From: Chitinophaga pinensis
Lineage (GTDB): Bacteria > Bacteroidota > Bacteroidia > NS11-12g > UBA9320
Direction: 5' to 3'
Assembly: GCA_945907065.1 (NCBI GenBank)
Contig: CAMDSC010000004.1
Location: 62,001 to 126,000, forward strand
DNA length: 64,000 nucleotides
The position numbers and the translations under genes are program-made. Under the pieces are notes generated by a model. That model saw nothing but the letters and a program-made list of their open reading frames with translations. It searched no databases and was not told the origin of the DNA. The number at the start of each line of letters is the position of its first letter. Position 1 is the first letter of the stretch. This document shows, one piece after another, positions 1-64,000 of the stretch.

Positions 1-1750
1 CCAGCAAATTCATGCCTTGTTTTAAGGTGTTTGCGGTAAGAGTACAAATGGCCAGGCGGTTTTGTTTTAAATGCACGTCCGTTTCGCCCAATATGGAAAC
101 ATCATGGTATAGGCGGTTGAAGGCTTTGGCCGTTTCAAACATGTAATTGGCAATTAATGCAGGATTATAATCTTCGGCAGCGTCAGATATTTTAGAAGGA
201 AATAAGGAAAGGGTATTTAATAAATCCTGCTCGGCCGGGTGCAATGGTACATCCATTGTTACAATAGGCGGGGTGGTTATGTTTCTTAATATGGAACAAA
301 TCCTGGCGTGGGTATATTGGATGAAAGGACCGGTGTTGCCATGAAAATCAATGGATTCCTCTGGATTAAACATCATCCGTTTTACAGGGTCCACTTTTAA
401 CAAAAAGTATTTTAAAGCCCCCATGGCAATAGTTTCATATAGTGCCTCCAGTTCAGTTGCTAAAAAACCTTCTGTTTTTCCAAGTTCTTCTGTAATTTTT
501 TTAGCGGTGGTTTGCATGTCTTCCATCAGTTCATCTGCATCTACCACTGTTCCTTCCCTGCTTTTCATTTTACCACTTGGTAAATCTACCATCCCATAAC
601 TTAAATGGAAAACCCCATTGGCATAAGGTTTTTCCAATTTTTGAAGGATGAGTTTTAAAACTTTAAAGTGATAATCCTGTTCGTTTCCTACAACATACAC
701 CGACTTATCCATTTTAGTTTCGTCGTATTTAAGTTGGGCAGTGCCAATATCCTGAGTAATGTAAACTGAAGTGCCATCTGCTCTTAACACGATTTTACGA
801 TCAAGGCCGTCAGCAGTTAAATCAATCCATACGCTACCATCAGGGTCTTTCACAAAAACACCTTTTTGCAATCCTTCGTTCACGCTGTCTTTGCCCAATA
901 AGTAGGTATTGCTTTCGTAATAGTATTTATCAAAACTCACTCCCATCCGGTTGTAGGTTTTTTCAAAGCCTTCATACACCCAGCCGTTCATGGTTTTCCA
1001 AAGGGTTATGGTTTCGGCTTCTCCGGCTTCCCATTTCAACAACATTTCCTGAGCTGTTTTAATTAACGGGGCTTCTTTTTTAGCTACTTCTTCAGTCAAT
1101 CCTCCAGCCATCAGGCTTTTTATTTCCTCGCGGTAATTCTTATCAAATAGCACATAGTATTTGCCAACTAAATGGTCACCTTTCAATCCGCTGGATTCGG
1201 GTGTTTCTCCATTTCCGTAGAGTTGCCAAGCCAGCATACTTTTGCAAATATGAATGCCACGGTCGTTTATCAAATTGGCTTTTACCACTTCATAACCTGC
1301 AAATTTCAAAATTTGACTTACCGAAAAACCTAATAAATTATTCCGTACATGCCCAAGGTGCAAAGGTTTGTTTGTGTTGGGGGATGAGTATTCCACCATC
1401 ACTTTTTTACCTGCCCCGTCACTTACTTTTCCATAATTAGGGTTTAAAAAATTTTGCTTTAAAAAATTGAGCCAATAACCGGTACTCAATTCAAAGTTTA
1501 AAAATCCTTTGATAACGTTATAATCTGCTATATCCCTGCAATTGTCTTTTACAAAGTTGCCAATATTAGTGGCAGTTTCTTCAGGTTTTTGTTTTGATAT
1601 TCGCAAAAAAGGAAATACCACAAACGTATAATCGCCAATGTGGTCTTTATTGGTGAGTTCCAGTTTTATATCCTCTGGTTTTACCGCCTCATTATACAAC
1701 GATGAAAAACTTTGAAGGATTAAATTTTTTATGGTGGATTCGATAGTCAA
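1..1750 (-). CDS. argS: Arginine--tRNA ligase, C-terminus cut by window edge
   Basis: Class I aminoacyl-tRNA synthetase that charges tRNA-Arg. The reverse strand is one open frame from 1750 to the window edge. It shows the class I signature as HLGH inside PLHLGHVRNN (about residues 120-130) and a KMSKS-equivalent GKMKSREG near residue 400, followed by the start of the anticodon-binding DALR helical domain. About 583 residues are visible, so only the C-terminal tip is missing. The start is TTG at 1750: there is no upstream ATG and an in-frame TAA lies 9 nt before it. No Shine-Dalgarno or TAnnTTTG box is seen just upstream, so it may be co-transcribed with the thioredoxin-like gene 77 nt upstream. 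The family call is certain; the exact start is inferred. Confidence 0.95.
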   Translation of the reverse strand, partial: MTIESTIKNLILQSFSSLYNEAVKPEDIKLELTNKDHIGDYTFVVFPFLRISKQKPEETATNIGNFVKDNCRDIADYNVIKGFLNFELSTGYWLNFLKQNFLNPNYGKVSDGAGKKVMVEYSSPNTNKPLHLGHVRNNLLGFSVSQILKFAGYEVVKANLINDRGIHICKSMLAWQLYGNGETPESSGLKGDHLVGKYYVLFDKNYREEIKSLMAGGLTEEVAKKEAPLIKTAQEMLLKWEAGEAETITLWKTMNGWVYEGFEKTYNRMGVSFDKYYYESNTYLLGKDSVNEGLQKGVFVKDPDGSVWIDLTADGLDRKIVLRADGTSVYITQDIGTAQLKYDETKMDKSVYVVGNEQDYHFKVLKLILQKLEKPYANGVFHLSYGMVDLPSGKMKSREGTVVDADELMEDMQTTAKKITEELGKTEGFLATELEALYETIAMGALKYFLLKVDPVKRMMFNPEESIDFHGNTGPFIQYTHARICSILRNITTPPIVTMDVPLHPAEQDLLNTLSLFPSKISDAAEDYNPALIANYMFETAKAFNRLYHDVSILGETDVHLKQNRLAICTLTANTLKQGMNLL

Positions 1751-1754
1751 TTTG

Positions 1755-1785
1755 GGTTATTTAGTTATTTGGTTATTTAGTTATT
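1755..1785. repeat. Tandem 16-bp repeat before argS
   Basis: The 15-mer GGTTATTTAGTTATT occurs at 1755-1769 and again at 1771-1785, giving a 16-bp period; each copy is itself made of two GTTATTT-like heptads. It lies 4 nt from the argS TTG start, in the argS-thioredoxin gap. A copy-number change would alter the argS leader. Function unknown. Confidence 0.7.
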
Positions 1786-1827
1786 AAGAATTTATTGAAC
1801 ACTAAAAGCATTCCTAATTCTCAATTC

Positions 1828-2367
1828 CTAATTATTTTCAGGTTTCCATTTAACGCTGCATCCTACCGCCGCAATTTCAGGAAAATCTACATCTATTCCG
1901 TCTAGGGTATCTTCAAGAGCATCTTCCAAATAAACCCGAGTAACGGAATATTCGTTATCCCAGCTATCATCAATTGCCCCTTTGTATACAAGTTCGCGTT
2001 TTGAGTTAAATAAAAAAGCTTCGGGAGTTCTTACAGCTCCAAGGGCTTTTATTACTTCTTGATCTTCATCATGCAAGTAGGGGAATTTGCCTTTGAACAA
2101 TTGTTTAGAAAGTTTTTGCATATTTTCAAATGAATCTTCAGGAAACTGTTTTGCATCATTTCCGTTTATTATTACAACGGCTAAATCATCGGATTCAAAT
2201 TTTTCCCAAAGTTTCACAATTCTATTCCAATAGGCGCGTGAGTATTTGCAATGATTGCAAGATACAATAATTAACAAGGCATACCTATCGGCAAACGAGT
2301 ATTTACTGTAGGTTTTGCCATCGGTCGCAGGCAGCTTGAATTCAAAAAGTTTATCACCAATTTGCAT
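1828..2367 (-). CDS. Thioredoxin-fold / AhpC-TSA family protein
   Basis: A 179-residue thioredoxin-fold protein of the peroxiredoxin-like/ResA type. The CxxC redox motif is C37-N-H-C40, after the first beta strand and in the usual place for this fold. The cis-Pro region appears as VRTPEAFLF near residue 135, and the C-terminus has the GCSVKW motif common in this subgroup. There is no signal peptide, so it is probably cytoplasmic. A perfect TAATTTTG box lies 4 nt upstream of the ATG. It precedes argS on the same strand, but no functional link is implied. It could act as a thiol-disulfide oxidoreductase or a peroxiredoxin; the sequence does not decide. Confidence 0.85.
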   Translation of the reverse strand: MQIGDKLFEFKLPATDGKTYSKYSFADRYALLIIVSCNHCKYSRAYWNRIVKLWEKFESDDLAVVIINGNDAKQFPEDSFENMQKLSKQLFKGKFPYLHDEDQEVIKALGAVRTPEAFLFNSKRELVYKGAIDDSWDNEYSVTRVYLEDALEDTLDGIDVDFPEIAAVGCSVKWKPENN

Positions 2368-2371
2368 GTGG

Positions 2372-2379
2372 CAAAATTA
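2372..2379 (-). promoter_or_regulatory. -7 promoter box of thioredoxin-like gene
   Basis: Perfect TAnnTTTG (TAATTTTG on the minus strand), separated from the ATG at 2367 by only 4 nt. This implies a leaderless or nearly leaderless mRNA. No clear TTTG -33 element is visible. Confidence 0.55.
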
Positions 2380-2413
2380 AACATTTGCATCATTCATCCC
2401 TAAGAAACTATAA

Positions 2414-2445
2414 TTTGATAAATTTCTTAATTCTGGTTACTTTTG
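2414..2445 (+). promoter_or_regulatory. Bacteroidota promoter of M4 protease
   Basis: TTTG at 2414-2417, a 20-nt spacer, then TACTTTTG at 2438-2445 match the Bacteroidota consensus TTTG-N19-21-TAnnTTTG exactly. The -7 box covers the TTG at 2443 that would otherwise extend the open frame, so the ATG at 2461 is the real start. Confidence 0.75.
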
Positions 2446-2460
2446 ATTGGGTTTATTACT

Positions 2461-5400
2461 ATGATTAGAACAATTATTCTCGCGTCCTTTTGCGTTATAC
2501 TTAGCTTTAAAGGGCTTGGTCAGCAAAATTTATTTGGTCAATTGGCTTCTGAAAAATTCGAAGGTGCGTCAGAAATTTATATAAATAATGGGTTTGGTAT
2601 ACCGGGATATGTAAAATTTGAATCACCTTTAGCAATTGTGATTAATGAATTTGTAAATTATTTACCCCAAAAATTAAAATTAGGAGAAGATATAAAGTTT
2701 ATTAAATACAGTGAAGAGGCAGATGATATTGGAATGATTCATCACCGTTTTTACCAATATTATAAAAATATACTTGTTGAAGGAAGTACACTTATTATAC
2801 ATACTCGAAACGGAAAAATTGAATCTTTTAATGGGGAATACTATCCTCTAAGTTTAATATCAACAGAGGCTGTTTTAAATTCAGAAGCCTGTTTGAAAAA
2901 CATTTTGAATACTAAAACTATTTATGCATGGAATGTATTATCTGAACAAAATTTATTAAAAGAAATAAAGAGCGACCCTAATGCCACATGGTATCCCAAA
3001 GGCCAGTTGGTTATTTGTCCAGTTAAGGGCGAAATGAATAATCCAATATTTAAAACAGCTTGGAAATTTGATATCTATTCAATGGAACCTTTGGATAGAG
3101 CCTATTATTTTGCTGATGCAATAACAGGAGAACTTATTCATACCCAAAAAATATTGTGTGAAGTGAATGTAAATGGTAAAGCCATTACAAAATATGCAGG
3201 AACCCAAACTATAAAGGTAGATAGTCTTGGCCCAACAAGTTTTAGGATGCGAGAAACCACCCGTGGCAATGGTATAGAAACTTATGATAATACGAGTGGT
3301 GTCGATTTTACCGACAATAATAATATTTGGGACAGCACAACTTCTGTAAGGCAAAAAGTAGCGGGAGATGTTCATTTCGGTGCTGAAAAAACCTTTGATT
3401 ATTATAAAACGTATCACAGCAGAAGTAGCTATGATAATGCAAATGGAAAAATGATTTCCCTGCTACAAGGCAATTTTGTAAATGCTTTTTGGAATGGGAC
3501 TTACTCTGCTTATGGAATGGGAAGCGGAAGCTGGGGACCAGTTACAGGAATAGATGTTGTTGGACATGAATATACTCACGGAGTTACTCAAAAATCTTCT
3601 AATTTGGTGTATTCAAATGAGCCGGGAGCTCTCAATGAATCGTTTAGTGATATTTTTGGCAAACTGGTGGAAGCGTATTATTTGCCTTCAACTTTTACTT
3701 GGTATCTTGGGCGATATGGTTCAGGGCCTAATAAAGGATTTAGAAACATGTCGAATCCCAATGAATTTGGGTGTCCTGATAGTTATGGAGGGAAATATTG
3801 GAATGCTGGCGATATAGTTCATTACAATAGTAGTGTCCAAAATTTTTGGTTCTATTTGCTTTGCAAAGGTGGCAAAGGAACCAATGATTCCAACAATGTA
3901 TATTATGTAGATAGCATTGGATTTCTTTATGCGGCTAAGGTTGCTTATCGAAATAATACCTACTATTTAACATCTAATTCAAAATTTGCAGATTCACGCT
4001 TTTATTCAATAAAATCGGCTGAAGATATTTTTGGACTTTGTACCAAAGAAATAGAAGCCGTAACCAATGCCTGGCAAGCGGTGAGTGTGGGAAAAGGTTA
4101 CACAACACCTGCAGGCAAACCAAAAGGAACTACTATTGATCCGTATAATAAAAAATATTGTACTACTGATTCTATTGTTAGTGTTGATTTTAAAAATCCA
4201 TACAATTATAGCAGTATAAAATATACCTGGAAGTTTGGGGATGGCGATAGTTCTAAACTTCAAAATCCTACCCACGTGTTTAAAAAATATGGAGTTTATA
4301 AAACTATTTTAAAGACCGAATATTGTTTTAAAATGTATTATGATACAACGATAATAACCCTATCGCAAAAACCAATAGTTGATTTTTTGATAAACTATGA
4401 CAAGCAGTGTGTGAAAAAAAATAATTTTAAATTCACTTCTTTATCCTACTCAAAACTAAAACGAAAAATAACTCTTAACTGGAATTCAAATCCCTTATCC
4501 ATAAGCGGTAAAGATTCAATACTTGATTTTATCTTTACAACACCAAGTGTGTATGATATAAAACTTACAGTGAGTGATGACAGGGGATGTGTAAATGAAA
4601 TAACAAAACAAATAGAAGTTATTCCTTCTCCTCAACTCGATTTTTCTTTTAAAAATACCTGTCCTGGCCAAAATGTAAATTTTGTTTCTTCCAATTTGCC
4701 CGATACTTCCAAAGTGAAATACACATTACTGTGGGATTTGGCTGATGGAACAAAGGCTACTACCGAAAATACAAGTAAAACATATAAAAATGCAGGAGAT
4801 TATAAAATTTCATTGGCAGTAATACCTACAGATTATTCATGTTCAGATACGGTTAGTAAAATACTGACAATTTATAAAATGCCTACATCTGATTTTACAC
4901 ATGATAGCATTTGCACCGGGGTTGAAACTATGTTTAGAAAAGTAAAAACTATGGATTCTCTTAGTTATTTTGAATGGAATTTTGGAATATACAAACCAAG
5001 CAATCAGGATTCGGTTAAATTTATGTATGACAATCCCGGCATTTATTTGGTATCGCTAAAATCAATAGGAAAAAAATGTATAAGCTCCGTTACCAAGCAG
5101 GTAAATGTTTTTAATAATCCTGTTGCTTTATTTACCGGACACGATGTATGTGATAATGAAAAACAGGTATTTAGTAATAAAAGTACCGTATCTAATGGTG
5201 TTCTAAAAACTTTTAATTGGGATTTTGGAGATATTACTTCTTCTAATCTTTTTGAACCCGAAAAATCATACAAAAAATCGGGAAACTATACCATAAAACT
5301 AACAATAGCCGACCAAAGGGGTTGCAAAAATTCAAGCAGTATAATTATAAAATCAAACCCTATTCCTGTGGCTTCTTTCTCCACTTCAGATATTTGTTTG

Positions 5401-6315
5401 GGGCAAAATTTAAAAGCGTTTAATTATAGTACCGATGCAGGAGGAAACCAAATGACTTACAATTGGTGGTTTGATAATATAGACAAAGGAAAAACAAAGG
5501 AATTAGTATTAAATGTAGGAACCCCAGGAACATATTCAATAAAATTGGAGGTTAAAAATACTAAAAATTGTATGGCTGAAATATCCAAGTCAGTAACCGT
5601 TAAACCGCTTCCAAATCCCACATTTTTAAATTTAAGCAGCTTATATTGTATTAATGAAACCCCAAATTTTGAACCTTTTATTACAGGCGGATTTTGGTTT
5701 ATAAATAACAATTCAATCACATCGGCATATACATTTCCTTCAGTTGGAAATTATACTCTAAAGTATGTGATTGAAAAAGAAGGTTGCAAAGATTCAAGCT
5801 CGCAAAATACCACGGTTATTGAAGCCCCTGTTTTAGATTTAGGGATTAATCAGCGCTATTGCGAACCCAAAGACATTACTCTAAACGCTATACAAGCAAA
5901 TACTTCAAGTTGGAATTGGAGCACAGGTGAAAAAACTCCATCCATCATTATAAGCAAAAGCGGAACATACAGTGTAATTCTAAATCACAGATGTAAACTG
6001 CTTACAGATTCCTTGGCCATCACGTTTTTCGGGGACGAATGTCCTTGGTTTGTGCCCAATGCCTTTTCGCCAAATGATGATGGTATAAATGATATATTTG
6101 AAATAAAAGGTCGCCAGTTTTCTGAAATTGAAATATCGGTTTATAACCGTTTGTTTCAAATTATATACCATTACAAAGGCTCCTATAAAGGCTGGGATGG
6201 AACACTGAGCGACGGCCAATTAATAGGACTTGGAACCTATCCTTGCCGGATTACTTTAAAGGGATTTAACGGAGAAACCAAAGAAGAAAATATGTCGTTG
6301 ACGGTGATTAAATAA
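2461..6315 (+). CDS. Secreted M4 (thermolysin) metalloprotease, PKD repeats, T9SS type B signal
   Basis: A 1284-residue exported zinc endopeptidase. In order: signal peptide (1-20, ending FKGLGQ); FTP/PepSY-like propeptide (about 30-230); M4 catalytic domain (about 240-540) with HEYTH zinc motif H369/E370/H373, third ligand E393 in NESFSD (24 residues on, as in thermolysin) and the transition-state histidine H454; about six PKD-like domains (about 560-1100); and a C-terminal gliding-motility-type (CHU_C, T9SS type B) sorting domain beginning PNAFSPNDDGIND near 1197. It is therefore expected to cross the outer membrane by T9SS and be released or surface-bound. An in-frame TTG at 2443 is rejected because it lies inside the -7 promoter box. 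All catalytic residues are present. Its stop abuts that of the convergent gene at 6316. Confidence 0.95.
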   Translation: MIRTIILASFCVILSFKGLGQQNLFGQLASEKFEGASEIYINNGFGIPGYVKFESPLAIVINEFVNYLPQKLKLGEDIKFIKYSEEADDIGMIHHRFYQYYKNILVEGSTLIIHTRNGKIESFNGEYYPLSLISTEAVLNSEACLKNILNTKTIYAWNVLSEQNLLKEIKSDPNATWYPKGQLVICPVKGEMNNPIFKTAWKFDIYSMEPLDRAYYFADAITGELIHTQKILCEVNVNGKAITKYAGTQTIKVDSLGPTSFRMRETTRGNGIETYDNTSGVDFTDNNNIWDSTTSVRQKVAGDVHFGAEKTFDYYKTYHSRSSYDNANGKMISLLQGNFVNAFWNGTYSAYGMGSGSWGPVTGIDVVGHEYTHGVTQKSSNLVYSNEPGALNESFSDIFGKLVEAYYLPSTFTWYLGRYGSGPNKGFRNMSNPNEFGCPDSYGGKYWNAGDIVHYNSSVQNFWFYLLCKGGKGTNDSNNVYYVDSIGFLYAAKVAYRNNTYYLTSNSKFADSRFYSIKSAEDIFGLCTKEIEAVTNAWQAVSVGKGYTTPAGKPKGTTIDPYNKKYCTTDSIVSVDFKNPYNYSSIKYTWKFGDGDSSKLQNPTHVFKKYGVYKTILKTEYCFKMYYDTTIITLSQKPIVDFLINYDKQCVKKNNFKFTSLSYSKLKRKITLNWNSNPLSISGKDSILDFIFTTPSVYDIKLTVSDDRGCVNEITKQIEVIPSPQLDFSFKNTCPGQNVNFVSSNLPDTSKVKYTLLWDLADGTKATTENTSKTYKNAGDYKISLAVIPTDYSCSDTVSKILTIYKMPTSDFTHDSICTGVETMFRKVKTMDSLSYFEWNFGIYKPSNQDSVKFMYDNPGIYLVSLKSIGKKCISSVTKQVNVFNNPVALFTGHDVCDNEKQVFSNKSTVSNGVLKTFNWDFGDITSSNLFEPEKSYKKSGNYTIKLTIADQRGCKNSSSIIIKSNPIPVASFSTSDICLGQNLKAFNYSTDAGGNQMTYNWWFDNIDKGKTKELVLNVGTPGTYSIKLEVKNTKNCMAEISKSVTVKPLPNPTFLNLSSLYCINETPNFEPFITGGFWFINNNSITSAYTFPSVGNYTLKYVIEKEGCKDSSSQNTTVIEAPVLDLGINQRYCEPKDITLNAIQANTSSWNWSTGEKTPSIIISKSGTYSVILNHRCKLLTDSLAITFFGDECPWFVPNAFSPNDDGINDIFEIKGRQFSEIEISVYNRLFQIIYHYKGSYKGWDGTLSDGQLIGLGTYPCRITLKGFNGETKEENMSLTVIK

Positions 6316-6738
6316 TTACCCAAAATACTCCACATACTGCCGTGGCGTTTCATAAATTTTGATGCAATGCAATTGCCCTTCATTAATAAAAGGTAATAGT
6401 TCATTCCAAATAGAGATGGCCAAAATTTCGATGGAAGCCATTTTACCTACCATAAAATCTACATCTAAATTTATATTGCGGTGGTCTATTTTGCTTATTA
6501 CTTTTTCCTCTGCCAGTTCTTTTAATTTTTTAAGGTTAATTACAAATCCGGTTTCGGGATTTGGAATACCTTTTACCGTAACATATAAATCAAAATTGTG
6601 ACCATGCCAATTGCTGTTGGCGCATTTGCCAAACACTTCTGTGTTTTTTTCATCGCTCCAGTTGGGGTTGTATAATTTATGCGCTGCACTAAAATGCAAC
6701 TTACGTGTGACATATACCAAACCCTTATTATCATCCAT
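6316..6738 (-). CDS. queD: 6-pyruvoyl-tetrahydropterin synthase / QueD family
   Basis: A 140-residue T-fold enzyme acting on dihydroneopterin triphosphate. Zinc ligands are H20, H45 and H47, the catalytic Cys is C39, the Asp/His pair is D85-H86, and the substrate-anchoring Glu is E130. The spacing from Cys to HGH is C-x5-HGHN, which I recall as the eukaryotic-type PTPS (PTPS-II) pattern, whereas QueD proper has C-x3-HGH. The product could thus be 6-pyruvoyl-tetrahydropterin rather than the queuosine precursor. No other queuosine or pterin gene is nearby. The family is sure; QueD versus PTPS is open. Confidence 0.85.
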   Translation of the reverse strand: MDDNKGLVYVTRKLHFSAAHKLYNPNWSDEKNTEVFGKCANSNWHGHNFDLYVTVKGIPNPETGFVINLKKLKELAEEKVISKIDHRNINLDVDFMVGKMASIEILAISIWNELLPFINEGQLHCIKIYETPRQYVEYFG

Positions 6739-6878
6739 AATTGGGCTGTAAAATTACAAAGGAATTGCAGATTTGAAGGATTTATTTTTGAAAAGGATTC
6801 GAAAAATAAGCGCTGCTGTTATATAAACTATAGGATATCTATATCTATTTTAGTACATTATTTATCGTTCAACATTAT

Positions 6879-9800
6879 TTACCAAATTTTCCAATCATTA
6901 TCCAAATTTTCCTTGCGGCTGGTTGGTTTTTGCCGTCCGTTGGTTAAGGTTTGTACTTCTTGGCTTACATAATTTTTAAGTTCAGTAACACTTATTTTAC
7001 CATCATCATTTTTATCGGTGGTTTCATTTTTTAGGCCATTTAAAACACAAAACGTAAAAACTCCGTTGTTCCACTTATCACTTTCCAACGCATATTCTTT
7101 TCCTCCGGCGGCACTTATCACAATTGAGCCGTTGCCTTTGCTAACATCGCTAAATAATTCCTGCATAAGTTCAAAACTGTTTTCAAGCCCTACGGGATTT
7201 TTGTTAACAATCATTTTTGCACCTTTGGTCGATGTTCCTGAAATTCCTTGAGGTAAAATTGTATCTAAAAATTCAATGGTTTCACTTTTGTCTACCTCAC
7301 CACTGTGACAGGCATCCACCATTAGCAATTTATTTCGGGCTGGTATGCCATCCAATAAACCTTCCAAATCATCATACAATAATCCGTATTTTTCAGGTTT
7401 TTCAAAATCCATAGTGTATGTGGCGTAATAAAAATCCAAGTCCTTGCTAAGCAAACCGTGCCCGCTCAATGAAATTATAACCTTATCATTCACACCGGTT
7501 TTTAAAAGTTTTTCTTTAAGTTTAAGAATATTTTCTTTGGTGGCTCGCATATCAGTCAATAAAGAAATATCAGCTTCCGGATATTTTTCTCTAACGGTTT
7601 TGGCAATATCTTCCACATCCTTCACGCTGTATTTCAGGTTGAAACTGGTGTCCTGATAAGTGCTTACCCCAATACCAATAAAGTAGGTTTTATAATTTAT
7701 CACCCCTCCTTCATACACAATTTCAAAACTCTCCTTATAACTCTCCACCCCTTTGCTATTGACGCACGACACGGTTATTTTATTTCGTTCATTGCCCAAA
7801 ACCAAATCACAATTTTTGGTGATATTTTTACCATTTAAGGGAGTTCCTTTGGCTCCATACAAAGGAACATCGTTTACCCAAACATTCAATTGTGAAAGGT
7901 CATAAAGATTATCACTTGCTTTTATTTCAAAACTAAAATTAGCTTGTTTTGTGCTTATCGGAATACCTGTCATGGTAACACTTATGTTGGGTACATGAAA
8001 ATCAGAACCCAATTGGGTTTCAGTAAATCCGGCTCGTTTAAGTCGTTTTTCATAAGCCGCATTATAGGATTTTATGAGCTGAACATTTGGATGATCTTTG
8101 GTTTCGCCATACACAAACTTTGAAATATTATCCAAAATAATATCGGGACGATTGTATTTTAAATCAAATTGCTCAAAAGGAAAAACTTCATTGCCAACCC
8201 TGAACGATAAAACTTTAGAAGCTCCTTTGGTAGCAAAATAATACCCTTGCGGATTGGAAATTACATAATCTGTTCCACCTTTCAAAACGATATAACTTAG
8301 GATTTCCTTACCTGTGGCAATATCCCAAATTTTGATTTGGGTATCAAAACTGCCGCTTATCAAATATTTTTGGTTATTGCTAAACACTGCCGAGCGAACT
8401 TCATTTTGATGACCAACAAAAGTTTTTATTAGATTTCCGGTAGCCACTTCGTAAAGCCTTACATTAAAATCAGCGCCACCGTTGCATAGATATTTTCCAT
8501 CGGCACTAAAACTTAGTGTGCAAAATCCGGCTCCATTTTGTTTGATATGTTTCACCAATTCTCCGGTGGAAGCATTAAATATTTTTATCCAGCATCCGCC
8601 GCAAGTAGCCACTAAACTATTGTCAGGGCTGAAGGCAACTGCCATAATGGAGGCATATTTCATATTAAAATTTCCATCCAAACTCATTCCTGTAACCGAG
8701 CCATAAGCCATCACAACATTACTGTCATTGTAGCCAGATGATTGTGTATGAGAATTGATAGTTTGTATTAATGATTTGGAATCGTAGCCATAAATCAACA
8801 ATTTTCCGTCATAGGTTCCTGCTGCTATTTTTGCTCCGTCATTACTCATGGCAATCGAAGCAATTCCTTGCTTGTCGGCCTCAATGGTTTCATTTTTATT
8901 TCTGTCGGGTCGCCAAAAAATAAGCTTTCCATCTTTGGTTCCACTTATTATATTTTTTCCGTTGGGTGTATATGTCACGCAGGTTACAGGCGAATTTCCC
9001 AAACTCAGATTTCCTGAATTTCCATTGTTAGGAAAATTATACCAATGGGTGCTTCCTTTTGAATTGGCTGCGGCAATGGTTTTACCTTTCGGGCTAAAAG
9101 CCACCGAGTAAAAAAAATCATAAACTCTTTCGCTGCTGTAATAAGGAAATAATTTTCCCCGGGTTATATTCCAAACCCCAATGAGGTTGCCTATTTCCAA
9201 ATGCCCGGAAGCAAAAGCCAAATAATTTCCAGTGTTGTTTAAACTTATTCCGCCAATAAATTCACTTTGGGTTTTTAGGTCTTTCACCACTTTGCCGGTG
9301 GTTGTGCTGTAAATTTTTGAAGTCCAATCGTTGCTGGCTGTGGCCAATAATTGGTCATCGTTGCTAAATTGCAAATGATTAATAATACCTGAATGTCGCT
9401 TTTCTAGAATGGTTTCATTGCCAAAAAAATCTGAAATTTTGATGGTTCCGTCTTCTAATCCATAGGCAAATTTATCGCCTGAATGATTTAAAGTGGAAGC
9501 TGTAATTTTTAGTGTATCAGACGATTTTTTATAGATACTTTTTTTTGTAATCAAATCATAACATAGCACTTCTTTGTAATTACTTAGCACTAATTTTTCT
9601 GCTGCAACTGTCATTGATTCGACACTGTAAATAATTTTAAATTGTTCTGTTAGTTTATTAGTTGCCGTTTCATAAACCCAATATTTTTCTTTCTGATATT
9701 CTTTATTTGATATATAAATCAATTTATCATCTGCCGAAAACTGAACGATGGTTGGTTCCACCAACGGTATTTTTTTTATTAATCCAAAATCTCTACTTTG

Positions 9801-10223
9801 CAAAAGTAAAATGCCATCCTTGCACAGAGCGGCTATTGATTTTCCATCATTACTTATAGCAAAAGTAGTTATCGGATTTTTAATTTTTTTATATGTTTTT
9901 AAAATGTTCCCGTTAACTATATCCCATTTTATAAAGCTTTTATCATCCCAACTGCAACTGTAAATAAATTTGCCATCCATGCTCAATTTGGCATCATACA
10001 CCATTCCTTTATGACCCCGAAATGTTCTGACCAGCATCCCGTTATTTACCTGCCACAACTTTATCATTTGGTCGTTGGCTGCTGTCATTATGTATTTTCC
10101 ATCACTTGAAAAATCTACACATTTCACCCGGTCGCTATGCCCCAACTGAACTAGCAATTCTGAATTTTGAGACTGGGCATTAATACCAACTAAAAGAATA
10201 AGAAGCCCTAAAAATCGTTCCAT
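6879..10223 (-). CDS. Exported WD40-repeat caspase-family (C14) protein
   Basis: A 1114-residue protein: signal peptide (about 1-18, MERFLGLLILLVGINAQS), roughly a dozen WD40 units (about 25-650, enough for two beta-propellers), a linker (about 700-820), and a C-terminal caspase/metacaspase p20-like domain. The catalytic dyad is His922 (SLSGHG) and Cys972 (VDACHSGE), 50 residues apart as usual. Residues 1070-1081 (D-K-N-D-D-G-K-I-S-V-T-E) fit the EF-hand calcium loop consensus. The ATG at 10223 is preferred over a TTG 12 nt upstream because it starts the signal peptide cleanly. The protease probably acts outside the cytoplasm; its substrate is unknown. No T9SS sorting domain follows. Neighbours give no functional hint. 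Confidence 0.92.
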   Translation of the reverse strand: MERFLGLLILLVGINAQSQNSELLVQLGHSDRVKCVDFSSDGKYIMTAANDQMIKLWQVNNGMLVRTFRGHKGMVYDAKLSMDGKFIYSCSWDDKSFIKWDIVNGNILKTYKKIKNPITTFAISNDGKSIAALCKDGILLLQSRDFGLIKKIPLVEPTIVQFSADDKLIYISNKEYQKEKYWVYETATNKLTEQFKIIYSVESMTVAAEKLVLSNYKEVLCYDLITKKSIYKKSSDTLKITASTLNHSGDKFAYGLEDGTIKISDFFGNETILEKRHSGIINHLQFSNDDQLLATASNDWTSKIYSTTTGKVVKDLKTQSEFIGGISLNNTGNYLAFASGHLEIGNLIGVWNITRGKLFPYYSSERVYDFFYSVAFSPKGKTIAAANSKGSTHWYNFPNNGNSGNLSLGNSPVTCVTYTPNGKNIISGTKDGKLIFWRPDRNKNETIEADKQGIASIAMSNDGAKIAAGTYDGKLLIYGYDSKSLIQTINSHTQSSGYNDSNVVMAYGSVTGMSLDGNFNMKYASIMAVAFSPDNSLVATCGGCWIKIFNASTGELVKHIKQNGAGFCTLSFSADGKYLCNGGADFNVRLYEVATGNLIKTFVGHQNEVRSAVFSNNQKYLISGSFDTQIKIWDIATGKEILSYIVLKGGTDYVISNPQGYYFATKGASKVLSFRVGNEVFPFEQFDLKYNRPDIILDNISKFVYGETKDHPNVQLIKSYNAAYEKRLKRAGFTETQLGSDFHVPNISVTMTGIPISTKQANFSFEIKASDNLYDLSQLNVWVNDVPLYGAKGTPLNGKNITKNCDLVLGNERNKITVSCVNSKGVESYKESFEIVYEGGVINYKTYFIGIGVSTYQDTSFNLKYSVKDVEDIAKTVREKYPEADISLLTDMRATKENILKLKEKLLKTGVNDKVIISLSGHGLLSKDLDFYYATYTMDFEKPEKYGLLYDDLEGLLDGIPARNKLLMVDACHSGEVDKSETIEFLDTILPQGISGTSTKGAKMIVNKNPVGLENSFELMQELFSDVSKGNGSIVISAAGGKEYALESDKWNNGVFTFCVLNGLKNETTDKNDDGKISVTELKNYVSQEVQTLTNGRQKPTSRKENLDNDWKIW

Positions 10224-10254
10224 AATTTTATGCAATTTACATTTTTGAATGATA

Positions 10255-10286
10255 TTGGTGAAAATTGAACATAATTTTTACCTTTA
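10255..10286 (+). promoter_or_regulatory. Probable promoter of WG-repeat gene
   Basis: TTGG at 10255-10258, a 20-nt spacer and TACCTTTA at 10279-10286 (one mismatch to TAnnTTTG) lie 19 nt before the ATG at 10306. Confidence 0.45.
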
Positions 10287-10305
10287 CATCCTTATAAATA
10301 ACATT

Positions 10306-11349
10306 ATGAAAAAAATTATTTTTCTTTTATTACTCACCAGTCTTTGCTTTAGTTCCTTTTCTCAAGGATTATTTCCTTTTAAAAAAGGAGACCTTTGGGG
10401 ATATATTGATAGTACTGGGAAAGAAGTGATATCTCCACAATTCCCAATGGCCGGCTTTTTTTATGAAGGATTTGCTTATGCTCAATTTGGTGAAGCCTTA
10501 GGATATATTGATATCACTGGAAAAGAAGTTATTAAAGCTAAATATCCGGCAGTTTATAATTTTCATGAAGGATTTGCAGGGGTAATGGAAGATGAAGATT
10601 GGGGCGTTATTAATACAAAAGGTGAAATGGTGATAGAACCAATGTATGCTGCACCGCTCGTGTTTCATAATGGTTTAGCAAGATTTAAACAAGAACGTGG
10701 TTTATTTTCAACTTATGGATTTGTAAACACAAAAGGGGATACCGTTATTTATCCTGAGTTTGAAAAGGTGAGTGAGTTTAGTGATGGATTGTGCATGGCT
10801 TCTAAAGACGGTTACAAATACGGTTATATAAATACCAAAGGCGAATGGGCAATTGAACCTACTTTTGATATTGGGGCCGCCATGAAAATTAATGGGGAAT
10901 ATGATTTTTCTGATAAAGATTTTAGTGGGGGTTTTGCCGCAGTATTACTGGAAGATAAATATGGATTAATGGACAAAACTGGCAAAATAGCTTTGGACTT
11001 TAAATTTGCCTTTATTGGAAAATTTTCGGAAGGATTGGCTCCTGCAAAAATGGATAGTCTTTATGGGTATATCAACCCAAAGGGAAACTGGATTATTAAA
11101 CCTAAATATAATGGTGCCGAAATGTTTAGTCATGGTTTGGCAGCTGTTTCCAAAGGTCCTTTCCTCGATGAGCTTTGGGGATTTATTGACCATACCGGAA
11201 AAGAAGTAATTCCATTAACCATTGTTGGAAATTACACCTATTTAGTACCTATGAAATTTTGGGATGGGGTGGTGGCTTGCTATGTTGAAAAAGACGTGTA
11301 TGGCTATATCAACCGATTAGGCAAAGTGATTTGGAAGATGGACAAATAA
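10306..11349 (+). CDS. WG-repeat protein, exported
   Basis: A 347-residue protein with signal peptide (MKKIIFLLLLTSLCFSSFSQ) followed by nine WG repeats of the form (W/Y)GYI(N/D)xxGKxVI, covering nearly the whole mature protein. The repeats form a beta-rich scaffold; no enzymatic motif is visible. An ATG-less extension to 10249 is possible, but the start at 10306 gives the signal peptide and sits 19 nt after a promoter-like box. WG-repeat (KWG) proteins are common in Bacteroidota and mostly uncharacterised. The function is unknown; a binding role in the periplasm or outer membrane is an inference. Confidence 0.85.
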   Translation: MKKIIFLLLLTSLCFSSFSQGLFPFKKGDLWGYIDSTGKEVISPQFPMAGFFYEGFAYAQFGEALGYIDITGKEVIKAKYPAVYNFHEGFAGVMEDEDWGVINTKGEMVIEPMYAAPLVFHNGLARFKQERGLFSTYGFVNTKGDTVIYPEFEKVSEFSDGLCMASKDGYKYGYINTKGEWAIEPTFDIGAAMKINGEYDFSDKDFSGGFAAVLLEDKYGLMDKTGKIALDFKFAFIGKFSEGLAPAKMDSLYGYINPKGNWIIKPKYNGAEMFSHGLAAVSKGPFLDELWGFIDHTGKEVIPLTIVGNYTYLVPMKFWDGVVACYVEKDVYGYINRLGKVIWKMDK

Positions 11350-11353
11350 AACA

Positions 11354-12466
11354 TTAAGACTTAAATTCTTCAGCCATTTCCAGTTCAATATCTTTTAATA
11401 TTGACATAAAATCATTTTGGGTAATTACCTTTTTATTTAGTTTCCTAATATTTTTTTTCTCCAAAAGCTTCACATTCAATTTGATTTTAAATTCATAAAA
11501 ATCATTCAATGGTTGGCCAGACATAGTTTTATCAATCAATGTTAAATTACATGGTAAAATAGTATCGCCTTTACTAGGAACTAACCAAGGTTTTGCACCG
11601 GGATAAGCCTCACACTGGTGTTTTAGTAAAATTTTTTTACTTGGGAGCCTGTAATCTCTCGACCACCAAATATTGCGGGTGGCTTCATAAGCATCAAAGG
11701 TTTCCTTTTCTGTTTTCACCACCTCTAGTTGTCTTAGTTTTTCAGCAAGCAAATGAGTCATGGCTTGCTCATACGGCATATTGCTTTTCAAAGCTTCCAT
11801 TCCCAAAGTTACCCCTGTAAGATTACTATAAATATCTTCTATCGAAAAACTGGAATAGCGCTCCGGCATCAAGGGAACATACGACGTTCCATACCAAGTT
11901 CCTATTTCGTGCCAAACCGATAAATCATACGTTACCTTGCCGGCCAAATGCAATAAATCCAAACTATCCATATCCTTACTCCATTTGATATTTACGGATT
12001 TTTTGCCCCCTTCAATTCCTAAATTCAATTTTACATTCCCTTTTTCTTTATTCAATAAAATAGTGGAATACAAAAAAGCCGTCCAATCGGCCTGATCTCT
12101 TAAATGTCCCAAATCAATAAACCCGCCGCGCTTGGTATAAATAACGCCGTTGCCTTCGCGGTTGCTTCCCAAATACTTATGTGGACCTACTTTTTCAATA
12201 CTCGTTATATCACTTATTTTTATGGCAGGAATAACCATCAGATGCAAATTAGCCCCAAATGAACAACACGAACGAATGATTCGGCTAGGCGGATTTTTAA
12301 ACTCTTTAGCGGTGAGAACCATCGGTTTTGCCAGGCCCAGCTGGTTACCAAAAATAATAATAATTGCTAAAATAAATTTGAATACTGAATTAAAATTAAG
12401 GCGAACCGGAAATAAATTAGGGATATATTGGGTTTTAGAATTTGCTATACGAAGCGATTGAATCAT
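11354..12466 (-). CDS. DUF4056-like protein of unknown function
   Basis: A 370-residue protein with a hydrophobic segment (about 30-47) that serves as signal peptide or anchor. The core (about 55-300) contains PSRIIRSCCSFG, HKYLG, a glycine-rich YTKRGGFIDLGHLRDQADW block and WHEIGTWYG, which together resemble the DUF4056 family as I remember it. The paired His/Glu/Asp residues in these blocks could bind metal or act catalytically, but no reaction is known. The C-terminus is rich in Lys. It is transcribed convergently with the WG-repeat gene (4 nt between stops) and divergently from lnt. The N-terminus is uncertain. Confidence 0.65.
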   Translation of the reverse strand: MIQSLRIANSKTQYIPNLFPVRLNFNSVFKFILAIIIIFGNQLGLAKPMVLTAKEFKNPPSRIIRSCCSFGANLHLMVIPAIKISDITSIEKVGPHKYLGSNREGNGVIYTKRGGFIDLGHLRDQADWTAFLYSTILLNKEKGNVKLNLGIEGGKKSVNIKWSKDMDSLDLLHLAGKVTYDLSVWHEIGTWYGTSYVPLMPERYSSFSIEDIYSNLTGVTLGMEALKSNMPYEQAMTHLLAEKLRQLEVVKTEKETFDAYEATRNIWWSRDYRLPSKKILLKHQCEAYPGAKPWLVPSKGDTILPCNLTLIDKTMSGQPLNDFYEFKIKLNVKLLEKKNIRKLNKKVITQNDFMSILKDIELEMAEEFKS

Positions 12467-12575
12467 TTCTACTTTACTTTAAAAAAACGAATGTCAAAGC
12501 TAAGAATTTTTTAAGATTAAGATTAAAATAATTTTAAGACTACTTTTAGTTAACAAATATTGCTAAGTGCAATCC

Positions 12576-12583
12576 TATCTTTG
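12576..12583 (+). promoter_or_regulatory. -7 promoter box of lnt operon
   Basis: Perfect TAnnTTTG (TATCTTTG), ending 8 nt before the TTG start of lnt. It supports a very short leader and the TTG as true start. The -33 element is not clear. Confidence 0.55.
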
Positions 12584-12591
12584 CCCGATAC

Positions 12592-14145
12592 TTGAAAAAG
12601 CAATTTCTTTTAATTCTTCTATCACCGCTTATCCTCACCGCAGGTTGGCCGCCGTTTTATACCGGTTTTTTGCTATTAGTCGGGTTTGTTCCTTTGCTGC
12701 TACTGGAACAGGAAACCCAAAAATGGTTTGGCCTAAAAGTATATTTTTCGCTTTTACTTTGGAATATTGGTACTACCTGGTGGGTTTGGTTTGCCTCGCC
12801 CGAAGGCTGCATTGCCATGCTGCTGGCCAATTCAGGACTTATGTTGCTTCCTTTTGTTTTTTACCGAAGGGTAAAAAAATACTTTGGTATGGAAACCGGT
12901 TTGATGGCTTGGATAATAAGTTGGCTCAGCATGGAATATTTGCACCTCAACTGGGAAATTGCATACCCATGGCTCAATCTTGGCAACGGGCTGGCGGCAC
13001 TTCCACAAACAATTCAATGGTATGAATATACCGGAACATTGGGCGGAACTTTATGGATTTTGGTATCCAATGCCTTGGTTTTTAAACTGTATTTAAACCC
13101 AAACAAAAAAAATAGATGGATGGTGGCATCCGTAGTTATAGTTCCTGTAATTATTTCTTTGGTTATTTTGTTTACCTATCCCGCCGACAATAAAGGTGCT
13201 TCGTATAAGGTAGTAGTGGTTCAACCCAATATTGACCCGTATCAAAAATTTGAAACGGAAGACCCAAAAACCGAAGTGAACTACTTTTCAAAAATGGCTG
13301 AGAAACAATTAGATTCTTCTACCGAGTTTGTATTATTTCCCGAAACCGGAATGACTGAAAACTGTGAGCAGCAATATATTAATAGTAGCCTTACCTATAC
13401 CCTTTTAAAAGAGTGGCTCAAAAAATATCCGAATCTCACCTTAATTTCAGGCAGCAATACCTATCGTTTTTTTGATTCCAACAACCGAACCTCCACAGCC
13501 CGCAGGCATTATTCAGGCAAATATTACGATGTTTACAATTCGTCTGTAGTGATGAATCAAGAGGGGGTAAACGATATTTACCGCAAATCAAAACTAGTGC
13601 CGGGAGTAGAAAAAATGCCTTATACCAAAGTGTTTAGTTTTCTCGAAAATTATGCCATAGACTTGGGCGGCATCAGCGGCAGCTTGGGAGAAGATACAGT
13701 GGCCAGAGTTTTTTATTCAAACCATAAAATTGGGGCAGCACCACTAATTTGTTACGAAACTATATTTGGCGAGTATGTTTCTGAATTTGTAAAAAACGGA
13801 GCCAATGTTATATTTATTTTAACCAATGATGGCTGGTGGGGAGATACACCGGGATACAAACATCATAAACTTTATGCACGATTGCGAGCTATTGAAAACC
13901 GTAGAGATGTAGTGCGTTGCACCAATACCGGCACCAGTTGCGTTATTGATAAAAAAGGAACCATCAGCGGCGAAACCGCTTGGTGGCACCCGGCCACAAT
14001 GACTTATACCATTCATCCATCGAGCACTCTTACTTTTTATACCCAACATGGCGACTATCTTGGTAAAATGGCGGCTTGGCTTTTTGGTATTGTATTTATT
14101 ATGTCAATTGCAGGAAAAAGTATAAGTAGAAAAATTTATTCCTAA
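12592..14145 (+). CDS. lnt: Apolipoprotein N-acyltransferase
   Basis: A 517-residue inner-membrane enzyme that adds the third acyl chain to the N-terminal Cys of lipoproteins. About six or more membrane segments fill residues 1-200, and a nitrilase-type (CN hydrolase) domain follows (about 205-480). The catalytic triad is complete: E251 in FPETG, K332 in YRKSKLVPG and C387 in ICYETIFGE. The start codon is TTG at 12592; a TATCTTTG box ends 8 nt upstream and no in-frame ATG gives a better N-terminus. It is the first gene of lnt-porZ-glycosyltransferase-recO, with 20 nt to porZ. Confidence 0.96.
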   Translation: MKKQFLLILLSPLILTAGWPPFYTGFLLLVGFVPLLLLEQETQKWFGLKVYFSLLLWNIGTTWWVWFASPEGCIAMLLANSGLMLLPFVFYRRVKKYFGMETGLMAWIISWLSMEYLHLNWEIAYPWLNLGNGLAALPQTIQWYEYTGTLGGTLWILVSNALVFKLYLNPNKKNRWMVASVVIVPVIISLVILFTYPADNKGASYKVVVVQPNIDPYQKFETEDPKTEVNYFSKMAEKQLDSSTEFVLFPETGMTENCEQQYINSSLTYTLLKEWLKKYPNLTLISGSNTYRFFDSNNRTSTARRHYSGKYYDVYNSSVVMNQEGVNDIYRKSKLVPGVEKMPYTKVFSFLENYAIDLGGISGSLGEDTVARVFYSNHKIGAAPLICYETIFGEYVSEFVKNGANVIFILTNDGWWGDTPGYKHHKLYARLRAIENRRDVVRCTNTGTSCVIDKKGTISGETAWWHPATMTYTIHPSSTLTFYTQHGDYLGKMAAWLFGIVFIMSIAGKSISRKIYS

Positions 14146-14165
14146 ATTTACCGTTCTATCCAATA

Positions 14166-16433
14166 ATGTCCAAATATTTAAATATTATTCTTTTTCTCCT
14201 TGTTGCACCCATTACTATTTTGGCACAAAAAACAGACTACAACGGGGTAGGACGATGGCGAACTCATTTTCCTTACAAGGATGTAAAACAAGTTCAGGAA
14301 GCGGGAGAATTTATTTTTGTATTGCCCGAAAAAGGATTTTTTACCTACTACCAGCCCAGCGGCGAAATAAGCGTTTACTCCAAGGTAAATGGCTTTAACG
14401 ATATTGATGTGGCCATAATGCGTTACATCGAACCGCTTAACAAAATGGTGTTTGTGTATGCTTCAGGCAGTATTGATATTCTTGACTTAAAAACTCAAAA
14501 TATTCAAAATATTCCGGACATACTTCGCAAAAGCATCTTGGGTGAAAAAGCTTTTTATGACCTTCAGTATTTTGATGGCAAAGCTTATCTGTCAAGCAGT
14601 ATGGGCATTATTGTTATTGATATAAATAAACTTGAAATCAGTGATTCATATCAAAATATTGGCCCTTCGGGAACGGTGGTTTCGGTATATTCAACCATGC
14701 GCTATAATGACCACCTTTACGCGGGAACCAATAAAGGAATATTGCGGGCTAAGGCAAAGGGAAGTAACCTGAGTGATTTTCAAAATTGGCAAACCGTTAA
14801 ACCCGGATTGGAAAGCAAACTGCTTCGTGTATTCGACGGAAAATTATACGCTGTAAATGATTCTGTTTATCAAAACTACGATGATAATTCCGGTAATATT
14901 TGGAACACGATAAGAGGAAATACCATAAAAAATGTTGTGAGTCTTGAATTATGCCATAATAAACTTATAGAAACCCATTGGGGCGGATTTATTATATCAA
15001 AACCCGGAGGAAGTATTGACAGTATTCGTGAAAATGCTGTCGCTTGCGGAATTTTAGATGTTAATAATCTCTTATGGACCGGTGGAACAGGTTTAGGATT
15101 TTTTAATATAAAACCCAACGGCAGTTATGGATATTTTGGAATAAATGGCCCCAATAGCATAACGACCAATACCATAGCCGGCTGGAATGATGAAGTATGG
15201 GTAACAAGCGGTGGCCCCGGCTTTGTATATGGACCCACTTTTAACGGAGCAGGTTATTATCATTTTAAAGAAAACACTTGGGAAAACCGACCAAATACTC
15301 CACAGGAATTATTGTCGATGTATGATTTTACAAGCATTGCTATTAATAAAGCTACCGGCGAAACCTGGCTAGGAAGTCATGCCACGGGAATTGCACGATT
15401 CCAAAATGGAAAGTTTGTTGAACGATTTGATACTTATAATAGCACCTTACGAAAACAACAAGGTTTGTACACAATTGTTCCGGGTTTGTCATTGGATAGC
15501 AAAGGAAATCTATGGGCTGCCAATTATGACGTGGATAGTTGTGTATCGGTAAGGTATTCCAATGGGAAATGGCAATCCTATAAATTAAGTATGAACTCCG
15601 TTGGTGAAATGGTAATAGATGATTTAGACCAAAAATGGATGACAACCCCTCGCATTGGGAGTTCGGGAATTATAGTTTTTAAAGAAGCCACCAAAGGGGT
15701 GCTTCAGCGGCAACGATTATTAATGAAAGGCAAAGGTGTTGGTGATTTACCATCCAATCGTGTAAATGCTTTAATTATAGATAAAGACAATGAAATATGG
15801 ATTGGTTCTGATGAGGGTTTGGCTGTATTTTTTAATCCTCAAAGAGCCTTTGATACCGAAGAAGACGCCCAAAGAATAATTGTAGACCAAAACGGTGTAG
15901 TAGGATATTTATTAGGCAGTGAAGCAATTAATGATATGTGTATTGACGGTGCCAACAGAAAGTGGGTGGCTACTAACAACGGTGCATTTTTAATTGAAAA
16001 AGACGGAACTAGTGTTTTAGAACATTTCACAACTGAAAACTCGCCATTACCAAGTAATATTATAAAATCTGTAGGGGTAAATGGTGTATCGGGTGAAGTA
16101 TTTTTTGGCACCCAAAACGGTCTTATTTCTTATGGAGGCAATGCTACCGATGCAGGAGATCAGCACGGCGATGAAGTTAAAATTTATCCCAACCCTGTTT
16201 ATGAGACCTACGATGGCGACATCACTATTCAAGGGCTGCCTGATTATGCCACTGTAAAAATCACGGATGTATCTGGCCGCATTATTTATGAAACTTTATC
16301 AAACGGTGGAATAGCTACATGGAACGGCAAAATGTTTAATGGTAAAAGACCGCAAACCGGTATCTATCTTGTTATCAGTAGCAATAAGGAAGACAAGGAC
16401 AGCAGAGTAAGTAAACTGCTTTTTGTGAACTAA
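14166..16433 (+). CDS. porZ: Type IX secretion system protein PorZ
   Basis: A 755-residue exported beta-propeller protein. After the signal peptide (about 1-19), the N-terminal block WRTHFPYKDVKQV ... YYSKVNGFNDIDV matches the PorZ N-terminal propeller family; a second set of propeller units continues to about 640, and a T9SS type A sorting domain (VKIYPNPVYETYDGD ... to the end) closes it. From work on Porphyromonas, PorZ joins PorU, PorV and PorQ in the surface complex that cleaves cargo signals and attaches cargo to anionic LPS. Its stop overlaps the next ATG by 1 nt (TAATG), so it is translationally coupled to the glycosyltransferase. Confidence 0.88.
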   Translation: MSKYLNIILFLLVAPITILAQKTDYNGVGRWRTHFPYKDVKQVQEAGEFIFVLPEKGFFTYYQPSGEISVYSKVNGFNDIDVAIMRYIEPLNKMVFVYASGSIDILDLKTQNIQNIPDILRKSILGEKAFYDLQYFDGKAYLSSSMGIIVIDINKLEISDSYQNIGPSGTVVSVYSTMRYNDHLYAGTNKGILRAKAKGSNLSDFQNWQTVKPGLESKLLRVFDGKLYAVNDSVYQNYDDNSGNIWNTIRGNTIKNVVSLELCHNKLIETHWGGFIISKPGGSIDSIRENAVACGILDVNNLLWTGGTGLGFFNIKPNGSYGYFGINGPNSITTNTIAGWNDEVWVTSGGPGFVYGPTFNGAGYYHFKENTWENRPNTPQELLSMYDFTSIAINKATGETWLGSHATGIARFQNGKFVERFDTYNSTLRKQQGLYTIVPGLSLDSKGNLWAANYDVDSCVSVRYSNGKWQSYKLSMNSVGEMVIDDLDQKWMTTPRIGSSGIIVFKEATKGVLQRQRLLMKGKGVGDLPSNRVNALIIDKDNEIWIGSDEGLAVFFNPQRAFDTEEDAQRIIVDQNGVVGYLLGSEAINDMCIDGANRKWVATNNGAFLIEKDGTSVLEHFTTENSPLPSNIIKSVGVNGVSGEVFFGTQNGLISYGGNATDAGDQHGDEVKIYPNPVYETYDGDITIQGLPDYATVKITDVSGRIIYETLSNGGIATWNGKMFNGKRPQTGIYLVISSNKEDKDSRVSKLLFVN

Positions 16434-18121
16434 TGCGGCGGTTATTTATTTATATAAACTTCCTTTTCATTACCTTATGGTGTATTTTTTTCTTTCAGTT
16501 TCAGTTTGTATCCTACACTTATTTCACCAACCAAATTATCAATTTATTTTCGATTGATGAAAGTCGAAGGACAGTATTTCTAGCAGTATTCAGTCCAAAA
16601 GTTTTTTACCAACTTAAATGGTTATTTCTTTTTCTGATTATCTTTCAAGTAACCTTTTTAACTATTAGTATTAAAAGACCATTAATCTTTAAAAATATAA
16701 AGGATTGTTTATTTGCAATTTTAGATTGCCCTATGTGGCTTTGGGAAAGCTTTAAAAAACTCAATAAAGTTGAAAAGACAAGCCTGAGTTTATTTATAAT
16801 CGTAGTGATTACTCAACGGTTGTGGCTTAGTAATATTACAGATGTGGTATATGATGAAGCTTGGACCTACTTAGCCTTTACCAGTAAAAATCCTTTGGTA
16901 GCAGCATGTTTTTATCCCACCTCCAATAATCATATCTTGTTTTCACACCTTACCCAAATCACCAAATTATTACCTTTTGATATTTTAACCAACCTAAGAT
17001 TATCGGCTTTGATACCAAATATTTTGGCCGTTCTAACTCTTTTCTTTTGTTTGCGCAAATACGTAAAGCCTTTAGCCTCATGGGTTGGTATCATTCTCTT
17101 CACCTTTTCATTTCCAATGGTTTATTACGGATTTGTAGCACGTGGCTATTCACTAATCGTTTTATTTTTCACAGTGGGATTTTTCTCTTTGTTACAAATA
17201 CTTCGAAATTTTGAAAACAAAAAAGCCTGGTACAGATTGCTTATATCATCTGTTTTAGGATTTTACACAATTCCAATATATTTATATCCTTTTGTTAGCC
17301 TATTTGGTTTTTCAATGGTTTTCTTTTGGGTTAATAATAACAAGACTATAGTTTTAAAAACAATTAAATATGGTTTGGCTACATGTGTTTTAACTTTCGC
17401 TGTTTATTCTCCAGTATTTGCAATAAGTGGAATCCAATCAGTAACCAGTAATAAATTCGTAAATTCATTAAGCATGGAAGAAGTGATGAGTGGTTTTTTA
17501 ACTCACTTAATCCAAACCATACATTTTTTCACAACTAGTAATTATAGTTACATTTTTGCTATTGCATTGCTTTTAGTATTTATTTTGGCAATAAAAATAA
17601 TTGAATTTAAGCCTGCCATCTACCTTTCCATATTTATGATTTTAATGGTTCCTGCTTTGATTTTTATTCATAAAGTTTTGCCTGTAGAACGAACATGGAT
17701 TTATCTTTTAGTTCCATTAACCTTTTTAATTAGTGCCATTATAAACAAGTATAAATTGTCGATTTTAGCTTTGGGGTTAAGTATTATTTATTCGCTTTTT
17801 ATTAACTTTAACTGGAAAAAACAAATGCTTTGGTACGATGAAATTTGTATGGAAGACTACATTCAGGGGCAGTATTTTTCAAACTATTTTCACAATAAAA
17901 AAGCCACGATAATTACTTCCAGCCGAATGAATAGTTATTTGAAATTTAATAAGCAATTGAGAAATGAAGAATGGGAAATAGAAGCTGAAAATATAGATTC
18001 ATTCACTCCAAAATGCTTCTACATTCATTATATTGAAAAAGATAGTATTCCTGATATTCCAAAGAGTTTGAATAAAATAACAAACTACCATAATTATGAA
18101 TTGTATCGCGCCAACAATTAG
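16433..18121 (+). CDS. Polytopic membrane glycosyltransferase (GT39/ArnT-like)
   Basis: A 562-residue protein with about 12 membrane helices. An acidic D141-E142 pair in VVYDEAWTY sits in the first large extracytoplasmic loop, where GT-C enzymes (PMT, ArnT, DUF2723 types) keep their metal/lipid-phosphate site. Long hydrophobic helices follow and the C-terminal 80 residues form a small soluble domain. The likely role is transfer of a sugar from a polyprenyl-phosphate donor onto a lipid or protein outside the inner membrane. It lies between porZ (1-nt overlap) and recO (3-nt gap), so it is fully embedded in the operon. The exact substrate is unknown. Confidence 0.75.
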   Translation: MRRLFIYINFLFITLWCIFFFQFQFVSYTYFTNQIINLFSIDESRRTVFLAVFSPKVFYQLKWLFLFLIIFQVTFLTISIKRPLIFKNIKDCLFAILDCPMWLWESFKKLNKVEKTSLSLFIIVVITQRLWLSNITDVVYDEAWTYLAFTSKNPLVAACFYPTSNNHILFSHLTQITKLLPFDILTNLRLSALIPNILAVLTLFFCLRKYVKPLASWVGIILFTFSFPMVYYGFVARGYSLIVLFFTVGFFSLLQILRNFENKKAWYRLLISSVLGFYTIPIYLYPFVSLFGFSMVFFWVNNNKTIVLKTIKYGLATCVLTFAVYSPVFAISGIQSVTSNKFVNSLSMEEVMSGFLTHLIQTIHFFTTSNYSYIFAIALLLVFILAIKIIEFKPAIYLSIFMILMVPALIFIHKVLPVERTWIYLLVPLTFLISAIINKYKLSILALGLSIIYSLFINFNWKKQMLWYDEICMEDYIQGQYFSNYFHNKKATIITSSRMNSYLKFNKQLRNEEWEIEAENIDSFTPKCFYIHYIEKDSIPDIPKSLNKITNYHNYELYRANN

Positions 18122-18124
18122 CAA

Positions 18125-18853
18125 ATGATAGTTAAAACCGAAGCTATTTGTATTAAAAATACGCGTTACGGCGAATCGTCGGTAATTAGCAAAATGTTTA
18201 CTATTGAATATGGTTTAAGCTCCTTTATTATTCAAGGAATAAATCGAAAATCAAGTTCAATAAGACCTTCACATATTGCTCCTGGCAATATTTTAGAGTT
18301 GGTAATTTATCAAAAACCAAATGCCACAATTCAAAGAGTTAAAGAATTAAAAGTTATTACTCCGCTTCTTCATGTTCATATTGATATGGTAAAAAATGCT
18401 GTATTACAATTTATGTTGGAAATAATTGCAAAAACCAATGAAGAAAATTTAAAGGATGAAATAGTTTTTAATTTTTTAAGACAAACGATTTGTGAATTAG
18501 AAGAATTATTAGAAGATATTGGTAATATGCCATTATTTTTTTTATGCAGATATCTCAAATTTTCTGGGTGGTTTCCTAATCTGGAGCTTTGGCAGAAAGG
18601 AGATTCTTTTAACTTAAAGGAAGGGCGCTTTGGAAAAGCAGAAATATTAAGAACCTCTGATGAACTAAATGAAAGCCAAAGCAGTGAGTTATATGAAATA
18701 CTTTTGGCTGTTCAAAACGAATCATTTATATCAAAAGCTAAACTAACTTATAGAAAAGACCTTTTTATAGCACTGGTTAAGTATTTCGAATTCCATATTC
18801 TAAAAGGCAAAAGAATTAAATCGCCGGCAATATTATCTGAGGTTTTAGCTTAA
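18125..18853 (+). CDS. recO: DNA repair protein RecO
   Basis: A 242-residue protein of the RecFOR pathway that anneals ssDNA and loads RecA. The N-terminal OB-fold (about 1-80, MIVKTEAICIKNTRYGESS) is followed by the alpha-helical RecO C-terminal domain with CRYLKFSGWFP near 140-150. The usual CxxC zinc pairs of many RecO proteins are not evident. It is the last gene of the lnt operon and is followed by a strong terminator. Confidence 0.93.
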   Translation: MIVKTEAICIKNTRYGESSVISKMFTIEYGLSSFIIQGINRKSSSIRPSHIAPGNILELVIYQKPNATIQRVKELKVITPLLHVHIDMVKNAVLQFMLEIIAKTNEENLKDEIVFNFLRQTICELEELLEDIGNMPLFFLCRYLKFSGWFPNLELWQKGDSFNLKEGRFGKAEILRTSDELNESQSSELYEILLAVQNESFISKAKLTYRKDLFIALVKYFEFHILKGKRIKSPAILSEVLA

Positions 18854-18884
18854 TATTTTTATTAAAACCAGATTTGATGGGCAT

Positions 18885-18919
18885 AAAAAAGGGAGATAAA
18901 ATATTTATCTCCCTTTTTT
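18885..18919. terminator. Bidirectional rho-independent terminator
   Basis: A perfect 16-bp stem (18885-18900 with 18904-18919), core GGGAGATAAA, 3-nt loop ATA. An A6 run on the left and T6 on the right let it end both recO (+) and the convergent ompA-like gene (-). Confidence 0.92.
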
Positions 18920-18936
18920 ATAATATATAAATCTAA

Positions 18937-20316
18937 TTATTTCTTGGCTTTAATATCAATACGTTGTTTAGAGTATTTACCACCCATAGTTTCAGGTTTG
19001 GTTTGAACATTAAACTTGCTTCTTGGAATTCCAAAATTGGTTATCAAATATTCAATAACCACATTTGTTTTTGAACGTGCGCTTTGCTCCGAAGATTTAT
19101 TCATACCATAATAACCAATAATATCAATTGATAAATCTGGACATTGCAATAATTTTGTTCCAATTAAATAGATAGCGGCATATGCCTCAGGTCTAAATTC
19201 ATTATCCTCATCAACAAAAACTGACGGTAAAACCACGTCATTACAATCACAGCAAGAAGCAGTGCTGTTTGAGCCATTTTTAATTTCAACTTTTCGTCCA
19301 GACTTGTCTACTAAACTTCCAGAAGGGGTTGTGGTTTCCTCATCTCTGCAATCAGGCACTCCATCACCATCAGAATCATAAGCCACACCTTTTTCATCTA
19401 CCTGATCACAAGGGGAAAGTACTTCATCATCTCTATAATCTGGCACTTTATCTTTATCTGAGTCTACAGCAACACCGTTACCATAAACTTGAGCTCCCTT
19501 AGGAGTTAATGGTTCAGCATCAAATCTATCAGCAACACCATCACTGTCCGAATCATTTACTCCAACTTCTTTTTCTTCAATCATTTTTTGAGTTGGGCTT
19601 ATCCAATCCATATGCTGAGTATTGTCCGTTTTCCCAATTTTATAGCTACCATGAATCAAACCAAGCATTGAATAGGAATCAAAAGTCCTGTTTGCCCAAA
19701 CAGGGAAACTATAAGCATCTAACAAATCCTTCTTTGTAAGATTATATTTATATTCTATTCCTAAGTCAATCCTATCGTTAATCCTTTTTGAAAAACCAAA
19801 ACCTAGTGGGACTTTAGTATTAAAACCTTTATACTCAAAGGTTGTATCAAATGATGTTTTATTATTAAACTTACTAAGTGGGCTAATCAATTTACCTGTA
19901 CTATTGTTATGCATAAAACCCATACCGACAAAAATATAAAAATGCCATGATCTTGGTTTTCTAACAAATGACATATTACCCAAAACCAATTGAGCTGTAG
20001 CATCTATATCCCAAAATTTACTTTTAAAATTATAATTTTCACCTTGCTGATCCTTATCCCATGAATTTCCAAAACCGCTTAATGAAATTTTGCTCTTATC
20101 CCGACTTCCTTTAAGTGTTCCAAAATTACCTCCCATGCACAAACTAAGTGCAGGTGAAAAAGAATACTTATAACCTAAACCTGCAAAAAAACCAGGTTTA
20201 GTTTGGTCTGCATCCCCGTGAAATATAGTTGGCCCTAAATTTATCTGAATAGAACTCCTTCTAACAGGCTGATAGGCATCATAATAAGCAGGTTGTTTTT
20301 GGGCCATTCCTGACAA
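18937..20316 (-). CDS. OmpA-family protein with TSP3 repeats, N-terminus frameshifted
   Basis: As read, 459 residues starting at TTG 20316. The architecture is an N-terminal eight-stranded-type beta-barrel (about 15-225), three thrombospondin type 3 calcium-binding repeats with D-x-D-x-D-G-V cores (about 240-335), and a C-terminal OmpA-like peptidoglycan-binding domain (about 350-459) ending QRIDIKAKK. It would anchor the outer membrane to the wall. The TTG start leaves only the end of a signal peptide. An upstream ATG at 20354 reads MKKII and then hits a stop, but one extra base in the A7 or T4 run restores a full signal peptide in frame. A TAAATTTG promoter box 19 nt before that ATG supports it as the real start. 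So this is either a pseudogene or an assembly error. Confidence 0.88.
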   Translation of the reverse strand: MSGMAQKQPAYYDAYQPVRRSSIQINLGPTIFHGDADQTKPGFFAGLGYKYSFSPALSLCMGGNFGTLKGSRDKSKISLSGFGNSWDKDQQGENYNFKSKFWDIDATAQLVLGNMSFVRKPRSWHFYIFVGMGFMHNNSTGKLISPLSKFNNKTSFDTTFEYKGFNTKVPLGFGFSKRINDRIDLGIEYKYNLTKKDLLDAYSFPVWANRTFDSYSMLGLIHGSYKIGKTDNTQHMDWISPTQKMIEEKEVGVNDSDSDGVADRFDAEPLTPKGAQVYGNGVAVDSDKDKVPDYRDDEVLSPCDQVDEKGVAYDSDGDGVPDCRDEETTTPSGSLVDKSGRKVEIKNGSNSTASCCDCNDVVLPSVFVDEDNEFRPEAYAAIYLIGTKLLQCPDLSIDIIGYYGMNKSSEQSARSKTNVVIEYLITNFGIPRSKFNVQTKPETMGGKYSKQRIDIKAKK

Positions 20317-20373
20317 GGAAATACTAATTAGAACTATAAAATAATTTTTTTCATAGTGAATTTAAATGTCTAG

Positions 20374-20405
20374 CAAATTTAAATGTAAATATACCATATA
20401 AGAAA
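20374..20405 (-). promoter_or_regulatory. Promoter of ompA-like gene
   Basis: On the minus strand, TTTC (20405-20402), a 20-nt spacer and a perfect TAAATTTG box (20381-20374) precede the ATG at 20354 by 19 nt. Confidence 0.6.
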
Positions 20406-20482
20406 GTTTTGATGTTATTTTGTTATATAAACGCAATTTTATGTTAATATGTGACGAGTGTTGTCAAATCTATTTTTATTAA

Positions 20483-22057
20483 TTATTCAATTAAATAGAA
20501 ATTTATTACAGGTTTAAGATATTCAAATTCTAAAGTAGAATGCTTTAAAACTAAATAACTTCCTACCAAAAATTCCTCCCTCTCTTGCTTTTTATCAAAT
20601 AGTTTCTCTTTTATTTTTATTATTCTTGAAAAGACGGGATCTTTAGCTTTAATCTTCAACTCCTCTTCGAACAATTGCTTTGATAATCTTGATAAACCTT
20701 TTTGCATTTCAGATATTTCCTTAAAAATCAAACCAGACTTTATTTCCTTTATTTTTAAAGTTTCACTTAGTTGCTCAATACTTAAATTTATTGAATCTAT
20801 TATTTGGTCTGGATTATTTGAGTCATCTTTTAGAAAATTATTATAAAAAGCAACAAGTTTCTTCTCCTCCTGAAATAATTCCCACCATTTTAGACCTATT
20901 TTATCAAATGAGTCAAAATTCTTTTTTGAAATATATAAAACTGAATCTCTTTGAACCAATGCAGGATATTGAAGTCCTAAATTTTTGAAAGCTTCTTGCA
21001 ATGGTAACCAATATTCCAATTCAGCTCCACCTCCCAAGTATAAAATATTTGGCAAAATGGTTTCTTGATAAAGTGGCCGGGTTATCACATTAGGGCTCAG
21101 TTTATCTATATTTTTGATAATATTATCTAACGACAACTCTTCATCTGAATCTCCTATTACAATTTTATTATTTTTAACTTTTAGTTTTACTCGATTATCA
21201 TTTTCGAGCCAAAAAAAGTTAATTTCCTGAGCATTTACACGTGGTTCATAACCTGATTTTTTCAACAAAATATTTTGGTCATTGTAACTATTGAATAAAA
21301 TATTCTCTTGAATTTCCTTTTTTGCAATTTCCGAAAAACCTTGCTTAAAGGTTTTATCATCAGGATCAATAATTAGTAATCCTTCTTCGCCAAAAATTTC
21401 ATTTAACAAACTTCGGGTGGCAGCGGCTAATGTTTTTTCTTTTGAATAATGTTTTCTAAAAAGGGTGAATAGTTCTTTATTTTCCTCAGTTTTGTCAGCC
21501 CTGGCTTCAATTTTGTCAATGAGTTCAGGTAATCCTTTACAAATTAATCTACCAACTGCATTGCCAGATTCTTCTTCCCAAGTGTATTTTTCACCATAAA
21601 GTTTAACAAAATTTATTTCGTCTAAATCATGGTCTTCACTGGCCATCCAAAAAACAGGCACAACTTTAACCCCATTATTTAAAGCATTAAAATTCTTAAC
21701 ATGCCTAAACAATGATTGAATTTTATAAATAAAAAATAAAGGTCCTAAAAAAATATGTATTTGCTGACCGGTGGTAAAAGTAAAGGTATTGGATTTCTTT
21801 AAAGATTGAATATTTTGGTAAACATTTGAATCTTTATCTAACACAACCCCATCCTTTTCATATTGATTGAATAGAGCTTCTACCAATAAATTTCTATTTT
21901 CATTACTAAAATGTTTTGAGTCTGCTTTATCAAATATCCCCTTATAATCTTTTACAAATGGATTATTTATTCCAATATCTTTTCCCAACAAATAATCCTT
22001 TGCCAGCTTACTAACATAAGGTGTTTCTGTTATTGGGATATATTCATTTTTAGTCAT
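20483..22057 (-). CDS. bshC: Bacillithiol biosynthesis cysteine-adding enzyme BshC
   Basis: A 524-residue protein of the BshC family, proposed to ligate cysteine to glucosaminyl-malate in the last step of bacillithiol synthesis. Recognisable blocks are FTTGQQIHIFLGPLFFIYKI (about 95-115), VFWMASEDHDLDEIN (about 138-152) and GGGAELEYWLPL near 345, followed by a coiled-coil helical C-terminus (about 400-500). The length fits the family. Its ATG overlaps the rimO stop by 8 nt, so it is coupled to rimO as the last gene of ftsY-rimO-bshC. The other bsh genes are not in this window. Confidence 0.93.
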   Translation of the reverse strand: MTKNEYIPITETPYVSKLAKDYLLGKDIGINNPFVKDYKGIFDKADSKHFSNENRNLLVEALFNQYEKDGVVLDKDSNVYQNIQSLKKSNTFTFTTGQQIHIFLGPLFFIYKIQSLFRHVKNFNALNNGVKVVPVFWMASEDHDLDEINFVKLYGEKYTWEEESGNAVGRLICKGLPELIDKIEARADKTEENKELFTLFRKHYSKEKTLAAATRSLLNEIFGEEGLLIIDPDDKTFKQGFSEIAKKEIQENILFNSYNDQNILLKKSGYEPRVNAQEINFFWLENDNRVKLKVKNNKIVIGDSDEELSLDNIIKNIDKLSPNVITRPLYQETILPNILYLGGGAELEYWLPLQEAFKNLGLQYPALVQRDSVLYISKKNFDSFDKIGLKWWELFQEEKKLVAFYNNFLKDDSNNPDQIIDSINLSIEQLSETLKIKEIKSGLIFKEISEMQKGLSRLSKQLFEEELKIKAKDPVFSRIIKIKEKLFDKKQEREEFLVGSYLVLKHSTLEFEYLKPVINFYLIE

Positions 22058-23366
22058 TTACGATAGTTCCGTAAAGGTCAAAATCTTCGGCACTTGTAAT
22101 TTTTACATTGGCAAAATCACCAATTCGTGCAAAGTTATCTTTTTTCAAAACCAACACTTCATTATCTACTTCCGGTGAATCAGCTTCGGTTCTTCCGATA
22201 AAATAATTCCCGTCTACTCTATCAAAAAGAACTTTATAGGTCTTTCCAATTTTTTCCTCATTCTTTTTTAACGAAATTTCCTGTTGCAAATTCATCAGCT
22301 CATCTGCACGTTCTTCTTTTACTTCTGCTGGAACATCGTCGGGTAACGAATAAGCGTGAGTATTGTCTTCATGCGAATAGGTAAAAACGCCCAATCTATC
22401 AAATTCATAATCCTCAACAAATTTCTTCAAATCTTTAAAATCAGCATCGGTTTCACCCGGGTGACCGAGTAACATAGTGGTTCTTAAAGATATTCCCGGA
22501 ACCTTTTGTCTAATGGTATCAATTAATTCCATGGTTCGGCGTTTGGTAATTCCACGTCGCATGGTTTTTAACATATTATCTGAAATATGTTGTAATGGAA
22601 TATCCAAATAATTGCAAATATTGTCACGTTTGGCCATTACTTCTAAGGCATCCATGGGAAACTGCGAAGGATATGCATAATGCAAACGAATCCAATCTAT
22701 CCCTTCCACATCAGCCAAATTGTTTAATAAATCAGCCAACTTTCGTTCACCGTATAAATCCAATCCATAGTAGGTGGAGTCCTGAGCAATTAATAAAAGT
22801 TCTTTTACACCTGAACGAGCCAACCCTTTGGCTTCTTTAACCAAATCTTCAATAGATTTGGAAACGTGATTACCTCGCATTAACGGAATAGCACAAAAAG
22901 AACACGGACGATTACACCCTTCTGAAATTTTAAAATAAGCGTAATGTGATGGTGTAGTAATAATTCGTTCACCTATAAGCTCATGTTTATAGTCTGCTCC
23001 TAAGGTTTTTAATAATCCAGGAAGTTCCAGGGTTCCAAACCAAGAGTCAACTTGAGGAATTTCAGCGGCTAAATCATCCTTATAGCGATGTGAAAGACAT
23101 CCGGTAACATACAATTTATCGATATTCCCTTTTTCCTTCTCTTCTACATATTGCAAAATAGTGTCAATGCTTTCCTGTTTGGCAGTTTCAATAAAACCGC
23201 AGGTATTTACAACTATGATATTAGCATCGTCCTTAGCCCTTTCATGATGGGCATCCATATTATTACCTTTTAATTGACTTAAAAGAAGTTCAGAATCCAC
23301 AAGGTTTTTTGAACACCCAAGGGTAATAATATTTATTTTATTTTTAACTCTAGTTTTTGTTTTCAT
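22050..23366 (-). CDS. rimO: Ribosomal protein S12 methylthiotransferase RimO
   Basis: A 438-residue radical-SAM enzyme that methylthiolates the conserved Asp of ribosomal protein S12. The UPF0004 domain supplies the auxiliary 4Fe-4S cysteines C18, C56 and C90; the radical-SAM motif is C151-x3-C155-x2-C158; a TRAM domain ends the protein (about 370-438). The length is typical. It sits 3 nt downstream of ftsY and overlaps bshC. Confidence 0.96.
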   Translation of the reverse strand: MKTKTRVKNKINIITLGCSKNLVDSELLLSQLKGNNMDAHHERAKDDANIIVVNTCGFIETAKQESIDTILQYVEEKEKGNIDKLYVTGCLSHRYKDDLAAEIPQVDSWFGTLELPGLLKTLGADYKHELIGERIITTPSHYAYFKISEGCNRPCSFCAIPLMRGNHVSKSIEDLVKEAKGLARSGVKELLLIAQDSTYYGLDLYGERKLADLLNNLADVEGIDWIRLHYAYPSQFPMDALEVMAKRDNICNYLDIPLQHISDNMLKTMRRGITKRRTMELIDTIRQKVPGISLRTTMLLGHPGETDADFKDLKKFVEDYEFDRLGVFTYSHEDNTHAYSLPDDVPAEVKEERADELMNLQQEISLKKNEEKIGKTYKVLFDRVDGNYFIGRTEADSPEVDNEVLVLKKDNFARIGDFANVKITSAEDFDLYGTIVND

Positions 23367-23369
23367 CAG

Positions 23370-24320
23370 TTATCCAAATATGGATTCAACATAAATTTCA
23401 GGATCAAAAACCTGTAAATCAGTCATTTTTTCTCCAACTCCAATATATTTTACCGGAATTTTAAACTGGTCAGAAATACCAATTACAACACCACCTTTAG
23501 CCGTTCCATCTAGCTTTGTAATTGCAAGTGCATTTACTTCGGTAGCAGCTGTAAATTGCTTGGCTTGTTCAAAAGCATTTTGCCCGGTGGTTCCATCCAA
23601 TACCAAAAGAATTTCATGAGGCAAATCTTCCCTCACTTTTTGCATCACCCGTTTGATTTTAGACAATTCATTCATCAGATTTACTTTATTGTGCAATCTT
23701 CCAGCTGTATCAATAATAACCACATCAGCTTCATTTTCACAGCCATATTTCACGGCTTCATAAGCTACAGCAGCAGGGTCGGTATTCATTCCTTTTGAAA
23801 TAAATCCAACACCCGACCGTTCACTCCATATCTTTAATTGATCTACTGCAGCCGCTCTAAAAGTATCACCTGCTCCTAAAACAACTTTCAATCCTTCATT
23901 TTTAAATTTATTAGCCAACTTACCAATTGTAGTTGTTTTACCAACACCATTTACCCCAACAACCATTATCACATAGGGTTTTTCGGTATTTCCTATTTTT
24001 AATTTATCATTATGTGATTGCAGAAGGGTGCTTATTTCCTCTTTTAAAATGCGATTTAAGTCACTAACCCCTGTATATTTTTCTATCGCTACTCGACTCT
24101 CAAATTGTTTGATTATTTTTAATGTTGTTGCTATTCCTACGTCTGCAGATACCAAGGTTTCTTCCAAGTCATCCAAAAAATCATCATCTATTTTGGTTCT
24201 TCCAAAAAAGGTGGTTGATAGTTTGGAAAGAAAACTAGTTTTGGTTTTTTCCAGTCCTTTATTTAGACTTTCCTTTTCTTCCTCGGTTTTATTGCGTTTA
24301 AAAAAATCAAAAATTCCCAT
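23370..24320 (-). CDS. ftsY: Signal recognition particle receptor FtsY
   Basis: A 316-residue SRP-family GTPase that docks SRP-ribosome complexes at the membrane. A short charged N-terminus (MGIFDFFKRNKTEEEK) leads into the N domain (about 20-100) and the G domain with GVNGVGKTTT, DTFRAAA, DTAGRLHNK and TKLDGTAKGG. The long acidic A domain of E. coli FtsY is absent, as usual in this phylum. The ATG at 24320 is chosen; a TTG 21 nt upstream adds a hydrophobic stretch not seen in the family. It is separated from the ribosomal gene cluster by a terminator and should have its own promoter. Confidence 0.96.
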   Translation of the reverse strand: MGIFDFFKRNKTEEEKESLNKGLEKTKTSFLSKLSTTFFGRTKIDDDFLDDLEETLVSADVGIATTLKIIKQFESRVAIEKYTGVSDLNRILKEEISTLLQSHNDKLKIGNTEKPYVIMVVGVNGVGKTTTIGKLANKFKNEGLKVVLGAGDTFRAAAVDQLKIWSERSGVGFISKGMNTDPAAVAYEAVKYGCENEADVVIIDTAGRLHNKVNLMNELSKIKRVMQKVREDLPHEILLVLDGTTGQNAFEQAKQFTAATEVNALAITKLDGTAKGGVVIGISDQFKIPVKYIGVGEKMTDLQVFDPEIYVESIFG

Positions 24321-24350
24321 TGGTTTTATAATTAAAAACAAATAAAAAAT

Positions 24351-24384
24351 AAAAGGCTTTCCGCAATAATTCGGAAAGCCTTTT
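24351..24384. terminator. Rho-independent terminator between DUF4295 gene and ftsY
   Basis: A perfect 13-bp stem AAAAGGCTTTCCG (24351-24363) with its complement at 24372-24384 and an 8-nt loop. On the minus strand it ends the rpmB-rpmG-DUF4295 transcript before ftsY. Confidence 0.9.
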
Positions 24385-24404
24385 ATAAAAAATCATTATT
24401 AATA

Positions 24405-24554
24405 TTATTTAAAAGTTTCTTTTACCATCTCTGATGGCATCATTTCCTCCTTAAAGGTATAAGCTCCTGTTTTAGGGCTTTTAACAGCTCTAATTACTTT
24501 TGCCCATTCTTTTCCGGTTCCGGTTTTCAGTGTTGCAACAACTTTCTTTGCCAT
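24405..24554 (-). CDS. DUF4295 small basic protein
   Basis: A 49-residue basic protein (MAKKVVATLKTGTGKEWAKV ... ending EMVKETFK). It matches the DUF4295 family of Bacteroidota, always found after rpmG. The gene starts 3 nt after the rpmG stop and its MAKK start resembles ribosomal proteins, so a ribosome-associated role is plausible but unproven. The reading frame was translated directly. Confidence 0.88.
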   Translation of the reverse strand: MAKKVVATLKTGTGKEWAKVIRAVKSPKTGAYTFKEEMMPSEMVKETFK

Positions 24555-24557
24555 GGC

Positions 24558-24740
24558 TTATTTTATTTCTTTATGGATTGTTTTACGTTTCAGTATTGGG
24601 TTAAACTTTTTTAACTCCAATCTTTCGGTAGTATTCTTTTTGTTTTTGGTGGTAATGTAGCGAGATGTTCCAGGCATACCACTATTCTTATGCTCTGTGC
24701 ATTCCATAATTACCTGTACTCGGTTTCCTTTTTTTGCCAT
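24558..24740 (-). CDS. rpmG: 50S ribosomal protein L33
   Basis: A 60-residue L33 with the family blocks [22 protein letters not shown] and LELKKFNP. It lacks the CxxC zinc ribbon, so it is the zinc-free form. It is 6 nt downstream of rpmB and 3 nt upstream of the DUF4295 gene. Confidence 0.97.
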
Positions 24741-24746
24741 TACTAA

Positions 24747-24980
24747 TTATATTTTTCCTTTGGTAAATAAATTATTCAAACAAGCAGAAATCCCTTTCTT
24801 ATTAATTGTTCTAAGCGCACTTGTAGATACTTTTAAAGTAATCCACTCACCTTCTTCTGGAATGAAGAATCTTTTTGTTTGCAAATTCGGGTAAAAACGA
24901 CGCTTAGTTTTCGCATTTGAAAACGATACGTTATTTCCCGCTAATGCTTTCTTTCCTGTTAAATCACAAACCCTTGACAT
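24747..24980 (-). CDS. rpmB: 50S ribosomal protein L28
   Basis: A 77-residue L28 starting MSRVCDLTGKKALAGNNVSFS, with the TKRRFYPNLQ block and the VSTSALRTINKKG C-terminal half typical of the family. It is first in rpmB-rpmG-DUF4295. Upstream, TTGG-N19-CACTTTTG (one mismatch in the -7 box) is a candidate promoter. Confidence 0.97.
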   Translation of the reverse strand: MSRVCDLTGKKALAGNNVSFSNAKTKRRFYPNLQTKRFFIPEEGEWITLKVSTSALRTINKKGISACLNNLFTKGKI

Positions 24981-25110
24981 TTCTGGTTATTTTTTTGGGA
25001 CTGCAAAAGTGGTTATTTTATTTAAAAATACCAAGCCAAATTTTAAAATATTTTAAATTCAAATTTTAGGCCCTTTGTTCACTAAATAAACAATGAAAAA
25101 AATAATTCAA

Positions 25111-28100
25111 TTACTTTATTGGCAATGAAATATAAAACTGGCTTCCTTTCCCTTTTTGTGAACTAAACCAAATTTTGCCATGACTGTTTTCTATTATTTT
25201 TTTGGAAATTGCCAAGCCCAAACCCATACCCGAGTTTTTGGTACTAAAACTTGGTACAAATATTTTAGCTTTAATGTCATCGCTCATTCCTTCGCCGTTA
25301 TCGTTTATTGTAATAAGAACTTCTTTATTTTTAACAGAATATTTAATACTAATTACTCCTTCTTTTTCAGAAGGAATACTTTGAATGGCGTTTTTTAAAA
25401 TATTAGTAAACACGCGCCTAATCTGGTCGGGGTCGGTATGAACAATGGCTTGTTCGAGGTTTTTATCATATATAAATTCCACATTTTCAGATTGCTCAAA
25501 AAGATGAATTGTAGAAGGTAATATTTCATCAATCCGACAATCTATAAACTGGTCAGTGGGCATTTTTCCGAAAGATGAAAACTCGGTGGCCAAGCGGCTT
25601 AAGCTTTCAATTTGCTCAATAAGTATTGCAGTAACCCGCTTAAAAGTAGCATCTAATTTTTCTTTATCACTTCCCCATGCCCGCTGCAAATGTTGAATAT
25701 TCAACTTCATCGGAGTGAGTGGATTCTTTATTTCATGAGCCACTTGACGAGCCATTTCTTTCCAAGCTCCTTCTCGCTCTGATTCTGAAAGTTTATGTGC
25801 ACTTTCCTCCAATTCCATTACCATTTTGTTGTATTGTTTTACCAATTGTCCAATTTCATCATCCCGTTTCCATTCTATTATTTCATTTTTTGAGGAAATA
25901 CTTGTTTGTGAAAGCTTTTCCCTAATTAATTGTAGTGGTAAAGAAATCCGCTGACCGATGAAATATGCTATGATAATTGCTATTAAAAGTAACAAAAAAT
26001 AAATATTAATAAGTGAAACCAAAAAGGACGAAATTTCTTTATCAATTTCTGACTTCTCCGTAAAATAAGGCAAATTGAGATACGCTTTGATTACTTTTTC
26101 ATCGTCAAAAAGCGGAACATAGCCTGAAAGGTATTCAAAATCTGTTACTTTTTCTTTCTGTAATAATTGCGAAGCATTTTCAGTTCTTAATTTATAAAAA
26201 GCCTCGGGATGCATTACCGGTGCTAAAAGATATTGGGTATAAATAGCAGGCTGAGTGGATGCCAAAAGCAAACCTGAACGGTCAAAAATATTCAAATCAA
26301 TTCTATTGGCATCGCTCAATTGATTTACCAAAGCCCGCAATCTGTCATCATTTCTTAGCTTTCTTGGAAGGTCGGGCTCATTTTCTAGCTGATTTAATAT
26401 TTCTTTTAGCTTTAAAAATAACTGGTCTTGCTGCCGTTCATTATAATTATACCTTACATATTGGATAGTAAAAAAAACTGAAACTACTAATCCAAAAAAA
26501 ACCAAACCTACCATGCTTACTTGTATTCGTGAACTGAGCAGTTGCCTCCTTGGACTAAAAAGCGGAACCGTGCGGCTCAATAAATCCAACAGCGGTGTAT
26601 TGTTTCGATGCTTGCTTGTGAATTTTTGCCAGCCAAACCGGGCTATGTAAATTGAGGTCCAGAGTAACGCAAATAAAACCCCAAGTGCTGTAAAAAATAT
26701 AAACATGAACGAAAACAATGCAAATGATTTTACCAAATAATCTTGCCGCTTACTTAAAATAACTGTAACTCCTAGTTGAGGAGAATTAATAAAATGTTTG
26801 TAGCCTGATAGCGAAAAAAACTGGTCTTCATTTTTGCCAATTCCATCTACGGGGAGTGCAAGCCTATATGGATAATCCCCTTTTTGACTAACTAATTTTA
26901 TATCCTGATAAATGGCATAGGAATAATCTTTAAAATCAAAAGCACTTTGCTCTTTTTTATCTTCAAAAATATCGGGATATGAATGGGAACTTTGAATTAT
27001 TTTGGGTTGTAAAAGCAAAAAAACAGTTCCAAAATTTCCTTCCAAATTGCAGGTTTCAAATTTGGCGAGATAACCTCTTATTCCAGTTTTATTCTTTATT
27101 TGATAAAAATGGTTGCTGGTGGTTGGAAAAGATTCGAACAAATAAAGGCGATCAAGTATCTTAAATGTAAATCGGGTATCAAGGTTTATTGATTTTTCGG
27201 TACTATCAAAACTTAAAATTTTTAATTCATATTTATCTAAATAGCCTGAAAAGAAAAGGTTCTTAATCCTTTTTTCGTATTCATCCTGACGTTTAAAAAA
27301 ATTCTGAAAATCCTGTGGAGTAATAAATTCTTTGATAAGTTCCTGATCCATTAAAGCAAACTTGCTTTCAGCTTCCAAATCCTGATTAGATACAATTTTA
27401 TCTACAAAAACATTTAAATATTCCTGCTCATGTTTTTTGTTGTTATAATTAATTATAAAAGCTGAAAAACCAGATATAAGTAAGAGTACAAGTATATTAA
27501 GATAAAAATCTTTTATGGCCGGTTTAAAAATAAACCATACCAAAACCAATGTACAAAAAAAGATGGTAGTAAGTATTGAAATTACTGCCAAATGCCCGTC
27601 AAAAGTTTGAAACAATGCATAAAAAGTAAAGGATATAGTTATACTTTGGATGAGTTGGTTACGACTTAAATTTTTGAAACCCGTCCTTTTATAAAGGAAA
27701 CTAAATATATAAAACAACCCGCCCATAAGTATTCCAATTAGGGTTAACCCGAAAAATGAATAACCGTTAATTTTTGGGAGTTCGGCAAAATGAAAAGAAA
27801 TATTTGAATCGACCACCAAACTTTTGATAATGGTAAATGCCAAATCGGTTGTAAAGACAAATCCTATGCAAAGCAAAGTAGCCTTTAACAATTGATACTT
27901 TGCGCCAGGCATGTAAAGAAAAAGACTTTTTAACTTAGAAAAACAATTGAAAATAACCAAGATGCAAACGACATGTAAAACCAAATCACCGAAGGAAGGT
28001 ATCAAAAAAGACGAGGCATATATTTCCGGATTAAAAAACTCGCTGCTCAGAAGCGATGTTAAAATCAACCGCTTATAAATTAGTATTCGTATTAAAATTG

Positions 28101-28824
28101 TAAAGGATGAAATAATAAAAAAATTGCGAAGCGAAAGACCATTAATACTGCTAAGTTCAATAAATTTATAAACTAAAAACGACAGCAGCAGTATTAAAAA
28201 AAAACCAATAAAAATCCAAGATTCACTAATGCCTTCAATATCTGTGAGATTAAAACTGGCCAAAAATTCTCCATCCTGCCACTCCATTATAAAACCCCTT
28301 TGGGTGGCACCTATTTCATAAATATAACCTCCACCTTTGTAAAAAGGATGATCTTCGGGCAATGCAGCGTTCTCAGTAAAATCGCCAGCATTATAAAGCA
28401 GGAAGCATTGAAACTGTCCCACTTTCTTTTTGCAAACTAAGTATGAGCGCTGTCCCAAATTAACTACTCCGACAGATTCCTGAAGGTTTGTAATACTTGA
28501 ATCAATAACCGCCTGATTAGAGTTCCAAAAGAAAAGGCTGTCATTTTTGGTACAAACCAAATAAAAATGTTGTTTTTTTATAGCTTTTAAAGCCGGATGG
28601 TCTGGGTTCCGCTTTTCAATGGCACTTAGTAATCCTGGATTAGCAAAAAGATTGATTGCTTGCGTTTTCTTTTTAATCAGGTGATTTTGCAATTCCGTTC
28701 CAATCTTCGCTTCTTCGGTCCTTATGTACTGATCGTCAGTGGTTTTGTCAGTAAATAAAAGCCCCACCACTAGCAGCAAAGCAATGCCAAGATAGATGTA
28801 TGGGTTTTTTAGGTGCTGTTTCAA
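25111..28824 (-). CDS. Giant NtrY-like membrane sensor histidine kinase
   Basis: A 1237-residue sensor kinase. The N-terminal helix (5-22) and a first extracytoplasmic domain (about 25-200) are followed by eight or more membrane helices (about 205-480), a second large sensor region (about 480-690), more helices near 690-715, 775-800 and 930-950, a HAMP linker (about 950-1000), HisKA with phospho-acceptor H1030 in ARQVAHEIKNPLTPMK, and an HATPase_c domain (about 1120-1237) with DNGEGMS and GMGLGLA motifs. The kinase half resembles NtrY; the sensor half is far longer than in classical NtrY. The start codon is TTG, 3 nt after the hldD stop, so the two are probably co-transcribed. No response regulator lies nearby. 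Confidence 0.92.
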   Translation of the reverse strand: MKQHLKNPYIYLGIALLLVVGLLFTDKTTDDQYIRTEEAKIGTELQNHLIKKKTQAINLFANPGLLSAIEKRNPDHPALKAIKKQHFYLVCTKNDSLFFWNSNQAVIDSSITNLQESVGVVNLGQRSYLVCKKKVGQFQCFLLYNAGDFTENAALPEDHPFYKGGGYIYEIGATQRGFIMEWQDGEFLASFNLTDIEGISESWIFIGFFLILLLSFLVYKFIELSSINGLSLRNFFIISSFTILIRILIYKRLILTSLLSSEFFNPEIYASSFLIPSFGDLVLHVVCILVIFNCFSKLKSLFLYMPGAKYQLLKATLLCIGFVFTTDLAFTIIKSLVVDSNISFHFAELPKINGYSFFGLTLIGILMGGLFYIFSFLYKRTGFKNLSRNQLIQSITISFTFYALFQTFDGHLAVISILTTIFFCTLVLVWFIFKPAIKDFYLNILVLLLISGFSAFIINYNNKKHEQEYLNVFVDKIVSNQDLEAESKFALMDQELIKEFITPQDFQNFFKRQDEYEKRIKNLFFSGYLDKYELKILSFDSTEKSINLDTRFTFKILDRLYLFESFPTTSNHFYQIKNKTGIRGYLAKFETCNLEGNFGTVFLLLQPKIIQSSHSYPDIFEDKKEQSAFDFKDYSYAIYQDIKLVSQKGDYPYRLALPVDGIGKNEDQFFSLSGYKHFINSPQLGVTVILSKRQDYLVKSFALFSFMFIFFTALGVLFALLWTSIYIARFGWQKFTSKHRNNTPLLDLLSRTVPLFSPRRQLLSSRIQVSMVGLVFFGLVVSVFFTIQYVRYNYNERQQDQLFLKLKEILNQLENEPDLPRKLRNDDRLRALVNQLSDANRIDLNIFDRSGLLLASTQPAIYTQYLLAPVMHPEAFYKLRTENASQLLQKEKVTDFEYLSGYVPLFDDEKVIKAYLNLPYFTEKSEIDKEISSFLVSLINIYFLLLLIAIIIAYFIGQRISLPLQLIREKLSQTSISSKNEIIEWKRDDEIGQLVKQYNKMVMELEESAHKLSESEREGAWKEMARQVAHEIKNPLTPMKLNIQHLQRAWGSDKEKLDATFKRVTAILIEQIESLSRLATEFSSFGKMPTDQFIDCRIDEILPSTIHLFEQSENVEFIYDKNLEQAIVHTDPDQIRRVFTNILKNAIQSIPSEKEGVISIKYSVKNKEVLITINDNGEGMSDDIKAKIFVPSFSTKNSGMGLGLAISKKIIENSHGKIWFSSQKGKGSQFYISLPIK

Positions 28825-28827
28825 AGG

Positions 28828-29790
28828 TTAATAAAAAGTGTTAGTCAACAAATAATTATTGATATAATCATTCACAGCAGTTTCTAATGAAGTGAATGGT
28901 TTATTGTAGCCTGTATTTATGAGCTTTTGCATTTTGGCTTCGGTAAAGTATTGATATTTTTCGCGAATATCTTCAGGTATGTCTATATAATTTATAATTA
29001 CAGGTTTATTTAAAGCTTTAAAAATTGCTTTTGCCAAGTCATTCCAACTGCGGGCTTGGCCGGTTCCTAAATTATAAATAGCACTTTGAGGTTGTGTTTT
29101 GTATAAATACATTAGCACATCCAGCACATCTTTTACATAAATAAAATCTCGAACTTGCTCGCCATCCTTGTAATCAGGGATATGGCTGCGAAATAATTTT
29201 ATTAATTCATGCTCCTTTATTTGAGTGGTGCCATGCATTATCACCGAAGCCATTCGGCCTTTATGATATTCATTAGGACCAAAGACATTAAAAAATTTAA
29301 GACCTGCCCAAAATGGTGGTGTTTCGGTTTGTTGTATAGCACACAAATCAAAATTCTGCTTGCTTTGGCCATAAGGATTAAGGGGTTTTAGTTGAGCTAT
29401 TCCATCGTGATTATCATCAAACCCGTTTTCAGCCAAACCATAAGTAGCAGCCGATGAAGCATAAATAAATGGTACTTTATTTTGGGTGCAATAGTTCCAA
29501 AGTTTGGTGGTGTAATCGGTATTTAATTTATGAAGTAATTCAGTGTCAAATTCAGTGGTATCAGTTCGTGCACCTATATGAAATACAAAATCAAGCATAC
29601 CCCATTGCCCAGGATTTTTGATAAATTCAAATCGGTCTATTTGTTTAAAAATATCCTTTCCTTCTAGGTTTTTGTTTTTGACGGCATCCGTAAAATCATC
29701 TACAGCCAACACCGGGCCCAAGCCTTCGATATTCAATCTTTTTATAAGGCAACTGCCAATAAAACCTGCAGCACCTGTTACAACTATCAT
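28828..29790 (-). CDS. hldD: ADP-L-glycero-D-manno-heptose-6-epimerase
   Basis: A 320-residue NAD(P)-dependent extended SDR that converts ADP-D-glycero- to ADP-L-glycero-D-manno-heptose for the LPS inner core. The Rossmann motif GAAGFIGS is at residues 6-13, the SSAATYG region and catalytic Y-x3-K (YGQSK) near 140, and FNVFGPNEYHKGRMASV is the HldD-specific block. The length is typical. A near-consensus -7 box (TTATTTTG) lies about 10 nt upstream. The kinase gene follows after 3 nt. Confidence 0.93.
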   Translation of the reverse strand: MIVVTGAAGFIGSCLIKRLNIEGLGPVLAVDDFTDAVKNKNLEGKDIFKQIDRFEFIKNPGQWGMLDFVFHIGARTDTTEFDTELLHKLNTDYTTKLWNYCTQNKVPFIYASSAATYGLAENGFDDNHDGIAQLKPLNPYGQSKQNFDLCAIQQTETPPFWAGLKFFNVFGPNEYHKGRMASVIMHGTTQIKEHELIKLFRSHIPDYKDGEQVRDFIYVKDVLDVLMYLYKTQPQSAIYNLGTGQARSWNDLAKAIFKALNKPVIINYIDIPEDIREKYQYFTEAKMQKLINTGYNKPFTSLETAVNDYINNYLLTNTFY

Positions 29791-30031
29791 TATGTGTGCA
29801 AAATAACACTTTTTGGATTTACGATTTCTTTAATTTTGATAACTTGGATATGAAATATATTAGAAAGCTTTTGGTGGATAGGCCTTATAGAAAATTAAAC
29901 ATATATAACACCCTGTTTTTTGAATATGAGCCTGAATTTGTCACAGGTATATTTTAAGATTTAACTAAATTGTAAACTCCTAAATTTGGTAATTAATTTT
30001 TAGATTTTGTCAATAAATAAAATCTATAGTT
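29791..30031. other. AT-rich intergenic stretch with one small open frame
   Basis: Together with the repeat at 30032-30110 this makes a 319-nt gap. The only coding signal is the 35-codon frame described separately. No tRNA, terminator or longer frame is seen. Confidence 0.6.
29850..29957 (+). CDS. Possible 35-residue small protein
   Basis: An ATG frame of 35 codons encodes a basic-aromatic peptide (starts MKYIRKLLVDRPYRKL, ends EFVTGIF). A perfect TAATTTTG box lies at 29831-29838, 11 nt before the ATG, with TTTG 15 nt further up (spacing shorter than ideal). It matches nothing I recognise. It may be a real small gene, a gene remnant, or chance. Confidence 0.25.
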   Translation: MKYIRKLLVDRPYRKLNIYNTLFFEYEPEFVTGIF

Positions 30032-30110
30032 GTGATTCTCATTTCGATGAATGAGAAACCTTTAGAAGTCATTTTTTAGATTTTTCCTATCGTAGGAATA
30101 ACAGAATCAC
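30032..30110. repeat. Multi-hairpin interspersed repeat, copy C
   Basis: A 79-bp element bounded by perfect 8-bp inverted repeats GTGATTCT (30032-30039) and AGAATCAC (30103-30110). It contains TTCTCATT/AATGAGAA and TTCCTA/TAGGAA hairpins and is a diverged copy of the element at 49726-49792. Its last base is part of the stop codon complement of the CotH-type gene. Confidence 0.7.
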
Positions 30111-33100
30111 TATTCTTTCTCTACCCTAAAATACCTGCTACTTCCCTCCGTTTTTAAACTAAAAATATAAACTCCCGAACCAAATGAACTGGTATTTAAC
30201 CGTGTCATTTTTTCAAAGGTTTTGGTTTTTAAGACTTCTTTTCCACTTATTGTATAAATCGTTAACTCAGCATTCACGGGGCTTTCAATCATTATATAAT
30301 TTGAAATTGGGTTGGGGTATAAATTAAATCCACTTTGCAAAGAAGAGGTAATTCCTTCGGTAGACTTTTTATTTACGGTTATTAAAACATAGTCCGTTTG
30401 GCTGCATTGATTGGTATCGGTTCCGGTTACTTTATAATTGGTTGTTATAGGCGGTGAAGCAATTATGCTATCGTCAGACAGCTGTATCCATGTGTTGGGT
30501 GTCCACACATAACTTTTGGCTCCTGATATTTTTATTATGGCACTTTGCCCTTCTTCAATGGTATCGGCCTTTGGAGTAAGGGTTAATATTGGTAATTCGT
30601 TCACTTTTATTTTAACAAAAATGGTATCCATACACAAGCTTCCTAAAGTGGCAATTACCCGATAATCAGTAGTAGCGGAGGGTGAAGCAATTACCGAAGA
30701 TGAAGTTGTTGAATTTAAACCTATGCCTGGCGACCATTTGTAACCATACGAACCACCAATTAAATCAATATTGGTTTGCTGGCCTTTGCAAATACTGGTA
30801 TTTCCAACGGCACTAAAAGATATTTCAGGATAAACATTTATAGTGATATTCGCCGAATCGTTACATCCATATTTATTACGTCCTAAAACCTTGTAATTTG
30901 TATTAACCTTTGGAGAAACATTAACAGTAGTAAAACTGGAACCTCCAAAATCTGTGGTTTTTTGCCATGAATAATTACTTCCTTTTTTTGCCGTGAGCCA
31001 TGCACTAGTTCCATAGCAAAGTTGTGTGGAAGTAGCATCAATGCTAAGCGGAGCATTTGGAAAATCATAAACGGAATAGGATGCTGTATCCAAACAACCA
31101 AAGTCGGATGTGCCAATTGCGGTGTAGGTTGTGTTTTGTGGTTGCACCATAACCGAGTTTCCGGTGTAGGTTTTTATTCCAACTGCCGGCAACCATTGGT
31201 AAGTGAAAGCTCCTTTGGCAATAAGCATTGTGGAGTCATAACGGCAAATGGAATCTTTAACTGCTGAAATAATAACCACTGGTTTTTTATTGATTTTTAC
31301 CACAACAAAGGCCGAATCTTTGCAACCAATTGAATCTGTAATATTTACCTTATAGGTTATATTGTAAGTTGGTTTGGCTTTCACTTTATTGCCAAAGGCC
31401 GTGTCTAAACCAGTCGTTGGCGACCATTGATACGTTTTGGCTCCTGCTGAAACCATTAGGGAGGTATAGGAGCCTTCGCAAAACGAAGTATTTCCGATAA
31501 TTGTTTTAGCGGGTAATGGTAAAACTTTAATCGTAACATAAGTACTATCCATGCAGCCGGCCTTGGTTTGCATCACCACTTTATAAGTTGTTGTTGCGCT
31601 TGGGGTAGCAATTACCTCACGACCTGTAGTTACATTTAATCCTGAAGCCGGCGACCATTTATAACTTGCGCCAACACCATCAGCAAATAATTTAGTCGAT
31701 TGATATTTACAAACCGAAGTTTTTTCAGCAAATAAAGCAACGCGTGGTTGGCAGGTATTTACTTTTTTGCAATCCACAGATAGCTCTGCATCAATCCATT
31801 CACATCGTTTTTTAATCCAGCTTTTTAATGAATCTACTTCTTCTTTCATTGAATAGCATAAAGGACTTGGATTAGGCCAAATATAAACACCCATTACCGG
31901 CCAGCGATCAAAATTGCGATAGGAGGCTTCTTCTAATCTTTTATAATTGGAATCAATAAAATTATTAATGCTATAAAGGCTTAGGGTGGATTGCCGCAAC
32001 TGATTCCATCTGCAGTAATAATCTTTTACATAAGCAGTATCTGCCCTAAACCGTTTCCACCAAAATGGAGCACCACCTGAAAGATCAATTTCCCAACCCT
32101 GTGGGCTTGAGCTATTATTATAATCGGCATTGTTCCAAGCTAAATTAAAATCCCAAATAGGACCCATTTTTAACTTGCCTCCTTTTGTGTCTTTTTCTTT
32201 AAATAAATAAGTGCTCAATCGGTAGCCATCCACATTTTTGCTTATTTCATTCATTATAGATAAGTCAATAAAAGTACTTACATCTGTGTATTTCCTGAAA
32301 CCTGTGGTAGGGTTTTGAAACTGTGAGCCTGCCAATGAGGTTTCAAACGTAGAAATGAAATTTTGAATATAGGCTATTTGTTGTTTCACCATATCATCTC
32401 CATTGGGATAATCGTATTGAAAATAAACGCCGTTAGATGAAAATCCGCCGTTATTATTTCCTGTAGTTTTATCTATTTTAAGAATATATCCACCTGTAAC
32501 ATCAGTACCTGTGGTGTCTTTTGGCAAAAGCTTACTAATATCAACACGGTTTTTATCGCGCTTTACTTTTTCTAATAACACATAAATTCCCTGATAACTT
32601 CCGTTAATAAATAATTCAACATATCTATGTCGTGTAGCATATCTGCCAGTTCTGCGAGCCAGTTCATATGTAAGTACATCTCGCATTAAGGATTTGTCGT
32701 TATAAGTTGCATTAAGCACCCAATCGTGTTCTTCGGGTAATCCCAATAGTGAAACATTGGTGTCCAATTGGCTTTTCATTACCGTAGTAAATCCAAAAGG
32801 TTTTTTTGGAAACGATTGTGAAGAGGAACCTCTGGTTTCGATAGTGATACCATATTTATAAAACTTGCCTGAATCACTTAAGGCATTAATATTATTGGAA
32901 TTATTTATAATCCTCATTTCCGACCATATGCGAGGTTCATCATTAATCCCCTTGCCATGAGTATTTATAAGCATTAAAGGTAAATTAGAATTAATAAATG
33001 GCTCGATTTGAGAAGGGGTTGTGGTGAAAATAATATTCCAGTTAGTCAAACTACCGGTATCTTTATTTCGCTTTGTATCTACTACTAAAAGCATCCATTC

Positions 33101-33508
33101 ACCATTAGGATTTTGGCCGTTATTGATAACTCCAAGGGAGCCTTCGGGCTTATAACTGCCGTTAAAAGGGGCTTTGCCAATGCTTATTTTAGGATTTACA
33201 TTATTTGTAAAGACACAATTATCATAGTTTTTTCCGTTTCCACCGTTACCTGTGCTAAGTTCAATTACAGTTTTATCGGGGGCAATAAGAAATATATTTA
33301 AATCAGCATCAAACTGATGTTTAATATTGAGGGTAACCCCCATTAAACCAAATTTGTTATTTGTGGAACTTGCTAAACCTGATACAGTTTGTTTATAAAA
33401 ATTTTGGGAAGCATCGTCTCTTATTTTGCCGCCATATCCTGTAAATACTTGGGAGTAGCTAATAAAAGCAAATAGTTGAAGAGATAATAGAAGTAATAGT
33501 TTTTGCAT
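30110..33508 (-). CDS. Secreted P-domain / CotH-kinase protein with T9SS type A signal
   Basis: A 1132-residue exported protein. Signal peptide (1-19, ending SYSQ); a proprotein-convertase P domain (about 22-160); a CotH kinase-like domain (about 170-560) with RGSSSQSFPKKPFG, SLMRDVLTYELARRTG and GPIWDFNLAWNN; five or six Ig/PKD-like domains each with a CxxSTYKV or similar core (about 600-1045); and a T9SS type A sorting domain from NLYPNPISNYIMI to the end. CotH proteins are atypical protein kinases of spore coats; in secreted bacterial forms the substrate is unknown. A perfect TACCTTTG box lies 22 nt upstream. The stop codon overlaps the repeat at 30032-30110. Confidence 0.9.
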   Translation of the reverse strand: MQKLLLLLSLQLFAFISYSQVFTGYGGKIRDDASQNFYKQTVSGLASSTNNKFGLMGVTLNIKHQFDADLNIFLIAPDKTVIELSTGNGGNGKNYDNCVFTNNVNPKISIGKAPFNGSYKPEGSLGVINNGQNPNGEWMLLVVDTKRNKDTGSLTNWNIIFTTTPSQIEPFINSNLPLMLINTHGKGINDEPRIWSEMRIINNSNNINALSDSGKFYKYGITIETRGSSSQSFPKKPFGFTTVMKSQLDTNVSLLGLPEEHDWVLNATYNDKSLMRDVLTYELARRTGRYATRHRYVELFINGSYQGIYVLLEKVKRDKNRVDISKLLPKDTTGTDVTGGYILKIDKTTGNNNGGFSSNGVYFQYDYPNGDDMVKQQIAYIQNFISTFETSLAGSQFQNPTTGFRKYTDVSTFIDLSIMNEISKNVDGYRLSTYLFKEKDTKGGKLKMGPIWDFNLAWNNADYNNSSSPQGWEIDLSGGAPFWWKRFRADTAYVKDYYCRWNQLRQSTLSLYSINNFIDSNYKRLEEASYRNFDRWPVMGVYIWPNPSPLCYSMKEEVDSLKSWIKKRCEWIDAELSVDCKKVNTCQPRVALFAEKTSVCKYQSTKLFADGVGASYKWSPASGLNVTTGREVIATPSATTTYKVVMQTKAGCMDSTYVTIKVLPLPAKTIIGNTSFCEGSYTSLMVSAGAKTYQWSPTTGLDTAFGNKVKAKPTYNITYKVNITDSIGCKDSAFVVVKINKKPVVIISAVKDSICRYDSTMLIAKGAFTYQWLPAVGIKTYTGNSVMVQPQNTTYTAIGTSDFGCLDTASYSVYDFPNAPLSIDATSTQLCYGTSAWLTAKKGSNYSWQKTTDFGGSSFTTVNVSPKVNTNYKVLGRNKYGCNDSANITINVYPEISFSAVGNTSICKGQQTNIDLIGGSYGYKWSPGIGLNSTTSSSVIASPSATTDYRVIATLGSLCMDTIFVKIKVNELPILTLTPKADTIEEGQSAIIKISGAKSYVWTPNTWIQLSDDSIIASPPITTNYKVTGTDTNQCSQTDYVLITVNKKSTEGITSSLQSGFNLYPNPISNYIMIESPVNAELTIYTISGKEVLKTKTFEKMTRLNTSSFGSGVYIFSLKTEGSSRYFRVEKE

Positions 33509-33530
33509 TTTCAGAATAATATCGAAAACC

Positions 33531-33538
33531 CAAAGGTA
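33531..33538 (-). promoter_or_regulatory. -7 promoter box of CotH-type gene
   Basis: Perfect TAnnTTTG (TACCTTTG, minus strand), 22 nt before the ATG at 33508. Confidence 0.5.
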
Positions 33539-33607
33539 ACAATATTTGTGATTTTAGGTTTATAATCTTAAATGGTTCACACAAACCATCGAAGTTTTTC
33601 ATTGAAA

Positions 33608-34930
33608 TTATTTTTTGAGTAAACATTGTCTGAATTCCAATCCTTTTTCACCATATACTTCTACATAATATACTCCGCTTTTTTTATCTGATATATCAAT
33701 TTTGTAATTAGAAACGGTATTCATTAGTTTTAAATCCAAAACTATTTTTCCCTGAATATCAGTCATCACTATTTTTTTAATTGAGGTGCTTTTTTGGTTT
33801 TCAATTGTTACAAAATCGTTGGCAGGATTGGGGTATAATCTGTAATTGTTAATGTTGTTTTTATTGGTGGCAATACTAGTGGTGTTGCACATTACAGCCT
33901 TAAGTTTTATAAAAATGGTATCGTTCATTAAAAAAGGAACTTCACTGCTATTGGGCGCATTTCCCATTCGTATAACTACTAAATTTTGACTTGGGATGAT
34001 ATTCAATAACTGTCCGTTTTTACCCATGGCCGAATACATATCTGCCGGAGAGTTTGGATTTAAAGAACCAGGCAAAACCAACTGTAAGCCAGGAGCCATA
34101 AAATTCTTTTTGCCATTGAGCCACCACAAATAACCATAAGAATTATTTAAGGTTTGTGAGGGAGTTATCATTTGGTTAAAATAGGTTTGGTCCCTCATTA
34201 TTTTAGTGCCATTCCAATCGCCTTTGTTCAGCATTAATAGCCCAAAACGTGCAAAACTTCGAGCATTACTAATATATACGTTGTCGTAATCAATTTTTAA
34301 AAAAAGCCCGTTCATACCAGTTGGGGTTTTTAGTTTGGTGGATAAATAAGTATTTAAATTTTTTCCGGTACTAGTTTCAATCACTTTATCTAACATGGTA
34401 TAAGGCCCGTTGTGATAGGCCCATCGAGTTCCAGCATCGGCTTTGTATTTGAGGCAACTATCTAATGTGCAATGGTTATCGGCTACTCCGTCATCCAATC
34501 CCGAGGTCATGGTAAGTTGATTTCGAATAGTTATCATATTTTCTTTAGCCAGTGTCTCTTTTGTCCAACCTTTTCCAAGATATTTTGAAGAGGTATCTGT
34601 AATTTTTAAATAACCATCTTCTTGCGCCAAACCCACGGCAAATGAAGTAAGTGTTTTTCCGGCAGATGCCCAGTACCAAAGGCTGTCTTTGGTAAATTTT
34701 CCAAAATATTTTTCAATCACAATTTTTCCATCCTTCAAAACAATGAACGCTTTTGAATTTCGGTTTTCCAAAAAATTATAAAGTGGTCCGGTCTTATCTC
34801 TGCACCAACCCAAACTTTCCATCGAAGCTGTATCCCAAGTTGTTCCTGCAGTTGGCGGAAAATAAAGGGATTGGCTTTGGGAAACCTGAAAATAGAAAAT
34901 GGAGATTAGGAGGAGGGTTTTTTTGATCAT
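33608..34930 (-). CDS. Secreted serine hydrolase (class C beta-lactamase fold), T9SS type A
   Basis: A 440-residue exported hydrolase of the beta-lactamase/transpeptidase-like (S12) group. Signal peptide about 1-20 (MIKKTLLLISIFYFQVSQSQ); active site S89-A-G-K92 (SxxK); Y172-H-N174 as the YxN motif; C-terminal T9SS type A domain from YRLYPNPANDFVTIE. It may be an esterase, peptidase or amidase; the substrate cannot be told. An upstream GTG/ATG extension to 34978 is rejected because the TATTTTTG promoter box lies inside it, 20 nt before the ATG used here. Confidence 0.9.
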   Translation of the reverse strand: MIKKTLLLISIFYFQVSQSQSLYFPPTAGTTWDTASMESLGWCRDKTGPLYNFLENRNSKAFIVLKDGKIVIEKYFGKFTKDSLWYWASAGKTLTSFAVGLAQEDGYLKITDTSSKYLGKGWTKETLAKENMITIRNQLTMTSGLDDGVADNHCTLDSCLKYKADAGTRWAYHNGPYTMLDKVIETSTGKNLNTYLSTKLKTPTGMNGLFLKIDYDNVYISNARSFARFGLLMLNKGDWNGTKIMRDQTYFNQMITPSQTLNNSYGYLWWLNGKKNFMAPGLQLVLPGSLNPNSPADMYSAMGKNGQLLNIIPSQNLVVIRMGNAPNSSEVPFLMNDTIFIKLKAVMCNTTSIATNKNNINNYRLYPNPANDFVTIENQKSTSIKKIVMTDIQGKIVLDLKLMNTVSNYKIDISDKKSGVYYVEVYGEKGLEFRQCLLKK

Positions 34931-34950
34931 TTCTTTAGGGATTTGTTTTA

Positions 34951-34979
34951 CAAAAATAAGGAATTGGGGGTTTGACAAA
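34951..34979 (-). promoter_or_regulatory. Promoter of serine hydrolase gene
   Basis: On the minus strand, TTTG (34979-34976), a 17-nt spacer and a perfect TATTTTTG box (34958-34951), 20 nt before the ATG at 34930. Confidence 0.6.
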
Positions 34980-34999
34980 ATTGAGTTGGGATTTATTCA

Positions 35000-35230
35000 T
35001 TATTTCTTCAACGGCCACAACAACTTTTCCAAACCATTTATCTTTATCTCATAAATGGTAGAAAGTTGCATGCCCAGCTTACCCGGTGGAAATCCTTTGC
35101 TGTGATACCATTCCAAATAATGCACAGGAATATCGCATAGCAATTTGCCTTTGTATTTGCCATAAGGCATTTGGGTTTTTACCAAATCAAGCAATATGTT
35201 AGGGTCGGGCAATAGAGGGTTGTGAAGCAT
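35000..35230 (-). CDS. DUF3820 family protein
   Basis: A 76-residue protein with the DUF3820 signature: MPYGKYKGKLLCDIP, LEWYHSKGFPPGKLG and a C-terminal NGLEKLLWPL. The function is not established; the family has been described as putative quorum-sensing-regulated virulence factors, which is weak evidence. The ATG at 35230 is chosen because a perfect TAATTTTG box (35250-35243) ends 12 nt upstream; longer starts up to 35269 would place the promoter in the coding region. Confidence 0.82.
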   Translation of the reverse strand: MLHNPLLPDPNILLDLVKTQMPYGKYKGKLLCDIPVHYLEWYHSKGFPPGKLGMQLSTIYEIKINGLEKLLWPLKK

Positions 35231-35242
35231 AAAGTACATTTT

Positions 35243-35250
35243 CAAAATTA
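35243..35250 (-). promoter_or_regulatory. -7 promoter box of DUF3820 gene
   Basis: Perfect TAnnTTTG (TAATTTTG, minus strand), 12 nt before the chosen ATG. It decides the start. Confidence 0.5.
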
Positions 35251-35342
35251 ACAGAATAAGCCACATCATTTTGATTTTTATAGAGCATTTTGAACAATTT
35301 TGAGACGAGGTTGTTACCTAAATTGGTAAATCATTTAAATAG

Positions 35343-35376
35343 TTTGCCAAAATTCAAATCCTAAAAATTACCTTTG
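35343..35376 (+). promoter_or_regulatory. Promoter of desaturase gene
   Basis: TTTG (35343-35346), a 22-nt spacer and a perfect TACCTTTG (35369-35376), 17 nt before the ATG at 35394. Confidence 0.65.
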
Positions 35377-35393
35377 CAACCCTTTATAAATTA

Positions 35394-36137
35394 ATGATCA
35401 TAGCAATTTTCTTCATCCTCCACTGGTATCTTTCACTTTTCGGACAAACCTTTTATTTGCATCGTTATGCTGCCCACAAAATGTTTACAATGAACAAATT
35501 TTGGGAAAAATTCTTCTACATTTTTGCATGGGTAGCGCAAGGCTCATCCTACTTAAATGCCAGGGCTTATGCCATTCTTCACCGCATGCATCATGCTTAT
35601 AGCGATACTGAGCAAGACCCTCATACGCCTCATTTTTTCAAAGAAGTTTTTAGTATGATGGTTCATACTGGTAAAATTTATAACGGTTTATTAAAAGGAA
35701 CTATAAAGCCTGATGACCAATTTGAAAACAATTATCCGGTATATCCTAAAATTGATAAAATAGCCGACAATTGGTTGGTTCGCATAGCTTTCGGACTTTC
35801 GTATGTTGCTTTTTATGTTGCTTTTGCCACCCATTGGTGGATGTATTTATTATTGCCTATCCATTTTTTGATGGGTCCGGTGCATGGTGCTATTGTAAAT
35901 TGGGCAGGTCATAAATATGGCTATCGTAATTTTAATGAACCTGATAAATCCAGAAATACATTATTTATCGACTTTCTTTTATTAGGTGAATTATTTCAAA
36001 ACAACCATCATCATGATGGAATGCGTCCCAACTTTGCTGCCAAATGGTGGGAAATAGACCCTGTTTATCCCGTAATTTTATTATTGGATAAATTGCATAT
36101 TGTAAAATTGGTAAAACCTCCCTTACCGTCAGCTTAA
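35394..36137 (+). CDS. Membrane acyl-CoA/fatty-acid desaturase
   Basis: A 247-residue integral membrane di-iron desaturase. The three histidine boxes are H23-x4-H28 (YLHRYAAHK), H63-x2-H66-H67 (HRMHHAYSDTEQDPHTP) and NNHHHDGMRPNF near 210. About four membrane segments surround them. It probably inserts a double bond (delta-9 type) into fatty acyl chains to adjust membrane fluidity. No cytochrome b5 domain is fused, so an external electron donor is needed. dxs follows on the same strand but appears to have its own promoter. Confidence 0.9.
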   Translation: MIIAIFFILHWYLSLFGQTFYLHRYAAHKMFTMNKFWEKFFYIFAWVAQGSSYLNARAYAILHRMHHAYSDTEQDPHTPHFFKEVFSMMVHTGKIYNGLLKGTIKPDDQFENNYPVYPKIDKIADNWLVRIAFGLSYVAFYVAFATHWWMYLLLPIHFLMGPVHGAIVNWAGHKYGYRNFNEPDKSRNTLFIDFLLLGELFQNNHHHDGMRPNFAAKWWEIDPVYPVILLLDKLHIVKLVKPPLPSA

Positions 36138-36155
36138 GCTAACGGCAATAGAAAA

Positions 36156-36186
36156 TTGCTATTACCCCCCAAATCACGCAACTTTG
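36156..36186 (+). promoter_or_regulatory. Probable promoter of dxs
   Basis: TTG (36156-36158), a 20-nt spacer and CAACTTTG (36179-36186, one mismatch to TAnnTTTG), 5 nt before the TTG at 36192. It falls within the longer possible reading frame and favours the shorter start. Confidence 0.45.
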
Positions 36187-36191
36187 TGGCG

Positions 36192-37964
36192 TTGACTTCA
36201 AGCTATCCTCTTTTAGAAACCATTGATTATCCTTCTGATTTAAGGAAACTTTCATTAAATCAGTTGCCACAGGTTTGTGATGAATTAAGAAATTTCATCA
36301 TTGAATCTGTGTTGACTCATGGAGGTCATTTTGCTGCTAATTTAGGTGTGGTAGAATTAACGGTTGCTCTTCATTATGTTTACAATACCCCCGATGATAG
36401 ACTAGTTTGGGATGTAGGCCATCAGGCTTATGGACACAAAATTTTAACAGGTCGCAGAGAAAGTTTTCATACCAACCGTAAAATGGGAGGCATAAGCGGT
36501 TTTCCTAAAATGGATGAAAGTGAATACGATGCATTTGGAACAGGGCATTCTTCCACCGCTATTTCAGCAGTTTTAGGAATGGCGATGGCTGCAAAACTTG
36601 ATGGAAATTTTAATCGAAACCATATTGCAATTGTTGGTGATGGAGCATTAACAGCGGGGCAAGCTTTTGAGGGACTGAATAATCTTTCAGGTTCGGGTAC
36701 CAAAATGCTTTTAATATTAAATGATAATAATATTGGCATTGATCCCAATACCGGCGCTATAAACCAACATTTTAATACCATCGATTCAGAAAATAATTTA
36801 TTTATCAATCTTGGCTTGAACTACATTGGTCCTTTTGATGGACACGATATTTTGGGATTGGTTAAACAACTTGAAAAATTAAAAACTGAAAGTACTCCCT
36901 GGGTATTGCATATCAAAACCGTTAAAGGGAAAGGATTTGCAGAAGCGGAACAAGAGCAAACCAAATGGCACAGCACCGCCAAGTATATAAAAATAGAAGA
37001 CCCTGAAACAAAACCAATAACTTCTAAAATTAAATATCAGGATGTTTTTGGGTTGACTTTAAAAGACCTGGCCAAGGCTAATAAAAAAATAGCAGGTGTA
37101 ACCCCTGCCATGCCTACAGGTAGTGGAATGTTGAAGGCAATGGAAGTTTATCCTAATCGTTTTTTTGATGTTGGAATAGCTGAGCAACATGCAGTAACTT
37201 TTGCAGCAGGACTAGCCAAAGAAGGGTATGTGGTTTTTTGCAGTCTTTACAGCACCTTTCTCCAACGGGCGTTAGATCAAGTGATTCATGATGTATGCAT
37301 TCAAAATTTACCGGTTATATTTTGTATTGATAGAGCAGGAAATGTAGGTGACGATGGTCCAACCCACCATGGAATGTTTGATATTTCAATGCTTCGTCCT
37401 TTACCCAATATTACTATTGTAGCTCCTTCTACAGGTAATGAATTGCGCAATATGATGCACTATTATGCAAAGAATGCCAATGGTCCGGTGGCAATACGAT
37501 ATCCAAAAGGTTTTATAAATGGCGAAGAAATAGATTGGACAATGCCTCCAGCAAAAATAGTAGAACCTGAAATTCAGTTAGTTTCGAAAGGAGATGACAT
37601 TGCAATTCTTTCTTTCGGAACAATGCTTCAAAATTGTAAAGAAGCTTTAGAATTATTAAAGAAACAAGGAATCAATGTAGCCTTGTATGATATGAAACTT
37701 GCAAAACCTTTAAATTGCCTTATTCTAAACAACTTATTTGAAACCTATTCACGATTTATAACCGTAGAAGATGGTTCAAAAATTGGAGGTTTTGGGAATG
37801 CAATAAATGAATATAATACAGAAATAGGAGCTAATGCAGATATTGAAAGCCTTGGTTTCCCTGATGAGGTAATAGAACATGGAACCACTGAAGAATTATT
37901 TTCTAAATTTGGATTGGATGCCAAAGGAATTGCCAATGCCGTGTATAGAAATCTATCTGAATAA
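36192..37964 (+). CDS. dxs: 1-deoxy-D-xylulose-5-phosphate synthase
   Basis: A 590-residue thiamine diphosphate enzyme, the first step of the MEP isoprenoid pathway (pyruvate plus glyceraldehyde 3-phosphate). It has GDGALTAGQAFEGLNN with the DNNIGIDPN metal/TPP motif in the N domain, the VGIAEQHAVTFAAGLA catalytic Glu block in the middle domain, and a transketolase C domain. The start at TTG 36192 gives MTSSYPLLETIDYPSDLRKL, which aligns well with family N-termini; a TTG at 36156 would add 12 residues and include the promoter box. Length is slightly below E. coli Dxs because of shorter loops. Confidence 0.94.
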   Translation: MTSSYPLLETIDYPSDLRKLSLNQLPQVCDELRNFIIESVLTHGGHFAANLGVVELTVALHYVYNTPDDRLVWDVGHQAYGHKILTGRRESFHTNRKMGGISGFPKMDESEYDAFGTGHSSTAISAVLGMAMAAKLDGNFNRNHIAIVGDGALTAGQAFEGLNNLSGSGTKMLLILNDNNIGIDPNTGAINQHFNTIDSENNLFINLGLNYIGPFDGHDILGLVKQLEKLKTESTPWVLHIKTVKGKGFAEAEQEQTKWHSTAKYIKIEDPETKPITSKIKYQDVFGLTLKDLAKANKKIAGVTPAMPTGSGMLKAMEVYPNRFFDVGIAEQHAVTFAAGLAKEGYVVFCSLYSTFLQRALDQVIHDVCIQNLPVIFCIDRAGNVGDDGPTHHGMFDISMLRPLPNITIVAPSTGNELRNMMHYYAKNANGPVAIRYPKGFINGEEIDWTMPPAKIVEPEIQLVSKGDDIAILSFGTMLQNCKEALELLKKQGINVALYDMKLAKPLNCLILNNLFETYSRFITVEDGSKIGGFGNAINEYNTEIGANADIESLGFPDEVIEHGTTEELFSKFGLDAKGIANAVYRNLSE

Positions 37965-38156
37965 GAATTCATTTTAAATTTTCATTTACTAAAATTTAGT
38001 GTTTTAACGTTTTATAGAAAAATTTTTTGCCTATTGTATAAATCAAATAAATACTTCATTTTTGCATTGTCTTTGGAAGAGTTCAATTTTCCATAAGTGG
38101 CAAATCCTAATATTATTTTACTCACATTCATTTAATTTTTATCAAAATATTTATTC

Positions 38157-39977
38157 ATGTTTAAACGTGAAGCTCTCGACGTAATGTCGGTATCAGAATT
38201 ATCGGAAATTGCTTCGGCATTAGGTTTTAAAGCCGGAAAGCAAGGGAAAGAAGAGTTGATTAATTCAATTTTAAAAGAACAGGAACAGTTTATGACCAAC
38301 AATGCTGAACCTGAAAAGGAAGAAGCTGCGGCACCTAAGGTCAAGCGAGGCAAAAAACCTACGAAGGAAGCACCTCAAGCGGTTGCTGAACCTGAAATAA
38401 TTTTGGATATTAAAGAAGATGTATTACAGGATACCGAAGTTGAAAAACCTGTAGAATCTGAAATTAATAAACCAGAAAAAAGGACCCAATCACCTTTGAA
38501 CATGGAACCTAAACAAGAAAAGGGAAACCGTGGAAGAATAAAAAAACCGATTGATAAAACTGATAAAGCCAAGCAAATTACTTTTTTTGAAGAACCTATT
38601 ATTGATACTAATACTGACGATACTTCTTGGAATTCAGATCAGGTAATTGCAACTGAAGCAGTTTTAGAGAATACTGAAACTGTTAAAGAATCCATTGAAA
38701 CTCCAGAAAATAAAACAGAAGGAAATACTGAAACTCTTGCTGAACGCCCCAATAATTTTAGAGAAAGGAATCAGCAAAATCAGCAGAATCAACAAAATCA
38801 GCGCCATGAACAACAACGTAATCAGCGATTGTTTGACGATGCTCTTATAAATTTTTTAGAAACTGAAGGAAACGTAACCACCCAAGGAGTTTTAGAAACC
38901 ATTCCTGATGGATATGGTTTTTTAAGGTCTTCGGATTATAATTACATGCCGTCGCCTGATGATGTGTATATTTCTCCTTCACAAATAAAGCAAAATGGCC
39001 TGAGAACGGGTGATACGGTAAAAGGAACCATTCGTCCACCTAAGGAAGGTGAAAAATATTTTGCTCTTATAAAAGTAGAAAGCATTAATGGTAAAAGTCC
39101 TGAGTTGGTTCGCGATAGGGTTTCTTTTGAGCATTTAACGCCTTTGTTTCCAGAGGAAAAACTAAATCTTTGTGACAGCCCAAAGCATCTTTCTAATCGT
39201 ATAATTGATTTAATTTCACCCATTGGTAAAGGCCAACGAGGATTAATTGTAGCTCAACCAAAAACCGGTAAAACAACGTTATTAAAAGGTTTAGCTAATG
39301 CTATAGCTGCTAATCACCCGGAAGTTTACATGATTATTTTATTAATTGATGAACGCCCTGAAGAAGTAACTGACATGGCTCGAAGTGTAAAGGCTGAAGT
39401 GGTAGCCAGTACGTTTGATGAACCGGCTGATAAACATGTTAAATTGGCAAACATCGTTTTGGATAAAGCAAAACGCCTAACTGAATGTGGCCATGATGTG
39501 GTAATTTTATTAGACTCAATTACACGATTAGCACGTGCCTATAACACTGTTCAGCCCGCCTCAGGTAAAATATTATCAGGTGGTGTGGATGCCAATGCTT
39601 TACAAAAACCAAAACGTTTTTTTGGTGCTGCGCGAAATATTGAAGACGGAGGCTCGCTAACTATTATAGCGACCGCCCTTACCGAAACCGGCTCAAAAAT
39701 GGATGAGGTAATTTTTGAAGAATTTAAAGGAACAGGAAATATGGAATTGCAGCTTGATAGAAAACTGAGCAACAAACGTATCTATCCCGCCATTGATATT
39801 ACCGCATCCAGTACTCGCCGCGAAGATTTATTATTAGATAAAGGTACTTTACAAAAAATGTGGGTACTCCGCAATTACATGGCTGATATGAATACCGAAG
39901 AAGGAATAAATATGATGCTTAAACAAATGGAAGGCACTAAAGATAACAATGATTTTTTGAGTAGTATGAACGGTTAG
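38157..39977 (+). CDS. rho: Transcription termination factor Rho with long disordered insertion
   Basis: A 606-residue hexameric RNA helicase. The N-terminal Rho_N helical domain (about 1-42) is followed by a 180-residue low-complexity insertion (about 43-225), acidic and lysine-rich, ending in an Asn/Gln tract (about 205-223), then the cold-shock RNA-binding domain (about 235-310) and the ATPase core with Walker A QPKTGKTT near 366-373, [13 protein letters not shown] and the Q/R-loop regions. E. coli Rho (419 residues) lacks the insertion; Bacteroidota Rho usually have it. A terminator follows. Confidence 0.96.
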
Positions 39978-40012
39978 AATATCACAAAAGGTAAAATAAA
40001 TACATAATAAAT

Positions 40013-40045
40013 AAAAAAACCTGCAAATTATTTGCAGGTTTTTTT
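40013..40045. terminator. Bidirectional rho-independent terminator
   Basis: A perfect 15-bp stem AAAAAAACCTGCAAA (40013-40027) with its complement at 40031-40045 and a 3-nt loop. It serves rho (+) and the convergent DUF1761 gene (-). Confidence 0.92.
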
Positions 40046-40063
40046 ATTTATTTAAGGCACCTT

Positions 40064-40465
40064 TTATACTGCCCCAATAACCGCCCCAATTATTGCACCA
40101 TTAAGCAAAGCATAAACGCCATTGATAAGCATCAATTTTAAAGGTTTCATTTCATACAAGGCATTATTAAAAACCGTGGTTGTGCTTGCCAATCCAACAA
40201 GTGCTCCAACTGTTGCCCCATCTTGCCAGCATTGTGAGCTAGTCATATTATACATGAGAGCAATTACAACCCCCAACACAATATAGGTAAGAAATGAACC
40301 CCCCATCATTACACCCATATTCACGTTTTTCGCATCCTCTTTTTTAATACCAAGAGCAGCCATCCAGGCTTTTCCAAACAAAGGGCCATACCATACTGCC
40401 CCAAGGGCAAAACCGGCTACCGAACCAAGCAGTAGGCCTAACCAATTAATTTCTGATAGATTCAT
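40064..40465 (-). CDS. DUF1761 membrane protein
   Basis: A 133-residue protein with four predicted membrane helices (about 8-28, 52-74, 85-105, 112-132) and the GAVWYGPLFGKAWMA block of DUF1761. The function is unknown. It is transcribed toward rho and away from the TonB-type receptor, with a dyad in the shared upstream region. Confidence 0.85.
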   Translation of the reverse strand: MNLSEINWLGLLLGSVAGFALGAVWYGPLFGKAWMAALGIKKEDAKNVNMGVMMGGSFLTYIVLGVVIALMYNMTSSQCWQDGATVGALVGLASTTTVFNNALYEMKPLKLMLINGVYALLNGAIIGAVIGAV

Positions 40466-40512
40466 AGTTTTTATTTTTTAGTTGAGACAATATTAAAGTT
40501 TCAGTAAATAAA

Positions 40513-40544
40513 TTCCTAATTTTCAGGTAGCTTAAAATTAGGAA
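40513..40544. promoter_or_regulatory. 11-bp perfect dyad in divergent promoter region
   Basis: TTCCTAATTTT (40513-40523) and its exact complement (40534-40544) flank a 10-nt loop. It lies between the divergent DUF1761 and TonB-receptor genes. It could be an operator or an RNA hairpin; it has no T-run, so a terminator is less likely. Confidence 0.5.
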
Positions 40545-40636
40545 GGGATTGTATTTTTTCTACTAATATCCCTTTGAAATAGACGTAGGTTAATTTATAT
40601 AAAAAGTTAATGAACTAAATTCGCATCCTTATTTTC

Positions 40637-43063
40637 ATGCGACATACCTTATTAATATTAATACTCCTAAGCCTTATTTTTCCTTCATTAGCTCAAACTC
40701 CAAATATTCGTGGAGCTGTAGTTGATAACAAAAACCAACCAATAGCATTCGCTTCAATTTATGTTATAAAAGCTATTGACAGTAGCAATGTAATGGGGGC
40801 TGTAACCAACGAAGCAGGTCAATTTATTATAGAAAATTTAAAGTTTGAAAACTATTTGGTTAGAATAAACGCTCTAGGTTTTGCTGAACGATGGTCTAAA
40901 GTTTCATTAAGTGAATCAAAATCAACAGTCAATCTTGGAAATATAGTATTAACTGAATCGGGAAAAAACCTGAAAGAAATAGAGATAGAAGCCGAGCGAA
41001 AATTATTAGAAAGTAGCATTGATAAAAAAACATTTCAAGTAGATAAAAGTATTATCAGCCAAAGCGGAAGTGCGGTGGATGCCTTGCAGCAATTACCCAA
41101 TGTTACTCTTGATGAAAATGGCAGTATTCAATTGAGGGGAGCCGATGGAGTTTTGATTTTGATAAATGGAAAACCAACCGGTATAAACGGAGCTAATCTT
41201 CAAACTATTCTTAATCAAATACCTGCTAATACTATCGAAAAAATTGAAGTGATTACCAATCCAAGCTCAAAATATGATGCTGAAGGTGCTAACGGAATTA
41301 TAAATATCATACTAAAACGCAATAAAAAGGGCGGAATTACAGGAAATATAAATATACAAGCAGGAACTCGAGATAAGTATAATTTGAGTACTGGACTAAG
41401 TTATAATAAAGGAAAATTTGGAATTAGTGCCACTTATGGTTTAAGATATAATACCATGAATTGGCGCGGATATTTGGATAGAAAACTTTTGCCGGCTGAT
41501 ACTTCATTTTATTTTAATACAAAAAATAATGGTTGGATGCGAGGGTTGTCGCATGCTGTGAGCCTAAGTACCGATTATTATTTTAACAAATACAAAACCC
41601 TTTCGGTTACTGGTTCAGGCACATTTGGCCAAAACAAAAATCCTGAATGGATTAATTATTCGGAATTGGATTCAAGGCAAATAGCTTCTTCATTATTTGC
41701 AAGGCATAATGACATTCATAGCCAAAATAAATTTTATAATGTAAATGCTCAATATCGCAAAACCTTTGAAAAATCTCAAAAGGAATTTACCATTTCGGGA
41801 AACTATACCCAAAGCAATGATACCAATACATTGAATGGTAAAAACCAATATACTTTACTTTACTTTTTACCTTCGGATAGTATATCGGATAAACGTCAAA
41901 ATCGCAGCAAAGCATATACTCAAAATATGATGCTTCAATCCGATTATGTGTTGCCACTTACCAATGACCGAAAAATAGAAACAGGCATAAAAACAGCCTA
42001 TCGAACTTATGATAATGAAATGCGAATAAGTAAAGTGGAGCCTGTTACAGAGCAATGGAAATTAGATAGTACATTATCCAACCGGTTTTTTTATTCTGAA
42101 ATTATCAATGCCGGGTATTTTAATTTTACAGGGATTTATAAAGATTTTGGATATCAAGCCGGCACTCGAATTGAACAAACCATTGCCGATGGCGAACTAA
42201 AATATACCAAAGTACCCGTAGGATACCATCGCCTTGATTTTTTTCCAAGTTTTTATTTATTAAAAAAAGTAAAGAAAATACATGAGTATAAAATAAACTA
42301 TACCCGTCGTATTGAGCGACCATCAGCCGGCCAACTCAATCCTTTTAGCGACCTTAGTGACCCTAGAAATAGAAGGCAAGGAAATCCAAATCTTAAGCCT
42401 CAATTTATTCATTCCATAGAATTGGATTATACCTATAGTTACAATAAAATAATGACCAATCCCGGATTGTATTATAAGCAAACCAATAATCTTATTTGGC
42501 GTTATATTACAATTGACGAGGGAATTAATACTGTAAAATTTGAAAATTTAGGAACCTCTTACAACTTCGGTTTGGATTGGGTAACTACTTATACACCTAC
42601 AAAATGGTTCAATACACTTACCAGTATTAATGTATACCGAAACCGTATGAAAGGGCAATTGGGAACTTTTAAATATGATAATTCGAATATAACAGGCAGT
42701 ATAAAACAAACTGCTAATTTTAAAATTAAAAAGTTGGTAGATGTTCAATTTACTTATAATTATCGTACTCCATTTTTATCGCCACAAGGCAAGGGAATTA
42801 CGATGCAATGGTTGGATATGGGCGCAAGTATGCAGGTTTTGAAAACTAAAGGAACGGTAACATTAACACTTTCAGATATGTTTAATACTCGGCAGTTTGG
42901 TATGGAACTTTATTTGCCGCAAGTGGAACAACAGTTTTTGCGCAAAATGGAATCTAGAATATTATATGTTGGCTTTAATTATCGTTTTGGTAAATCAACA
43001 GCTACTCCAAAACCTAAAAAGAAAGATCAACAGGAGCAAAGACCTGATGATGTTGGGTTTTAG
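40637..43063 (+). CDS. TonB-dependent receptor-like outer membrane protein
   Basis: An 808-residue outer-membrane protein. Signal peptide (about 1-19); a carboxypeptidase-regulatory-like beta-sandwich (about 22-110, IRGAVVDNKNQPIAFASIYV); a plug domain (about 120-220, with LQQLPNVTLDENGSIQLRG and VLILINGKPTG); and a large beta-barrel (about 230-790) of the OMP_b-brl_3 family. The C-terminus has a Lys/Gln/Pro tail after the last barrel strand (YVGFNYRFG). The substrate is unknown; there is no SusD partner, so it is not a classical polysaccharide-uptake pair. A TAAATTCG near-consensus box sits before the start. Confidence 0.9.
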   Translation: MRHTLLILILLSLIFPSLAQTPNIRGAVVDNKNQPIAFASIYVIKAIDSSNVMGAVTNEAGQFIIENLKFENYLVRINALGFAERWSKVSLSESKSTVNLGNIVLTESGKNLKEIEIEAERKLLESSIDKKTFQVDKSIISQSGSAVDALQQLPNVTLDENGSIQLRGADGVLILINGKPTGINGANLQTILNQIPANTIEKIEVITNPSSKYDAEGANGIINIILKRNKKGGITGNINIQAGTRDKYNLSTGLSYNKGKFGISATYGLRYNTMNWRGYLDRKLLPADTSFYFNTKNNGWMRGLSHAVSLSTDYYFNKYKTLSVTGSGTFGQNKNPEWINYSELDSRQIASSLFARHNDIHSQNKFYNVNAQYRKTFEKSQKEFTISGNYTQSNDTNTLNGKNQYTLLYFLPSDSISDKRQNRSKAYTQNMMLQSDYVLPLTNDRKIETGIKTAYRTYDNEMRISKVEPVTEQWKLDSTLSNRFFYSEIINAGYFNFTGIYKDFGYQAGTRIEQTIADGELKYTKVPVGYHRLDFFPSFYLLKKVKKIHEYKINYTRRIERPSAGQLNPFSDLSDPRNRRQGNPNLKPQFIHSIELDYTYSYNKIMTNPGLYYKQTNNLIWRYITIDEGINTVKFENLGTSYNFGLDWVTTYTPTKWFNTLTSINVYRNRMKGQLGTFKYDNSNITGSIKQTANFKIKKLVDVQFTYNYRTPFLSPQGKGITMQWLDMGASMQVLKTKGTVTLTLSDMFNTRQFGMELYLPQVEQQFLRKMESRILYVGFNYRFGKSTATPKPKKKDQQEQRPDDVGF

Positions 43064-43089
43064 GAAGTTGTTAGTAAAAAGACTTTTAA

Positions 43090-43118
43090 TTTTGTCATTC
43101 CGAGGAACGAGGAATCTA
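43090..43118. repeat. Interspersed hairpin repeat, half copy B
   Basis: A single-hairpin copy: TTTTGTC, then stem ATTCC/GGAAT around the loop GAGGAACGA. The loop is identical to the right arm of copy A (49726-49792), while two stem base pairs differ in a compensatory way. The last two bases overlap the stop codon complement (43116-43118) of the gene on the minus strand. Confidence 0.7.
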
Positions 43119-46100
43119 TTTAGCAATAACTGCCTTTTGATTCCAAACCACCCCACCGTTTTTCACCCTTACCCAATACATTCCATTGGCCACATCCAAA
43201 TCTAAACTATTCACTTTTCCAACCTTTTCAACCCTTCCAACTCGTTCACCCAAAAGGTTAAAAATTTCAATAGAAACATCTTTGGAAGGATTTTCAATTT
43301 CGATGGTAAAACTTCCGCTGTTTGGGTTTGGGTAAATTTTAAAGCTTTTTTCAGAAAGCTTTAAAATTCCTACGGAAACATTTTTACAGGTTTGGGATGA
43401 GCACCCGGAAATATCTGTGGCTGTAAGGCACACCTTGGTTTGGTCGGAGGATTTGATGATGTGTGTGTAGATGGTGGCGATGGTTTTGGCACTGTCGGTA
43501 GTTCCAAATTTCCATTGGTAAGAATTTCCGACTTTGGTTATTTTAAGGTCTACTTTGGTGCCATTATAGGTATAACTAAAATCAGAACTTGGATTTTTAT
43601 TAATCGTTAACGCTTTGCTTATGGAATCTGAACAACCGTTGGCAACTTGAGCTACTAGAGTTACATTGTAGGTGGTGGTGAATGTGATTTGATATTTATG
43701 TTTGGGGGTTGGAAGGTTTGTGGTTTGGCCATCGCCAAATTTCCAGTTGTAGCCTGTGGCATCCAGCGATTTATTGATAAAAACAGCAGAGTCCGTTTCA
43801 CACACGTCAGTTGCTGTAAAATCAGCCTTCGACTGCGGTTTTATAACCACATCTTTTTTTACAGTATCAGTGCATCCGTTGGATGAGGTTAAGGCTAAAC
43901 TTATTTTTTTTGTTCCCGCAAGGGTAAATAAATACGACGGATTTTCGAGATATGACGGGCTTTCGTTGTTAAAATTCCAATGGAAAATTGTGGTAATCGG
44001 TGAGTTGGGTTTTGAGCCTGTAAACTGAAATTTTGTAACCGTTCGGCTACACGCCAAATCCCAACTGAAATCAGCTTTTGGACTTGGATTAACGGTGATT
44101 ATTTTTTTAACGGTATCGTTCAGGCTGCAATTGTCTTTTGTAATTATGGTTAGCGTTGAGGAATTGTTAATGGTTAATTGTAAATGGTTAATGGTGTCGA
44201 TTTGTTTGTTGTTTAGCAACCAATAAAATTTATAAACTTTAGGATTTCCGCCCGTTGCGATGGCGGTGTAGTTCAAGCTTTTCCCAGCGCAAATGGTGGT
44301 ATCCCGCAGGTTGGTTATAGCCTTTAACTCAGCCTTAACCTTAACCTCAAAAAAAGCCGTATCGCCCAAGGCTTCGCAGCCATCGTTTACTATCAGTTGG
44401 ATTTTTAAAGCTTTTTTAGTTAAAATTTTTAAACTATCTGTGGTGGAAAGAATGGAATTGGATACCAAATCTTTCCATTGGTATTTATATGATTTTGGCA
44501 CTCCACCGGTGGCTGTGGCTTTGTATTTTAAAAGGTTTCCAAAGCAAAGGGTGGTGTCTTTAAAATTTGAAAGAATATGAATTGGTTTTTTTAATCGGAT
44601 GGTAAAATAAACTGTATCCCTTTTTGAAGCACAACCATCAGAAAGCACCAAGGCAAGTTTTTCAATTGTATTATTAATATCCACCGAGGTATTATACAAT
44701 AAAGTGTCTTCCTGTTTTAAATTCCCTTTCCTTAGAAAAAATAATGATTTAGGAGAATTTACATAATACCAATTCCAACTGTAACTTGAATCGCCACCCA
44801 CAAATTTTACAGGAAGCTTTAAATTTATATTTTCACACAAACTGGTATCTTTAAATTGCTGTATTGCCTTAAGTTCTTGCCTAATAAATATTTTCTTAAA
44901 TGCTGTGTCAGGCTTGCCACAGCCGCTACTGTCGGCTATTATTATACGGTAAACGGTATCGCGAATAGGCCACACCAAAGGTTGTCGTTTGGTGTTGTCG
45001 TTCATTCTGTATTTAGGGCTCCATGTCCATTTAGTTCCACCATAAGTATTCAGTTTTATAGTATCGCCTTTACAGATAGTTTCAGGTGGGCCGGGGTTAG
45101 CTTTATCTCTGGAATAAATTAACAACCTAAGGGTATCGTAAACATAATAACTCTGAATAGCAGGTTTAGTACTTCTAATTCGTATGCGATAATTAGGCGA
45201 TGAAGCTACCTGAAACATTGGCAAAATGCCGTTAATCGTTCCTTTTTTATTTGTTTTTAAACGGCCTAACTCACTGTACTTTCCATTAAAACTGCCATTT
45301 TCATCGCTTAATTCAGCAACAAAATAATTGGAGGTATCGAAATCTCCAATAAACGTATAAGGTACTTTGATTGTATCTCCAGCACAATAAGGGCCTGCAC
45401 TTACTTTGCCTCTGGTAATAGAATAATCGGTAATTTTTGTTATAAATGATTTTCCATAGGTATTTGAATCTGAAAATTTCCCAAATCTTATATTATATGA
45501 AAAAAAACCGGCAGCATAAACTGAATGATTATTTATAGCATCTATGGTATTTAGATATCCACCCTTCGTTGACTGACCAGTCGTTGCCCAAAGGACATTA
45601 CCCCTTAGGTCGGTCTTAAAAATAAGAGGGTCAGATATAGATTGAAAAATAACACTATCAAAAATAAAAGAACCACGCAACATACCGCCCCAATAAAGAA
45701 ATCCTCCACTATGTTTTACAGAAAACAAATAACTTGCACCATACTTCGTACTGTCATAAACTTTAGGGTGAAAAAACCACCCGGGATTTAAAGAAGTGGA
45801 AATGGAAGCTGCAAAAATTTCACTATTTTTATTTGTGCCCGAATAACTATGAGTGGGATAATTTGGAGGTATTATTTTATTGCCCCAAACCAAACTATCT
45901 TTAAAAGTGCCTCCAATAAAAAGTTCCTTTCCATCGGTAGTCATACACAATACATTTAAAGGATTTTTATTATGAAAATTAAATCGTTTTTTATAGTTGC
46001 CTAAAGTGTCTGTTTCAATAATAAAACCTCCGGGCCCGTATATGGTATCTTTTGAAATAATAACATTAAAATTGCCTAAATCCCCTGCTAAATATAACTT

Positions 46101-46829
46101 ATCACTTATTCTTAAAATTCCACCAATTCTAAATTCATCTACAACATTAGAAGTAGAAAAAATAAAGTTAGACCATTTAATTTGTCCGTTTTTCCAATTT
46201 AATTCCCCAAAGAAATAGGTTTTTCCATTAGGGGTTAAATTATATGTTTTGGTTCCAATTCTAGTGGTGTCACCGGATAGGCAGGTGAAAAATATTCTCC
46301 CACTTGATATGCTTAATCCTAATGGATATAGAACATAATAATATTTAGAATTCCCAGTTTGGGTAAACCATACAAGATTTAAGTTTTTATCATATTTGGC
46401 AAAAACAATTCCACCATTGGATAATTTTAAGTTTAAAGTATCAAACAGGTTGTCGCCTGATAAATATCCGGAAATGTAGTAATTCCCAAGAGAATCGCCA
46501 CACATTCGCATTCTAGTAGAGGCAAAATTTCCTATATATCTTGCTTTAATAACCTTGCCAGAACTATCAAGTTTTACAAAATAAGTATTGTTCCAACTAC
46601 TGGGAATTATTTTAAATTTAAAACTACCAAAGCTTACTGAATCTTTAGAAGAACTTCCTCCATCTTTAGTATGTATAAAAGCGCAGCCTCCCGATGGGTC
46701 AGCACTGTTAGCCCATATTTTATCTACACCTCCGTAGTGGCTTCCATATGTATTTAACCACTCAAAGTTTTGGGCATTAATAGAAATGGAGATTAAAAAT
46801 AAGACTAAAAAAACATAGAGGGCTCTCAT
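43116..46829 (-). CDS. Large secreted PKD-repeat protein with T9SS type A signal
   Basis: A 1237-residue exported protein. Signal peptide (1-19, MRALYVFLVLFLISISINAQ); a beta-propeller-like half (about 20-470) with repeated GNxYISGxLSGD- and GGTFKDSLVWG-type units resembling SBBP repeats; several Ig/PKD-like domains (about 480-1130), including PKD cores such as YNWKFGDGQTTN; and a T9SS type A sorting domain beginning FKIYPNPNSGSFTIEI. No catalytic motif is visible, so an adhesin or structural surface role is inferred. Its stop codon overlaps repeat copy B. Confidence 0.88.
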   Translation of the reverse strand: MRALYVFLVLFLISISINAQNFEWLNTYGSHYGGVDKIWANSADPSGGCAFIHTKDGGSSSKDSVSFGSFKFKIIPSSWNNTYFVKLDSSGKVIKARYIGNFASTRMRMCGDSLGNYYISGYLSGDNLFDTLNLKLSNGGIVFAKYDKNLNLVWFTQTGNSKYYYVLYPLGLSISSGRIFFTCLSGDTTRIGTKTYNLTPNGKTYFFGELNWKNGQIKWSNFIFSTSNVVDEFRIGGILRISDKLYLAGDLGNFNVIISKDTIYGPGGFIIETDTLGNYKKRFNFHNKNPLNVLCMTTDGKELFIGGTFKDSLVWGNKIIPPNYPTHSYSGTNKNSEIFAASISTSLNPGWFFHPKVYDSTKYGASYLFSVKHSGGFLYWGGMLRGSFIFDSVIFQSISDPLIFKTDLRGNVLWATTGQSTKGGYLNTIDAINNHSVYAAGFFSYNIRFGKFSDSNTYGKSFITKITDYSITRGKVSAGPYCAGDTIKVPYTFIGDFDTSNYFVAELSDENGSFNGKYSELGRLKTNKKGTINGILPMFQVASSPNYRIRIRSTKPAIQSYYVYDTLRLLIYSRDKANPGPPETICKGDTIKLNTYGGTKWTWSPKYRMNDNTKRQPLVWPIRDTVYRIIIADSSGCGKPDTAFKKIFIRQELKAIQQFKDTSLCENINLKLPVKFVGGDSSYSWNWYYVNSPKSLFFLRKGNLKQEDTLLYNTSVDINNTIEKLALVLSDGCASKRDTVYFTIRLKKPIHILSNFKDTTLCFGNLLKYKATATGGVPKSYKYQWKDLVSNSILSTTDSLKILTKKALKIQLIVNDGCEALGDTAFFEVKVKAELKAITNLRDTTICAGKSLNYTAIATGGNPKVYKFYWLLNNKQIDTINHLQLTINNSSTLTIITKDNCSLNDTVKKIITVNPSPKADFSWDLACSRTVTKFQFTGSKPNSPITTIFHWNFNNESPSYLENPSYLFTLAGTKKISLALTSSNGCTDTVKKDVVIKPQSKADFTATDVCETDSAVFINKSLDATGYNWKFGDGQTTNLPTPKHKYQITFTTTYNVTLVAQVANGCSDSISKALTINKNPSSDFSYTYNGTKVDLKITKVGNSYQWKFGTTDSAKTIATIYTHIIKSSDQTKVCLTATDISGCSSQTCKNVSVGILKLSEKSFKIYPNPNSGSFTIEIENPSKDVSIEIFNLLGERVGRVEKVGKVNSLDLDVANGMYWVRVKNGGVVWNQKAVIAK

Positions 46830-46913
46830 AAAAATATTTGTAATCGTTTAATATTTTACGAAGTTATCAATTATCAGTCAATAAATTATTCTTAGCAAAC
46901 TCAATTAATAATA

Positions 46914-47378
46914 TTAATTAATATTAAGTGTTACCACTACATCGCCTATCGGTGGCGTGGCACTGCAGTTAACTATATTGGCTACACCTTGACAATTAAT
47001 ACCTGTTGAGCAGGATGTCGTTGGAGGGGTACAACTTGGAATTACCGCGGTATAAGGGAAACTTCCGAACGAACCAAAAGTATACCCTTGACAACCTCCA
47101 CTATTATCGACGATTGCAATTTCATCAATCCAACCCTGACAAGTAGTATTTATTGCTGGACCAGGGCTTGACGTAATTGTATTAACAACATTTCCCGCTC
47201 TTATTAAATAGATTGTCCAAGAACATGTGCCGGATGCTGTATTATTTATTGTGAATGTATAATTCTGCGCTTTTGCTATAAATCCCCAGTTTGAAAAAGC
47301 TAAAATAGCAAAAAGGATAAATGTTTTTTGAAAGAAATTTCTCGTGTTAGTGTTTGTTGTTTTTGTTTGTAAGTTCAT
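46914..47378 (-). CDS. Orphan Cys-rich secreted protein
   Basis: A 154-residue protein with a long signal peptide (about 1-38, with a basic Thr/Asn-rich n-region and FILFAILAFSNWGFIAKAQ). The mature part (about 116 residues) carries seven cysteines and is rich in Thr, Ser, Gly and Asn, ending in a beta-like DVVVTLNIN. I do not recognise a family. The odd cysteine count suggests at most three disulfides plus one free thiol. There is no T9SS sorting domain. Preceded by a 358-nt gene-free region; the following gene is a T9SS cargo on the same strand. Confidence 0.72.
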   Translation of the reverse strand: MNLQTKTTNTNTRNFFQKTFILFAILAFSNWGFIAKAQNYTFTINNTASGTCSWTIYLIRAGNVVNTITSSPGPAINTTCQGWIDEIAIVDNSGGCQGYTFGSFGSFPYTAVIPSCTPPTTSCSTGINCQGVANIVNCSATPPIGDVVVTLNIN

Positions 47379-47736
47379 AATAGTAATATTTAGTTGTTAG
47401 TATAATTTTTTTTGGCACTTACATAGCAGTACCCGCATTTTCAGGACGTAACCCTTTAATGATTCCTGATGTTCATTTTTCGTTCAAGTCTGTTTTGGGC
47501 ATGTTAGAATTTCGCCTCCTTTTTTAATGGTTTATAAATACTGTTTAGTAGAGTTAAATCAAATGTTGCGAAAAGTTTTCTCATAAACCTAAACAAATTT
47601 TTCATTGGGGGGGGTAAGGTGTTGATAGTCAGGTGTATTATTTTTTATATACTATTTTAAGACTTATTTGTTTAATCTCGGTTAATGAAATTAAGTTATT
47701 ATTTTCCTTTCCAAAAACTACCCTATTTTTGAAACC
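47379..47736. other. Gene-free region with G8 tract
   Basis: 358 nt between divergent genes. It contains a G8 run (47607-47614), unusual in this AT-rich sequence. The minus-strand stretch about 47420-47500 reads as a short in-frame, coding-like run (SGIIKGLRPENAGTAM then stop), possibly a remnant. No tRNA and no clear hairpin terminator was found. Confidence 0.5.
47724..47731 (+). promoter_or_regulatory. -7 promoter box of second glycosyltransferase
   Basis: Perfect TAnnTTTG (TATTTTTG), ending 5 nt before the TTG start, which suggests a leaderless mRNA. Confidence 0.55.
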
Positions 47737-49263
47737 TTGAAAATTCAGGACTCTAAACTATTAGTATTTACGGCCTATTTGGTATTACTAATCCTTGGTC
47801 TTTACCACCACGAAATGTGGCGGGATGAGTATGAGGAATATCTGCAAGCCCGCGATGCTCAAGGATTATTTGGTTTTGAAAATATAATGAATCAAGGGCA
47901 TGCTATGCTTTGGCAAAGTTGCCTTTGGATAATAACCCGGTTTACACATAATCCGCTAGCCATGAAATTTTTTCATGGATTAATAGCCGCCTCATTTGCT
48001 TTTGTTTTAATTTTTAAAAGTCCTTTTAAATTATGGCAGTCGGGCTTGTTGTTACTTAGTTACTTTTTTCTATTTGAGTATGCTGTTATTAGCCGGTGCT
48101 ATGCCTTTGGTGTATTATTTTTTCTGCTGTTTGCTTGGAATTATTCAAAAAACCTACAGCTAACCTGGTCTTCGGGAATACTCTTATTTTTATTGGCTAA
48201 CACCTCCATATATGCCATGATGCTAACAGCGGTATTGGTAGGTTGGCTATTTTTTATGGAAATAGTTTTAACAAAAGAGCAATGGAAAACCAACCTAAAA
48301 TCAAAGTTTCCAATTTTGCTTTTTGCAGGTTTGGGAATTTTGATGGCCTATTTGCAAATAAGACCGCAAGAGGATAACAGTTTTCCAATAAACAGAGTTA
48401 TTTGGCCTTTCGACCAATATCGGTTTGATGTAGCCATCACTCAATTTTTTAGTGCTTTTGTTCCCATAAGCAAATTTCAGGCAGGTCATTTCTGGAACAC
48501 AAATTTTTTAATGGATGATAAGGGAATAGTGAGTTGGTATTGGCCATTGATAACATTTTGCATCGTTACTTTACCTTTTATCCGTAAGCAATCTATTTTG
48601 CTATTGTGGCTTGGTGGGGTAGGCTTGGTTTTGTTTTTTCAATACCATACCGGGTTTAGGTTTGCCAGATATTACGGTCATTTTTTTATATGGTGGCTGG
48701 TTTGTTTGTGGTTGCTGGAGAAATTTCATGAACAGGATGAATTTATGTCAAAAGTAAAATTAACAGTCTTAATAATGGTGATTGCAACTCAGGCTATTGG
48801 AGGAGTGATGATGTATGCAGCCGATTGGACACAAAAATTTTCCAGAGGCCCGGAAGTGGCAAAATACCTTAAAAATAAAGGGTATGCCAAGAGTTATATG
48901 ATTGGTACAGTTGATTTTGCTTTAAGTCCCATTTCGGCAGAGTTGGATCGGAAAATTTATACCATGCAGCATAAAAAATTATGTAGCAATACCAAATGGG
49001 ATGGGGCTCGTTTAAACTCTACCGACAGCATGGATTTGGTAGAAGCATTGGCAACTGCTCCTAAAAATAAGCCATTAATTTTTATAGCCTCTCATCCGGT
49101 ACCACAGTTTGACTACTTTAAAGCTTTTGACGAGAAGAAACAAGCCAAACGGGAGTTTGACTTTGCCAATTACCATTTTAATTGTTTGGCATATTTTAAA
49201 CGGGGTATTGAATATTATGAAGGCTATTGGATATTTAAAGTAGAGGAGATAAAAAAACAATAA
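47737..49263 (+). CDS. Second polytopic membrane glycosyltransferase-like protein
   Basis: A 508-residue protein with about 11 membrane helices and a D-E pair (EMWRDEYEEY, residues 25-34) in the first extracytoplasmic loop, the GT-C-like arrangement also seen in the gene at 16433. The C-terminal ~90 residues are soluble. TTG is the start, 5 nt after a perfect -7 box. It probably moves a sugar from a polyprenyl-phosphate donor; the acceptor is unknown. The yqeY promoter box overlaps its stop codon. Confidence 0.7.
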   Translation: MKIQDSKLLVFTAYLVLLILGLYHHEMWRDEYEEYLQARDAQGLFGFENIMNQGHAMLWQSCLWIITRFTHNPLAMKFFHGLIAASFAFVLIFKSPFKLWQSGLLLLSYFFLFEYAVISRCYAFGVLFFLLFAWNYSKNLQLTWSSGILLFLLANTSIYAMMLTAVLVGWLFFMEIVLTKEQWKTNLKSKFPILLFAGLGILMAYLQIRPQEDNSFPINRVIWPFDQYRFDVAITQFFSAFVPISKFQAGHFWNTNFLMDDKGIVSWYWPLITFCIVTLPFIRKQSILLLWLGGVGLVLFFQYHTGFRFARYYGHFFIWWLVCLWLLEKFHEQDEFMSKVKLTVLIMVIATQAIGGVMMYAADWTQKFSRGPEVAKYLKNKGYAKSYMIGTVDFALSPISAELDRKIYTMQHKKLCSNTKWDGARLNSTDSMDLVEALATAPKNKPLIFIASHPVPQFDYFKAFDEKKQAKREFDFANYHFNCLAYFKRGIEYYEGYWIFKVEEIKKQ

Positions 49264-49268
49264 CTTTG
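49261..49268 (+). promoter_or_regulatory. -7 promoter box of yqeY
   Basis: Perfect TAnnTTTG (TAACTTTG). Its first three bases are the TAA stop of the upstream gene, and only 4 nt separate it from the ATG at 49273. Confidence 0.55.
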
Positions 49269-49272
49269 CCCC

Positions 49273-49713
49273 ATGAACTTACCCGAAAAAGTAAATAGTG
49301 AAATAACTGCGGCTATGAAGGCTAAAAACGAGCCTCGTTTGCGTACTTTCAGAAATATAAAAGCGCAATTTTTATTATTGCAGTCATCAGGCAGTGACGT
49401 GGCCGAAGATGCTTATTTAAAAGCTATTCAAAAAATGGCTAAAACAATTCGTGATAGCATTGAAATATTTGATAAAGAAGGCCGAACCGATTTGGTAACT
49501 AAGGAGCGTGAAGAATTAACCATTATTGAAGAATTGCTTCCTGCCCAAATGAGTGAAACTGAAATTACTGCTATAGTTCAGGGTATTATTGCCCAAACCG
49601 GGGCTGCCGGAATGAAGGACCTTGGAAAAGTGATGCCTGCTGCTATGAAAGCAACCGCCGGTGTAGCGGATGGGAAACTGGTTTCTGAAGTGGTGAAACG
49701 GTTGTTAAGCTAG
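49273..49713 (+). CDS. yqeY: GatB/YqeY domain protein
   Basis: A 146-residue helical protein with the YqeY family N-terminus (LRTFRNIKAQF) and the GatB-tail-like C-terminus (GMKDLGKVMPAAMKAT). It resembles the C-terminal tRNA-binding tail of the amidotransferase subunit GatB; a role with Glu/Asp-tRNA is inferred, not shown. It starts 4 nt after its own promoter box. Confidence 0.92.
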   Translation: MNLPEKVNSEITAAMKAKNEPRLRTFRNIKAQFLLLQSSGSDVAEDAYLKAIQKMAKTIRDSIEIFDKEGRTDLVTKEREELTIIEELLPAQMSETEITAIVQGIIAQTGAAGMKDLGKVMPAAMKATAGVADGKLVSEVVKRLLS

Positions 49714-49725
49714 TTAAAAGTTTTA

Positions 49726-49792
49726 TTTGTCATTCCGACGATAGGAGGAATCTCATCTTAGAAAGAGATGTCTCGTTCCTCGACATGACAAA
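49726..49792. repeat. Multi-hairpin interspersed repeat, copy A
   Basis: A 67-bp element with perfect 8-bp terminal inverted repeats TTTGTCAT (49726-49733) and ATGACAAA (49785-49792). Inside are three hairpins: ATTCC/GGAAT, CATCT/AGATG and ATGTC/GACAT. It lies between the convergent yqeY and ugd genes. Confidence 0.75.
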
Positions 49793-49800
49793 ATTAATTA

Positions 49801-51120
49801 TTAAATCTTAGCCCTGCCAATACACTCATACGAAAATCCGTATTCTACCATTTCCTCTGGCTCATAAATATTTCGTCCGTCAAAAATTACTTTGTGCTTT
49901 AGGCGGCTTCCCATTTCTTCAAATTTAGGGGAACGGAACTCTGGCCATTCAGTCACAATCAATAAAGCATCGGCATCATTTAATGCTTCATATTGTGAGG
50001 TAGCATACATTATGGAATTACCTAAAGTCTTCTTTGCTTCATGCATAGCCACAGGGTCATAAGCCGTCACAGTAGCTCCTTCGGCTAACAGTTTATCTAT
50101 AATTACCAAACTGGGGGCTTCACGCATATCATCGGTTTTGGGTTTAAAAGCCAATCCCCACATAGCAAAGTGTTTTCCGTTTAGAGAACCAAAATGTTTC
50201 TTAATTTTTGTAAATAAAACCGATTTCTGAAAATCATTCACCGATTCCACAGCTTCTAAAATCTGCATTTTATACCCATGTTCATGGGCAGTTTTGGCAA
50301 GGGCTTTCACATCTTTTGGAAAACAAGAACCGCCATAACCAATTCCGGGATATATAAATTTATTGCCAATTCGCGGGTCGCTGCCTATTCCTTTTCTCAC
50401 ATGATTTACATCGGCTCCCATTATTTCACACAAGTTGGCAATGTCATTCATAAAACTGATTTTGGTAGCCAACATAGCATTCGCGGCATACTTGGTCATT
50501 TCAGCCGATGGGATATCCATAAAAATAATAGGGTGCCCGTTGAGTAAAAATGGTTTGTACAAACGCTTCATTATTTCTTCGGCACGGTCACTTTCCACTC
50601 CTACCACAATTCTATCAGGCTTTAAAAAATCTTCTATAGCAGCACCTTCCTTTAAAAATTCAGGATTAGAGGCTACATCAAATTCAATGTCCAAACCACG
50701 CTTATCCAATTCTTGTCTAACAGCCAGTTTTACTTTTTTCGCCGTTCCTACAGGAACCGTACTTTTGGTAACAACCACTCCATAGTCGTTCATATGTTGA
50801 CCAATTCCGGCAGCTACAGCAAGCACATATTTAAGGTCCGCACTTCCGTCTTCTCCAGGAGGAGTTCCAACGGCTATAAAGGCTACATCGCAATCTTTAA
50901 TACTTTCAGCAAGGTCTGAACTAAAATTCAAACGGCCTTCTTTGTGGTTTCTAACCACCATTTCTTCAAGTCCAGGCTCAAATATTGGAAGTATTCCTTT
51001 TTTTAAGTTTTCTATTTTATTTACATCAATATCTACGCAGGTTACATCAATGCCTACTTCGGCAAAGCATGTTCCAGTAACTAAACCCACGTATCCTGTT
51101 CCTATAACGGCTATTTTCAT
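49801..51120 (-). CDS. ugd: UDP-glucose/GDP-mannose dehydrogenase family protein
   Basis: A 439-residue NAD-dependent four-electron dehydrogenase that makes a sugar nucleotide uronate. The Rossmann motif [10 protein letters not shown] is at residues 7-16; the catalytic Cys266 lies in [14 protein letters not shown]; a second Rossmann domain (about 310-439) binds the sugar nucleotide. UDP-glucose is the likely substrate, but UDP-GlcNAc or GDP-mannose cannot be excluded. It is 21 nt downstream of the DegT-type aminotransferase, forming a nucleotide-sugar operon. Confidence 0.9.
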
Positions 51121-51141
51121 TTATTTTAAATTGTTGAATTG

Positions 51142-52266
51142 CTAAATTGTTTTTTTTAGTTCATTTGAAATGAAGAAAAGTTGTTCTTCATCCATTTCGG
51201 TACTTATAGGCAAAGAGATTACGGTTTTGCACAAAGTTTCGGAAATTGGGAATTGACCTTCATGGTAATTTTCTGAACCAAATGCTTTTTGATAATGCAA
51301 TGGTAATGGATAATAAATCATGCTTGGAATTCCTTTTTCGGCCAGTTTCTTTTTTAGCTCATCGCGGTTTATTCCGCAAACTTGTAATGTGTATTGGTGA
51401 AAAACGTGGGTAGATTTTGGGTCGCGGTAAGGAATTTTAAAATTTGGATGATTGGCTAATTCTTTATCGTAGAATGCCGCAACATCTTGTCGGGCAGCAC
51501 AATATTCATCTAAATAATTAAGTTTCACATTTAATATAGCAGCCTGCAGTGTATCAAGTCTTGAATTTACCCCAATTACTTCATGATAATATTGTACCCG
51601 TTGACCATGATTAGCTACCATTTTTATGGTTTGCCAAAGGGTTTCATCATTTGTAAATAAAGCTCCACCATCCCCATAACATCCCAAATTTTTGGAAGGA
51701 AAAAAGGAGATAGTTCCAATGTGGCCAATAGTTCCTGCTTGTTTTTTTGTGCCATCACTAAATGTATAAATAGCTCCAATAGCTTGCGCTGTATCTTCTA
51801 TTACAAACAAGTTGTATTTTTTCGCAATAGTCATTATACTTTCCATATCGGCACATTGCCCAAATAAATGAACGGGTACAATAGCCTTTGTTTTTGGAGT
51901 AATAGCAGCTTCAATGGCGGCTGGGTCAATACAAAATGTATTTGGATTTACTTCTACCAAAACAGGTTTTAGCCCAAGTAAAGCTATAACTTCCGCAGTA
52001 GCGGCATAAGTAAAAGTAGCTGTGATAACCTCATCACCGGGTTGCAAATTAAGAGCCATCATGGCTATTTGCAAAGCATCGGTGCCATTGGCACAAGGAA
52101 TTACGTAGCCGGCTCCTGTATATTTTGCGAGATTATTGGCAAATTCTTCAACTAGAGGTCCTTTAATAAATTTAGTGCTTTCGAGTACTTCAAAAATAGC
52201 TGCATCAATTTCAGGCTTTATTCGGTGATACTGACTTTTTAAGTCCACCATTTGTATAGTTCGCAT
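51142..52266 (-). CDS. DegT/DnrJ/EryC1/StrS sugar aminotransferase
   Basis: A 374-residue PLP enzyme that aminates a keto-sugar nucleotide. The Schiff-base lysine is K192 (FFPSKNLGCYGDGGA); GTDALQIAM near 65 binds the phosphate; EDTAQAIGA near 160 holds the ring-binding Asp. The pairing with a nucleotide-sugar dehydrogenase resembles the WbpE/WbpA-type routes to amino sugars of surface glycan, but the exact product is an inference. Confidence 0.9.
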   Translation of the reverse strand: MRTIQMVDLKSQYHRIKPEIDAAIFEVLESTKFIKGPLVEEFANNLAKYTGAGYVIPCANGTDALQIAMMALNLQPGDEVITATFTYAATAEVIALLGLKPVLVEVNPNTFCIDPAAIEAAITPKTKAIVPVHLFGQCADMESIMTIAKKYNLFVIEDTAQAIGAIYTFSDGTKKQAGTIGHIGTISFFPSKNLGCYGDGGALFTNDETLWQTIKMVANHGQRVQYYHEVIGVNSRLDTLQAAILNVKLNYLDEYCAARQDVAAFYDKELANHPNFKIPYRDPKSTHVFHQYTLQVCGINRDELKKKLAEKGIPSMIYYPLPLHYQKAFGSENYHEGQFPISETLCKTVISLPISTEMDEEQLFFISNELKKTI

Positions 52267-52363
52267 TTACCGTTTATAAATTATAACGCCGCAAATTTAA
52301 TATTCTTTCATAGATAAGCCGTTTCATATGTAGTTTTCTATTTTTAAATTATATACCATATGG

Positions 52364-52414
52364 AATGCCGTACATCAATTAGTAGCTTTGGTTAACTAGG
52401 TTATCACCGGCATT
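52364..52414. promoter_or_regulatory. Distant 7-bp inverted repeat upstream of outer-membrane gene
   Basis: AATGCCG (52364-52370) and CGGCATT (52408-52414) are exact complements separated by 37 nt, just upstream of the TAACTTTG box at 52420. They could be operator half-sites or chance. Confidence 0.3.
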
Positions 52415-52419
52415 TCTAA

Positions 52420-52427
52420 TAACTTTG
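52420..52427 (+). promoter_or_regulatory. -7 promoter box of outer-membrane-type gene
   Basis: Perfect TAnnTTTG (TAACTTTG), 15 nt before the TTG start at 52443. Confidence 0.5.
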
Positions 52428-52442
52428 TCCTTTTAATTTACT

Positions 52443-53201
52443 TTGTACAGATATTTCTATTTATTAATCCTATCGGCTTTTGCATTTAATATCAATGCTC
52501 AAGGTGTTTTTCAACGAAAATTTGAACCCAAGCAAATTTTGTTATTTGATATAACCTTAAAGCAACAATATCCAGGTAGTGATTTGGTAAAGCGATTTGG
52601 AAAAGATGCTTCCATAGGGTTGGACATAAGTTATAAAAGTCAAGGAAACTGGGTTTTTGGGGTAGGTGGTCATTTTATGTTTGGCAATACGGTGCATGAA
52701 CTTGGAGTATTGGATTCAATAAAAGGAACCAGTGGCGAAATTATTGATGAAAACGGCCAATTTGCTGTGATTGGTTATGATGAGCGGGGGATGTATTTTG
52801 GTGGTACCGTTGGTAAAATTATCACGTTTGGCGGAGGTAATAAAAATTCGGGATTGTTTGTGAGTGTTGGTGGCGGCTATTTGCAACATAAAATCAGGAT
52901 TTATTCAACTAAAACAGTTCCCCAGCTTACGGATACTTATAAAAAGGGCTATGACCGACAAACTGGTGGACCGGCTGCCACGCAGTATATTGGATACCGT
53001 TTTTTAGACCCTAAAAAAAGACTTAATTTTTCGTTAGGATTTGAATTTACCGAAGGATTTACCCAAAACCTTCGCAGTTATAATTTTGATACCAGAATGC
53101 AAGATACCCAAAAGCGATTGGATCTTTTGTATAGTCTTAAATTTTCCCTAACCGTTCCTATCTTTCTTAAAAAAGTGAATGAAGAAGAATTTTTTGAATA
53201 A
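52443..53201 (+). CDS. Exported probable outer-membrane beta-barrel protein
   Basis: A 252-residue protein with a signal peptide (about 1-20, ending NINAQ) and an alternating-residue, glycine/aromatic-rich pattern (GVGGHFMFG, YFGGTVGKIITFGGG, GLFVSVGGGYLQHKI, FSLGFEFTEGF) expected of a beta-barrel. No family is recognised. The start is TTG. It precedes the Spy-like lipoprotein gene and waaA on the same strand, but is separated from the former by a 9-bp AT-rich hairpin. Confidence 0.7.
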   Translation: MYRYFYLLILSAFAFNINAQGVFQRKFEPKQILLFDITLKQQYPGSDLVKRFGKDASIGLDISYKSQGNWVFGVGGHFMFGNTVHELGVLDSIKGTSGEIIDENGQFAVIGYDERGMYFGGTVGKIITFGGGNKNSGLFVSVGGGYLQHKIRIYSTKTVPQLTDTYKKGYDRQTGGPAATQYIGYRFLDPKKRLNFSLGFEFTEGFTQNLRSYNFDTRMQDTQKRLDLLYSLKFSLTVPIFLKKVNEEEFFE

Positions 53202-53262
53202 AATGTATTCAAATTCTTAGGCTGTTTTTAGATAAATAATTTTTATTTACTTGAAATAAAGC

Positions 53263-53284
53263 GACTTAAAAATTATTTTAAGTC
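53263..53284. other. AT-rich 9-bp hairpin
   Basis: GACTTAAAA and its exact complement TTTTAAGTC flank ATTA. It lies between the outer-membrane-type gene and the lipoprotein gene. Weak as a terminator (no GC core, no T-run); it may be an operator. Confidence 0.4.
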
Positions 53285-53345
53285 TAATGAAACATTTTGA
53301 ATGAATTCATTTGTCTAACCATCAAACAACTTAAATATTAGGATT

Positions 53346-54032
53346 ATGAAACAAAATTTTAAAAAAGCCGCTCTTGCCTTCGGGATTATGGCATTAGCAT
53401 TTACTGGCTGCCGCAAAGAACAATTGAATCCTGCCCTTAATAATTTTTCTGAATCTGAGATTCAAGCTTTGGCCGTTCAAACTGAAACTGAAAGCGAAAC
53501 TGCTGAAATTTTTTATGATGAAGCTTCTAATGAAATATTTGCCGCTAATGAAGGAATTTCTGTTGATTACCTCGTAAATGCTGAAGATTTGGATGCCAAT
53601 GAAAATGTGGCCGGCTCCAATTCGTCAACTACAAGTAATGTAAGAAATCATTCATTTCTTCGTTGCCTTAAAGATTTAAAATTAGAAGATGACCAAATCA
53701 AAAAAATACGAATTGCACTAGGCGAATACAAAGATTGCAAAGCTTCAGTTATTCACCGGGCAAGAGCAATTCATGCTGCATTGGTGGCCAAGTACAAAGA
53801 TTTGGCTGCTGAGCAAGCCAAACTATTAAGAGCAGAAAAAATTACCAAAGCTGAATACGAACAACGCATGGCTAGGCTAAGACATGCATTCCAAAAAGAA
53901 TTAAGAGAATTGCAATTGAAAGATAAAGTAAATCAAGCTTTGAAAGATTGTCATACAAAATTCTTAAGACAACTTAACGGTATTTTGACTGACAGACAGT
54001 GGAAAGCCTTTGTTAATTGTTATAAAAAATAA
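53346..54032 (+). CDS. Spy/CpxP-like periplasmic lipoprotein
   Basis: A 228-residue lipoprotein: lipobox LAFTG-C22 after a short signal peptide, an acidic linker (about 30-105), and an all-helical C-terminal half (about 110-228) with LKLEDDQIKKI and GILTDRQWKAF, close to the LTxxQ motif of Spy/CpxP proteins. Such proteins act as periplasmic chaperones or metal sensors; here the role is inferred. The mature N-terminal Cys would be triacylated by Lnt, also in this window. A terminator follows. Confidence 0.75.
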   Translation: MKQNFKKAALAFGIMALAFTGCRKEQLNPALNNFSESEIQALAVQTETESETAEIFYDEASNEIFAANEGISVDYLVNAEDLDANENVAGSNSSTTSNVRNHSFLRCLKDLKLEDDQIKKIRIALGEYKDCKASVIHRARAIHAALVAKYKDLAAEQAKLLRAEKITKAEYEQRMARLRHAFQKELRELQLKDKVNQALKDCHTKFLRQLNGILTDRQWKAFVNCYKK

Positions 54033-54055
54033 TTTCAAACCACAGTTAAATAATG

Positions 54056-54088
54056 GCCCTGAAGTATTCATTTGCTTCGGGGCTTTTT
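54056..54088 (+). terminator. Rho-independent terminator after lipoprotein gene
   Basis: GCCCTGAAG (54056-54064) pairs with CTTCGGGGC (54075-54083) with one T-G wobble; a 10-nt loop and a T5 tail follow. Confidence 0.88.
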
Positions 54089-54112
54089 ATTTTAATTTGT
54101 GATACTTTGTGT

Positions 54113-54144
54113 TTTGGTGGCTAAGTGCTAACGGTATATCTTTG
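54113..54144 (+). promoter_or_regulatory. Promoter of waaA
   Basis: TTTG (54113-54116), a 20-nt spacer and TATCTTTG (54137-54144) match the Bacteroidota consensus exactly, 22 nt before the TTG start. Confidence 0.75.
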
Positions 54145-54166
54145 ACAACTAATTTTAACAATTAAT

Positions 54167-55405
54167 TTGAGAAGCCTTTATAATTTATCAATTTATTTTT
54201 TACAACTCATTTTTTTTGTAGGAAGAGGATTTAGCGAAAAAATAAATTTGGGCTACAAAGGCCGTAAAAATTGGCGACAGAATTTAAAAACCTTTAAAAA
54301 AAGCAATCCAGGAAAATTAATATGGTTTCATTGTGCATCGCTAGGTGAGTTTGAAATGGCACGACCAGTAATTGATGAATTGAATCAAAATAAACTGGAA
54401 GATGTAAAAATTCTGGTTACGTTTTTTTCACCTTCGGGTTATGAGCTTCGCAAAAATTTTAAAGATGTAGACCGGGTGATGTACATGCCTTTGGATACTC
54501 CAAAAAATGCTAGAAATTTTGTAGCAATAGCCAAACCTTACATTGCAGTTTTTGTGAAATATGAATTTTGGTTAAATAGTTTGGAACAATTGAAATTACA
54601 GGGCTCAAAGGTTATCTTAATCAACGGACTTTTTAGAAAAGAGCAACCGTTTTTTAAATGGTGGGGTGGCGATTTTAGAGAAGCTTTAAAAAACTTTGAC
54701 CATGTGTTTTTGCAAAATAAAAGTTCTCAAAAGCTCATAAAATCCTTGGGAGTTGACGATACAACCGTAACAGGCGATTTACGCTACGATAGGGTGGTGG
54801 CAATTTCTAAAACTGCAAAACATTTTCCTGAACTTGAATCGTTTGTTAAAGATAGTTTTGTTATAATAGGCGGAAGTACTTGGCCAGAGGAGGAGTGGAT
54901 TTTAAAGCAATGTATTGATAAAGTTAGCTCATCTGTGAAATTGATAATTGCTCCACATGATGTTTCTCAAAACCATTTAAAGCAAATTGAACAAAGATTT
55001 GTTGGTTACAACTTAAAGCGATTTACGGAGATGAAAGCCAATGATAACCCACAAATTGTATTGGTAAATACAATTGGTCATCTTTCATCTTTGTATCAAT
55101 ATGGAACGGTAGCCTTTGTTGGAGGAGGATTTACCGGGGCATTGCACAATATCATAGAGCCTGCAGTTTTTGGAATTCCGGTATTTTTTGGTTACAAACA
55201 TTCCAAATTTCCTGAGGCTGATTATTTTAAGAAAAACAAAATTGGTATTTCCATTCATAATGGATTTAATTTTACCGAGCACATAAAAGAATTGGTTGCA
55301 AAACCAAAACATTTAGAAACGATTAAGCTTAAAACCCCAATGGTTTTTAAATCGCATCTTGGCGGAACTCATCAAGTGTATTATAAAATATTGAAATACT
55401 TGTAA
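54167..55405 (+). CDS. waaA: 3-deoxy-D-manno-octulosonic-acid transferase
   Basis: A 412-residue GT-B glycosyltransferase (kdtA) that adds Kdo to lipid A at the inner membrane. The N-terminal membrane helix (about 7-25) is followed by WFHCASLGEFEMARPVI (about 45-60), with the catalytic Glu, and the C-domain CMP-Kdo block FVGGGFTGALHNIIEPAVFG (about 317-335). The start codon is TTG. The length fits the family. With hldD it shows that the cell makes an LPS core. Confidence 0.95.
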   Translation: MRSLYNLSIYFLQLIFFVGRGFSEKINLGYKGRKNWRQNLKTFKKSNPGKLIWFHCASLGEFEMARPVIDELNQNKLEDVKILVTFFSPSGYELRKNFKDVDRVMYMPLDTPKNARNFVAIAKPYIAVFVKYEFWLNSLEQLKLQGSKVILINGLFRKEQPFFKWWGGDFREALKNFDHVFLQNKSSQKLIKSLGVDDTTVTGDLRYDRVVAISKTAKHFPELESFVKDSFVIIGGSTWPEEEWILKQCIDKVSSSVKLIIAPHDVSQNHLKQIEQRFVGYNLKRFTEMKANDNPQIVLVNTIGHLSSLYQYGTVAFVGGGFTGALHNIIEPAVFGIPVFFGYKHSKFPEADYFKKNKIGISIHNGFNFTEHIKELVAKPKHLETIKLKTPMVFKSHLGGTHQVYYKILKYL

Positions 55406-55431
55406 TCCCTTTTTTAAAAATTTGATTAAAT

Positions 55432-57138
55432 TTATTGTTTAATAATTCTTTGCCACGCAATAGTTTTATCTAAATCCATAAGTTTAATAATATAAATTCC
55501 CCTATTAAAATGCTCAATATTTACTATCGCGCTATTTTCAATTAGTTTTTCCATTACAACCTGACCTAAAGAATTTAAAATTTGAATTCTCATATTTTTA
55601 CTACTCGGATTATTTATATATAGTATTCCATTGGTAGGATTGGGATAAATAGCAATATCATTTCTTTTATCTAAAGTTTCCTTCCCGGCTTTTCCATCAC
55701 TCATTTTATGAACAAAAATATCCATATATCCCAAAGTTTTTAGGCTATAAAAACCAGCGCTGGGGTCAAAATCAACTTTGCTCTGAAATCCTCCTGTGGT
55801 GTAAATATTACCTTTATTATTTAAAAATATTCCATGACCATAATCTTGCGCTGCACCTCCCAATGCTATTGCGCCAATTAAATTTCCCGATGGGTCAAGT
55901 TTGGTGATAAACATATCGTTAGAACTGTTAGAAGAAGTTAAATTAAAGACCGATGAAGTTGAAGGATCAAAATCTGCCATTCCTTGAAAAGAACCTGTTG
56001 TGTAAATATTACCCGAATTATCTGTAAATATTGAATTGCCAAAATCATCGTTGACACTTCCCATCGATTTAACCCATTTGAATTTACCTGCAGTATCAAG
56101 TTTTAAAATAAATATATCGTCATTCCCTTTAGAAATAAGATTAAAAACTTTTGTGGTATCGGTGCTAAAATTAGTGGTATCCCTAAATGTACCGGTTGCA
56201 TATAAATTACCTTTACCATCTAGAGTTATTGAATTAATAATCTCAATTTGGGTTCCTTTCAGTGTTTTGCACCAAATTAAATTTCCCTTAGAATCAAGTT
56301 TTGAAATAAAAATATCGGACAACCCTTTTGACGTGAAATAATTAGTAGCAGCCGGGTCAGGATTTAAATCAGCCTTTCCTTGAAAAACACCAGCATAATA
56401 TATAAATCCTTTTGAATCACAAGTTATTGAATACCCCCAATTCGTAGTGTTTCCTCCAGTTTGTTTGGCCCAGATAAATTTTCCGGCTGTGTCAAGTTTT
56501 AATATAAATGCATTATAATATCCAGTAGTTGAAAGTTCAAATTTGGTGGAGGGGGCTGGGTCAAAATCCACTTTATTACTAAAAATACCCGAGGTGAAAA
56601 TATTTCCCAGAGCATCCATTGTAATACTATAAGCGACGTCAGTACTATATCCACCAATCTGTTTGGCCCATTTAAAATCCCCATTTGGATTTAATTTTAA
56701 AACAAAAATATCATGTTCAATGGCAATTAAATCATATTTTGACGTGCCTGGGTCAAAATCTACAGTGTCACTTCTAAAATAACCAGTTACATATACATTG
56801 CCTTTTGAATCTAAGCCTATTGCTTTTCCAACATCATTACTTATTCCTCCAAAAGAACAGGCCCATAAAAATTTACCGGAGGCATCTAATTTGGATACAA
56901 AAATATCATCCGAACCTGCTGATGTTAAATAATAGGTTGTGATTGAATCCGGGTCAAAATCTACTTTACCCTGAAATACACCAGTAGTAAAAACATTGCC
57001 CGATGCATCAACTGAAATAGCATAACCCTTGCTAAAACCAATGCCACCAAAATTTTTAGCCCATTCAAACTTTGGAATTTGGCTGAATGAATAATAACCA
57101 AACGAGATAGATAAAATACAAAATATGATTTTTTTCAT
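55432..57138 (-). CDS. Secreted SBBP-repeat protein with T9SS type A signal
   Basis: A 568-residue exported protein. Signal peptide (1-19, MKKIIFCILSISFGYYSFSQ); eight or more SBBP-type beta-propeller units built on GN(V/I)YxTGxFxxxxDFDP (about 25-470); a short linker; and a T9SS type A domain from IAIYPNPTNGILYIN. No catalytic motif was seen; a binding or structural surface role is inferred. Convergent with waaA (26 nt apart), with no hairpin terminator between. Confidence 0.9.
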   Translation of the reverse strand: MKKIIFCILSISFGYYSFSQIPKFEWAKNFGGIGFSKGYAISVDASGNVFTTGVFQGKVDFDPDSITTYYLTSAGSDDIFVSKLDASGKFLWACSFGGISNDVGKAIGLDSKGNVYVTGYFRSDTVDFDPGTSKYDLIAIEHDIFVLKLNPNGDFKWAKQIGGYSTDVAYSITMDALGNIFTSGIFSNKVDFDPAPSTKFELSTTGYYNAFILKLDTAGKFIWAKQTGGNTTNWGYSITCDSKGFIYYAGVFQGKADLNPDPAATNYFTSKGLSDIFISKLDSKGNLIWCKTLKGTQIEIINSITLDGKGNLYATGTFRDTTNFSTDTTKVFNLISKGNDDIFILKLDTAGKFKWVKSMGSVNDDFGNSIFTDNSGNIYTTGSFQGMADFDPSTSSVFNLTSSNSSNDMFITKLDPSGNLIGAIALGGAAQDYGHGIFLNNKGNIYTTGGFQSKVDFDPSAGFYSLKTLGYMDIFVHKMSDGKAGKETLDKRNDIAIYPNPTNGILYINNPSSKNMRIQILNSLGQVVMEKLIENSAIVNIEHFNRGIYIIKLMDLDKTIAWQRIIKQ

Positions 57139-57270
57139 TTTAATAAAAAAAGGTTTTTTAGGAATAACCGATTCACAATTAGACTGAAAAAAGTTAGAAG
57201 GTTGCTATGTAATTTTTAAGTAAGTAATTATTTAATAGCTTCTTTATATACTAATTTTAAATTCGAAAAT

Positions 57271-58815
57271 CTATACATCAAACTTTATCCCTTGTGCCAG
57301 AGGCATATCTTTACCATAGTTGATAGTATTGGTTTGGCGTCGCATGTAGGCTTTCCAGCTATCGCTGCCACTTTCGCGGCCACCGCCTGTCTCTTTTTCG
57401 CCACCAAATGCACCGCCTATCTCAGCTCCTGAAGTACCTATGTTTACATTTGCTATTCCGCAATCGCTGCCTTTAGCGCTTAAAAAAATGTGTGCTTCCT
57501 GAATATTATTTGTAAATATTGCTGAGCTCAACCCCTGTCTTACATCATTTTGCATGGCAATAGCTTCCTCTATTCTTGAATATTTAAGTAAGTATGTAAT
57601 TGGTGCAAAGGTTTCTTCTTGAACGATTCTAAAATGATTATTGGCTTCTATTAAAGTAGGAAGTACATAGGTTCCCGATTCAAATCCCTCACCTTCTAGC
57701 ACTTTGCCACCAAACAATACTCTGCCACCTTCATTTTCAGCATCCATTATGGCCATTGAATATTTTTTTACAGCAATTTTATCAATCAATGGACCCATAT
57801 GATTTTTTTGATCCAAAGGGTTTCCAATATTTAGTTGTTCGTATATTTTTACAAGTTTGGAGGTAAATTTATCATAAACCGAATCTTGAATAATAAGACG
57901 ACGAGTAGTTGTGCAACGCTGTCCGGCAGTTCCTACAGCTCCAAATACTGCAGCTTTTAATGCATTATCCAAGTTTGCATCTTCTGATATTATCAAAGAA
58001 TTATTTCCTCCAAGTTCTAAAATACAGCGACCTAATCGGGCACCAACTAATTGGCCAACCCGTTTGCCCATTTGAGTGCTTCCTGTGGCCGAAATAAGTT
58101 GAATCCGATGGTCCTTTGCCATTTTTTCACCAATCTTGGCATCTCCAATTACCAAACTAAAAACTCCTTCAGGTAAATTATTTGAAGCAATAACTGATTT
58201 GATAAGTTGATGGACTGCAATAGCGGAAAGTGGTGTTTTTTCAGAAGGTTTCCAAATGCAAACATCCCCACAAACGGCGGCAATCATAGCATTCCAACTC
58301 CAAACCGCCACCGGAAAATTAAACGAAGAAATAATTCCCACAATTCCTAAAGGATGCCACTGTTCTTGCATACTATGGTTGGGTCGTTCACTGGCAATAG
58401 TAAGTCCATAAAGCTGCCGCGATAATCCAACTGCAAAATCACAAATGTCAATCATTTCTTGAACCTCGCCCCATCCTTCCTGAAGGCTTTTACCCATCTC
58501 ATAAGAAACAAGACGGCCTAAATCCTCCTTATTTTCACGCAGTTTATTTCCAATTTGTCTCACAACCTCACCTCTTTTAGGTGCAGGAACGTTTTTCCAA
58601 TAATCAAAAGCTGATTGGGCAACTTTAGTTACCCTTTCATATTCGGTAGTCGTAGCAAATGATATAGAAGCAATTACGTTGCCGTCTACAGGGCTTTTTA
58701 TTTCACGGTTTTCACTTCCGATGGAGGTTATCCATTGATTGCCGGTGCAAACGCTTTCATTTAGGGCTTTAATGCCCAACTTTGTAAGTAAACTTTGTAT
58801 TGGAATATTTGGCAT
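57271..58815 (-). CDS. Aldehyde dehydrogenase, ALDH7 (antiquitin-like) family
   Basis: A 514-residue NAD(P)-dependent dehydrogenase. The general base is E267 (LELGGN) and the nucleophile C301 (GTAGQRCTTTRR). The C-terminal GTSGAEIGGAFGGEKETGGGRESG block is diagnostic for ALDH7, which oxidises alpha-aminoadipate semialdehyde (piperideine-6-carboxylate) in lysine catabolism. The substrate is inferred from the family; no lysine-degradation partner is in the window. A perfect TAAGTTTG box lies 12 nt upstream. Confidence 0.92.
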   Translation of the reverse strand: MPNIPIQSLLTKLGIKALNESVCTGNQWITSIGSENREIKSPVDGNVIASISFATTTEYERVTKVAQSAFDYWKNVPAPKRGEVVRQIGNKLRENKEDLGRLVSYEMGKSLQEGWGEVQEMIDICDFAVGLSRQLYGLTIASERPNHSMQEQWHPLGIVGIISSFNFPVAVWSWNAMIAAVCGDVCIWKPSEKTPLSAIAVHQLIKSVIASNNLPEGVFSLVIGDAKIGEKMAKDHRIQLISATGSTQMGKRVGQLVGARLGRCILELGGNNSLIISEDANLDNALKAAVFGAVGTAGQRCTTTRRLIIQDSVYDKFTSKLVKIYEQLNIGNPLDQKNHMGPLIDKIAVKKYSMAIMDAENEGGRVLFGGKVLEGEGFESGTYVLPTLIEANNHFRIVQEETFAPITYLLKYSRIEEAIAMQNDVRQGLSSAIFTNNIQEAHIFLSAKGSDCGIANVNIGTSGAEIGGAFGGEKETGGGRESGSDSWKAYMRRQTNTINYGKDMPLAQGIKFDV

Positions 58816-58827
58816 AAGAGTATATTA

Positions 58828-58835
58828 CAAACTTA
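58828..58835 (-). promoter_or_regulatory. -7 promoter box of ALDH7 gene
   Basis: Perfect TAnnTTTG (TAAGTTTG, minus strand), 12 nt before the ATG at 58815. Confidence 0.5.
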
Positions 58836-58922
58836 ATATTTTTTAAGGATTTGCTTCATTTTATCTATCAAAAAATCTCATTTTACTCATTAAATACTAA
58901 CTTCGCACTTTATTTTATATAA

Positions 58923-59717
58923 ATGGATTTTGTAACCAACACCGATGCTATAATGGCATTACTCACACTTACCTTTTTGGAAATTATTTTAGGGGTGGAT
59001 AATATCATCTTTATTTCCATTGCTGCTAATAAAGTAGATGTTCATCATCGTAAAAAGGCGATAAACTGGGGGTTGTTTTTTGCGATGGCTTTACGAATTA
59101 TTTTATTGCTTGGAATTTCGGTAGTAATAGCCGCGCAGAAGCCATTGGTAAATATTAATTGGTCAATTTTTGAAGGTCATTTTTCTGCGCAAAGCATTGT
59201 GTTAATTCTAGGTGGCATATTTTTAATTTATAAAAGCACTTCCGAAATACATCATAAAATAGAAGGAGAAGAAAATAAAACAGAAGCTCAAAAAGAGAAG
59301 AAGCGAAAATTGACTTTGTCTAACGCTATCACCCAGATAATGTTAATTAATGTTGTTTTTTCCATAGACTCAATATTGACAGCTATTGGAATGACAAATG
59401 GAATAAATGATGCTTTGCCAATAATGGTAATATCTGTTGTTTTGTCAATGATTATTATGATGCTTTTTGCTAGTCAGGTTTCAGAGTTTGTGAATAAACA
59501 TCCAACCGTGCAAATGCTGGGTTTATCATTTTTGATTTTAATTGGTTTTATGTTGATTCTTGAAGGTGGACACTTAGCCGATTTTGCCGTGGCAGATAAT
59601 AAAATTGGAAGCATTCCTAAAGGGTATTTATACTTTGCAATTGCTTTCAGTTTTGGGGTAGAGTTATTAAATATGCGAATGAGGAGAAGTCCTAAAATAG
59701 ATTCATTAGAACCATAA
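58923..59717 (+). CDS. TerC family integral membrane protein
   Basis: A 264-residue protein with about seven membrane helices and the TerC signature LEIILGVDNIIFISI (about 20-34) plus VVFSIDSILTAIGM near 140, both with conserved acidic residues inside helices. TerC/Alx proteins export manganese or other cations, or confer tellurite resistance; the ion is not determined. The malic enzyme follows after 20 nt. Confidence 0.92.
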   Translation: MDFVTNTDAIMALLTLTFLEIILGVDNIIFISIAANKVDVHHRKKAINWGLFFAMALRIILLLGISVVIAAQKPLVNINWSIFEGHFSAQSIVLILGGIFLIYKSTSEIHHKIEGEENKTEAQKEKKRKLTLSNAITQIMLINVVFSIDSILTAIGMTNGINDALPIMVISVVLSMIIMMLFASQVSEFVNKHPTVQMLGLSFLILIGFMLILEGGHLADFAVADNKIGSIPKGYLYFAIAFSFGVELLNMRMRRSPKIDSLEP

Positions 59718-59737
59718 GATTTTTATAAAATAAGGAA

Positions 59738-61999
59738 ATGAGCGACAAGCGATATACCGATGCGTTAAGTTACCATGCCGAAGGAAGGCCTGGGAAAATC
59801 GAAGTAATACCAACCAAACCAACTCAAACCCAACGAGACCTTAGTTTAGCATATTCTCCTGGGGTGGCAGAGCCTTGTTTGAAAATTGCCGAAAATATTG
59901 AAGACGTTTATAAATACACAGCCAAAGGAAATTTGGTGGCTGTGATTACTAATGGCACTGCGGTACTTGGATTAGGCGATATTGGGCCAGAAGCAGCTAA
60001 ACCTGTTATGGAAGGTAAAGGATTATTGTTTAAAATTTTTGCTGACATTGATGTTTTTGATATAGAATTAAATTGTAAAACAGTAGATGAATTTGTAGCT
60101 ACAGTGAGAGCTATGGAACCCACCTTTGGTGGAATAAATTTAGAAGATATTAAAGCTCCCGAATGTTTTGAAATTGAGCAACGACTTAAGGCTGAACTTT
60201 CGATACCTATAATGCACGATGACCAGCATGGCACCGCAATAATATCAGGTGCGGCATTGCTAAATGCAACTGAAATTGTGGGCAAAAAATTAAACAAAAT
60301 AAAAATGGTAATTAATGGAGCTGGTGCTTCGGCAATATCATGTGGAAAATTATTTGTTTCATTAGGAGTTGATGTAAAAAATATCGTGATGCTGGATAGT
60401 AAAGGCGTTATCAGAAATGATAGAACCGATTTGGATGCCAATAAAGGGTACTTTGCAACTAGCCGAAAAATTGATACCTTGGAGCAAGCCATGAAAGATT
60501 CTGATGTTTTTGTTGGACTTTCTAAAAAGGATATTTTAAATCAGGCAATGATTAAATCAATGGCAAAAAATCCCGTTGTATTTGCCATGGCCAACCCTGA
60601 TCCTGAAATAGATTACGATCTTGCAGTATCTGCCCGCAAAGATTTGATAATGGCTACTGGTCGTAGCGATCATCCTAATCAGGTAAATAATGTACTTGGG
60701 TTTCCATTTATTTTTAGAGGAGCATTGGATGTAAGAGCAACTTGTATTAACGAAGCAATGAAATTGGCCGCGGTTAAAGCCATTGCACAACTAGCCCATG
60801 AACCTGTGCTAGAAATGGTAAATGTAGCTTATAACGAACGCAATCTGGCTTTTGGTCGACATTATATTATTCCTAAACCTATTGACCCGAGATTGATTTA
60901 TACTGTGGCCCCGGCAGTAGCTAAAGCCGCTATGGATAGTGGGGTTGCTAAAAATCCAATTACAGATTGGGATGCTTATAAAGAAGAATTAAAAAGCCGT
61001 TTGGGACTGGATGAGAAATTTTTATCTCGAATTGCAATTCAGGCAAAGAAAAATCCTAAGAGGGTTGTATTTACTGAAGCTGATAATTATAAAATTCTTA
61101 AAGCCGCCCAAATTTCAATTGAAGAAGGAACTGCTGTTCCAATATTGCTAGGTCAAAGAAGCAAGATTAATCAATTGATTGAGGAAAACGGTTTGGTTTT
61201 TGAAAATGTTCAAATTATTGACCCGGCAGAGGAACATGAAAAGCGTAAACTCTATGGTGAAAGATTTTATGCCATGCGACAACGCAAAGGAATGACTTAT
61301 TTTGATTGCCATAAAGTAATGATACATAGAAATTATTATGGAACAATGATGGTGCAGAGTGGTGATGCCGATGCAGTATTGTCAGGATTAACAAAAAATT
61401 ATCCAAGTACAATTCGGCCTGCACTTCAGGTAATGGGAACCAATCAGATAACTAATGTTGTAGCCGGAATGTACATAATGTTGACCAAACGTGGCCCTAT
61501 ATTTTTTGCCGATACTACCGTAAACATAAGTCCCACTTGGGAAAACTTAGTAGATATAGCAGTTTTAACTTATGGAAAAGTAAAAAAATTACAAGTAGAA
61601 CCTGTGATTGCAATGTTGTCCTATTCTAACTTTGGCTCAGCAGGTGGCAGCGAAGTTGAAAAAATTCAAAAAGCCACTAACTACCTCCATGAGCACTATC
61701 CTCATATCATTGTTGATGGAGATATACAGGCCAGTTATGCAATAAATACCGAGAAACGAATGGTTCGTTTTCCGTTCAGTAAATTGGGCAAAAAACAAGT
61801 GAATACCTTTATTTTTCCTAGCCTTGCTTCTGGAAATATTTGTTATAAAATAATGCAAGAACTTGGTGGTTTTGAGGCTATAGGTCCAGTATTAATGGGG
61901 GTAAATAAATCGGTACATATTCTTCAACTTGGAAGTTCAATTCGTGAAATTGTAAATATGGTAAATATAGCTGTGGTAGATGCCCAAAGCAATGGTTAA
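59738..61999 (+). CDS. maeB: Malic enzyme with fused phosphotransacetylase domain
   Basis: A 753-residue MaeB-type enzyme that oxidatively decarboxylates malate to pyruvate with NADP. The malic domain (about 15-150; AYSPGVAEPCL, IMHDDQHGTAI) and NAD(P)-binding domain (INGAGASA near 190) are intact. The C-terminal phosphotransacetylase-like domain (about 430-753) usually lacks activity and serves acetyl-CoA regulation; that is family knowledge, not shown here. meaB follows 17 nt downstream, giving a small central-metabolism operon. Confidence 0.95.
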   Translation: MSDKRYTDALSYHAEGRPGKIEVIPTKPTQTQRDLSLAYSPGVAEPCLKIAENIEDVYKYTAKGNLVAVITNGTAVLGLGDIGPEAAKPVMEGKGLLFKIFADIDVFDIELNCKTVDEFVATVRAMEPTFGGINLEDIKAPECFEIEQRLKAELSIPIMHDDQHGTAIISGAALLNATEIVGKKLNKIKMVINGAGASAISCGKLFVSLGVDVKNIVMLDSKGVIRNDRTDLDANKGYFATSRKIDTLEQAMKDSDVFVGLSKKDILNQAMIKSMAKNPVVFAMANPDPEIDYDLAVSARKDLIMATGRSDHPNQVNNVLGFPFIFRGALDVRATCINEAMKLAAVKAIAQLAHEPVLEMVNVAYNERNLAFGRHYIIPKPIDPRLIYTVAPAVAKAAMDSGVAKNPITDWDAYKEELKSRLGLDEKFLSRIAIQAKKNPKRVVFTEADNYKILKAAQISIEEGTAVPILLGQRSKINQLIEENGLVFENVQIIDPAEEHEKRKLYGERFYAMRQRKGMTYFDCHKVMIHRNYYGTMMVQSGDADAVLSGLTKNYPSTIRPALQVMGTNQITNVVAGMYIMLTKRGPIFFADTTVNISPTWENLVDIAVLTYGKVKKLQVEPVIAMLSYSNFGSAGGSEVEKIQKATNYLHEHYPHIIVDGDIQASYAINTEKRMVRFPFSKLGKKQVNTFIFPSLASGNICYKIMQELGGFEAIGPVLMGVNKSVHILQLGSSIREIVNMVNIAVVDAQSNG

Positions 62000-62016
62000 T
62001 TTTTATTAGTAAGTAT

Positions 62017-62991
62017 ATGCCAAACCAACTTTTTGATAGTTTAATTTCAGGAGACAGGTTGGCTCTGGCAAAGGCAATTACACTGATTGAAAGCCAAAAT
62101 CCGGATCATCAGAAACAAGCTGATGAATTGGTTCAAAAAGCTTTAAAATTTGGTAAATCCTCTTTAAGAATTGGAATAACTGGAATTCCCGGAGTTGGCA
62201 AAAGTACTTTTATTGATTCTTTTGGAAGTTGGTTGGTTACTGAAAAACAAAGGAAAGTTTGTGTATTAGCCATTGACCCTAGCAGTCAAAAAAATCATGG
62301 AAGCATATTGGGCGACAAAACCAGAATGGAACAACTTTCTATGATGGAAAATGTTTTTATCCGCCCTTCACCAACTAGTGGAAATCTTGGGGGGATAGCC
62401 CGAAAAACCCGCGAAACTATATTACTTTGCGAAGCAGCAGGTTATGATATTACTTTGTTAGAAACAGTAGGAGTAGGCCAAAGCGAATATGTAGCCGATA
62501 GCGTGGTGGATTGTTTGATGCTGTTACTATTGCCCAATGCCGGCGACGAATTACAGGGGATAAAACGGGGAATAATGGAACTGGCCGATTTAGTAGTTTT
62601 AAATAAAGCGGATATAACTGAAAAATCAATTTTGAATCAGGCTATATCAGATGTTACTAATGCGATTCATTTTTTACCCAATAAATTTGAAGGATGGAAC
62701 CCTGAAGTTTTAAAAAATGCTTTGGGAAATAAAGACGATGCTTCAAAAGTTTGGGAGCAAATAGAGAAATTTATAAGCTTTCAAAAATCTAAAGGATATT
62801 TTGATGCCAAACGAATTGCTCAAAAAACCGAATGGCTAAATGAAGCCATTAAAGAAAAATTGGAAACTGCTTTTTTTAATGATACTCAAATAAAAAAAGC
62901 CATTAAGGATTCAATGAAAGGTTGGGTAATAGGGGAGAAAAGTTTAGATGAAATAGCAAATCTATTGATTGATGGGTGGAGAAATAAATAG
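62017..62991 (+). CDS. meaB: Methylmalonyl-CoA mutase-associated GTPase MeaB
   Basis: A 324-residue G3E P-loop GTPase that guards and reloads cobalamin-dependent methylmalonyl-CoA mutase. Walker A G56-IPGVGKST-64, the DPSS block, ETVGVGQSE and NKAD are present, plus a helical C-terminus for dimerisation. The mutase genes are not in the window. It ends 3 nt before the convergent gene, with no terminator. Confidence 0.95.
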   Translation: MPNQLFDSLISGDRLALAKAITLIESQNPDHQKQADELVQKALKFGKSSLRIGITGIPGVGKSTFIDSFGSWLVTEKQRKVCVLAIDPSSQKNHGSILGDKTRMEQLSMMENVFIRPSPTSGNLGGIARKTRETILLCEAAGYDITLLETVGVGQSEYVADSVVDCLMLLLLPNAGDELQGIKRGIMELADLVVLNKADITEKSILNQAISDVTNAIHFLPNKFEGWNPEVLKNALGNKDDASKVWEQIEKFISFQKSKGYFDAKRIAQKTEWLNEAIKEKLETAFFNDTQIKKAIKDSMKGWVIGEKSLDEIANLLIDGWRNK

Positions 62992-62994
62992 CTT

Positions 62995-63396
62995 TTATTT
63001 TTTCTGAAGAATAAGAATACACCCACTTTTTGGGTCTTTCCAAAGTATAATATTAGCGATACTGCTTATCAAAACCTTAAAGGTTTCTTCACTATTTTTA
63101 TACATAAAAGAGATGGCATAAGTATCTTTATCCCATTTATATTCGACAGGTTCGGTATATCCTAAATTGATAGTTTTGTCGGTAATAGTAATATCAACAG
63201 TTTGGATTTGTACCGATGCATCATCAATTTTTTCAATTGAACATAACCCACAAATACATGTAGATGAAATACTGGATTTTTCTAAAGCACAATGGCCCGT
63301 CCACGTTCCATAAATTTCAGATTGCGCATTTGCTAAATTTGTTAAACACAAAAACAGAGTAACTAACACTAAGGAAAGAATGTTTTTATTTTTCAT
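62995..63396 (-). CDS. Small exported protein with CxCxxC motif
   Basis: A 133-residue protein with a signal peptide (about 1-24, ending NANAQ-like). The mature part of about 108 residues has a lipocalin-like GTWTGHC start and a C-x-C-x2-C cluster, with further Cys near the C-terminus (SGCILIL). I do not recognise a family. The cysteines may form disulfides or bind metal. A perfect TACATTTG box lies 4 nt before the ATG, so the mRNA is probably leaderless. Confidence 0.75.
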   Translation of the reverse strand: MKNKNILSLVLVTLFLCLTNLANAQSEIYGTWTGHCALEKSSISSTCICGLCSIEKIDDASVQIQTVDITITDKTINLGYTEPVEYKWDKDTYAISFMYKNSEETFKVLISSIANIILWKDPKSGCILILQKK

Positions 63397-63400
63397 ACAT

Positions 63401-63408
63401 CAAATGTA
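63401..63408 (-). promoter_or_regulatory. -7 promoter box of small exported protein
   Basis: Perfect TAnnTTTG (TACATTTG, minus strand), 4 nt from the ATG at 63396. Confidence 0.55.
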
Positions 63409-63464
63409 CTGCTAATAAGTTGATTGGGATTAGATATTTTTGATTTAGAAATACTTTTCAGTTT

Positions 63465-64000
63465 TTACAATTTCACACACACATTCTTTTGTTCTGTAAA
63501 AAAGTTCATGGCATTCCATCCACCTTCGCGGCCCACGCCACTTTGTTTCATACCTCCAAAAGGTGTTCGTAAATCGCGAAGCAACCAACAGTTTATCCAA
63601 ACAATGCCACTTTGAATAGTACCCGCCACACGATGCGCTTTGGTTAAATTTTCGGTCCAGACGGAGCAAGCCAAACCATACTGGGTGCTATTGGCCATCA
63701 TCAATGCTTCTTCTTCGGTATCAAAAGGTGTAAGAGTAACTAGAGGGCCAAAAATTTCTTCCTGATTGCAGCGGCAATCGTAACTCAAGTTTTCAATTAC
63801 CGTTGGAGAAATGTACCACCCATTTTCCAAACCTTCAGGTTTTACAATATCACCGCCACATATAATATTACCACCTTCCTGCTTTGCCAGTTCGATGTAG
63901 CTCAATACTTTTTCAAAATGCGGTTGGCTCACAATGGCTCCAATTTTAGTATCATCCAATAAAGGATTTCCAACCGTGTAGGTTTTTACTTCAGCAACAA
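63465..64000 (-). CDS. Aldehyde dehydrogenase, ALDH8/2-aminomuconate-semialdehyde type, N-terminus cut by window edge
   Basis: The C-terminal ~178 residues of an NAD-dependent dehydrogenase; the frame runs open to the window edge, so the catalytic Cys is outside. The visible part includes CNQEEIFGPLVTL and the block INCWLLRDLRTPFGGMKQSG followed by GREGG, which is diagnostic for 2-hydroxymuconic or 2-aminomuconic semialdehyde dehydrogenases. This suggests tryptophan/kynurenine or aromatic ring cleavage; partner genes would lie beyond 64000. No start can be given. Confidence 0.9.
   Translation of the reverse strand, partial: VAEVKTYTVGNPLLDDTKIGAIVSQPHFEKVLSYIELAKQEGGNIICGGDIVKPEGLENGWYISPTVIENLSYDCRCNQEEIFGPLVTLTPFDTEEEALMMANSTQYGLACSVWTENLTKAHRVAGTIQSGIVWINCWLLRDLRTPFGGMKQSGVGREGGWNAMNFFTEQKNVCVKL

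Follow-up and report, generated by a model that had tools for sequence, protein, structure and literature searches.

Few short repeats of bacteria are as common as tagged REPs. In the RAYT/GTAG systems they occur as inverted pairs of tagged hairpins (REPINs), and in REPtrons the single-copy gene of an enzyme with an HUH/Y1 fold is surrounded by its repeats (Nunvar 2010, PMC2817692; Bertels and Rainey 2011, PMC3116915). Another class, carrying a CGTC or TGTC tag, was defined by Di Nocera, De Gregorio and Rocco (2013, PMC3733652) as REPs without a dedicated transposase and was reported in Bacteroidetes in its CGTC form. According to the same paper, Neisseria dRS3 and Rickettsia RPE belong to the CGTC REPs; both have the CGTC tag, inverted pairs and fully Watson-Crick stems of 8 bp.

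The window analysed here, which is the whole stretch of 64 kb, contains three elements, A, B and C, whose location is given in Table 1. They are genuine copies of one dispersed repeat, C being badly decayed. The earlier note had described three related elements and this is borne out, with scores of 35.7 to 46.4 bits for the arms of A and B, while C is convincing only as a pair. Indeed, its left arm taken by itself is not significant with the arm model in the 64-kb window; as an inverted pair, C reaches 33.6 bits and is the second-best pair of the window, when 25 Markov shuffles gave no pair above the scan threshold. The 8-bp inverted repeats previously seen at both ends of A (TTTGTCAT/ATGACAAA, 49726-49792) exist as described, yet they belong to the inverted arms, of which they form the outer portion, and are not separate ends; that of C (GTGATTCT/AGAATCAC) also exists but falls outside the family consensus. 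The loop of the right arm of A corresponds to a tandem G·A, a G-C closing pair and a GAA triloop, and that of its left arm has the consensus length plus one base. Element A is flanked by convergent ORFs (49273-49713 on the plus strand and 49801-51120 on the minus strand), B also has convergent ORFs on either side, and C is located directly downstream of a minus-strand ORF. No Rfam family matches in the 64-kb window.

Table 1. Arms and spacer of the three elements of the window; bit scores and E values were obtained with a 27-nt arm covariance model in the 64-kb window.
Feature	Position	Strand	Sequence features	Evidence
Element A, left arm	49726..49753	+	TTTGTC tag, stem ATTCC/GGAAT, loop GACGATAGGA	cmsearch 35.7 bits, E 6.8e-7
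Element A, spacer of 12 nt between inverted arms	49754..49765	.		sequence; pair scan
Element A, right arm	49766..49792	-	stem ATGTC/GACAT, loop GAGGAACGA	cmsearch 43.4 bits, E 6.4e-9
Element B, one intact single arm	43091..43117	+	stem ATTCC/GGAAT, loop GAGGAACGA	cmsearch 46.4 bits, E 1e-9
Element C, decayed left arm	30035..30061	+	TTCTCATTTCGATGAATGAGAAACCT region	14.8 bits alone, E 0.2
Element C, decayed right arm	30078..30105	-	10-nt loop like that of element A left arm	inverted-pair score

The arm consensus has 27 nt (TTTGTC-ATnnn-GA-S-GNA-S'-GA-n'n'n'AT-CT) and comprises, in this order, an unpaired TTTGTC tag, a 5-bp stem starting with AT, a tandem G·A, one closing pair, a GNA triloop and a CT tail. 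Reading the head as G·A-G·A plus GNA relies on what is established about DNA loops that form stable hairpins. Since single arms have unremarkable DNA folding energies, close to those of shuffles, covariation was used as evidence for the structure. Arms gathered with a structure-trained model are biased toward that structure; the seed arms were collected by BLAST before any model was built, and have standard pairs in 94.2% of cells versus 77.0% in shuffles. Among 63 distinct arms of other Bacteroidia, mutual information is highest for four column pairs (1.49, 1.15, 0.78 and 0.43, the next being 0.22), all of them among the six predicted pairs. Pair 9-23 is T-A, G-C, C-G or A-T in all arms but one, which has G-T; nearly all arms have G-C, C-G or A-T as pair 14-18. 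The tandem G·A is conserved in the same arms (63/63 and 61/63), and their triloop starts with G (62/63), followed by any base and by A (63/63). Covariation is seen in both sets analysed (63 and 75 distinct arms), in which the TGTC tag is nearly invariant; the stem starts with A-T then T-A in nearly all arms, and G-T pairs are present in some stems. The paired changes first noticed in the stems of three hairpins are thus real, and they persist in an alignment of many more copies.

When compared to the published CGTC REPs (PMC3733652), the arms share an unpaired CGTC/TGTC tag at one end (TGTC being allowed by that paper), a stem starting with AT, a short unpaired tail, a layout of mostly head-to-head inverted pairs, a location at gene ends and the absence of a RAYT. 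They differ by their stem, with 5 Watson-Crick pairs versus 8-9 bp and a total of 8 only if the tandem G·A and the inner pair are counted, by their loop, of 9 nt (or a GNA triloop when the G·A are counted) versus 4-5 nt, and by their tail, which is CT when that of the CGTC REPs is mostly CCA. The stem also distinguishes them from dRS3 and RPE. Because tag, AT start, layout and location agree while stem, loop and tail do not, the repeat is placed as a TGTC-tagged relative, outside the four published CGTC families.

A BLAST search of element A against its own genome returned 15 further places at E<=0.001, or 16 in all, and the arm model detected 38 arms in these 2.7 Mb, with E values down to 4e-8. 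Most are paired in inverted orientation with tags outward, a REPIN-like layout. None of 21 elements lies inside a long ORF and, by gene context (n=20), 16 have tandem neighbours, 4 have convergent ones and none has divergent ones. Across the genus, arm counts are 0, 2, 7, 15, 37, 42 and 107; in the rest of the family, 30 of 31 genomes have no arm, the other one (G008) having 7, and in a phylum-wide sample at least one arm match occurs in 98 of 392 genomes, the strongest being in the same class. Such patchy counts fit mobile DNA and not a housekeeping signal. With these further copies in the genome and in relatives, the REP/MITE-like element under structural constraint postulated in the earlier note is upheld as a dispersed REP/REPIN-like element.

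The site of element A is occupied in one sister genome (G006) and empty in another (G004). The syntenic copy in G006 has paired changes in both stems, ATTCC/GGAAT becoming ATTTC/GAAAT and ATGTC/GACAT becoming ATGCT/AGCAT, and this comparison is the best case of drift under constraint. In G005 (L370, G005:C57:1-2200), the element at the same site is preceded by ~880 bp of additional sequence containing an ORF. In one large genus of the same class (g15; L113-L118 and L130-L133), the spacer between arms is longer, ~50 nt, and shows partial conservation (e.g. CGCAAGTAACTC.ACAAAGATTG); it carries its own inverted repeat and the whole forms a larger composite element.

In relatives, arms bracket a standalone gene encoding a GIY-YIG nuclease of ~97 aa (UPF0213-like), and one of the densest arm arrays of G005 contains a GIY-YIG nuclease gene of 98 aa. 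In a first survey, the flanks of GIY-YIG genes from 14 genomes were scanned with the arm model and with a hairpin scan that assumed only a GTC(A) tag, and several genes were found bracketed by inverted tagged hairpins. At L235, in a genome of another family (G128), the arms on both sides of the gene are identical to the 24-nt core of element B; at L232 (G005), the flanking arm is identical to other arms of the window genome; and in G298 the gene is surrounded by a canonical CGTC REP pair (CGTCATGCCGAATTTATTTCGGCAT). In Alpha-, Beta- and Gammaproteobacteria, the same nuclease is found between canonical CGTC REPs, and in the Neisseria locus examined dRS3-type CGTC repeats occur on both sides of the GIY-YIG gene. 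The association is seen in several phyla and concerns both CGTC and TGTC types, when no dedicated transposase is given for the CGTC REPs in PMC3733652. In plasmid records, protein searches detected the nuclease family in Sinorhizobium, Rhizobium, Shinella, Neorhizobium, Sphingobium and Novosphingobium, as well as in Azospirillum, Aeromonas, Neisseria, Planktothrix and Spirosoma; 12 of 17 of these loci passed a strict bracket test.

For the genome set, 80 nuclease loci, those closest to proteins already seen bracketed, were chosen by protein sequence alone (four-member alignment scan), and 77 of them were testable. Inverted tagged-hairpin brackets were found at 30 of the 77 (about 40%), versus 8 of 1954 shifted intervals taken from the same genome loci and from the plasmid loci; none was found at 13 UvrC/DnaQ-type GIY-YIG genes. 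Outward YGTCAT tags on both sides within 300 bp occur at 56 of the 77 loci (73%) versus 29 of 1485 shifted intervals (2%), and this tag has a density of 9.1 per kb beside the nuclease gene, which drops to about 1 per kb at distances over 750 bp. An additional 30 Bacteroidota nuclease loci have outward tags on both sides in 22 cases. At bracketed loci, 52 of 65 TGTC-tagged flanking hairpins display GA..GA directly inside a 5-bp stem. Several standalone GIY-YIG subfamilies, such as those of L229, L242, L267 and L270, have no brackets.

Arm arrays adjoin the nuclease gene at L306, L290, L232 and L235, and genomes near such loci may be very rich in arms, with at least 149 and 111 in two cases. At L306, L290 and L323, the arrays next to the gene are long and made of regularly alternating arms, more than 20 at L306. 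As in REPtrons (PMC2817692, PMC3116915), a single-copy enzyme gene is surrounded by repeats and these form inverted pairs of tagged hairpins; the tag differs, and so does the enzyme fold, GIY-YIG here versus HUH/Y1. No nuclease of the REP-linked type is found in the own genome with its 38 arms, nor in the sister G006 with its 42 arms, which indicates that arm carriage needs no enzyme at present. The only weak extra GIY-YIG match of the own genome is a 156-aa protein (L257, G000:C54:1-4500); it is probably a restriction enzyme and not of the REP-linked kind, because a nearby protein resembles a DNA cytosine methyltransferase.

The REP-linked nuclease consists of a PF01541 domain and little else. 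Its expected catalytic positions are nearly always conserved; residues Y18, G20, R28, H32, E68 and N87 are kept in 98-100% of about 100 proteins and the enzyme looks active, as far as its sequence tells. The nearest solved structures are UPF0213 proteins (profile match to 1zg2, E 1.5e-15), then the structure-specific nuclease SLX1, which makes it plausible that a structure-specific nuclease acts on the hairpin. Size and domain are those of the UPF0213/COG2827 proteins (E. coli YhbQ; PDB 1zg2, 1ywl). The E. coli yhbQ gene has yhbP and yhbS as close neighbours, which leaves hardly any space for arms, and is apparently a resident gene, whereas the REP-linked nucleases are patchy. In Caulobacter crescentus, three small COG2827 genes have been read as possible repair enzymes (PMC1839093).

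Nuclease identity correlates with arm similarity over all loci (Mantel r=0.56, 0/5000) and in the genome set alone (r=0.23, 4/5000), and nuclease and arms are found in the same genome in 71 cases versus 44 expected (odds ratio 4.8, 391 genomes), shared ancestry being only partly removed in these tests. Some sites also bear signs of movement. In Azospirillum lipoferum 4B, a block of ~520 bp composed of a REP pair, the nuclease gene and a REP pair lies between sufB and sufC, and is missing in three close species; at the level of sequence comparison, this empty site shows an insertion of the nuclease plus REPs. In Sphingobium plasmids, a REP-nuclease-REP unit occurs at one site in some and is missing in others. 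In two of them, TomTYG74 and TomTYG64 (L366 and L367), the gap between fnrL and a response regulator gene contains a single hybrid palindrome that is tagged at each end (e.g. CGTCACCCCGGGTCAAGCCCGGGGTGACG), presumably the remnant of a deletion between shared 8-bp repeats. No clear target-site duplication was seen at the few empty sites compared.

We infer from these data that the repeats may be mobilised by the nuclease, and it seems fairly probable that TGTC-tagged REPs are the non-autonomous form of a small arm-nuclease-arm mobile element whose nuclease acts on the hairpin. The wider proposition, toward which we lean slightly, is that in several phyla the YGTC-tagged REPs have, as their dedicated mobilising enzymes, small GIY-YIG nucleases of the standalone UPF0213-like kind, and form with them a second REP system parallel to RAYT/GTAG, in which the tandem G·A plus GNA head would be the likely recognition feature of the TGTC branch. 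The full form would be an arm, the GIY-YIG nuclease gene and an inverted arm, mostly about 350-550 bp with tags outward, and REP pairs such as element A would be its non-autonomous offspring. The nuclease would recognise hairpins extruded from its own arms and from solo REP pairs and would cut near the tag, after which the arm pair could be copied or moved to new sites. To our knowledge, a GIY-YIG nuclease alone has no transposition chemistry, and the remaining steps would have to come from the repair or replication of the host. As the own genome has no such nuclease, elements A, B and C are probably orphans, that is relics of an earlier spread.

Other explanations have been weighed against this mobilisation by the nuclease. 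Chance dyads in AT-rich intergenic DNA would agree with the weakness of element C alone and with the unremarkable folding energy of single arms; this reading is refuted, and has virtually no probability left, when the 38 arms of the genome with their E values and the covariation in both arm sets are taken into account. REPINs mobilised by a RAYT, the Y1 transposase toward which the earlier note had pointed, share the layout of inverted pairs of tagged hairpins, and Y1_Tnp genes do occur in these genomes, with one in the own genome. Yet the tag is TGTC and not GTAG or GTGG, arms flank none of 60 Y1_Tnp loci from this family and from REP-rich Bacteroidia, the best arm match near any of them being weak and ~1.3 kb off, and the CGTC REPs likewise have no flanking transposase gene (PMC3733652). 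A GTAG-type RAYT REPIN was rejected on these grounds, and mobilisation by a RAYT, largely refuted, is very improbable. The inverted tagged-hairpin bracket test was passed by 2 of 56 Y1_Tnp genes; one (L100, in G036) has its own unrelated palindromes (GTCACGGATAAATATCCGCGACAG) and the other (L098) has no convincing arms. The palindromes of L100, which belong to a RAYT-like gene region at about 1266-1980, may correspond to the atypical structures that have been described for RAYTs of subclass 2.6.

The main rival reading treats the nuclease gene as a parasite, a homing-type GIY-YIG gene that inserts into, or travels with, REP pairs spread by another agent. GIY-YIG is a classic homing-nuclease fold, the gene lies between two arms as would be the case after insertion into a REP pair, and many genomes have arms without the gene. 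This situation is nevertheless rather unlikely, since the arms are amplified in arrays adjoining the gene (L306, L290, L232 and L235) as in the REPtrons of RAYTs, arm type tracks nuclease type, and no other candidate mobiliser was found beside arms, as judged from the 60 Y1_Tnp loci. Finally, the repeats might be RNA or DNA signals kept by the host at gene ends (mRNA 3' stability, termination, or sites for gyrase or other proteins), with mobility long past. Their exclusion from long ORFs and from divergent gene pairs in the own genome would suit such a role, as would the G-T pairs of some stems, which an RNA would show; still, it is improbable given counts that range from 0 to 107 copies within one genus with none in most of the family, the lack of an Rfam match in the window, and single-arm DNA folding energies close to those of shuffles, and it leaves the nuclease association unexplained.

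A search of the literature from which most subscription papers and bioRxiv were missing returned no paper linking GIY-YIG, COG2827, UPF0213 or YhbQ to REPs, and an earlier description is possible. The hairpin structure, including its non-standard G·A pairs, is kept while the sequence drifts, and this would explain why searches for perfect stems may miss the TGTC branch. The CGTC class, one of the two great REP classes, was left without a known enzyme in 2013, and the nuclease is a concrete single-gene candidate for it; if true, this would be an enzyme fold not earlier tied to the spread of REPs. The association also suggests a likely role for the widespread small nucleases of COG2827/UPF0213, which may be the enzyme, long missing, by which an entire class of bacterial repeats is spread.
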